IMG/VR virus record: IMGVR_UViG_3300024520_000343
Location: 1 to 30,661 of that record
Source: a virus
DNA length: 30,661 bases
Strand: one strand, 5' to 3'
This document shows, in pieces, positions 1 to 30,661 of the stretch. The position numbers and the translations under genes were made by a program. How positions within the stretch are numbered: position 1 is the stretch's first letter; every line of letters starts with the position of its first letter. Under the pieces are notes generated by a model, which was given only the letters and a program-made list of their open reading frames with translations, was not told the origin of the DNA and did not search any database.

Positions 1-40
1 GAGTAAAATAGATTTTATAATGAATTGGAGTTATCGCCAT
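1..40 (-). CDS. Tail hub protein, 5' fragment cut by the window edge
   Basis: The first 13 codons of the tail hub gene (MAITPIHYKIYFT) read leftwards off the window from an ATG whose complement is at 38-40. The same N-terminus occurs in full in the complete copy starting at 30293. The upstream Shine-Dalgarno is an AAGGA core. This fragment exists only because the circular map is opened here. Confidence 0.7.
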   Translation of the reverse strand, partial: MAITPIHYKIYFT

Positions 41-408
41 CTTATTCCTTTAAACGTGTGAAACTAATTCTAAACCACCAAGGTCCATTGGGTTAGTATA
101 GATATTTTTTAAATATTTTAATCTATAACCTTTTATGACTTGAACTAATTTTGCGTCTTTCAATCTAAATCCTGGAATTGCGGTTGTAAAATGTTTTGAT
201 TCATATCGTCCTCCGCATGGATAAATGATAAAGGGTGACTCACTCTCCAGAAGAGTAATAGCCAGATCAATATCGACATTATAAACGGAACTAGTAGGAT
301 AATTTTTAAACTTAATGGAATATCCCATTGTCTCGAGTGATTTTTGAACACTATACCGCCCCGATAAAGTTTTTTTCGATCTTGAATTTCTATCTACACT
401 AATTTTTG
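1..408. repeat. Left copy of the imperfect terminal duplication
   Basis: Bases 1-408 align without gaps to 30254-30661, giving a unit length of 30,253 bp. By eye I count 16 substitutions: four in the short spacer between the tail hub and distal tail genes (41, 46, 48, 49) and twelve in the distal tail gene. Every coding difference is synonymous. This is best read as the overlap of a circular or circularly permuted phage genome assembled from two closely related variants, not as a real gene duplication. Confidence 0.85.
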
Positions 409-886
409 AGACTTCGGGATATCCTACGAAAGTTCCTATCTCACTCGACCCAATAAATTGAGAGATATACTTTTCGGCGTTTGTTGTTTGTGTCGTGTCG
501 ATAGAAATTTGAAGGCCGCCCGTTGAAACCGAATCAAATTCATAATAAGCCGAATTTTCTGAAAAGGAAGTTTCTGTAATATTAGTTTTAGCAACGCCAC
601 CAATACCTATAACATTTGAGAAATGAACATATGAGGCACCTGATAAATATTTAACGGTAAAACCTTTGAAGTTACAATCGAGTAAAAGGACCCTATCAAT
701 TGTTTGCGTGTCGAAAGTCACTGTTAAAGTTTCCGTGGTAGTATCATTCGAACCGACCGAACGCCAATAGGTGTCAACGTCAAGATCAAGAGCATATTTC
801 GCAGAGGCGTTGCCAGTACTCCCAACGGCCGAACCATCTTTTATTTTATTTTCATATAGAAATTTTATTCCGCCAGTAACCGCCAT
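50..886 (-). CDS. Distal tail protein (Dit-like), with discoidin-like N-terminal half
   Basis: This 278-residue protein lies between the tape measure gene and the tail hub, the usual place of the distal tail protein that joins the tail tube to the tip. Residues about 25-80 (ALDLDVDTYWRSVG, then LTVTFDTQTIDRVLLLD) resemble the galactose-binding F5/8 type C fold: a DxDxxTYW loop followed by beta strands. The C-terminal half (about 155-278) is a separate beta-rich domain, KISVDRNSRSKKTLSGRYS onward, that looks like the conserved tail part. Its ATG shares one base with the tape measure stop, so the two are coupled. Its last 120 codons or so recur at the other window end. The role is inferred from gene order and fold impression; a carbohydrate-binding function is possible but not shown. 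Confidence 0.6.
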   Translation of the reverse strand: MAVTGGIKFLYENKIKDGSAVGSTGNASAKYALDLDVDTYWRSVGSNDTTTETLTVTFDTQTIDRVLLLDCNFKGFTVKYLSGASYVHFSNVIGIGGVAKTNITETSFSENSAYYEFDSVSTGGLQISIDTTQTTNAEKYISQFIGSSEIGTFVGYPEVSKISVDRNSRSKKTLSGRYSVQKSLETMGYSIKFKNYPTSSVYNVDIDLAITLLESESPFIIYPCGGRYESKHFTTAIPGFRLKDAKLVQVIKGYRLKYLKNIYTNPMDLGGLELVSHV

Positions 887-3057
887 TATGCCGCCTCCTC
901 TCTAGAAATTCCCAGAGCTTGGTTTTCTATTTGTCGGGCCGTTAATACTTGACTGGCCTCTTCTCCATCGAATCCTATTATAACTTGGGTTGTTGATTCA
1001 TTTCCAAAAACCTCTTCATCTCTTGATGCTCCGATAGCATTTAAAGCGTCGTTAGCGTCCCTTTGAGGGATTACTAACTCTCCAGGCATAAGCATGGCAG
1101 GGACTGAATCAACGCCCTTAATTCCACCCGAAACGACCCCACCATCGGCAAGTTTCTGAGCATTCAAGGTGTGAATCTGTTCAACTCCAAAAGCGATTTG
1201 TGCTGCAGCTAAAACACCACCGATTATAGGACCAGCAGGAACACCGAAAAATTCAATTGCTCCTCTCATTGCACTAGAAGCTGCCGCTACAGTATTAGCA
1301 ACGATTGAAACATTTGCACCGACCTTTGCGATTGCCCTTAATTCTTTATTAGAAGATGAGGCCATTGCGCTAAATTGAGAGGCAAATTTCCCGGCCTCTT
1401 TAAAACGACTATCATCCAAAAATTTCATAGTTTTATAATAGGTCTTCATCCCACCGATTAATTTTAATTGATGTTTTTTCTCAAAAATAAGTTCATCATT
1501 TTTTTCTTTTATTTTTGCTTTTAATTTATCTAAACGATGTTGATCATCAAGCTCTTTTTCTGTTATCTGAAAATTAGATAAATCTTCGAGTAATTTTTCT
1601 CTCTGCTCGGCCGTATATTCATCAAACATTTCATCAAACATTTTTTGGTTTTCTAAATTGCTTGCAAAGTTCTCCCCAAGTTTTTCTGTTATCAATTCCT
1701 GGAAGGCAATCATTTCAGCGAGCTCTTTTCTTCTTCGAGCATCGCTTAAAGCCTGCAAAGTTTCTAATCTGGCTTCAGTCACAGGTATAACAACTTTTCC
1801 ATAATTTTTCCAAGCCTGCTGCATTTTATTATGGGTTTCAACTAAATCATCAACCATCCCTGAATTTACATTAGCAATGGCTTCCATAAAAAGGTCTAAT
1901 GCCTTACCTGATTCTTTAAGGGAGCCAGTAACTAAAAAATAAAGTGTTTGGAAAAATTGATGTTGGATTTCTCCAAGATCATCCCAAACAGCACCGGCCG
2001 TTCTTTTCATAAAATCCCAAGCGATACTCCAAACTTCACTTAAAACTTTCATATTTTGTTTAAAATTAAATAGAAATTCAGTCATTTTTTCAGCGGCCCA
2101 CATTAGAGCCAATCCCACTCCAGTGGATGCCACAGCGATTTTTAAACCTTTTAAAGATATTGCTGTGCCTGCAATCGCCAATTTTAATGCAAAAAAAGCC
2201 TTAGTCGATAAAGCCAGCGATGCTGTTAAAACTGCCAAGTTTGTTGAAAAAAGCAAAACGTGTGAAGCCATGTTAGCGAATTCTTCACCATGCTTTTTTA
2301 AAGTTTCTACTAAAATTTTATTAAGCCAATCGGCCATTTCAGACAATGGTTTTGTTAATTTTTTACCTATCGTCTCGGCTAAATCACCAAGAGTATTTTT
2401 AAGCTGAATAAATCGCCCAGTGCCTTCTGCTGTCGCTTTGGCCTGCCCACCGAATTGAACTTCTAACTCCCCTAAAATAATTTTCTGAGCTGATGCCACA
2501 TCATTTACACTCATAAAAGATTTTATAAGACTTTTTTGGTCTTCAGATAACTGAACGCCCACCCGACTTAAAGCAGAAATACCAGTTATGGGATCATTTA
2601 AAGCTTTACCAACCTGAATAGCGGAGCCTTTTAAATCAGTCCCCATGGCTGCGCTCATGTCTAATATAGTTTCGATTGCTTTTGGAAAAACATCTTTTCC
2701 GATTTTGGTAAAGGTTAGAAGTAAGGATTGCGCACCTATAATGGTTTCATCACCGAAAGTTGAAACCTTCTGTAAACCACCGGCCATTTTTATTAATTCT
2801 TCAGACGTCAATCCAGCAGCGTTTTTAGTAGACATCAAAGCAGCATTCAATCTGCTTTCTGCTTGCTCCTGTACTCGGTACGTTCCAATTAACCCAGCGA
2901 TTGTTGCAGATAAACCAGCGAAGGCTACTGTTGCCTTGGTCGCTATATTACTTAAGGATTGTTGAAGGTTTTTTGTCGCCTTTTCTGTTTCACTTAATTT
3001 TTTTTGAAAATCTGCTGTGTCACCATTGATTTTAATCGTCAAATTATTTGCTGGCAT
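886..3057 (-). CDS. Tail tape measure protein
   Basis: This 723-residue protein sets tail length and sits in the tube lumen before DNA ejection. Evidence: it directly follows the tail chaperone pair, it is the largest protein in the window, it is alanine-rich and largely helical, and it has a hydrophobic central stretch (about residues 265-320, with runs such as LAVLTASLALSTKAFFALKL). It ends with the typical tape-measure tail GGVVSGGIKGVDSVPAMLMP followed by GELVIP. Residues about 440-530 are charged and coiled-coil-like. At about 0.15 nm per residue, known for siphoviruses, 723 residues would give a tail near 105-110 nm. It overlaps the end of the chaperone G-T gene by 14 bases. Confidence 0.9.
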   Translation of the reverse strand: MPANNLTIKINGDTADFQKKLSETEKATKNLQQSLSNIATKATVAFAGLSATIAGLIGTYRVQEQAESRLNAALMSTKNAAGLTSEELIKMAGGLQKVSTFGDETIIGAQSLLLTFTKIGKDVFPKAIETILDMSAAMGTDLKGSAIQVGKALNDPITGISALSRVGVQLSEDQKSLIKSFMSVNDVASAQKIILGELEVQFGGQAKATAEGTGRFIQLKNTLGDLAETIGKKLTKPLSEMADWLNKILVETLKKHGEEFANMASHVLLFSTNLAVLTASLALSTKAFFALKLAIAGTAISLKGLKIAVASTGVGLALMWAAEKMTEFLFNFKQNMKVLSEVWSIAWDFMKRTAGAVWDDLGEIQHQFFQTLYFLVTGSLKESGKALDLFMEAIANVNSGMVDDLVETHNKMQQAWKNYGKVVIPVTEARLETLQALSDARRRKELAEMIAFQELITEKLGENFASNLENQKMFDEMFDEYTAEQREKLLEDLSNFQITEKELDDQHRLDKLKAKIKEKNDELIFEKKHQLKLIGGMKTYYKTMKFLDDSRFKEAGKFASQFSAMASSSNKELRAIAKVGANVSIVANTVAAASSAMRGAIEFFGVPAGPIIGGVLAAAQIAFGVEQIHTLNAQKLADGGVVSGGIKGVDSVPAMLMPGELVIPQRDANDALNAIGASRDEEVFGNESTTQVIIGFDGEEASQVLTARQIENQALGISREEAA

Positions 3058-3361
3058 ATTCTAACCTCTTTCGTTCCCTGCCTTTTTCTAAAGCAATCCT
3101 CATGGCCTCTTTTTGATCGTCGCTTAAATCAATATTTTTATTTCCATCGCTTATAGGACCATTCGATTCTAATTTTAACCCATGGAGCGAAGCTTTAAAT
3201 TCTCTATCAGAGTTTATTCTAAACCCGATTTTTTGAAGTCTCCAATAAATTTCATGCAATGACATATGCAAAATGTATTCGGTCGTCCAACCATAATTAA
3301 ATCCCAAAACATCAAAAACCTCACCCCAGTCTAGCGTTTTTTCTTTTTGCGAATATTCGCT
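3044..3361 (-). CDS. Tail assembly chaperone, T part of G-T frameshift fusion
   Basis: This is the 3' half of the tail chaperone fusion. It has no convincing start of its own: the first start-like codon in its frame is a TTG at 3305-3307 without a good ribosome site. Its frame is open upstream to the A-run at 3361-3369 in the G gene. After a -1 slip there the ribosome would read SEYSQKEKTLDWGEVFDVLG and then GFNYGWTTEY onward, giving 105 residues and a G-T protein of about 255 residues. A G gene followed by a T frame just before the tape measure is the classical siphovirus arrangement; the fusion binds the tape measure during tail assembly. The sequence shows the open frame and slippery site; frameshifting itself is inferred. 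Confidence 0.75.
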   Translation of the reverse strand, partial: SEYSQKEKTLDWGEVFDVLGFNYGWTTEYILHMSLHEIYWRLQKIGFRINSDREFKASLHGLKLESNGPISDGNKNIDLSDDQKEAMRIALEKGRERKRLEYASK

Positions 3362-3810
3362 TTTTTTTTGACTGACTTTTTAGTTTCGTCAGTTTCGTCA
3401 GCATTTAATGTGGATTCTCTTATTTCATCAATTACTTTTTTATTAAATCCCATAGAATTAAGGAGAGCTAGAAACATTTCCAAATGTTCTTTTAATGAGG
3501 CAACTAATTTCATAAATAATTTATAACCACCCACGTTACTAATCTCTTCCTCACCAGTTTCTATATTGATGGTCTTTAATTCCATCTTTTTAAAATACTT
3601 GGCGTCTTCAAAGTCCATTAGATAAAGAACAACCTTGCAAACGTCCGCAGAAATGGGGTTTTTCATTACTTCTTCTATATCAATATTCATTTCATTTAAT
3701 GAAATCAAATCTTGGGGAGTGCAGGGACGTAAGTTAAAGGTCTTATCTGGTATTGATAAATCAAACGTTGATTTCCTTGGCAATAGATCTGTGACCTTAA
3801 ATTTTTCCAT
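3331..3810 (-). CDS. Tail assembly chaperone G
   Basis: This 159-residue protein (MEKFKVTDLLPRKSTFDLSI) is placed between the tail tube and tape measure, as in most siphoviruses. It begins with a beta-rich segment like other G proteins, continues with a helical middle (CKVVLYLMDFEDAKYF, LMKLVASLKEHLEMFLALLN) and ends in a very basic tail (KKSVKKKANIRKKKKR). That lysine run is the protein reading of the A-rich slippery region. A strong ribosome site GGGAGGAG precedes the ATG. It is expected to be made in excess over the frameshifted G-T form. Family membership is inferred from position, size and the frameshift arrangement more than from sequence recognition. Confidence 0.75.
   Translation of the reverse strand: MEKFKVTDLLPRKSTFDLSIPDKTFNLRPCTPQDLISLNEMNIDIEEVMKNPISADVCKVVLYLMDFEDAKYFKKMELKTINIETGEEEISNVGGYKLFMKLVASLKEHLEMFLALLNSMGFNKKVIDEIRESTLNADETDETKKSVKKKANIRKKKKR
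3349..3367 (-). promoter_or_regulatory. Predicted -1 programmed frameshift site with hairpin
   Basis: On the minus strand the G frame reads GTC AAA AAA AAA GCG, so the heptamer A AAA AAA (3367 down to 3361) is in the right phase for a simultaneous -1 slip. The next 12 bases, GCGAATATTCGC (3360-3349), form a perfect palindrome able to fold as a 4-bp stem with an ATAT loop. In the -1 frame no stop occurs until the end of the T ORF at 3044, whereas the zero frame stops at 3331. The hairpin abuts the heptamer with no spacer, closer than usual. Confidence 0.7.
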
Positions 3811-3859
3811 TCCTGCTCCTCCCTTATAATAAAACTAAAAAAAGATTTATTCTTGTGTT

Positions 3860-3877
3860 TTTTTGTGATCACAAAAA
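3860..3877. promoter_or_regulatory. Perfect 18-bp palindrome, operator-like
   Basis: TTTTTGTGATCACAAAAA is an exact palindrome. It lies 50-67 bp upstream of the chaperone G start codon. It is not followed by a run that would make it a terminator, and the core GTGATCAC looks like a dimer binding site. Confidence 0.5.
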
Positions 3878-3890
3878 CAATAGTATAAAC

Positions 3891-4022
3891 ATACGCATAA
3901 ACGCAAGTGCTTAGGGTGATGCGATTGTGCACATATTTTTTAAAAAACTGTGTGAATTTCAAAATAAATAAAAATAAACGTGTGCATTTTCATTTCCTTT
4001 AAGCACTTGCGCTTATGCATAT
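3891..4022. repeat. 23-bp inverted repeat, arms 3891-3913 and 4000-4022
   Basis: The right arm begins TAAGCACTTGCGCTTATGCA. The left arm is its reverse complement with two mismatches in 23. The arms are separated by 86 bp and both contain the G+C-richer core GCACTTGCG in otherwise A+T-rich DNA. The spacing fits two binding sites for one regulator better than an RNA hairpin. Confidence 0.6.
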
Positions 4023-4065
4023 TTTTTTTAAACAGTCAGGGGAATTAGGGGGGGGTAAAATTAAA

Positions 4066-4281
4066 ATGGAAAATTTAAATAAGTATATCCATATCAGAGT
4101 ATCAGACCAGGAGAAGAATAGACTTAAATGGCTTGCAGATCGATATGCTGGTGGGAATTTATCTTTATGGATGGTCTATGCAAGTTTGAATTTAAATAGA
4201 GAGTTTATTAAACCAGAGGTTTTAAATGAATCAAAAAGGAATAGAGCCAGAGGCCGAAGGAAAAAAACACTCAATCCGTAG
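4066..4281 (+). CDS. Ribbon-helix-helix DNA-binding protein
   Basis: This 71-residue protein starts at the ATG at 4066 behind a purine-rich GGGGGG ribosome site. Residues 6-45 fit the MetJ/Arc/CopG ribbon-helix-helix pattern: a short strand YIHIRVS, helix DQEKNRLKWLADRY, a glycine turn (AGGN), and a second helix LSLWMVYASLNLNREF. The C-terminal 20 residues are strongly basic (KRNRARGRRKK). It could be an Arc-like repressor or a MobC-like accessory protein; no relaxase is present, so a repressor is more likely. It is the only gene on this strand within the late region and is flanked by dyad symmetry, so it may control the divergent tail genes and itself. An insertion of the moron type is possible. 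Confidence 0.65.
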   Translation: MENLNKYIHIRVSDQEKNRLKWLADRYAGGNLSLWMVYASLNLNREFIKPEVLNESKRNRARGRRKKTLNP

Positions 4282-4322
4282 CAAAATTTTATGGATAAGA
4301 GTTTTTAAACTGGGCCTCTGGC
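4246..4322 (+). repeat. 10-bp inverted repeat spanning the end of the RHH gene
   Basis: GCCAGAGGCC at 4246-4255 is exactly complementary to GGCCTCTGGC at 4313-4322, with a 57-base loop. A further small dyad (AACCTT at 4325-4330, AAGGTT at 4337-4342) lies on the right side near the convergent end of the tail tube gene. Together they may slow or stop transcription between the two converging genes. There is no clear U-run, so calling this a terminator would be weak. Confidence 0.35.
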
Positions 4323-4331
4323 GTAACCTTT

Positions 4332-5210
4332 TTAGGAAGGTTGTACCCAACGGACTTTGAAAACCCCGTCTTTAGCTGAATCATACAGCATTTTCACAGT
4401 AACTTCTGCTGCACTGAAGGAATTTCGAGAAAAGTTGATCGGCATCCCTACAGCCTTACAATTGAATGCGTCAATTTCCAGCATTTCTCCATCACCTTTT
4501 TTCTGTCCCATAATAAGAGCGCCAAAATTAGGAAAGGATTGATTGGCTTGATTTCCAATCGTGACATCCATGGAACTGGTATTAATTGGTTTGACATAAA
4601 ATTCTGCTGAGTCCCCAATCGTAAACGCTGGAGTTCCTACTTTCGTGAAAGTAAGCCCGAAGGTTGCGTCAATGGCGCTCGATGCAGAAACATCAAGACC
4701 AGACGCTACTTTAAGAGAGTCATTTAAATAATCGCCATCGGTACCACGTCCGATATCTGCGTCCGAGCCAAGATATAGATCGAATGTCTGTGCCGCAGTC
4801 GCAATAATAATATATTTTCCAAATTTTAAATCTGCTTCATCGCCTGATGTCGCTGCCACTGCAGAAATACCATTGGCTGCAGAAATAACAGACGTTCCTT
4901 TAACATTGGCTGCTGTTGAAACCGAACCACTCGCTTCAGCTGCACTTGATGTAGGAGCATTTCCTAAAAATAAAGTAAAAACAAAATCAGGATATTCTGA
5001 AAAACTAAGGCTCATTTCAGCAGTTATCGATCCATCGGCAGATTCCCATGGGAACTTGTTCGAGCCTCCTAATAAATCGATAGTCTCACCGCTAAGTGAT
5101 AAACTTGAGCTTTCCAAAACCCTAAGTTCCCCATAGAAGCTACCATCGCTCCTGCTATAGGGGGAAACTGAATGTATACCAAACAAACTACGTGGGGCCG
5201 AAAGTGCCAT
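4332..5210 (-). CDS. Major tail (tube) protein
   Basis: This 292-residue protein is encoded between the tail terminator-like gene and the tail chaperones, the usual tube position. It is rich in Ser, Ala, Gly and beta-prone stretches. The N-terminal part (YGELRVLESSSLSLSGETID, FPWESADGSITAEMSLSFSE) and C-terminal part (MLEIDAFNCKAVGMPINF, AEVTVKMLYDSAKDGVFKV) alternate strands, as in the tube fold. The middle (about 95-130) is a low-complexity Ala/Ser region that may be a surface loop or added domain. An AAGGAG ribosome site precedes the ATG. A high-copy structural role is inferred from position and composition. Confidence 0.7.
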   Translation of the reverse strand: MALSAPRSLFGIHSVSPYSRSDGSFYGELRVLESSSLSLSGETIDLLGGSNKFPWESADGSITAEMSLSFSEYPDFVFTLFLGNAPTSSAAEASGSVSTAANVKGTSVISAANGISAVAATSGDEADLKFGKYIIIATAAQTFDLYLGSDADIGRGTDGDYLNDSLKVASGLDVSASSAIDATFGLTFTKVGTPAFTIGDSAEFYVKPINTSSMDVTIGNQANQSFPNFGALIMGQKKGDGEMLEIDAFNCKAVGMPINFSRNSFSAAEVTVKMLYDSAKDGVFKVRWVQPS

Positions 5211-5231
5211 TCTTATTCTCCTTTTTAAATA

Positions 5232-5705
5232 TTAACCAATTGAACTTCTTATTTGTAAACCTACTGCTCTGAATTCCCTAGATTCATTTAATGTTGTTAA
5301 GGGAACTGGAGCTAAAACATTTATTGAAATAAAGTTACTATTACTTTTTATGCTGAAATTTTCCGAAAAGATTTCTTTTAAGGCCCTAGAATATCGAAAC
5401 ATTCGAGTTGATAAATCGGTATAGCCTGATTGATCAGCCAAAACTAAAATTATATTTATTATAAATTCTTGTGGAACATTAGGGCCAAATCCAGTCCCCT
5501 CTATATCCTCACAAGAATAAAAAATGAAAGGATTATAATTAACACTTTCGTGATCAAGATCCTGCATAAAATAAGCTGCGCTATCCACAGTCAAAAGGGT
5601 AATCGTATCTGATTTTTCGGTATTTATATCTCCGATCTTATTATTAAGATGAGTTGTCATTATTGTTTTAACGTCACTCATGAGAGATTCTAAATCATAG
5701 GCCAT
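5232..5705 (-). CDS. Probable tail terminator protein
   Basis: This 157-residue protein lies directly upstream of the tail tube gene in transcription order. It starts with helix MAYDLESLMSDVKTIMTTHL and continues with alternating strands and a helix (LSTRMFRYSRALKEIFSENF), compatible with the alpha/beta tail terminator or head-tail joining fold. I do not recognise a specific family. The role (capping the tail tube at its head-proximal end) is inferred from position, size and secondary-structure pattern. It starts 5 bases after the stop of the preceding gene. Confidence 0.5.
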   Translation of the reverse strand: MAYDLESLMSDVKTIMTTHLNNKIGDINTEKSDTITLLTVDSAAYFMQDLDHESVNYNPFIFYSCEDIEGTGFGPNVPQEFIINIILVLADQSGYTDLSTRMFRYSRALKEIFSENFSIKSNSNFISINVLAPVPLTTLNESREFRAVGLQIRSSIG

Positions 5706-5710
5706 TATTG

Positions 5711-6325
5711 CTACCCTTTTTTATCTAAAGATCGTTTCACATATGTATTTAATGTTTCTATCCAGAATTTAAGTCTCCTTTGGATATGGGATGATTTGGC
5801 CCATGCCCCTTGTTCTGTCCCTATAACCATAAATGGTCTTGCTGGCATCTTTCGAGTCCCAGTTTGTAAATAGGTAGGATAAGGAGCGCCCTTTCTGCTA
5901 GTAACTTTCGTACCTAATAGAAGGACCTTTTTATTGAGAATTGAAGCGATGGTATTGGAATCTGTTGGATTAGTTAAAGATTTTTCTAAGTCCCCAGAGG
6001 CTTTCAATATAGGGTAAACAAACCCATATTTCATTTCCTTATATTGTCGATATCCTCCAGGGAAATAATTATCACTTGGTGGTTTTTTCTCCCAAGTTGA
6101 TTTTTCTCTTTTTGTTAACCAGTAAGCCCTAAAAGGATTAGTTGATAATTCTTTAAAATGGCCTCTAGTTTTCAAAACAAAAAGTGCCTTATTAACTTTA
6201 TACCAAGATTGCGCTATTAATTTTAAAGGCTCAGTTAAATCATCGGTTTTTTTACCAGCCTTAATTAAAGCTTTTTTAAACCGATCACCAGGATCAACTA
6301 CGATACCTTTATTTTTGTCTACCAT
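5711..6325 (-). CDS. Phage virion morphogenesis / tail completion protein (Mu gpG-like)
   Basis: This 204-residue protein carries the family signature in its second half: LKASGDLEKSLTNPT (the LxxSGdLxxS element), then YPTYLQTGTRKMPARPFMVI, matching the aligned YAxxHQxGxxxxPARPF motif of the phage virion morphogenesis family (Mu gpG, P2 gpS type). Such proteins help join or complete the tail at the connector. The N-terminal half is basic and aromatic (FRAYWLTKREKSTWEKK). The gene overlaps the preceding DUF1320 gene by 7 bases, indicating coupled translation. Confidence 0.75.
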   Translation of the reverse strand: MVDKNKGIVVDPGDRFKKALIKAGKKTDDLTEPLKLIAQSWYKVNKALFVLKTRGHFKELSTNPFRAYWLTKREKSTWEKKPPSDNYFPGGYRQYKEMKYGFVYPILKASGDLEKSLTNPTDSNTIASILNKKVLLLGTKVTSRKGAPYPTYLQTGTRKMPARPFMVIGTEQGAWAKSSHIQRRLKFWIETLNTYVKRSLDKKG

Positions 6326-6750
6326 TGATCGACATCTCTCTTAAAAATATGGGACAAATCATCAGAGACAGCGAAGGAATTCACTCCATCGCTTGCCCTT
6401 GCCAAATCAGCATCAGATAAAAGCAAACGACCTTCTGCAATTTCATCTAATTTCTTAAGCGCCATTCCCTGCAAACCAGAACTACTATCTTGTTCAGTTT
6501 CTGGGATGCCTGTTTTTACTGCTAAAATTCTTTTAACTCTGGCAGCTACTAATTGAACGCTAATTGTTTTAACAATTTTTAATGAGTTGGTTCCAGTAAT
6601 AGGCGTATTATATTTACGCCCAACGATACCATCTATGTAGGCGTCTTCTTGGGCTATGTATTCATCAACCTCTGCTGAAGTTATTCCATTACTTGAATAA
6701 GTTAAATTTTTAAATTCAGCCTGGATATCTGTATTAATTGAATAAGCCAT
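6319..6750 (-). CDS. DUF1320 head-tail connector protein (Mu gp36-like)
   Basis: This 143-residue protein has the DUF1320 layout: a short N-terminal segment, a helix with ITSAEVDEYIAQEDAYIDG, the motif GRKYNTPIT, then helices SLKIVKTISVQLVAARVKRI and LKKLDEIAEGRLLLSDADLA. In Mu-like phages this protein is encoded between capsid and tail genes and acts as an adaptor between portal and tail. Its position here fits. It overlaps the next gene by 7 bases. Confidence 0.75.
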   Translation of the reverse strand: MAYSINTDIQAEFKNLTYSSNGITSAEVDEYIAQEDAYIDGIVGRKYNTPITGTNSLKIVKTISVQLVAARVKRILAVKTGIPETEQDSSSGLQGMALKKLDEIAEGRLLLSDADLARASDGVNSFAVSDDLSHIFKRDVDQW

Positions 6751-6753
6751 TTT

Positions 6754-6963
6754 CTACACCTTTTTTCGAGGGCCTCTTTTTCTTTTTGGTTTTGCAACAG
6801 GTTCAACTAAAGGCTTAGGGTCTACTGCTATTGCTTCCAAGACGCCATCAACAACTAACTGGTGGGCAAAGTTTCCAATAACATGAGTTTCTTCAGCATC
6901 AACTATCTGACCTTCTGTTTTTCTTACAGAGTTACAGGCAAAATTTTTTAAAACTTTATACAT
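6754..6963 (-). CDS. Small basic-tailed protein downstream of the capsid gene
   Basis: This 69-residue protein starts MYKVLKNFACNSVRKTEGQI. I chose the ATG at 6961-6963 because GGAGAAGG lies just upstream; a longer reading would run back through the terminator hairpin. It ends with a Pro/Lys/Arg-rich tail (KPKRKRGPRKKV). Short proteins of this kind often follow the major capsid gene in Mu-like and lambdoid phages (head fibre or connector accessory), but I do not recognise a named family. Confidence 0.6.
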   Translation of the reverse strand: MYKVLKNFACNSVRKTEGQIVDAEETHVIGNFAHQLVVDGVLEAIAVDPKPLVEPVAKPKRKRGPRKKV

Positions 6964-6982
6964 ACCTTCTCCTATTAAAATT

Positions 6983-7017
6983 AAAAAAAAGGTGAGGTTT
7001 GATAGACCCCACCTTTT
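6983..7017 (-). terminator. Intrinsic terminator after the major capsid gene
   Basis: In minus-strand RNA a 12-bp stem forms between 7017-7006 and 6998-6987 with a 7-base loop, followed at once by eight U (complement of 6983-6990). One pair is G-U in this orientation and an A-C mismatch in the other, so the minus strand is the RNA strand. It starts 11 bp past the capsid stop codon and would let capsid mRNA be more abundant than downstream tail mRNA. Confidence 0.85.
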
Positions 7018-7027
7018 AATAAACTTA

Positions 7028-7957
7028 TTAGGCAACAGCGTTTTTAATAAGATAAGCAGCTTTTACATTACTAAGGAATAGATCATAAGCATCCTCAACC
7101 AAAACCGCTGTGGATTCTGGTGGGTTGTTTACAGCATATTTATAAACTTTTCTTGGAGCAGATTGTTGAATTCTGTAACCAAGAGAAACTTGATAAGGAG
7201 CTGCACGATCAGGGATAACTGCAAAAATTGCATTTTTACCGAACGCTGGAGCTAAAGAGCTAGTTTGTCCTTCAGTCGCAGATTCGTACATAACTTCTGA
7301 AATGATTAGTTTATCAACTCCAAAAGCAACGGCCAACTCATCATGACTCAAGCCTCCGCCTCTATTATATTTATATCCTAGAGCGTCAAGAATTTTACCA
7401 GAGAATCTGATTTGATTCCAAACTTGCCAAGACATGATTAGAGCATTCGGTGGTCGACCACATCCATCTTGTATAGTCGTTCTTGCTGTTGAAGCATCGC
7501 CTAGTGGATCAGAGTTAGTATAATCCGACCATTGGGCCGTACCTGACAATGTGGTATTCTGTGTAAGAGTTCCTGTATTTCCGAGAGCATCTCCCAATGT
7601 TTTTTCTTTCTCGATCATTAGCTGCGTAGTAAGTCCAATCACTTCGTCACGCATTGCATCGTACGGTGAATCTAAATTTATTTTATCATCGTTTGTGACT
7701 AACCCTTCCAGACCATGTCCTTCAACAGTATAAGTATCTTGGCTTCGAGTAATGGCTTCAACTCTTCTGTACTCGCCTCGACCACCAGTATAATTCTGTT
7801 CAATTCTTAGATGATTAGTACCGTACTTAGCGAGCTTTCCAGATTTTTGGGCGACTCTTACTTCGGGAAGAATTTTTTCACAGGCATATCCTTCGGGGAT
7901 ATATGCAGAAGACGCTTGGGTTAAAAGCTTATCTACAATTGCTTTCATTTGTGACAT
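7028..7957 (-). CDS. Major capsid protein
   Basis: This 309-residue protein follows the decoration protein and protease/scaffold genes. The pattern KILPEVRVAQKSGKLAKYG, then NYTGGRGEYRRVEAITRSQD followed by TYTVEGHGLEG, is one I associate with a widespread capsid group. Other landmarks are the helix DAMRDEVIGLTTQLMIEKEK and late strands with RAAPYQVSLGYRIQQSAP. Size, operon position, an AAGGAG ribosome site and the terminator right after it all agree with a high-copy shell protein, most likely of the HK97 fold. Confidence 0.85.
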   Translation of the reverse strand: MSQMKAIVDKLLTQASSAYIPEGYACEKILPEVRVAQKSGKLAKYGTNHLRIEQNYTGGRGEYRRVEAITRSQDTYTVEGHGLEGLVTNDDKINLDSPYDAMRDEVIGLTTQLMIEKEKTLGDALGNTGTLTQNTTLSGTAQWSDYTNSDPLGDASTARTTIQDGCGRPPNALIMSWQVWNQIRFSGKILDALGYKYNRGGGLSHDELAVAFGVDKLIISEVMYESATEGQTSSLAPAFGKNAIFAVIPDRAAPYQVSLGYRIQQSAPRKVYKYAVNNPPESTAVLVEDAYDLFLSNVKAAYLIKNAVA

Positions 7958-8003
7958 TTTTTTTACTCCTTATTAAAAATTAAAATTTTAAAATCAATTG
8001 TTA

Positions 8004-8390
8004 TTAAGCATCAGTCGCATGTGCTTGGAAACCATGAACTCTAACGCCAATGACGTCACCGTCGGCAGCACCGGCTTCTATGCAAATAGCTCCCGACCAT
8101 TCTGCTGCCGCATCGACCACCTCTCCTTTGCCTGTTGATGTTGATGTTAAAATTTTTCCTTGGGCACACGCCTCTGCTACTTCTAATTTAGCGCCTCCAC
8201 CTGAAAGAGCGACTTCGACAAGCTCGCCACTACTAACCGAGGCATCATTTTGACTAATCCCAATGGCTCTTCCATTCGCTCCTGATTCTGAAACTTCTCC
8301 AGCACCGCTTAGAGTAACGAAACGATATTTTCTGATCGTTCCACCGGCCTTAAAGGTTGTAATGTTAACTGGTTCTGTTGATGCAGCCAT
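8004..8390 (-). CDS. DUF2190-like capsid decoration protein
   Basis: This 128-residue, Gly/Ala/Ser-rich beta protein lies between the scaffold/protease and major capsid genes. The layout is that of DUF2190 proteins: an N-terminal AGGTIRKYRFVTLSGAGEV, an ISQNDASVSSGELVEVALSG strand pair and a C-terminal GDVIGVRVHGF. These proteins trimerise on the outside of the head and stabilise it. The ribosome site is AAGGAG. Family assignment is by pattern; a decoration role is known for several members of this position and size. Confidence 0.7.
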   Translation of the reverse strand: MAASTEPVNITTFKAGGTIRKYRFVTLSGAGEVSESGANGRAIGISQNDASVSSGELVEVALSGGGAKLEVAEACAQGKILTSTSTGKGEVVDAAAEWSGAICIEAGAADGDVIGVRVHGFQAHATDA

Positions 8391-8418
8391 AATGTTTTCT
8401 CCTTTTTATGAAATTAAA

Positions 8419-8958
8419 TTAAGCAATTGAATTATAATGTTTCATCAATTCTTTATTTTCTTTTAGTTCAATACCGATAGCAATATCTAAATTAATATTC
8501 TCTTTCTTAGCTCTTTTTTCAGCAAGCTCTATAACTTTTTCTTCAAAATCTTCTTTCCCGATAGGAGCCGCTGGCTTTGCCGAGCTTCCAGATTCACTTA
8601 ATTTAATTTCATGTTGTAGAGATAGGAATTTATCCATGTCTCCATCAATAAAAGGATTCCTTTGTGCTTCAACAACAAGCCCCTCTGATAGTTTTTGATC
8701 GAAGGCTTTATTTTTTTCAGCCAATACTTTTTCTTTTTCCATCTCTGCCAACCTCTCTTCTTTTTCACTCTGACTCTCTTCTAATTTACCTCGAAGGGCG
8801 ATTAATTCCTCGTCCTTTTTAAGTAACTCATCTTTGAGGGCCTGAATTTGTGCATTTTTATCATTTTCTTCTTCTTCATCCATTTCTTGAAGCTCAACTT
8901 CTTTCTTTTCAACTTCTTTTTTCTCTTCAATTTTTTCTTCAATTTTCTCTTCGGTCAT
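8419..8958 (-). CDS. Scaffold protein from a nested in-frame start
   Basis: Inside the protease gene an in-frame ATG (8956-8958) is preceded by GAGGT at an ideal seven-base distance. Translation from it would give 179 residues: an acidic coiled coil (MTEEKIEEKIEEKKEVEKKE), a long charged helix (QALKDELLKKDEELIALRGK) and a C-terminal helical domain. This is the arrangement known for lambda C/Nu3 and for Mu gpI with its shorter scaffold. The start is inferred from the ribosome site and domain boundary. Confidence 0.55.
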   Translation of the reverse strand: MTEEKIEEKIEEKKEVEKKEVELQEMDEEEENDKNAQIQALKDELLKKDEELIALRGKLEESQSEKEERLAEMEKEKVLAEKNKAFDQKLSEGLVVEAQRNPFIDGDMDKFLSLQHEIKLSESGSSAKPAAPIGKEDFEEKVIELAEKRAKKENINLDIAIGIELKENKELMKHYNSIA

Positions 8959-9708
8959 TTTAGTTACCTCACTTAATTGGTTTATATCTTTTTCACTTAA
9001 AATAATTGGCATCATCTCTTTTACAACAGGTCTATTGGTTAAACCTGCACCGAAAAGAGTAGGGCCGTGATTGTCTCTTTTTTCGTTGTCTTTATAATCA
9101 AAAGAAAAATCAGCGCTAATATATTTAAAGGATTTATTTTCTAAACTCTTTTTCCCTATAGGCGTCCAATCAACCTCTGCCCACAATTGATCCCCACTAT
9201 CAGATAGAATTAATTTCTTAATCCATCCAGCAGCTTCGCCTTCGGAATTATGGGAAAAATCTATCATTAAGTCTATACCTCTGACCTTTTCCGAAAAGTT
9301 TCTGATCATACTTTCTAAATCTGAATTGGAAACCTCAATTTCGCTTCCATTATGTAGAAAGTTCCCCGATCTTAATAATTGGATTTTATTAGGAATTTTG
9401 TCCTCACTCAAGAGAACAGGTATAAATCTAAATTCACTCATTTTGCCTTCCTTTAATTTTCCGTAGATTATTGTAACACCTTGCATATTAATTTTAAAAG
9501 ACCTAAAAGAGCCTTTTATAAAATCGCCAGGATTTCTTTGTCTAAATCTAAATGAGGTATCAGTTTCATCGACTAAATTATTTGGGATAGGTGCTTGGGC
9601 ACCGTGTTCAATCGCTTTTTTCTTAGCTTTTTCAATTGTTAAACCTGGAGCCTTATCAACAACAATTGACTGGATGTTGCCAGGTCTCGGTTTTGTAATA
9701 GTCGGCAT
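8419..9708 (-). CDS. Head protease/scaffold (Mu gpI-like) with N-terminal extension
   Basis: This ORF encodes 429 residues from the ATG at 9706-9708, placed eight bases after AAGGG; an ATG two codons earlier is too close to that site. Residues about 1-90 are a separate domain ending FRFRQRNPGDFIKGSFRSF then GVTIIYGKLK. From about residue 90 (MSEFRFIPVLLSE) it matches Mu gpI-type proteases: DLMIDFSHNSEGEAAGWIKK (candidate catalytic His and Ser region), then FGAGLTNRPVVKEM. After about residue 250 it becomes a very acidic coiled coil (EEKIEEKKEVEKKEVELQEM), the expected scaffold. A strong ribosome site AAGGAAGG precedes the internal ATG at 9439-9441, so a 340-residue protease form may also be made. 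Confidence 0.75.
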   Translation of the reverse strand: MPTITKPRPGNIQSIVVDKAPGLTIEKAKKKAIEHGAQAPIPNNLVDETDTSFRFRQRNPGDFIKGSFRSFKINMQGVTIIYGKLKEGKMSEFRFIPVLLSEDKIPNKIQLLRSGNFLHNGSEIEVSNSDLESMIRNFSEKVRGIDLMIDFSHNSEGEAAGWIKKLILSDSGDQLWAEVDWTPIGKKSLENKSFKYISADFSFDYKDNEKRDNHGPTLFGAGLTNRPVVKEMMPIILSEKDINQLSEVTKMTEEKIEEKIEEKKEVEKKEVELQEMDEEEENDKNAQIQALKDELLKKDEELIALRGKLEESQSEKEERLAEMEKEKVLAEKNKAFDQKLSEGLVVEAQRNPFIDGDMDKFLSLQHEIKLSESGSSAKPAAPIGKEDFEEKVIELAEKRAKKENINLDIAIGIELKENKELMKHYNSIA

Positions 9709-10630
9709 CCTCATTTCCCTTAGTAAGAAGGTCTACTTTCTCAGAAAATTGTAAATATTTCTCGTTGTCCTTATCAATTTTTAATTTTTTTATTTTTCGT
9801 CCCTTAAGACCATCTATTAAAATAGGTAAAATCAAAGAGCGACAATTAAAATGCAAAGGCGGAGTGAATTTAAATCTATTCGGATCATCTTTTGCAAATA
9901 TCGTCCCATTAAGTTCTTCACATAATGGTGTACGGTTAACTATATAATTATTAACAAACTCAAATGCTTCGATTTGCTTATCAACTTCTGGATCATCAAA
10001 AAAAGCATTCCTGGACTCACTGATTGCCTGATGAGCCGTCAAAGGCGCACCAGCACGAACAGATGGCCCTTCAATAAAATCCATGGCCGTATCTTTTAAT
10101 TCAGACCTTACCTTATCTAAATCTTTTGTCTGAGCAATTGAAGTTGAAAATTGAAAATAAATAGCTTTCTCTAAATCGGAGAGTTGAGTTTTTACCAATA
10201 ATTCCTGTTGGAATTTAATTCTTTTTTTAACTTTAGAAGGAAGCCTCTTCCACATCGTTTCAATTCTTTTATTTTTAACTGATTTACCTTTTAATTTTTT
10301 GGCTTTGCTACTTTCGATAAACTTAATAGACTCAAAATCTATCTCGGCCAACTTAAAAGTGGCTTTTGGAACTTCCTTTTTAGTATGCCTCAAAGTTTCA
10401 TAAGCAATGACTGTTAATGTATCTAATAATTCTTTTTTATAAAAGTTGGTGCCAGACGCAGTAAGTCCTTTTACTGCGTCTAGCTGATTGGAGGATGATA
10501 GACCTTTCTCCTTGGCCATTAACTTATTTATAAGAGAATCAGCCATGTAAGCCAAATTACTTTGCATTACATCCAAGACTCCGCTTTCAGAATCTTTTAA
10601 TAATCTGTCTAACTCCCTTCTAATAGCCAT
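9656..10630 (-). CDS. Minor head protein, Mu gpF / SPP1 gp7-like
   Basis: This 324-residue protein follows the portal gene. Its C-terminal third carries the minor head protein signature FVNNYIVNRTPLCEELNGTI with the later PPLHFNCRSLILPI. Together these give the Cys/His pattern of the phage Mu protein F-like family, which associates with the portal and is ejected or helps assembly. The N-terminal two thirds are helical and basic. It shares one base with the portal stop and its last 53 bases overlap the next gene in another frame. Confidence 0.8.
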   Translation of the reverse strand: MAIRRELDRLLKDSESGVLDVMQSNLAYMADSLINKLMAKEKGLSSSNQLDAVKGLTASGTNFYKKELLDTLTVIAYETLRHTKKEVPKATFKLAEIDFESIKFIESSKAKKLKGKSVKNKRIETMWKRLPSKVKKRIKFQQELLVKTQLSDLEKAIYFQFSTSIAQTKDLDKVRSELKDTAMDFIEGPSVRAGAPLTAHQAISESRNAFFDDPEVDKQIEAFEFVNNYIVNRTPLCEELNGTIFAKDDPNRFKFTPPLHFNCRSLILPILIDGLKGRKIKKLKIDKDNEKYLQFSEKVDLLTKGNEDADYYKTETWQHPVNCC

Positions 10631-12012
10631 TAATCCCTCCGCCTTGCTGATTTTAAAATATTAATTTTTTCAGCTAGGCTCATTTCAGACAAACCCATTG
10701 CTGGTTGAGGGGCAGCTTTTAATCTCTGCCCCTCGTCGCTCATTTCAGTTATTCCAAGTCTTTTTCTCAAATGCTTTTCTAAGTTATCGTCTGGCGTTAA
10801 TATCTGCGCAGTTGTTAAAGTGCTTAATATGTCGGCCAGTTCTTTTCCTGCCTTATCTGATATTCCAGAAAAATGAAGCTTCGGATATTTATCCCTTGGC
10901 CCAAAATTCATTTTAATAAGCTCTGGAATTAAATCCTTATTTATTTGTTCTGCAATCTCCTTGGCCATAAATTCAAGACCAGTAAGAAAGAAATCTGATA
11001 AATCATTAGATAAAGCATAAGCTCCTGTTCCACTCATACCTAACTCTAAAAAATTGGCCAGGAAAGCCTTCACCATCCTCTTGTCTTCATTTTCGATTGA
11101 GACTTCAACCTTAGAGGGGTCATAAGTATTTGTGTTTAAATCTATATCAAAGCCTTCAGGTTTTATTAAATAATTACTTTGATGAGTAGTATATTTTTCA
11201 AGAGCTGTTATTAATTTGGCATACTGAGTGGAAGCTTGCTTACCTTGTGGGATGGTCGCTATAGGTGTCGGGACTGCAAACTTTTCAATCCCAATAGCAT
11301 TAATTTTATTATAATTATTCTTACGCCACCAATTTCCATAACAAGGTCTAAGAGCGCTTATACCCTCATAATTAGAGCCTTCCCTATTTAAAGTAAAAAG
11401 GAGTAAATATTTAGCAGGGATAGTGGCGTCACGAGATAAATCACCATAGGCCAACTGAAGAACGCTATCTAACTCTCCAGTCTCTTCATTTAAATTCCAT
11501 CGATCGATTGTTTTAGGTGATCTCCAAGAAATATCTCTTACGCCAGTATAAGAATTAAGAATAATTTCTCCGTCTTCCCCTCTGACAGGTTCATTTATAA
11601 AATTTTTATGGGTTACCTCAAACATTGAATAACCAAACTCAATCATAGTTAAGGCTTCACTTAAAAACCGTGGGAAAGGGGTCGCCATTGATTCAAATAA
11701 TATTTTTTCTATTAATATGGCATCATTTTTATAAAAAGAGTCATCGCCTGCAGGATGAATTTCAGCGCTCGATGATTTTATAGGATTTTTAACTGCACTA
11801 AGACACATTTTAACCTGTGGATCAGACCTTCTCATTTTATCAAAAACGTCTGCTCTCTCATTATTTCTTAAAGCATCTAAATAATCCTCTTCAAAATATC
11901 CACCGAAGATTTCGGTTCCCGTAGACCCAATGGGGTTGTGGTGAAATGCAGGCAATGTTTTTTCTTCTTTTTTTTCTTCTTTTTTATTAAATATTCTATC
12001 TATCCAACTCAT
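10630..12012 (-). CDS. Portal protein, DUF935 (Mu gp29-like)
   Basis: This 460-residue protein forms the dodecameric portal at the head vertex. Family features: RRSDPQVKMCLSAVKNPI (the usual D-x-x-V-x-x-x-L-x-x-R/K motif), FLSEALTMIEFGYSMFEV, a WRSPKTIDRWNLNEETGEL segment, LLLFTLNREGSNYEGISALR and a late FLANFLELGMSGTGAYAL. I start at the ATG 12010-12012 (MSWIDRIFNKK) because GGTG lies five bases before it and it sits just after the large terminase stop. An ATG five codons earlier (12027) has no visible ribosome site. Confidence 0.85.
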   Translation of the reverse strand: MSWIDRIFNKKEEKKEEKTLPAFHHNPIGSTGTEIFGGYFEEDYLDALRNNERADVFDKMRRSDPQVKMCLSAVKNPIKSSSAEIHPAGDDSFYKNDAILIEKILFESMATPFPRFLSEALTMIEFGYSMFEVTHKNFINEPVRGEDGEIILNSYTGVRDISWRSPKTIDRWNLNEETGELDSVLQLAYGDLSRDATIPAKYLLLFTLNREGSNYEGISALRPCYGNWWRKNNYNKINAIGIEKFAVPTPIATIPQGKQASTQYAKLITALEKYTTHQSNYLIKPEGFDIDLNTNTYDPSKVEVSIENEDKRMVKAFLANFLELGMSGTGAYALSNDLSDFFLTGLEFMAKEIAEQINKDLIPELIKMNFGPRDKYPKLHFSGISDKAGKELADILSTLTTAQILTPDDNLEKHLRKRLGITEMSDEGQRLKAAPQPAMGLSEMSLAEKINILKSARRRD

Positions 12013-12016
12013 ATTT

Positions 12017-13417
12017 TCACCACTCATTTAAATGATTTATATTAGTTATACTATTAGGAATTAAAGCGTCCGTAAAATCATCGATCCTTCTATTGCTGAG
12101 ATAATTAAAACCACCTGTAAATCCATCAACCATATCGTCATGCGAGCCTTCAGGAAAGTTCTCTGCTTCAATGTAAAACTCCTCTTTATTGCGACAAGAT
12201 TTTAATATTTTAATATTCCCTGCTTCAGCTTGAGCACTTGCCGCCTTCGCTGCTGTAATCTTATCGACACTTATTTTCTCACTCACAACAGGGAAACCAG
12301 CAAGCATCCTAATAAAGTTTTCAATCTCATTTTTACCTGCTCCACCAGGATCTTGGAAACCTTTAACTGTAATATCAAGACCATCCTGCTTCGCAGTGTT
12401 AAGAATTAATTTTTCAACTTTTAAAGCAGAATATCTTTCCCGAACGACATCTAAAATATAATAAATCCCATCAGCATCCACTCCAATTTTAACCCCAACT
12501 GTCCAATCAGGATCACCTCGGTCACCATCGGTATGCTCAGTGGCGGCTCTATCCCAGCACCGAACAACGCTGGTTAGTCTTGGCACAGCTTCGACTTCTT
12601 CAAAATATTCTTTTTTAAAATAAATACCAGCGACCTCCTCAACATTCCAGTTTCCATCAAGTAACTGCATCCTTTCGACTTTTGATAAGGCTTGAAGATT
12701 TGCTTCATAAGTCGGGTCGCTCTGAACAAGGATTTTATTGTCCTCTAAACTTGCAGGAATAAATGTAAAACTTTTAGGTATCCCACCAGGGTATTTCTCT
12801 TTTAATAATTCAGCTGATGAATCCCAGACCAATTTATCATCCCACCTAATAAAATACCTTTTAACTCCCGACCTTTCAGGTATAGGAAACCCATTTTCGT
12901 CCAGAAACCATTCTACAAGTTTTCTTACCCAAGATTTAGCACTTGGATTTGTCGTAGCCCTTATATAAGGACGAATAGTTGAAACCGAACGATTTCTTGA
13001 AAGCATGTACCAAAATTGTTTTTCTGTGAAATGAGTAAGCTCGTCGAAGTAAATGATCGGGATTTGCGCCCCTTGCCAATCAAGGACGTTCTTATTGTAC
13101 TCTAAATGACTAAATTTTAATTTACATCCTGATGGGAAAGACCAAATCAAACTTGATTCTTTCGGTTCGGCTCCTAAATAACCATAAATTTTCTTAGAAG
13201 TATCCCAAAGACCACCTTCATTCCTAACTTGATTACTAGTCCTTCTAAAACAAACGGCACCAGCGTCTCGATTATTGTAATGCCTTAAAAAATCCAAAAG
13301 TAAGGCGAAGGTCTTCCCTCCCCCTGCTGCCCCACCATAAATACAAATATCAGCATCGCTTTTTAAAAAAGATTCTTGCGGCCCTGGCTGAGCTCCAATA
13401 ATTATACTATTAGTCAT
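12017..13417 (-). CDS. terL: Terminase large subunit
   Basis: This 466-residue DNA-packaging motor is an ATPase plus nuclease. Walker A GGAAGGGKT is at residues 28-36, Walker B and the catalytic acid are in IPIIYFDELTHF, and a coupling motif is likely at IRATTNPS. The RNase H-like nuclease has its acidic residues in VVRCWDRAATEH, FQDPGGAGKNE and SHDDMVDGF. Length is normal for the family. The gene overlaps the preceding small gene by 8 bases. AAGGGAG lies upstream of the ATG. Confidence 0.95.
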   Translation of the reverse strand: MTNSIIIGAQPGPQESFLKSDADICIYGGAAGGGKTFALLLDFLRHYNNRDAGAVCFRRTSNQVRNEGGLWDTSKKIYGYLGAEPKESSLIWSFPSGCKLKFSHLEYNKNVLDWQGAQIPIIYFDELTHFTEKQFWYMLSRNRSVSTIRPYIRATTNPSAKSWVRKLVEWFLDENGFPIPERSGVKRYFIRWDDKLVWDSSAELLKEKYPGGIPKSFTFIPASLEDNKILVQSDPTYEANLQALSKVERMQLLDGNWNVEEVAGIYFKKEYFEEVEAVPRLTSVVRCWDRAATEHTDGDRGDPDWTVGVKIGVDADGIYYILDVVRERYSALKVEKLILNTAKQDGLDITVKGFQDPGGAGKNEIENFIRMLAGFPVVSEKISVDKITAAKAASAQAEAGNIKILKSCRNKEEFYIEAENFPEGSHDDMVDGFTGGFNYLSNRRIDDFTDALIPNSITNINHLNEW

Positions 13418-13712
13418 TTAAATCAAGCTCCCTTTCAATCACCCTTTTCCGAAAACTTAAAACGTTTCCAATATCATCATCAACCTCATAAAGTTGGAAA
13501 TATTTTTCAAAGGTCTTCTGTTCAACGATCCAATACCCTGTTGTCGGCCCCTGCATAATATAATCGCCACCCTTTCCCGACACGAAAGGTTTACCTTCTT
13601 TATAAATATGAAAATCATCATGGATTTGAATTGCTTTAGTAAAATTGGCGCTTTTCTTAGTATAATACTCAAATGGTTTTTTATCTATGTCCTCATCAAA
13701 TATGATCCTCAT
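13410..13712 (-). CDS. Small PGDYG-like protein between methyltransferase and terminase
   Basis: This 100-residue protein has a C-terminal segment GKGGDYIMQGPTTGYWIVEQ then KTFEKYFQLYE. It resembles the short phage/bacterial PGDYG-type domain (a GDY turn followed by a strand, then an FExxY helix), usually of unknown function. The N-terminal 40 residues are not recognised. It overlaps its upstream neighbour by 17 bases and its downstream neighbour by 8, so it is tightly embedded in the packaging cluster. Confidence 0.55.
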   Translation of the reverse strand: MRIIFDEDIDKKPFEYYTKKSANFTKAIQIHDDFHIYKEGKPFVSGKGGDYIMQGPTTGYWIVEQKTFEKYFQLYEVDDDIGNVLSFRKRVIERELDLND

Positions 13713-14499
13713 GTTTTTTCATCCTTGATTTAAATTTAACCAATCTTTTCTTAGAAAGTTCATAAAAATGGTCTCCCATTTCGATGCCGATAAACCTTCT
13801 TTTGGTATTTAAAGCAGCAATTCCTGTGCTGCCACTTCCCATTGTAAAATCGAGAACTAAATCTCCCTTTAAAGAATAACTTTTAATTAGGAATTGAAGC
13901 AAGCCCGTTGGTTTTTGAGTTGGATGAACAGTTCTTGGTTCGCATGGATATCTTAAAACATTGTCTGGGAGGTTTTCAGCAGGCCTATAAAGCTTTCCAA
14001 TGCTAGACCCTGGGCCGGTGATACCCTGGCCATGTTTTCGGCTTTTTTTAACCTCTCCAACTTTCTTTATTTTCCCCAAAGTCATACCGATGGGATTATA
14101 GGTCATGCGATTGGGGCTCCCCACGTGGCACATCGAACCCGTACTAAAAACAGAAATTAATTCAACCGAGTTTAATGGTCGATTCTTTCCATGCATAAAA
14201 TGAGTTTTCTTATTTTTATGCCAATACCAATCATATTTATAATTATCAAAATTTGAGGCCCTTAATTTCGTACTAAAAGGTTCACACCCAAATAAACAAA
14301 TTGCGCCTTGAGGTTTTATAATTCGTTGAAGTTGATTCCACATCTCTTTTAAAGGAATTATAGAATCCCAAGGGCAGTTTGTTGTTCCATAAGGAGGGTC
14401 ACATAAAATAAGGTCGATGCTTTTGTCAGGAATTTCCCGTTTCATAACTTTTAGACAATCGCCTTTAAATAAACTTAAATTTCCATCCTTATAGCTCAA
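13696..14499 (-). CDS. DNA methyltransferase, beta-class N6-adenine/N4-cytosine type
   Basis: This 267-residue protein has the catalytic motif IV DPPY at residues 34-37, a target-recognition region in the middle, then HPTQKP and the AdoMet-binding motif I in DFTMGSGSTGIAAL near residue 220. The order IV, recognition region, X, I is the beta class. It probably methylates the phage genome to evade host restriction or adjust packaging. No partner nuclease is visible, so it is an orphan enzyme; the target site cannot be read from the sequence. The start is a TTG codon six bases after GGGAG, a rare codon but a good ribosome site. Confidence 0.9.
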   Translation of the reverse strand: MSYKDGNLSLFKGDCLKVMKREIPDKSIDLILCDPPYGTTNCPWDSIIPLKEMWNQLQRIIKPQGAICLFGCEPFSTKLRASNFDNYKYDWYWHKNKKTHFMHGKNRPLNSVELISVFSTGSMCHVGSPNRMTYNPIGMTLGKIKKVGEVKKSRKHGQGITGPGSSIGKLYRPAENLPDNVLRYPCEPRTVHPTQKPTGLLQFLIKSYSLKGDLVLDFTMGSGSTGIAALNTKRRFIGIEMGDHFYELSKKRLVKFKSRMKKHEDHI

Positions 14500-14502
14500 A
14501 AA

Positions 14503-14901
14503 TTACTCCCTATTGTTTGTTGGTATATTTAAAACTAAATTGGCGACCTGATTTTCTAAGCCCTTATCCATTGGACGATCTGACCATCCACAAAGGTTTT
14601 TTAGACAAAAAATCAACATAGTATTATCGCCATTCATGGCTTTATCAATCGCCTTTTTAACTAATCTCATTTTTACAGGAGCCATCTTGCGCTCCCTATA
14701 TTCTTTAAAAGTGCAGTTATGCATTTCTTTTATTCTACGATCGATGGTGTCTTCAGAAACTCCCATTATATCTGAAGCGACATCCTTCTGAGGCATAAAC
14801 TGTAAAATAGCGTTGAACTTCTCCCAATCAAAATCTACTCGTGGCTTCCCACCCTTTTTTTTAGTAGTAACTTTTTTGGTTTTTTTATTTTTAGTAGTCA
14901 T
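14503..14901 (-). CDS. Terminase small subunit-like DNA-binding protein
   Basis: This 132-residue protein has a basic start (KNKKTKKVTTKKKGGKPR), a helix-turn-helix (MPQKDVASDIMGVSEDTIDRR) and the helical core KMRLVKKAIDKAMNGDNTML followed by IFCLKNLCGWSDR, a segment highly typical of phage small terminases. It recognises the packaging site and loads the large subunit. A methyltransferase and a small gene separate it from the large subunit gene, a loose but known arrangement. Confidence 0.75.
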   Translation of the reverse strand: MTTKNKKTKKVTTKKKGGKPRVDFDWEKFNAILQFMPQKDVASDIMGVSEDTIDRRIKEMHNCTFKEYRERKMAPVKMRLVKKAIDKAMNGDNTMLIFCLKNLCGWSDRPMDKGLENQVANLVLNIPTNNRE

Positions 14902-14968
14902 TATTGCCCACCCGAAACCCTTTTTTGGTTGTTCTATACCGCTATTCTACCTTTTGGATAGGGCTTCT

Positions 14969-15502
14969 TCAATTTTGCCATTCGAAATTACATCTTGGAC
15001 AAACTGAAGGTTCTTTGTTTTCATTTATAGTTTGTTCTTGATTATCACCGCCAGGAATATTGTCGAGAGCGCCCAATCCATCATCCTCAAACATTTTTAA
15101 ACTTTCGGTATCAAAATCAGGGATACCTAAAAATTTCAAATCAGGAATTTCTAGCTCTTTTATATTTTCTAACATCTTACCGTGATCGTGATCGGAGAGT
15201 TCAGCTAAATGATTATCACTCTCCAAAAAAAGATATTCCTGGGCTTCGTTTTCAAACTCCTGGTAATCAACAGGAAAAGAATCCAAGCCCAAAGTTTTGG
15301 CTGCCTCTAAACGGCCATGGCCTGCTACTATAAAACCAGATTTTTTTGAAACGATTATTGGATGACGAATTCCTTGGAATGAAATTATTTCTGCCAAAAG
15401 TTTTATTTGTCGTTCTGGATGTCGATTTGTATTTTTTGGATGTGGGCATAAATTGGCGAGGGGAACTTCCTTCATAAAAGAACATTTTATTTCTGCGCTC
15501 AT
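14969..15502 (-). CDS. ParB-like nuclease/CTPase-fold domain protein
   Basis: This 177-residue protein has an N-terminal ParB/Srx domain: VPLANLCPHPKNTNRHPERQ, IISFQGIRHPIIVSK and GHGRLEAAKTLGLDSFPVDY (GHGR at 61-64). The C-terminal tail CPRCNFEWQ has a single CxxC, possibly half of a zinc site. Such proteins are often found beside phage terminases and methyltransferases; roles as nuclease, regulator or packaging aid have been proposed, none proven here. It is the first gene of the leftward late chain, with ribosome site AAAGGA. Confidence 0.8.
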   Translation of the reverse strand: MSAEIKCSFMKEVPLANLCPHPKNTNRHPERQIKLLAEIISFQGIRHPIIVSKKSGFIVAGHGRLEAAKTLGLDSFPVDYQEFENEAQEYLFLESDNHLAELSDHDHGKMLENIKELEIPDLKFLGIPDFDTESLKMFEDDGLGALDNIPGGDNQEQTINENKEPSVCPRCNFEWQN

Positions 15503-15781
15503 TTGATTTCCTTTTTTATCAAGTCAACTCAATTTATCCTCAATTTATTGCAAAATAACAATAAAAATTATTGATTACACAATATTTATTTAGTCATTAT
15601 AAAAGATTAAGGTTGTCTTAAGGTTGGAGCGCCTGGTTTTGGGGACTTATAGCCTAAATCTTAAGCTATTTTAACTTGATTCTCATATTTTCATCATATT
15701 AAAGCATTATACAATGGATAAATAAGGCATAAAATGATATAATAAAAGTATAAGAAAATCAAAATCCAAAAGGAGAAGGGA
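15503..15781. promoter_or_regulatory. Divergent control region between late and early genes
   Basis: These 279 bp separate the leftward late chain from the rightward early genes and hold no gene. Visible elements are a leftward TATAAT at 15596-15601 (read on the minus strand) without a good -35, two direct AAGGTTG copies at 15609-15615 and 15620-15626 (one helical turn apart), and a rightward extended -10 near the right end. The AAGGTTG pair is a plausible activator or repressor site for late genes. Confidence 0.55.
15735..15743 (+). promoter_or_regulatory. Extended -10 promoter for the rightward early operon
   Basis: TGATATAAT is a full extended -10 (TGn before TATAAT). The -35 position shows only weak matches. 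It lies about 40 bp before the first early start codon. Confidence 0.55.
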
Positions 15782-15967
15782 ATGAAAGTAAAAGAATTAA
15801 TTGCAGTTTTAAAAGAATTCGATCCAGATCAAGATGTAATCGGAGTTTATGTAGGCAATGACAAAATTCCACAAGTTGAAGAAGTCGATTTCGTTTCCGA
15901 CAATAATCAACACGCACAACTTAATTTAACAAGCGCCACGAATTTTTATTTTGAGGACGAGGACTAA
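15782..15967 (+). CDS. Small early protein, MKVKEL type
   Basis: This 61-residue protein begins MKVKELIAVLKEFDPDQDVI and belongs to a common phage/plasmid small-protein pattern (ELxxxLxxFDPDxxV followed by strands) of unknown function. It is the first gene after the early promoter, with a strong AAGGAGAAGG ribosome site. The next gene begins with the same five residues and nearly the same DNA, suggesting a shared origin or copied translation start. Confidence 0.65.
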   Translation: MKVKELIAVLKEFDPDQDVIGVYVGNDKIPQVEEVDFVSDNNQHAQLNLTSATNFYFEDED

Positions 15968-15977
15968 GGAGGATGAA

Positions 15978-16262
15978 ATGAAAGTAAAAGAACTAGCAGA
16001 GGATTTAATCGATGCTGAAGGGAAGCCTTTAGATTCCCAAAAATGTTTAATCGAGTTAGATCACTTACTTTATTTAGATAGCGACAAAAAAACCCTTTGG
16101 GCATGTCCTATTATGAAAGACAACACACTTGATAAAGATCGATATGATGACTCGGAAGAAGTCGAGATTTGCTGGTTCCCAATGGAAGACGAGGGCTTTG
16201 CTGAATATAGTAAATCAGAATTGAAAAGAATTAATAAATTTTTTAAAACTAATTTTGAATAA
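15978..16262 (+). CDS. Small acidic early protein
   Basis: This 94-residue protein starts at the ATG at 15978 behind a perfect AAGGAGG that overlaps the previous stop codon. It begins MKVKELAEDL like its neighbour, then differs (LIELDHLLYLDSDKKTLWAC, EICWFPMEDEGFAEYSKSEL). It is acidic and rich in aromatics and possibly inhibits a host enzyme, as many early phage proteins do, but I do not recognise it. Confidence 0.6.
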   Translation: MKVKELAEDLIDAEGKPLDSQKCLIELDHLLYLDSDKKTLWACPIMKDNTLDKDRYDDSEEVEICWFPMEDEGFAEYSKSELKRINKFFKTNFE

Positions 16263-16275
16263 AAAGGAGGAGGAG

Positions 16276-16557
16276 ATGAAAGAAAAAAGCGTTTTGGTTG
16301 TCGAAATTTGGCTTGGACAGCTTTTGCAGACAGGGAGAACGATTGCCGTTTGCACTAATAAAAAAATCGCCCTTCAACTTATAAATGACCTGATAAAAGA
16401 ACGAAAGGCTTCTAAAGAGCCTATCGATTATAACACTTTTTCTGCTCGAATCAAAAAAAATGGACACTGCGAAGTATATACAGATTTTGGAACGATTTTT
16501 GTAATTAGGTACAAATTAAATGAAATATACCCAATAGATGGAGTAACGAAATTTTAA
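16276..16557 (+). CDS. Unknown early protein ending in PIDGVTKF
   Basis: This 93-residue protein starts at the ATG at 16276 after AAGGAGGAGGAG. It has a strand-rich start (SVLVVEIWLGQLLQTGRTIA), a helix (KKIALQLINDLIKERKASK) and strands (GHCEVYTDFGTIFVIRYKLN). No family recognised. Its last eight residues, PIDGVTKF, and the DNA behind them are identical to the end of the next gene. Confidence 0.6.
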   Translation: MKEKSVLVVEIWLGQLLQTGRTIAVCTNKKIALQLINDLIKERKASKEPIDYNTFSARIKKNGHCEVYTDFGTIFVIRYKLNEIYPIDGVTKF

Positions 16558-16558
16558 C
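16531..16558 (+). repeat. 28-bp direct repeat, copy 1 (gene end)
   Basis: This starts CCAATAGATGGAGTAACGAA and runs through the stop codon. It is identical over 28 bp to 16768-16795, 237 bp (79 codons) downstream. It encodes PIDGVTKF plus stop. Confidence 0.9.
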
Positions 16559-16572
16559 CTCGGGAGGATGAT

Positions 16573-16794
16573 ATGAAAAAGAAAAAAAGATTTAATAGAG
16601 TCATTATCAAAATTTTACCTGACGAAGTAGTTAAACAAAATGTAGCGCAATTGAGAATGCTTTTATTACTTCTTGGTCAGTTAAATGTTGATAAACGCCA
16701 CATCTTACGTTTAACAAAAATTTGGGAAAGTTCTCAAAGCCAAGAGGCCCTTCAAATGTTTAATCTGCCAATAGATGGAGTAACGAAATTTTAA
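16573..16794 (+). CDS. Small basic early protein ending in PIDGVTKF
   Basis: This 73-residue protein starts MKKKKRFNRVIIKILPDEVV, continues with a leucine-rich helix (AQLRMLLLLLGQLNVDKRHI) and ends with the same PIDGVTKF as its upstream neighbour. A GGGAGG site precedes the ATG. No family recognised. The sequence before the shared tail is unrelated to the neighbour by eye, so only the 3' end was copied. Confidence 0.6.
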   Translation: MKKKKRFNRVIIKILPDEVVKQNVAQLRMLLLLLGQLNVDKRHILRLTKIWESSQSQEALQMFNLPIDGVTKF

Positions 16795-16795
16795 C
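16768..16795 (+). repeat. 28-bp direct repeat, copy 2 (gene end)
   Basis: This is the exact second copy of 16531-16558, again ending one base after a TAA stop codon. The sequences flanking the two copies differ immediately on both sides. Confidence 0.9.
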
Positions 16796-16870
16796 AAACT
16801 TAAAACCTTTCGGTGGAGGTAAAGGAGGAAAAAACACCGATTACTAACAATTTTTTATAAGGAGATTCGG

Positions 16871-17440
16871 ATGATGAATCAATTAAAGCCATTTAAAACG
16901 AAATGGCAAAAGGAAGTGAAAAAAGTACAGAAAGATGGTGGTCGCTATTCCCAAAAATTTAAGGATGCAGTTTTTAAATTGGGCCAAGATTTACCTTTTA
17001 AGTCAATCGCAGAATCAGTCGGAGTCGCCCCGAGCGTATTTTACAGATGGTTTCCAGGCAATAAGATTCCAGGGAAAAAATTAAGCAAAAAGGAAATTGA
17101 AAGTGTCGAAGAAATTGAAACTGTCGAAATGTACTCCAGTAATGAGATTGACCGACAAGAGGAGCTTACAGAAAATTGTGAAGGATGGTCAAAAAAACAA
17201 TTGCTGGAAGAAATTATCGAATTGGACCGAAGGAAAAGAAAGTTAGAAGACAAGCTAACCACAATCTCAAGGCGATTTCTTCAATCGGATATTGTTGATG
17301 GCATAAGAACGCTTTTAGACGACTACCCTCCAGAAAGAGAGATTGAAAGCTGCATGACTTATTGCAAACTCCTGATCGATAAAACAATCGATTACTGCCA
17401 GGACGAAATTGGTAAGGAGGATTTTAAAAAGAATTATTGA
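16871..17440 (+). CDS. Helix-turn-helix protein with coiled coil
   Basis: This 189-residue protein has an N-terminal transposase-like HTH (residues about 20-58: RYSQKFKDAVFKLGQDLPFK, SIAESVGVAPSVFYRWF), as in IS3 OrfA-type domains. A charged coiled coil follows (about 70-135: EIDRQEELTENCEGWSKKQL, EEIIELDRRKRKLEDKLTTI), then a helical C-terminus with three cysteines. No transposase catalytic domain or inverted repeats accompany it, so it is probably a phage regulator that borrowed this HTH. AAGGAG precedes the ATG, and a terminator follows the gene. Confidence 0.6.
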   Translation: MMNQLKPFKTKWQKEVKKVQKDGGRYSQKFKDAVFKLGQDLPFKSIAESVGVAPSVFYRWFPGNKIPGKKLSKKEIESVEEIETVEMYSSNEIDRQEELTENCEGWSKKQLLEEIIELDRRKRKLEDKLTTISRRFLQSDIVDGIRTLLDDYPPEREIESCMTYCKLLIDKTIDYCQDEIGKEDFKKNY

Positions 17441-17486
17441 AGCTGAAGCTGAAATGAAAGGTTAAAAATGAAAATTATTTTCAACC

Positions 17487-17514
17487 AGGGCATCAATCTT
17501 TTTGATGCCCTTTC
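17487..17514 (+). terminator. Terminator after the HTH gene
   Basis: AGGGCATCAA (17487-17496) pairs with TTGATGCCCT (17502-17511) around a five-base loop, a perfect 10-bp stem. A short U stretch follows, broken by CC. It would end the first early operon. Confidence 0.75.
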
Positions 17515-17533
17515 CATTTAAAGGAGCCAAAAA

Positions 17534-17959
17534 GTGGACGATATGACTAAACACTTGATTAAAAGGTGCGCTATCAAAAATGATGATTTGAGAGCTGCGC
17601 TTCCAGTGAATGGAACAACCTCGCAGCTCGTATATCTAAAAAGCGCTGAAAAAATTTCTTATACGAATCGAGAATTTTATACCGTAAAACTTTATTGCGG
17701 AGCTTTTAGGATAAGCCCAGCAGTTGTCTGGTCGCAAAATTTATGGACTATCCTAAAAACAGTAAGAGATTTTTCTAAATTTAATGAAGACAACGACCCT
17801 TTTGGGGAGCGAAATTTCGGGAACTTTAAAATTGATTCAGAAACCTATTATTTTAAAATTGATTACTGGGAAGACGAATCGATGAAATGGGGAGCCCAAA
17901 ATTATTTAAGAGACGCTAGCTGGCGTGTTGTTACAATTTATAATTCAAAGGAACACTAA
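17534..17959 (+). CDS. DUF3768-like protein
   Basis: This 141-residue protein matches the DUF3768 pattern: IKNDDLRAALP near the start (NDxLR), a central VRDFSKFNEDNDPFGERNFG (F-x-x-F-x-x-x-NDPFGExxFG), then YYFKIDYWEDE (KIDYx). DUF3768 proteins are mostly found in proteobacteria and plasmids and have no known function. The start is the GTG at 17534, well spaced from AAAGGAG; an ATG three codons later is possible. Family membership is by motif recall and would need a profile search. Confidence 0.6.
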   Translation: MDDMTKHLIKRCAIKNDDLRAALPVNGTTSQLVYLKSAEKISYTNREFYTVKLYCGAFRISPAVVWSQNLWTILKTVRDFSKFNEDNDPFGERNFGNFKIDSETYYFKIDYWEDESMKWGAQNYLRDASWRVVTIYNSKEH

Positions 17960-17961
17960 TA

Positions 17962-18315
17962 ATGAAAATTTTAATTTTAGATAGCCTGATAAAAACGGGC
18001 GAAATGAAAGGCCATATGCGGACGATTGGAGCTTTTGAAACGGTGGAGGATGTTTTACTTGCAAGTAAAGAATGCACCGATTTTGAATTTCCTGATTTAT
18101 CATTAGCCGAAGAAGGAGGGAAACTACCTTCAGGAACTTGTAGATGCTCTCTTGAGGATGCTGTGAAACAGATTTGGCATTTACATGATGAAGAGAATTT
18201 AATCGAGGGTGAAGACTGGAACATAGTCTCTTTTGTCAGAAAAGATTTGATGGGGAGAATTTTAATCGCTTTTTTTATAACCGTCACGGAACTCGGAGAA
18301 ACAACTCTCCATTAA
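17962..18315 (+). CDS. Unknown early protein
   Basis: This 117-residue protein starts MKILILDSLIKTGEMKGHMR. It is acidic with a strand-helix start, a Cys pair (GTCRCSLEDAVKQIWHLHDE) and a hydrophobic strand near the end (GRILIAFFITVTELG). No family recognised. It lies two bases after the stop of the DUF3768-like gene, so the two are probably one operon and may act together. Confidence 0.55.
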   Translation: MKILILDSLIKTGEMKGHMRTIGAFETVEDVLLASKECTDFEFPDLSLAEEGGKLPSGTCRCSLEDAVKQIWHLHDEENLIEGEDWNIVSFVRKDLMGRILIAFFITVTELGETTLH

Positions 18316-18353
18316 CCAAATTATTATAAAACTTTAAAAAGGAATGTTTAATA

Positions 18354-18614
18354 ATGAAAATTCACTTATCATTTGAAGAAATTGTTCATCTCATAGAAAT
18401 AACTCAAAATAGCTATAAGGAACAGTTTAAAAAACAAGGCCAAAATGCTATTTCAGGGAGAGTTCCTGTTGATAAATATCTGACAAAAAAACAACAGGTT
18501 AATGAAATCATTCTAGGGAAACTATTTTATGCAAAAATCCAATCCATTAAAAAGTGGGAAGAAAGGCAGCGCTACAAAGAAAAAGAAAAGGAAACAGAAA
18601 CAGTCTACCATTGA
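18354..18614 (+). CDS. Unknown basic early protein
   Basis: This 86-residue helical protein (MKIHLSFEEIVHLIEITQNS, VPVDKYLTKKQQVNEIILGK) ends in a Lys/Glu-rich tail (RQRYKEKEKETETVYH). No family recognised. The ribosome site is AAGGAATG. Its 3' end overlaps a second open frame by 86 bases in an A-rich stretch where a frameshift is conceivable. Confidence 0.5.
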   Translation: MKIHLSFEEIVHLIEITQNSYKEQFKKQGQNAISGRVPVDKYLTKKQQVNEIILGKLFYAKIQSIKKWEERQRYKEKEKETETVYH

Positions 18615-18720
18615 TCAAACCACGATCACCAGGGAGGAAGCCATCGATTGGCTTCTTTCCTCCAAGCTTTTTTCCGTTAATGAAATAAAAGAATTTAAAA
18701 AGGATTTTAAAGACAATTAA
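18529..18720 (+). CDS. Possible small protein overlapping the previous gene
   Basis: This is an open frame of 63 codons, shifted +1 to the previous gene. Its first 27 residues are Lys-rich and may be only the shadow of that gene. The last 37 (STIDQTTITREEAIDWLLSS, then KLFSVNEIKEFKKDFKDN) look like a real helical protein. No ribosome site precedes the ATG. It is either a translationally coupled small gene or the 3' part of the previous gene reached by a frameshift. A hairpin sits in the middle of it. Confidence 0.35.
   Translation: MQKSNPLKSGKKGSATKKKKRKQKQSTIDQTTITREEAIDWLLSSKLFSVNEIKEFKKDFKDN
18633..18663 (+). terminator. Hairpin at the end of the second early operon
   Basis: GAAGCCA and TGGCTTC pair around a five-base loop (18637-18655 with the closing G-C), and an outer GGAG/CTCC pairing extends it across a small bulge. 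TTTCC follows the core, like the 17487 hairpin, and a six-T run follows slightly later (18668-18673). Confidence 0.5.
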
Positions 18721-18729
18721 TTTTTTTGG

Positions 18730-18771
18730 CAGGCCATGGGATTTTTTAGACAGGCCATGGGATTTCTAGGC
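18730..18771. repeat. Two tandem 21-bp units at a convergent gene junction
   Basis: CAGGCCATGGGATTT occurs at 18730-18744 and again at 18751-18765; the 21-bp units are otherwise similar with drift. They fill the gap between the last rightward gene and the end of the leftward gene ending at 18766. No function is evident. Confidence 0.6.
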
Positions 18772-18975
18772 TACCTTTTTCTTCTTTAAGTCTTCAATAA
18801 ATTTAACATAAGTATGCTCGAAATATGCCTGAAGGGTTGGAAAATTTGAATAAATTTTAATTTCCTGACTCTCCGAAAGCCTGATTGTTTTATTATACTT
18901 TTTCTCTGGTCCCCAAACAGGAGGTCTTCCTCTTTTTATGATTGGCTTCCCTTCTATCTTTTTCTTTTTTACCAT
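18766..18975 (-). CDS. Small basic protein with AT-hook-like motif
   Basis: This 69-residue, Lys-rich protein (MVKKKKIEGKPIIKRGRPPV) carries RGRPP near residue 15, similar to the AT-hook core RGRP that binds the A+T minor groove. A short strand (KTIRLSESQEIKIYSNF) and a helix (LQAYFEHTYVKFIEDLKKKK) follow, vaguely like a ribbon-helix-helix order. AAGGA precedes the ATG. The function is unknown; a nucleoid-like or regulatory DNA-binding role is plausible. Confidence 0.5.
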   Translation of the reverse strand: MVKKKKIEGKPIIKRGRPPVWGPEKKYNKTIRLSESQEIKIYSNFPTLQAYFEHTYVKFIEDLKKKKVA

Positions 18976-19002
18976 GACTTATTCCTTTGGACCGAATAGA
19001 AA

Positions 19003-19043
19003 AATCATGGCACCGCTACAAGGGTCACCTTATAGCAATGCCA
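19003..19043 (-). ncRNA. Strong 16-bp RNA hairpin, terminator or small RNA end
   Basis: In minus-strand RNA, 19043-19028 pairs with 19023-19008 over 16 uninterrupted pairs, three of them G-U, closed by the tetraloop UGAC and followed by UGAUUUUU. The same bases read on the plus strand give three C-A mismatches, so the structure is meant for the minus strand. It lies between the nuclease gene and the AT-hook gene, with a minus-strand TATAAT about 80 bp upstream (near 19120). It could be the terminator of the replication operon or the 3' end of a small RNA of roughly 100 bases. Confidence 0.55.
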
Positions 19044-19145
19044 CGAAATCTGTTTTTTTATGCCCTAATAAAAATTGTAACTTTGAAACGGTTTGATTTC
19101 GATGTTGTTCAATTAATATTATAAAATGAATTTATATTAATTAAC

Positions 19146-19556
19146 TTAAAGATGCAATGCTTTTTTAACTTCTAAAATACTAGAAACGAAAAAAGCTTTG
19201 CCTCCCATCACCTTCACTCTCTTTTGAAACTCGATTTGCCTTCTAAAATGGCGCTCTTTTTTATTTTTGAGACCCCACGCTGGAGTAAGGCTAAGCCTTT
19301 CCTTATGGATCTCATAAAAACGAATCGAAGTCGGCGTTTTAACTTCAAAGGCATGAAAAACTCCCTTATAAAGACCTAAAATATCTGATGTTCCTTTAAG
19401 ATAAAATCTAGAATTATGCTTCCTCATCGATTTACCATCATAAAATCCTGATGCCTGATTTTTCCAAAAAAAGGCATCATGGAGAGTATTAAGATAAAAA
19501 AGGATGGTCTCCTCAATTTCACTTTCCTTTAGACGTGGCTTCCGAATAGTTCCCAT
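19146..19556 (-). CDS. VRR-NUC domain nuclease
   Basis: This 136-residue protein has the PD-(D/E)XK-type VRR-NUC layout: ESEIEETILFYLN, then FYLKGTSDILGLYKGVFHAF followed by EVKTP. That gives the G-x-x-D-x-x-G motif, the E-x-K catalytic pair and a C-terminal helix-strand RVKVMGGKAFFVSSILEVKK. Stand-alone VRR-NUC proteins in phages are structure-specific nucleases, often thought to resolve branched DNA. It overlaps the preceding gene by 38 bases and ends the leftward replication block. Confidence 0.8.
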   Translation of the reverse strand: MGTIRKPRLKESEIEETILFYLNTLHDAFFWKNQASGFYDGKSMRKHNSRFYLKGTSDILGLYKGVFHAFEVKTPTSIRFYEIHKERLSLTPAWGLKNKKERHFRRQIEFQKRVKVMGGKAFFVSSILEVKKALHL

Positions 19557-19893
19557 TGCGACACTCTTTTTTTATGGCCAATTTAATAATAAAAGATTCA
19601 AAACTATTATAGATTTTTGGTAACTCTACTTCGAACAGATGATTTTCTAAAATATATAATGATAAATCCTTAAAATATTCACTCTCCTCTTCAGTAAGAT
19701 CCCTCCTCTGGTTTTCAATTAAAAGAAAACGGAATTTTAATAAAATTATTTTTTCTTTTATTAATAGATCTCCCCAAAGGAACTCTCCAAAAATACTATC
19801 TCCAAAATCCTTCCAAGCCTTACCCACGATTAAAGAGCCTGGGATACCTTCCTCATGAAGTTTTATCTGTATACCTCTTAATGCCTCTATCAT
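19519..19893 (-). CDS. Unknown protein of the replication block
   Basis: This 124-residue protein is mostly helical (MIEALRGIQIKLHEEGIPGS, EKIILLKFRFLLIENQRRDL, EEESEYFKDLSLYILENHLF). No family recognised. It lies between the ATPase and the nuclease, overlapping the first by 4 bases (ATGA) and the second by 38, so translation is coupled. A role in replication, such as a helicase partner, is inferred from context only. Confidence 0.55.
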   Translation of the reverse strand: MIEALRGIQIKLHEEGIPGSLIVGKAWKDFGDSIFGEFLWGDLLIKEKIILLKFRFLLIENQRRDLTEEESEYFKDLSLYILENHLFEVELPKIYNSFESFIIKLAIKKECRNGNYSEATSKGK

Positions 19894-20741
19894 AACACGT
19901 TCCTTTGTTTAAAATTATCTTTCATTTCTACGAAGTCAATGGCCCGATCTTTTATGTATAAATTCATTTCTTTATTAAAGTCTAAATGAAACATTTTTGA
20001 TTCAACCGATTGTCCTCTGTGTTTAGTAATCCTGAGAGTTGGATAATAAAAATCATTAAGTTGAAAACGTTGTAAGATATAGCAGTACTGAACGATGTTG
20101 ATGATTGATTTACAACCTCTAATATCGTTCATAGAAATTAGGCGGTGAGAGTTTTCTGTAACATCAGCACCAGTATGTGCGACCATAATAAAAGGTTTTT
20201 TGCATTTCGAGGCTTCTTCTTTTAATTCTTTTACAAATAAAGATTGAACATCAATCTTTTGATCCATGTAAAACTCAGAAGTAGTCAGATTATCAAAAAA
20301 AATCAAATCGATTCTTTTATCATTTACCATTTCTTGAAAATAGGCCCATTTAACACCTCTGCGTTCAAATTTAATTAACTCTGGGAAGTTCATTTCAGAA
20401 TGTATCAATAATTTTCTAAAAAGAACTTTGGCATCATCTTTAGAAAAGGTTTTAAGCGCCATCGAAAATTCAATTAGGAAATCATTTTCCGTTTCTTCGG
20501 AAAGCCAGATCAAAATTTTTTTATCTTTGTCACATCTTTTAAGGGCATCGATTAAAAGGCTTCTCATTAGCGTGGATTTCCCCCCGTGAGCCACGCCCAG
20601 GTACAAATGAAGGTTACCAGGCCTATGTCCCTTATGTTCAGTTAAAAAATGGTATCCCGAATGCCAATAGGTTTTTTCTCTCTCCTTTAAAAGTTCAAAA
20701 ATTTCATGAATCGATTCTTCATTAATCTCTTTCAATATCAT
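19890..20741 (-). CDS. RecA/DnaB-fold ATPase, probable replicative helicase-like protein
   Basis: This 283-residue protein has Walker A GVAHGGKST at residues 49-57, an arginine-rich ILIWLSEETENDF strand (motif 1a position), Walker B IDLIFFDNLTTSE, a PFIMVAHTGAD motif, and NDIRGCKSIINIVQYCYILQ with TLRITKHRG as in DnaB/RecA-like SF4 motors. It has no DnaB N-terminal domain or primase part. It may be a minimal helicase or helicase loader working with the initiator. AGGAGG touches the ATG directly; a TTG at codon 3 would be ideally spaced, so translation may start there (20735). Confidence 0.8.
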   Translation of the reverse strand: MILKEINEESIHEIFELLKEREKTYWHSGYHFLTEHKGHRPGNLHLYLGVAHGGKSTLMRSLLIDALKRCDKDKKILIWLSEETENDFLIEFSMALKTFSKDDAKVLFRKLLIHSEMNFPELIKFERRGVKWAYFQEMVNDKRIDLIFFDNLTTSEFYMDQKIDVQSLFVKELKEEASKCKKPFIMVAHTGADVTENSHRLISMNDIRGCKSIINIVQYCYILQRFQLNDFYYPTLRITKHRGQSVESKMFHLDFNKEMNLYIKDRAIDFVEMKDNFKQRNVL

Positions 20742-20777
20742 CCTCCTGTTTTATCAATTATTATATAATATAAAATC

Positions 20778-21770
20778 CTATGAAGGTTTACAACCTTGTC
20801 TTTTGAAAAAATTCTCAAGATCATCGTCGAGAGTTGTTTCCTTTTTCTCATTTAAATAATTTTCAAAATTTTTGGCGGAGAATAATGTTGCAGGTCTCAA
20901 ATAATTTATGCCTGGTGTGCCATTTTTAAAAACAATATTTTTCCATTGTGCAGTCTTTAAATCGATGATCTTTTTAAAATCTGAAAGAGTATAATTTTCA
21001 TTTAACCTCGCAATAATATTTTTAGAATTACTCGAAGCACCAACCTTGAATTTCTTACCTGTTTTTTCGTTCAAATAATGGAGAATTTCCTGGGCCATAA
21101 TGACTTTAATTTGAGGGCTTGGCTTCCCTCCCCTGCCCTTTATCCCAGTTTCACTTTTCGCCGGCAAATCAGGCGCTTTCTGGCCTAATAATGGCGGAGG
21201 GCTCGCAAGATCACTGCCTGGATTTGGCAAATCTGAAGGATAAACCAATGCGCCAATTTTTTTTCTTACAAATTCCAAGTTTGAATTTTTGTCATTTTTG
21301 GTTTTTTCGGATTCTTCTTTTAATATAATTAATTTATTAATTATAGAATATATAGAGGCCGCACTGTGCTTGTGCGCTGTAGATGTACAAAAAGCCCTCG
21401 AGGATGCTGCGGTGTGGATGTACGAAACGCCATCGGGTTTTAGGGGCTTTGTTGCGGTGTAGATGTCGTTTTGTACCTCGAGATTTTGGCCGTTTTCATT
21501 GCACAAAATTGAAAATCTTACTTCTAATAAAAAGGCGCTTTTTTCAGTCTTCATTTTGATTAATTTCTCCTCGCATAATTCAGTTAAAGTGGATTTTAGT
21601 TTTCTTCTTTTTATACCCAAGTTCTTAGAAATTTCATTCAGCTTTACAGAAAAGAATTTTTTACCTTTAATATCAGCTTCGTTTCTTTTCTCTCGAAGGT
21701 AAAAAAGGATTGCTGCTTTCAATAATCCTTGCTTCTCGATGTCACTTTTCCTTAAGACCAAAAAAGTCAT
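20778..21770 (-). CDS. Replication initiator, winged helix plus Phg_2220_C-type domain
   Basis: This 330-residue protein has an N-terminal winged helix (about 1-90: AAILFYLREKRNEADIKGKK, ISKNLGIKRRKLKSTLTELC), a low-complexity linker and a C-terminal domain from about 220 to 310. That domain fits the conserved phage C-terminus Phg_2220_C: ILHYLNEKTGKKFKVG, NENYTLSDFKKIIDLKTAQW, NYLRPATLFSAKNFENYLNE. This layout is known for phage replisome organisers that bind the origin and recruit the helicase. I start at the ATG 21768-21770, five bases after AAGGAG. The linker-coding DNA contains repeats that may be the origin. Confidence 0.85.
   Translation of the reverse strand: MTFLVLRKSDIEKQGLLKAAILFYLREKRNEADIKGKKFFSVKLNEISKNLGIKRRKLKSTLTELCEEKLIKMKTEKSAFLLEVRFSILCNENGQNLEVQNDIYTATKPLKPDGVSYIHTAASSRAFCTSTAHKHSAASIYSIINKLIILKEESEKTKNDKNSNLEFVRKKIGALVYPSDLPNPGSDLASPPPLLGQKAPDLPAKSETGIKGRGGKPSPQIKVIMAQEILHYLNEKTGKKFKVGASSNSKNIIARLNENYTLSDFKKIIDLKTAQWKNIVFKNGTPGINYLRPATLFSAKNFENYLNEKKETTLDDDLENFFKRQGCKPS
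21318..21466. other. Candidate replication origin inside the initiator gene
   Basis: Three 14-bp direct repeats of the form TGCGGTGTAGATGT lie at 21373-21386 (one change), 21408-21421 (one change) and 21453-21466. Next to them, 21318-21345 is 28 consecutive A/T bases, continued by more A+T, which could be the unwinding element. Iterons plus an A+T-rich element in the linker of the initiator gene is the origin layout of several phages with this type of initiator. Repeats and A/T run are seen; origin function is inferred. Confidence 0.6.
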
Positions 21771-21779
21771 TCCGTCTCC

Positions 21780-21836
21780 TTGACAACTAATCAATATTTT
21801 ATAATCATTATGAAATTATTTCCTTCAAGGAGTCAA
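21780..21836. promoter_or_regulatory. Overlapping divergent promoters at the replication genes
   Basis: Leftward: TTGACT (complement of 21831-21836), 18 bp, then CATAAT (complement of 21807-21812), pointing to the initiator gene. Rightward: TTGACA at 21780-21785 and TATAAT at 21800-21805, both perfect but only 14 bp apart, so a different -35 may be used. The two promoters share the same 57 bp and would interfere with each other. Confidence 0.55.
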
Positions 21837-21842
21837 GATAGA

Positions 21843-22127
21843 ATGATAAATCTAGATGAAGTTAAAGAAAATCCAGAAGTAAGCCTTTTGAAAGTTAGGC
21901 TCGCAAGAGAGCACAAACAGAATGAATTATTAAAGGATGAAAACACAGAATTTAAAAGTTACATAATCGATTTAGTACGAAAGCTATATCGACAGGAAGA
22001 ATTAATAAAAAAAATTAGAAGAACTAAAAAGAGCACAATTGAATTTTTAGAAAATAAGATTATGGATAATAAAAAAAAAGATAACTTAGCCGAGGCTATA
22101 CATGACTATACAGACAGAAGGCTTTAA
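21843..22127 (+). CDS. Coiled-coil early protein
   Basis: This 94-residue, highly charged helical protein (MINLDEVKENPEVSLLKVRL, LLKDENTEFKSYIIDLVRKL, RQEELIKKIRRTKKSTIEFL) is probably a coiled coil. The start is the ATG at 21843, ten bases after AAGGAG. It is the first gene of the rightward recombination operon. No family recognised. Confidence 0.55.
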   Translation: MINLDEVKENPEVSLLKVRLAREHKQNELLKDENTEFKSYIIDLVRKLYRQEELIKKIRRTKKSTIEFLENKIMDNKKKDNLAEAIHDYTDRRL

Positions 22128-22128
22128 G

Positions 22129-22347
22129 ATGATTTACAAACTTAAAAAGGAAGCGCCTGGATTTTATAAAGTTATAGTTAACAACTTTAATCGTTATGAT
22201 ATCCGAAGAACTGAAAGAGGAGTTGATCCAACCAACGTCTATTATTACGATTGGGTTGTGACCGATTTGGAGAATGAAAAAAAATATATAGATTTTGTTT
22301 CTCTTAAAGAAGCAAAAGATTTTATAAAAGAAGAACTTTTTTCATAG
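22129..22347 (+). CDS. Unknown small protein of the recT operon
   Basis: This 72-residue protein starts at the ATG one base after the previous stop, with AGAAGG upstream. It has a strand pair (YKLKKEAPGFYKVIVNNFNR), an aromatic segment (TNVYYYDWVVTDLENEKKYI) and a C-terminal helix. No family recognised. Confidence 0.55.
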   Translation: MIYKLKKEAPGFYKVIVNNFNRYDIRRTERGVDPTNVYYYDWVVTDLENEKKYIDFVSLKEAKDFIKEELFS

Positions 22348-22357
22348 GGAGTGAAAA

Positions 22358-22570
22358 ATGGATGATGATGATTGTTACCAGATTTGTGAATTTTGTTTTA
22401 ATCACACCGGAGTCTTTTGTTCATGTGCTGGTTCAAAAAAGAGCATGGAACTTGAAACTAAACGAGAGTTTTTAAATTCAACGTTTGCAGAGTTTAATAC
22501 TCTTAGCATTACAGAGTATGGCGAGAAGAAGTATTTTTTACATGAAACGGGAGTAAAAGCATGGAAATGA
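22358..22570 (+). CDS. Small cysteine-rich protein before recT
   Basis: This 70-residue protein has an N-terminal Cys cluster CYQICEFCFNHTGVFCSC (Cys at 6, 10, 13, 20, 22), enough for one zinc site in a CxxC...CxC arrangement. The rest is helical. The ribosome site is GGGAG. It overlaps the RecT gene start by 10 bases, so the two are coupled. Function unknown. Confidence 0.55.
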   Translation: MDDDDCYQICEFCFNHTGVFCSCAGSKKSMELETKREFLNSTFAEFNTLSITEYGEKKYFLHETGVKAWK

Positions 22571-23388
22571 AAAACGATTTAGAAACGACAAACAACAAAC
22601 CTTTTTTTGATCAGGAGCAGATTAGAATCTTAAAAGATAGTTGTAATATGAAAGACGCTACAGACGCAGAGTTTGCCATTTTTGGCCATATCTGTAAACG
22701 CTCGGGCCTTGACCCATTTGCTCGCCAAATTTATTCTATAAAAAGAGGTAATCGACGAACCATACAAACTGGAATTGATGGATTTCGTTTAATCGCTGAG
22801 CGGTCAGGAAATTATGCAGGCTCTACTAAAATAAGTTATTTTGACTCTGAAGGACTTCCTTTCAAAGAGGATTCGAATCGACCACCAGCTAAGGCTGAAA
22901 TCACTATCCAAAAGATTGTTGGAGGGCACGTTTGTAACTTCACTGCTGAAGCGAGGTGGTCAGAATATAATCCAGGAAATAATAGTATATGGAAAAAGAT
23001 GCCTGCGACGATGCTAGGAAAATGTGCCGAATCCCTGGCGCTAAGAAAAGCTTTTCCTGCAGACCTTTCTGGCCTTTATACACAGGAAGAGATGGCCCAA
23101 GCTGGTGGCGATGATGGAGAACATCCTCGAATTGCAAACACCATTAAGGCCATTCAGGAAATTAAAAATAAACCGAAACCTTTTAATAATGATAATTATA
23201 TCCTCTCGGTTAAAAGATTTTGCTATATGATGTCAGATCGAGGCGTTCCAAATCCAGTCCATATAATTTTAGGATACTTTAAACTTAATATTGCTGACGA
23301 TGCAACGAATAGAGATACTCTCCTAACCCTAAATGATGAGTTAAAAATTAAAATTAAAGACTGGGTAGACAAGCAAACTAAAGAATAA
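22561..23388 (+). CDS. recT: RecT/Bet family single-strand annealing protein
   Basis: This 275-residue protein anneals complementary single strands in phage recombination. The Bet-type core is clear: LDPFARQIYSIKRGNRRTIQ, TGIDGFRLIAERSGNYAGST, a WKKMPATMLGKCAESLALRK segment and AFPADLSGLYTQEEM. Length is normal for the family. No RecE/exonuclease gene adjoins it; the VRR-NUC nuclease in the leftward block is the only nuclease nearby. The second ATG (22567) is also possible. A terminator follows. Confidence 0.9.
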   Translation: MEMKNDLETTNNKPFFDQEQIRILKDSCNMKDATDAEFAIFGHICKRSGLDPFARQIYSIKRGNRRTIQTGIDGFRLIAERSGNYAGSTKISYFDSEGLPFKEDSNRPPAKAEITIQKIVGGHVCNFTAEARWSEYNPGNNSIWKKMPATMLGKCAESLALRKAFPADLSGLYTQEEMAQAGGDDGEHPRIANTIKAIQEIKNKPKPFNNDNYILSVKRFCYMMSDRGVPNPVHIILGYFKLNIADDATNRDTLLTLNDELKIKIKDWVDKQTKE

Positions 23389-23411
23389 GCTGGGATTCCC
23401 TAGCTTTCAAA

Positions 23412-23438
23412 GGAAGGGTCTATCAAATAGGCCCTTCC
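23412..23438 (+). terminator. Terminator after recT
   Basis: A 12-bp stem between 23412-23423 and 23427-23438 with a three-base loop includes one G-U pair in plus-strand RNA (a C-A mismatch on the other strand). The following bases CTCTTCAT make a weak U tract. Confidence 0.65.
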
Positions 23439-23508
23439 CTCTTCATAAAAAACTTCTTAACATATCAATATGAAATTTAAAGTGGGTAAAACATGGAGGA
23501 AGGCTTTC

Positions 23509-23853
23509 ATGCATGTACCATGTCATAAATGTGGAGAATTAACACCATCTAAAACAAAAACCTATGTTTTATGTTCACTCTGTACCCACGCCTATCTTTA
23601 TAATTTAGAGAGTATGGCCAAGGAAGCATTAAAAAAAAGCAAAGAGAATGAAAACGTAAAAAAAGAATATAATAAAATCTACTCCAGAATAAAAAGATCC
23701 AGAGATAAATTAATAGATATTCCTAGAACATTTGAAAAGAAGTCTTACACAAGAGATTGCTTAAAGTGCGAAAGAGAGTTCATTGCTTATGGCAAATTCA
23801 ATCGTTTATGTTTTAATTGTCATCAAACTAACATGGAACTAGAGGATTGGTAG
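23509..23853 (+). CDS. Two-zinc-ribbon protein
   Basis: This 114-residue protein starts at the ATG at 23509 behind GGAGGAAGG; an upstream ATG at 23470 has no ribosome site. It contains CHKCGELTPSKTKTYVLCSL then C near the start and CLKCEREFIAYGKFNRLCFN then C near the end. That makes two CxxC...CxxC zinc ribbons joined by a basic helix. The second resembles small phage zinc ribbons found near replication and regulatory genes. Probably a nucleic-acid-binding protein or late-gene regulator; no specific role can be assigned. Confidence 0.6.
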   Translation: MHVPCHKCGELTPSKTKTYVLCSLCTHAYLYNLESMAKEALKKSKENENVKKEYNKIYSRIKRSRDKLIDIPRTFEKKSYTRDCLKCEREFIAYGKFNRLCFNCHQTNMELEDW

Positions 23854-24168
23854 ATGGATAACTACAGGAAAATAAATTCATGCTCTGCTTTAGAAGAATT
23901 AAAAAGTTTAGAATTATCTAATAATTTTATTATGCCAGAGGAACTGGATCGATTAAAAAAAGCTCTAAATATAAAAAAGAAATTAACCAATCTAGGTTAT
24001 TTCATTGAGCATTACCAAAAAAAAAATGAAGTAAACGAACAACAAGCCAATCATAATTATGTGTTTATAGCAAAAAAGGATAGCTACTCCTATGGTGAAG
24101 TCGGTGATTCTTTCTACATGCCTGTTTTTAAAATCTGGAGTTGGCTACAAAAAAACGGAGAGGTTTGA
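23854..24168 (+). CDS. Unknown protein before the endolysin
   Basis: This 104-residue protein starts directly after the stop of the zinc-ribbon gene. It is helical at first (SALEELKSLELSNNFIMPEE, LDRLKKALNIKKKLTNLGYF) with a strand-rich end (NYVFIAKKDSYSYGEVGDSF). No signal peptide or membrane segment is seen. No family recognised. Confidence 0.55.
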   Translation: MDNYRKINSCSALEELKSLELSNNFIMPEELDRLKKALNIKKKLTNLGYFIEHYQKKNEVNEQQANHNYVFIAKKDSYSYGEVGDSFYMPVFKIWSWLQKNGEV

Positions 24169-24172
24169 AATT

Positions 24173-24595
24173 ATGAATTTATTCGAGCGAGATGTTAGAG
24201 ACCTGATGATTGATTATGCAAAAACTTTCATTGGGACGCCTTATATATGGGGAGGTAGCGGTGCTGGAGGTTTTGATTGTTCTGGTTTTATTCAAGAAGT
24301 TCTCAAGTGTGTGGATCTTGACCCTAAAGGTGACCAAACCGCTCAGAAGCTGTTTGAGTTTTTTTCTAAAAACGCTAAAGGCTCGGGAGTATCAGCAGGA
24401 TCTATTTTATTCTGGGGGAAAAGCAAAGAAAAGATAACTCATGTTTCTTTGGCGCTTGGGTATTTTCATCATATCGAAGCTGGGGGAGGCGGTTCAAAAA
24501 CAAGAACAGTTGAAGACGCACAGAGAACAGGTGCGATGGTAAGAATAAGACCCATTAGTTCACGAAAAGATTTAATAGGAGCAATAAAAATTTGA
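24173..24595 (+). CDS. NlpC/P60 family endolysin
   Basis: This 140-residue cysteine peptidase of the NlpC/P60 fold cuts peptidoglycan stem peptides. IGTPYIWGGSGAGGFDCSGF holds the catalytic Cys36, ITHVSLALG holds the catalytic His90, and HHIEAGG follows with the likely third polar residue (His100 or Glu102). There is no signal peptide or separate binding domain, so it needs a holin to reach the wall. It is encoded on the early-gene strand, opposite to the late chain. The start is the ATG at 24173 after GGAGAGG. It could alternatively be virion-associated, but no tail gene adjoins it on this strand. Confidence 0.85.
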   Translation: MNLFERDVRDLMIDYAKTFIGTPYIWGGSGAGGFDCSGFIQEVLKCVDLDPKGDQTAQKLFEFFSKNAKGSGVSAGSILFWGKSKEKITHVSLALGYFHHIEAGGGGSKTRTVEDAQRTGAMVRIRPISSRKDLIGAIKI

Positions 24596-24659
24596 TTTTT
24601 AAAATGATTCATGTAGAATAAATAATCATCATCCAATGGTCACTTATCAATAAAAGATC

Positions 24660-24702
24660 TGATACCGATTGGCGTACTCCCGATTTACGTCGATCGGTAT
24701 CA
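24660..24702 (+). terminator. 17-bp hairpin between convergent genes
   Basis: 24660-24676 pairs with 24686-24702 over 17 bp around a nine-base loop; two pairs are G-U in plus-strand RNA. The opposite strand has C-A mismatches there but ends in UCUUUUAUU, a better U tract. It sits between the endolysin stop (24595) and the end of the leftward gene (24703) and probably stops transcription from both sides. Confidence 0.65.
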
Positions 24703-24906
24703 TTACTTAAGTACTTCTTCATAAACATCTTTTTTTAATTTATCTGTTATTTTTTTAATTCTTTTACTCCTGCTTTTTGAATGATCCATGTCTTCTATAA
24801 ATGCCAGCCACTTCTTTTTAGTTTCTAACTTTTCGTCATTATAGTTCAACCAGCGACCGACTAAATTTAAAGCAAAAGGTAGAATAAATTCAAATATTTT
24901 CATCAT
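24703..24906 (-). CDS. Small protein with N-terminal hydrophobic helix
   Basis: This 67-residue protein has a hydrophobic start (IFEFILPFALNLVGRWL, residues about 4-20) and a long basic helix after it. It overlaps the lipoprotein gene by 4 bases (ATGA) and is the last gene of the leftward chain. It could be a membrane-anchored lysis accessory, but the hydrophobic stretch is short and amphipathic. Unrecognised. Confidence 0.5.
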   Translation of the reverse strand: MMKIFEFILPFALNLVGRWLNYNDEKLETKKKWLAFIEDMDHSKSRSKRIKKITDKLKKDVYEEVLK

Positions 24907-25598
24907 TTCCTCTCCAATATAATTTCTTCGTATCCAAAGGTTATTAATTTATGAATCTTATTTTTTTTATCTATAGAGAAAAATAAAAAAACACAATCAC
25001 CGCTTCCTACTTCATATTTAAACTTTCTTCCTCCCTTTAAAGTTATTACAGAGCAATTACTTTGAACTATTACTTTTTTTCCAAATTCAATTAATTGCGT
25101 TAATCCTTTCTTACTTTGGCAAATCGAAACGCCCTCACTTTCATAAACTTCACCATTGCAATAATTTAATGCCTGCATAGAATATTCTGGATGGTTTAAA
25201 ATAACCTCCCCGAATGAATAAACACCCTTTTGAGAAAGGGCAGTTATAAAAAGAGGGCAATCTTTTTCAATTTCTGTTGGAGTATAAAAAAATTTGTATT
25301 TCTTTTTATCTTTTAAGATTCTTTTTCTATAAAAGGCTTTTTCTAAAACAATCTCTCTATGACACGTTTCTATTTTTAGAAAATCTAAATTAAAAGGAGC
25401 AGTAACCATAATTGAGTACGATTTTCTTATGGGGGGGAGGCTTAATCCAACATAAACTTTATCATTAATATGGAAACGGAGAGTTTTTTTATAGTTTATT
25501 TTATGTTGTAAGTCTTTTCTTACAGAAGGACATCCTAATAGAAAGAATAGAACTAAAAAAATTAATTTGAAGGAGGCGTTTTCTTTAAATCTATACAT
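24903..25598 (-). CDS. Predicted phage-encoded lipoprotein
   Basis: This 231-residue protein has a type II signal peptide: basic n-region (MYRFKENASFK), hydrophobic core LIFLVLFFL and lipobox LLGC with Cys23, followed by Pro24 and Ser25. The mature part is beta-rich with several cysteines (ETCHREIVLEK, EKDCPLFITALSQKGVYSFG, YCNGEVYESEGVSICQ, SNCSVITLKGGRKF). A phage lipoprotein made late could block reinfection (like T5 Llp), or act as an outer-membrane spanin subunit; at 208 mature residues it is large for a spanin. No family recognised. Confidence 0.65.
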   Translation of the reverse strand: MYRFKENASFKLIFLVLFFLLGCPSVRKDLQHKINYKKTLRFHINDKVYVGLSLPPIRKSYSIMVTAPFNLDFLKIETCHREIVLEKAFYRKRILKDKKKYKFFYTPTEIEKDCPLFITALSQKGVYSFGEVILNHPEYSMQALNYCNGEVYESEGVSICQSKKGLTQLIEFGKKVIVQSNCSVITLKGGRKFKYEVGSGDCVFLFFSIDKKNKIHKLITFGYEEIILERK

Positions 25599-25906
25599 CG
25601 CTTAACCAAATAGCCAGCTGACAATAAAATGGAAATGGCTTCTTCAATTATAAATTCTACATTGTCGCTCTTTAAATCAAATTTTTCTGCAGCTACTGCA
25701 ATTAATTCATTTTTTTCGTCCTGGGAGATATCTTTTAACTCAGGAATGACTTCTTTCCAATTAACAGACTGGAAGGCCATTAATTCATCGGTTAAATTAA
25801 AAAAAGATCCATAGTTTTTATCAATAATAACCTTTTCAAGAACATTCCCAAGCTCCATTAAAAAATTAATCACTGGCACGAGGTTCCTTATTTTTTTTGA
25901 CTCCAT
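25562..25906 (-). CDS. Unknown acidic helical protein
   Basis: This 114-residue helical protein (IRNLVPVINFLMELGNVLEK, NWKEVIPELKDISQDEKNEL, FIIEEAISILLSAGYLVKRC) is acidic apart from its ends. Similar small helical proteins accompany the lysis cassette of many phages, but I cannot name a family. It overlaps its upstream neighbour by 41 bases and the lipoprotein gene by 37. Confidence 0.5.
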   Translation of the reverse strand: MESKKIRNLVPVINFLMELGNVLEKVIIDKNYGSFFNLTDELMAFQSVNWKEVIPELKDISQDEKNELIAVAAEKFDLKSDNVEFIIEEAISILLSAGYLVKRCIDLKKTPPSN

Positions 25907-26171
25907 TCAATGCACCCTTTTTAGTTTGATGTAACTTTAATTTAGTTCCTTCTAAATTAATTAATTCCTCTTTATATTTTACTAGCTCTTTCTTCATTTC
26001 ATCAAGGCTAGGCTTGTCTTTATTAATAACCATAAGTCTATCATAAAACCCTTTTGATATTTCTGGGTCTAAATAATAAAAGGGGACTAAATTCATTCTC
26101 TCAATTAAAATAAAAAAACAATCATCAAAAGTTAAATCAGATATTTTTTCTAACTCTGTTCTATGGGCCAT
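25866..26171 (-). CDS. Unknown protein of the late small-gene block
   Basis: This 101-residue protein begins MAHRTELEKISDLTFDDCFF, has helices (EISKGFYDRLMVINKDKPSL, EMKKELVKYKEELINLEGTK) and a basic tail (KGALNGVKKNKEP). No membrane segment. It overlaps the next gene by 41 bases in another frame. Unrecognised. Confidence 0.45.
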   Translation of the reverse strand: MAHRTELEKISDLTFDDCFFILIERMNLVPFYYLDPEISKGFYDRLMVINKDKPSLDEMKKELVKYKEELINLEGTKLKLHQTKKGALNGVKKNKEPRASD

Positions 26172-26180
26172 AAAAACCTC

Positions 26181-26456
26181 TTAGATTACTTTATAATCTT
26201 TATGGGCATAGATGGGTTTAATCTCTTTGTCTCCATTTATTTTCATAATAATAAACTTAATCATTCCCATAATTGAATTTTCAAAGTTATTCTTAAGAAA
26301 ATCTAAAAGAATTTTACCTGTAATATTGTTTTTAATTAACCAGACTGTTATATCTAAAGAATGTTTATATTTACTTATTTCGTGGGCTATAGGCATTACC
26401 CTGGGGTCTTGATCGATAACTCTTAAATAAAATTCACGCTCCGATTCAGTCATCAT
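26181..26456 (-). CDS. Unknown protein of the late small-gene block
   Basis: This 91-residue helical protein (TESEREFYLRVIDQDPRVMP, LDITVWLIKNNITGKILLDF, SIMGMIKFIIMKINGDKEIK) has a mildly hydrophobic middle but no clear transmembrane helix. Its ATG overlaps the stop of the small membrane protein before it by 4 bases (ATGA), so translation is coupled. Confidence 0.5.
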   Translation of the reverse strand: MMTESEREFYLRVIDQDPRVMPIAHEISKYKHSLDITVWLIKNNITGKILLDFLKNNFENSIMGMIKFIIMKINGDKEIKPIYAHKDYKVI

Positions 26457-26638
26457 CTTTTTCTTAACTCCAACAAATGGTTTAAAATATCTTTTTGGTT
26501 TCCTTTTATATCTTTAATTTCACTCTCTAAAAAATAAACGGTTTGTTTTAAAGACGATATATCACCCGAAAAGCCCCACATCGCCGAACACGTCCCTATT
26601 AATAAAGCGCCTATGACTGTTGAAATTACACTTTTCAT
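26453..26638 (-). CDS. Small membrane protein with coiled-coil tail
   Basis: This 61-residue protein has an N-terminal membrane helix (VISTVIGALLIGTCSAMWGF) followed by a coiled coil (DISSLKQTVYFLESEIKDIK). This is the layout of inner-membrane spanins and of some small holin-associated proteins. A strong AGGAAGG ribosome site lies upstream. Assignment to lysis is inferred from topology and neighbours. Confidence 0.5.
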   Translation of the reverse strand: MKSVISTVIGALLIGTCSAMWGFSGDISSLKQTVYFLESEIKDIKGNQKDILNHLLELRKR

Positions 26639-26651
26639 TTAACCTTCCTAG

Positions 26652-26747
26652 TTACCAATTCAAAGGGACTTTACCACTTAAAAAAGCGCATAAAGTAAAT
26701 GAGAGAGAGAGGTAAACATAAACAATCATTTCATCTTTATAATTCAT
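26652..26747 (-). CDS. 31-residue single-helix membrane protein
   Basis: This small frame is coupled to its upstream neighbour by ATGA. It encodes MNYKDEMIVYVYLSLSFTLC and ends AFLSGKVPLNW: a charged start, one membrane helix (about residues 7-24) and a short polar end. The next gene starts just after it with a good ribosome site, so the frame fills a gap that would otherwise be unexplained. A holin or antiholin-like role is possible but unproven. Confidence 0.45.
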   Translation of the reverse strand: MNYKDEMIVYVYLSLSFTLCAFLSGKVPLNW

Positions 26748-27121
26748 TTTGGAATATCTTTTTTTATTTTAGCTCTTAAAACTAAATAGGCCTTCATTTT
26801 TTCAGGACGTCCATTTTCTTTTTCTGCTATGGCCTCGAATAAAAGATGATCAATTTTTCGATATTCCGCTTTTCTATCTTCTAAAGGTTTATTTTTGGCG
26901 GCCTCGTCATCAATTTCTTTTTTGGCTTTTTCTAGGGCCAATATTTTTTTCTCAAAATCATCAAGATTATTTTTATCCCATGATTTTATCTCTTCATCAT
27001 AATGTATAAAATGACTGCTACCATTAATAATTCTTTCACGGATTCCAAACGCTTTAGAATAGCATCTATCATCTCGCATTAAGTTTTTTAATCTTTCAAT
27101 TAATTTTTCTTTTTTTTCCAT
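26744..27121 (-). CDS. Tail-fibre-adjacent protein
   Basis: This 125-residue charged helical protein is directly adjacent to the fibre gene. The C-terminal segment RKAEYRKIDHLLFEAIAEKE then GRPEKMKAYLVLRAKIKKDI resembles the conserved end (YxxIDxLLxEAxxE...GxPxKMxxYLxxRxxIKxxxP) of proteins often encoded after phage tail fibres. It may be a fibre chaperone or a virion part. Identification is by pattern and position only. Confidence 0.5.
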   Translation of the reverse strand: MEKKEKLIERLKNLMRDDRCYSKAFGIRERIINGSSHFIHYDEEIKSWDKNNLDDFEKKILALEKAKKEIDDEAAKNKPLEDRKAEYRKIDHLLFEAIAEKENGRPEKMKAYLVLRAKIKKDIPK

Positions 27122-29011
27122 TTAGTTTAACCTTGTTAATTTTACATAATTATGGGCCACATTTGTTGGTCCCGTTGCCCACCATACACCGCTTAAACCG
27201 GCCCCAACGTCTACGGTCCCCGTATAGCAATTTCCTTTCATTATAAATTCAGTTGGAACGGTAAGGTCTAAATAAAAGCTCGTTTTAAAAACGGTCGTGG
27301 AATAGTCACCACCTGAAACAATACCGGCAGCATTTGTGCCTTCAACATATGATGAAGTCGTATTATTGTATAAAACAACTTGAACATAACCGGTTGCAAT
27401 ATTTAACACTGTCGGGACCGCCATTTCACAATCATAATAACCAGGGGCAACCGTAAAGGTAGTATTCGTCCCTCCTGGCCCATCAAAAGCGCCTGACACA
27501 AACCAACTAATACCCTCGACTCCATTTACCCTTAAACTTGTCCATGAACTACCCGACGAAACATTCCCTCCATTATTCCCAAAAACGCTTCTATTAACAA
27601 CCGTACAAATTGAAAGTCTATCAATCGAATTATTCCCATCGGTAACACGACCCTCAAGGTCACTTGACGAATTATTAAAAACAATTCCAACGCACCTCCA
27701 TGGGTTATGGGGATGATACTCTCCTAAAAGATCATCTCTTTTAATTGGACCAATATCACTTATAACTCTATCGCCAGTATCTTTTAAATAAAGATAATAA
27801 TAAGTGGATGCGGTTTCTGATAAGTAAGCATCTTTAGTAACTGTTGATGCCAGGTCGGTCGTGATATTCCATTCGGGCGTATAAAGTTTAAAATCTAATT
27901 TTCCTGAATAGACATAAATATTCCCATGTAAATTACTCGCCCTACAATTAGTGGCACTCGACCTTTCAACGCCTATAGTATTAGTTGATTCATATTTTGA
28001 AAAAAAGTCCATCGACCTAGTACCAAGACAATTTGTAGCGTCCGAAAATGTAATTCCTATTAAGGTTCTATTAATTGAAACGAAGGCGCTGCCGCTATAC
28101 CTTTTCCATTGTGAAACGCTTAAATCATACCAATAGTCCCCTGTTACAGGTGAGCCAGGTTGATCAAAACTCCATACTGGATTAGAATAAGTTACGTCGG
28201 CCGTTGTCCCATCGTCTGTTAAAAAGACCCATGCAAGTTTCATTAAAGTGATAGTGTCATTATTGGCAAACTTAATTCTATTAACAGGAGCGCCACTTGA
28301 ATCTAAAAAGTGACCTCTAAAACATTGAGTAATTTCGGTTATACTTTTTACATAACCTAAAAAATATTCGTCGTTAGACCCATCATTAATTTTAAAGGCG
28401 CATATATTTCCGACAAGGCCGGTTATTTCAGAACCCATGGCATCAACCGTAATGGTTTCAAAAATAGGGTTTCTATATGGTGATGCGTATGGGTCAAGCG
28501 TTTGGGCCGCCGTAAATCTATTAACCTGCTCACCCCAATAACGTGTAGCCTCTTGGTCAACCGCCTCGCTCATATTTACAAGAGCAGTATTATTAGAAGA
28601 AGGGGCCGCTGTTAAACTTGAAACTGTTATATTAGTTGAGCATGTAACGGCCGCCCCATTAATATCAAAAACTAAATTCGTAGTAGCGCCATCAATAGTT
28701 AAAGATAAAGCCGACCCATTGGCCGTTAAATAATTTGGTTGGTTTGAACTCGCTCTAGTAGCACCCGAAACTATTCTATTGGCCGGAGAAGTAATTTGAG
28801 AAGTATCTAAGGCGCTCCCTCCAATAATTAAAGAATTAAAATAACCCGACCCCCATGGAATAGAGGCCGACCCTAAAGCCTGTCCAGAGGTTGCCGCTCC
28901 ACTTGAATTTCTACCAACAACCGTTTCCTGTAATGCTGAATTAAAATCATTAAAAAATCCCGAAGTAATTGTCTCACCTGTACTTCTTGAGGTTAACGTA
29001 CCAGTACCCAT
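27122..29011 (-). CDS. Tail fibre / receptor-binding protein
   Basis: This 629-residue protein is Ser/Thr/Gly/Asn-rich and beta-rich. The N-terminal anchor-like segment GETITSGFFNDFNSALQETV, then VGRNSSGAATSGQALGSASI, is a pattern I associate with phage fibre proteins that attach to the tail tip. The middle has repeated strand-turn units; the C-terminal third (from about 480) ends with NYVKLTRL, as in trimeric adhesin heads. It follows the tail hub gene, the standard place for the host-recognition protein. There is no reverse transcriptase or template repeat nearby that would diversify it. Confidence 0.75.
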   Translation of the reverse strand: MGTGTLTSRSTGETITSGFFNDFNSALQETVVGRNSSGAATSGQALGSASIPWGSGYFNSLIIGGSALDTSQITSPANRIVSGATRASSNQPNYLTANGSALSLTIDGATTNLVFDINGAAVTCSTNITVSSLTAAPSSNNTALVNMSEAVDQEATRYWGEQVNRFTAAQTLDPYASPYRNPIFETITVDAMGSEITGLVGNICAFKINDGSNDEYFLGYVKSITEITQCFRGHFLDSSGAPVNRIKFANNDTITLMKLAWVFLTDDGTTADVTYSNPVWSFDQPGSPVTGDYWYDLSVSQWKRYSGSAFVSINRTLIGITFSDATNCLGTRSMDFFSKYESTNTIGVERSSATNCRASNLHGNIYVYSGKLDFKLYTPEWNITTDLASTVTKDAYLSETASTYYYLYLKDTGDRVISDIGPIKRDDLLGEYHPHNPWRCVGIVFNNSSSDLEGRVTDGNNSIDRLSICTVVNRSVFGNNGGNVSSGSSWTSLRVNGVEGISWFVSGAFDGPGGTNTTFTVAPGYYDCEMAVPTVLNIATGYVQVVLYNNTTSSYVEGTNAAGIVSGGDYSTTVFKTSFYLDLTVPTEFIMKGNCYTGTVDVGAGLSGVWWATGPTNVAHNYVKLTRLN

Positions 29012-29024
29012 TTAATTCTCCTTT

Positions 29025-30293
29025 TTAGGCTACTTTAGAAGTACCTATAACAGCGAAACCGACCAGACTAGAGGCGCCTGAAATATCTATAAAGCCATCA
29101 CCTATGTCGTTTCCAATTTGTCTTAATTTTAATATCGTTGTAAATCTTTTTGCATTTTCTTTTATTTCAATAATTTTAAAAGCAATATTCCTTTCAATAA
29201 ATGAAGAGCCGAAGGCATGAGGTAAAGGTGTTACGGCATCGTCAATAGTAGCGTCACCGACAACAGGATAAAACTTAATATAAGGCTTAAGTCTTAATGG
29301 GTAGTCGATTAAGACTTGATCTAATAATTTTGAGTTTCTAACTAAAGACGTTTCAACCTCAACTTCCAATTCTATTTTAGGGAATTTAAACTCATTACTT
29401 AATTTACTTGCAATGGAGAGTTGAGTCGATTCGGTTGTAATAAAATCTAGACTTACAGTTTTTTGCTTATAACCATAGTCCTCGACATAATTAGTTTCAA
29501 CTGATGCCTGTTGGCCGACCTTAACAACGGTAAAAAGCCTTTGTTTCCCATCATTAAATTTATTAATTTTTAAAATGTTTTGTCGGCCTCTTTGAGAGTA
29601 TGGCCCAAACAATTCTAATGAGGCACCTGATGTAACATCCCTAGATTTAATTTCCATTGTGTCGGTTGAATCAATTATAAAAACTGAATTGGTTGCAATT
29701 AATAATTTTGCTAACCCATCACGAGTGGAAATATTATCAAATTTTGAACCATCATCAATTATAATGTCATTTGATGGATTTATTTTAGAGGCATCAAATG
29801 TTAAAACGGTTGTTATATCAGCCTTATTCAATATTTGTTCTAGGGCAGTTTTGGCAACGGTCCCATTATTAATAGTTCCCGCTGGAATCCTTGCCGTTCT
29901 AATAACCGAATCAAAAGATAAAACTCTAAAAGTTAATTCTTCATTTTCAAAATTTTCTCTCGTGCCCTCTTCGTTTATAAGGCCTCTAAAAACATCAACG
30001 GCACCATTAACATCATTATATTCGATTCTAACTTTCGTTAAGTCCCTACTATAAGTAAAGATAGACCTATGGTCGTGAATCTGTGAAAGGTAACCATCTT
30101 TATTAATCGCTTTAAGAGTTACGTCTCCATAATAAAAAACGCCTATGTCATAGTCCCCAGCGTCAATGCTTTTTCTCATCGAAGAGACACCGGAATCAAT
30201 AATTTTAGCAGAAACTTCTATTTCATCGGCATAAGTCGTGGCCGTTAATTTTGGAGTAAAATAGATTTTATAATGAATTGGAGTTATCGCCAT
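29025..30293 (-). CDS. Tail hub / baseplate protein (Tal-like)
   Basis: This 422-residue protein follows the distal tail gene (across the circle junction) and precedes the fibre gene, as expected of the tail-tip hub. It is strand-rich (LTATTYADEIEVSAKIIDSG, VRIEYNDVNGAVDVFRGLIN, LTFRVLSFDSVIRTARIPAG) with late LQQ/KLR-type strands (FTTILKLRQIGND). The ribosome site before the ATG is an AGAGGA core. The gp27-like fold is an inference from position and strand pattern. Confidence 0.6.
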   Translation of the reverse strand: MAITPIHYKIYFTPKLTATTYADEIEVSAKIIDSGVSSMRKSIDAGDYDIGVFYYGDVTLKAINKDGYLSQIHDHRSIFTYSRDLTKVRIEYNDVNGAVDVFRGLINEEGTRENFENEELTFRVLSFDSVIRTARIPAGTINNGTVAKTALEQILNKADITTVLTFDASKINPSNDIIIDDGSKFDNISTRDGLAKLLIATNSVFIIDSTDTMEIKSRDVTSGASLELFGPYSQRGRQNILKINKFNDGKQRLFTVVKVGQQASVETNYVEDYGYKQKTVSLDFITTESTQLSIASKLSNEFKFPKIELEVEVETSLVRNSKLLDQVLIDYPLRLKPYIKFYPVVGDATIDDAVTPLPHAFGSSFIERNIAFKIIEIKENAKRFTTILKLRQIGNDIGDGFIDISGASSLVGFAVIGTSKVA

Positions 30294-30661
30294 TTTATCC
30301 TCTTAAACGTGTGAAACTAATTCTAAACCACCGAGGTCCATTGGGTTAGTATAGATATTTTTTAAATATTTTAATCTATACCCTTTTATGACTTGAACCA
30401 ATTTTGCGTCTTTTAATCTAAATCCAGGGATTGCGGTTGTAAAATGTTTTGATTCATATCGTCCACCGCATGGATAAATGATAAAGGGTGACTCACTCTC
30501 CAAAAGAGTAATAGCCAGATCAATGTCGACATTATAAACGGAACTAGTAGGATAATTTTTAAACTTAATGGAATATCCCATTGTTTCGAGTGATTTTTGA
30601 ACACTATACCGCCCCGATAAAGTTTTTTTAGATCTTGAATTCCTATCTACACTAATTTTTG
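30254..30661. repeat. Right copy of the imperfect terminal duplication
   Basis: This aligns gap-free to 1-408 with 16 substitutions. It covers the start of the tail hub gene, the 9-bp spacer and the 3' end of the distal tail gene. The encoded protein is identical to the left copy; the differences are third-position or otherwise silent changes. Confidence 0.85.
30303..30661 (-). CDS. Distal tail protein, 3' part cut by the window edge
   Basis: These are the last 118 codons plus stop of the distal tail gene, reading in from beyond the window end. The residues are the same as in the complete gene at 50-886, including MGYSIKFKNYPTSSVYNVDI and the ending GGLELVSHV, despite twelve base differences. 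It is not a separate gene: joining the window ends restores one copy. Confidence 0.8.
   Translation of the reverse strand, partial: KISVDRNSRSKKTLSGRYSVQKSLETMGYSIKFKNYPTSSVYNVDIDLAITLLESESPFIIYPCGGRYESKHFTTAIPGFRLKDAKLVQVIKGYRLKYLKNIYTNPMDLGGLELVSHV

Follow-up and report, generated by a model that had tools for sequence, protein, structure and literature searches.

An iteron-type replication origin probably embedded in the PF09524 initiator gene of a phage-like genome

The gene for the replication initiator of a phage-like genome very probably carries the origin from which the phage replicates. Three iterons and an A/T-rich tract lie in the middle of this gene (Table 1) and, judged from the sequence, would form an iteron-type theta origin bound by the initiator that the same gene encodes. 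The window analysed here is a phage-like record of 30,661 bp in its full length. Read along the gene, the layout runs from a predicted winged helix through the three iterons and the melting tract to the C-terminal domain. The N-terminal winged helix of the protein would bind the three mid-gene iterons, the bound array would destabilize the adjoining A/T tract, and the C-terminal domain would recruit to the opened DNA a replication partner, which is probably the P-loop protein of the gene next downstream. That the initiator binds the repeats, melts the tract, and delivers the P-loop partner is suggested by the layout and by the family to which it belongs; directly observed are the layout itself, how rare it is, its presence at the same place in relatives whose iterons differ, and the conservation of the repeats out of frame.

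Table 1. Features of the putative origin region and its neighbouring gene (positions in the window).
Feature	Coordinates	Strand	Remarks
Initiator (replisome organiser) gene	20778-21770	minus	330 aa; ATG at 21770; Shine-Dalgarno AAGGAG at 21776-21781
Iteron, first in gene order	21453-21466		TGCGGTGTAGATGT on the plus strand
Iteron, second in gene order	21408-21421		TGCGGTGTGGATGT on the plus strand
Iteron, third in gene order	21373-21386		TGCGCTGTAGATGT on the plus strand; in another frame than the remaining two
Proposed DNA-unwinding element	21305-21354		contains the A/T run 21318-21345; least stable 50 bp of the record
RecA-fold P-loop protein, next gene downstream	19890-20741	minus	phrog_19, DnaB-like helicase, E 5.8e-12

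The mechanical open reading frame of the initiator begins with a TTG codon at 21794. The ATG listed in Table 1, picked by eye from the sequence, is the better start, with AAGGAG ahead of it. The protein consists of an N-terminal predicted winged helix (approximately residues 16-95), a disordered linker, and a C-terminal Phg_2220_C domain (residues 237-315). This last domain is matched by PF09524 with an E value of 6.8e-23 (81 bits against a cut-off of 27), TIGR02220 scores 93 bits against a cut-off of 66.65, and the best PHROG is phrog_428, replication initiation protein (E 4.5e-32). To our knowledge, the PF09524 initiators are a large and little studied family. For the N-terminus, AlphaFold gives an H-H-E-H-H-E-E fold with low to moderate confidence (pLDDT ~60-75); the best structural matches of this model are mostly winged-helix regulators, all with nonsignificant E values above 0.08, and the matches of the protein to HTH profiles remain below threshold. 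The initial annotation had placed the repeats between the winged-helix and C-terminal domains, and this placement is confirmed, for a predicted winged helix, by the profile matches together with the AlphaFold model.

Three 14-bp repeats spaced by 35 and 45 bp, beside 28 uninterrupted A/T bases, had also been described in that annotation, and both features were recovered: the copies start at 21373, 21408, and 21453, and the A/T bases occupy 21318-21345. No further site within three mismatches of the 14-mer was found on either strand of the window. No other 14-mer triplet of such quality within 110 bp exists in the 30.7-kb record, and a comparable one never arose when the whole record was dinucleotide-shuffled 200 times. 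The A/T run is the longest in the record; it was discarded as evidence on its own, since 40 of 300 Markov genomes (13%) carry a run of 28 bp. Nearest-neighbour energies also place here the 30-mer (start 21324) and the 50-mer (start 21305) of lowest stability in the record. Counting against an origin, the array is small, with three iterons of only 14 bp.

Initiators often autoregulate at their own iterons, and both this habit and the position of the repeats, approximately 300 bp inside the gene, would suit an operator through which the gene represses or modulates its own transcription, the true origin lying elsewhere. Such an operator is unlikely, given that a promoter scan of the region counted no more sites than in shuffles, that an adjoining least-stable tract is expected of an origin and not of an operator, that the record contains no other iteron set, and that the origins annotated or genetically suggested in relatives lie at the same place.

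What is conserved at the repeats is the DNA and not the peptide, because the copies fall in two reading frames. In the codons of the gene, the copies at 21453 and 21408 divide into xAC-ATC-TAC/CAC-ACC-GCA, and the copy at 21373 divides into ACA-TCT-ACA-GCG-CA. The initial annotation had drawn the same conclusion from the low complexity of the encoded residues; the conclusion holds, but that argument is weaker than the different frame of the third copy. The encoded residues lie inside a stretch (85-224) that AlphaFold models with very low confidence. Two copies share a frame and encode I-Y/H-T-A, which could be taken for a peptide repeat needed in the linker or for drift of low-complexity coding DNA. 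This is the least probable of the alternatives and is largely refuted by the frame of the third copy; in addition, protein-preserving codon shuffles never recreated the triplet (0/60 and 0/100 in two runs), and in such relatives as L068, L011, L041, and L137 the copies are spread over all three frames.

The origin assignment is further informed by a survey of 38 nonredundant PF09524 initiators from viral contigs, bacterial genome contigs, and named phages; as controls, 121 other ORFs of comparable length were taken from these loci. Triplets of a 12-mer with at most two mismatches were detected in 20 of the 38 initiators and in 2 of the 121 control ORFs (P 5e-13), and triplets with copies in mixed frames in 11 and 1, respectively (P 4e-7). 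All 20 triplets are located in the linker, upstream of the C-terminal domain. In 15 of these 20 genes, the AT-richest 40-mer follows the second iteron (expected 28%, P 2e-5). Some of the 20 triplets are weak or explicable by repetitive codons, as in L076, where 82 of 100 codon shuffles recreate it, and about half of the surveyed relatives are without a strong triplet. As a positive control, the detector found the iterons of lambda O, in three frames; it missed the TP901-1 array, so that an absent triplet is no evidence of an absent origin.

An unwinding-element motif common to the whole family, TACAAGTA, was considered and rejected, as it is limited to one Staphylococcus/Macrococcus/Butyrivibrio-type group and is missing from the window. 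As a separate observation, an AT-rich element, AATAATACAAGTATTAATAATACAAGTA..., occurs in the initiator linker of five loci (L007, L008, L013, L040, and L147). It is near-identical across initiators of Staphylococcus, Macrococcus-like, and Butyrivibrio phages, the adjoining iterons of which differ, and it may be a conserved unwinding element.

The closest relatives of the window are two metagenomic contigs, L048 and L049, in which the P-loop protein is 77% identical to that of the window. A profile search with this protein for additional relatives returned only these two once more; near-relative DNA sought in the phage collection was not found. Where the window has its array, the initiators of both contigs contain three iterons with 33-bp spacing and, after them, an A/T run of 25 bp. 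Their iterons (GAGTCATTGCAGTGTAAT... in L049 and GTCATTCCAGTG... in L048) are unrelated in sequence to those of the window. Between L048 and L049, one iteron base is changed alike in all three copies (CATTCCAG versus CATTGCAG), and this shared change alters the encoded residue, which points to a concerted change at the level of DNA.

These comparisons suggest a rapid and apparently matched turnover of the iterons and the DNA-binding domain. A wider proposal can be put forward tentatively, namely that in PF09524 initiator genes the iterons evolve quickly and in step with the DNA-binding domain encoded by the same gene, so that near relatives lose recognition of each other's origins. It is prompted by the fact that the window and L048/L049 keep the partner protein and, in L049, the C-terminal domain (61% identity), but differ wholly in their iterons, and by the identity with L049 of only 38% in the N-terminal domain (23-25% in the linker). 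It is also prompted by the Staphylococcus group, in which, by eye, the DNA-binding region of prophage initiators comes in two alleles that go with two alleles of the iteron, TTAATACCCCTATTAA and TCAATACCCCTATTGA; the iteron alleles differ symmetrically, with changes in both half-sites. If true, origin specificity would follow a natural code, perhaps shaped by co-infecting phages or satellites interfering with one another. The window, L048, L049, and the Staphylococcus alleles provide matched initiator/iteron pairs from which origin recognition in this family might be decoded.

The gene downstream of the initiator encodes a P-loop protein which resembles the core of a DnaB-type helicase and has no room for the N-terminal domain of DnaB. 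Its AAA_25 match is under the cut-off, a PDB sequence search with it gave no match, and its AlphaFold model has a pLDDT of 41 and no usable fold. By its sequence, it is a probable helicase or helicase-delivery partner. As regards the helicase or helicase-loader gene looked for beside an in-gene origin, the phrog_19 match indicates one here. Further downstream, a small ORF (19146-19556) is weakly similar to RecU and phage Holliday-junction resolvases and probably belongs to a replication/recombination operon.

The two ends of the record (1-408 and 30254-30661) share an overlap of 409 bp, in which 13 mismatches leave an identity of 96%; the genome is therefore considered near-complete and circularly closing. 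Two strain variants were probably joined at this overlap. The cumulative GC skew, which the earlier reading had proposed as a check, proved uninformative for this record because, on both flanks of the site, the skew follows gene orientation, with negative values where genes lie on the minus strand and positive values where they lie on the plus strand; it was thus set aside as a mark of a replichore boundary there.

Packaging and recombination sites can also lie within phage genes, and for this reason the repeats could be ascribed a role in packaging initiation, recombination, or some further DNA function. Such a role is very unlikely: the gene for the terminase large subunit (12017-13417) is far away, no att or integrase context is seen here, and across the family the arrays are restricted to the initiator gene. 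Elsewhere in the record, the neighbours of the terminase genes include a ParB-N-like protein together with an N6/N4 DNA methyltransferase (13696-15502). Each of the two aligns to its own part of the profile of the DNA methyltransferase family phrog_498, so that fused relatives may exist. A perfect direct repeat of 28 bp (16531-16558 and 16768-16795) lies at the ends of two adjacent small ORFs and encodes the identical C-terminal peptide PIDGVTKF both times.

An origin inside the initiator gene is a known arrangement, present in lambda and many other phages, of which the window is a clear further example. The likeness to in-gene phage origins noted in the initial annotation is supported, since the features expected of such an origin are all present at the sequence level and the layout recurs, with unrelated iterons, in L048/L049 and in the PF09524 family, among them genes whose origins are annotated or suggested by genetics. 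The precedents of lambda, 80alpha, phiJB, TP901-1, Tuc2009, and KIRK make this layout already known in kind; here it is extended to an otherwise undescribed phage lineage. An in-gene origin guides annotators in placing the ori, and it also implies that deletion or recoding of the gene destroys the origin.

In the textbook case of lambda, iterons and an AT-rich tract are located in the middle of gene O (PMC7466680). The window shares with lambda the position of these elements mid-initiator, between the DNA-binding and partner-binding halves, as well as iterons in mixed frames and a partner gene next downstream, which in lambda serves helicase loading. Conversely, lambda has four 18-bp sites with a spacing of ~20-24 bp, whereas the window has three 14-bp sites with spacings of 35 and 45 bp, its C-terminal domain is Phg_2220_C, and its downstream partner is a DnaB-like P-loop protein and not lambda P.

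The organisers of the lactococcal P335 phages TP901-1 and Tuc2009, initiators of another kind, are reported to bind direct repeats within the gene that encodes each of them, the repeats acting as ori (cited in PMC8965321). ORF11 of the lactococcal P335 phage r1t is a PF09524 family member, and the repeats of TP901-1, Tuc2009, and r1t are unlike those of the window. The records of the Staphylococcus phages 80alpha and phiJB annotate an origin within the PF09524 gene (ORF20). In 80alpha, complementation in trans failed to make up for the loss of ORF20, and the authors interpret this as an ori embedded there (PMC5499656). These two phages share with the window the family of the C-terminal domain and the location of the annotated origin in the DNA that encodes the initiator linker, but their iterons and N-terminal domain are unrelated, and a DnaC-like loader follows in place of the DnaB-core protein. 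A putative origin has also been placed inside ORF43, a Phg_2220_C gene, of the Francisella phage vB_FhiM_KIRK (PMC7924643). Its four sites are of other sequence and are a prediction only; nevertheless, this phage of a Gram-negative host (PMC7924643) presents, like the window, a repeat array and AT-rich DNA within a Phg_2220_C gene.
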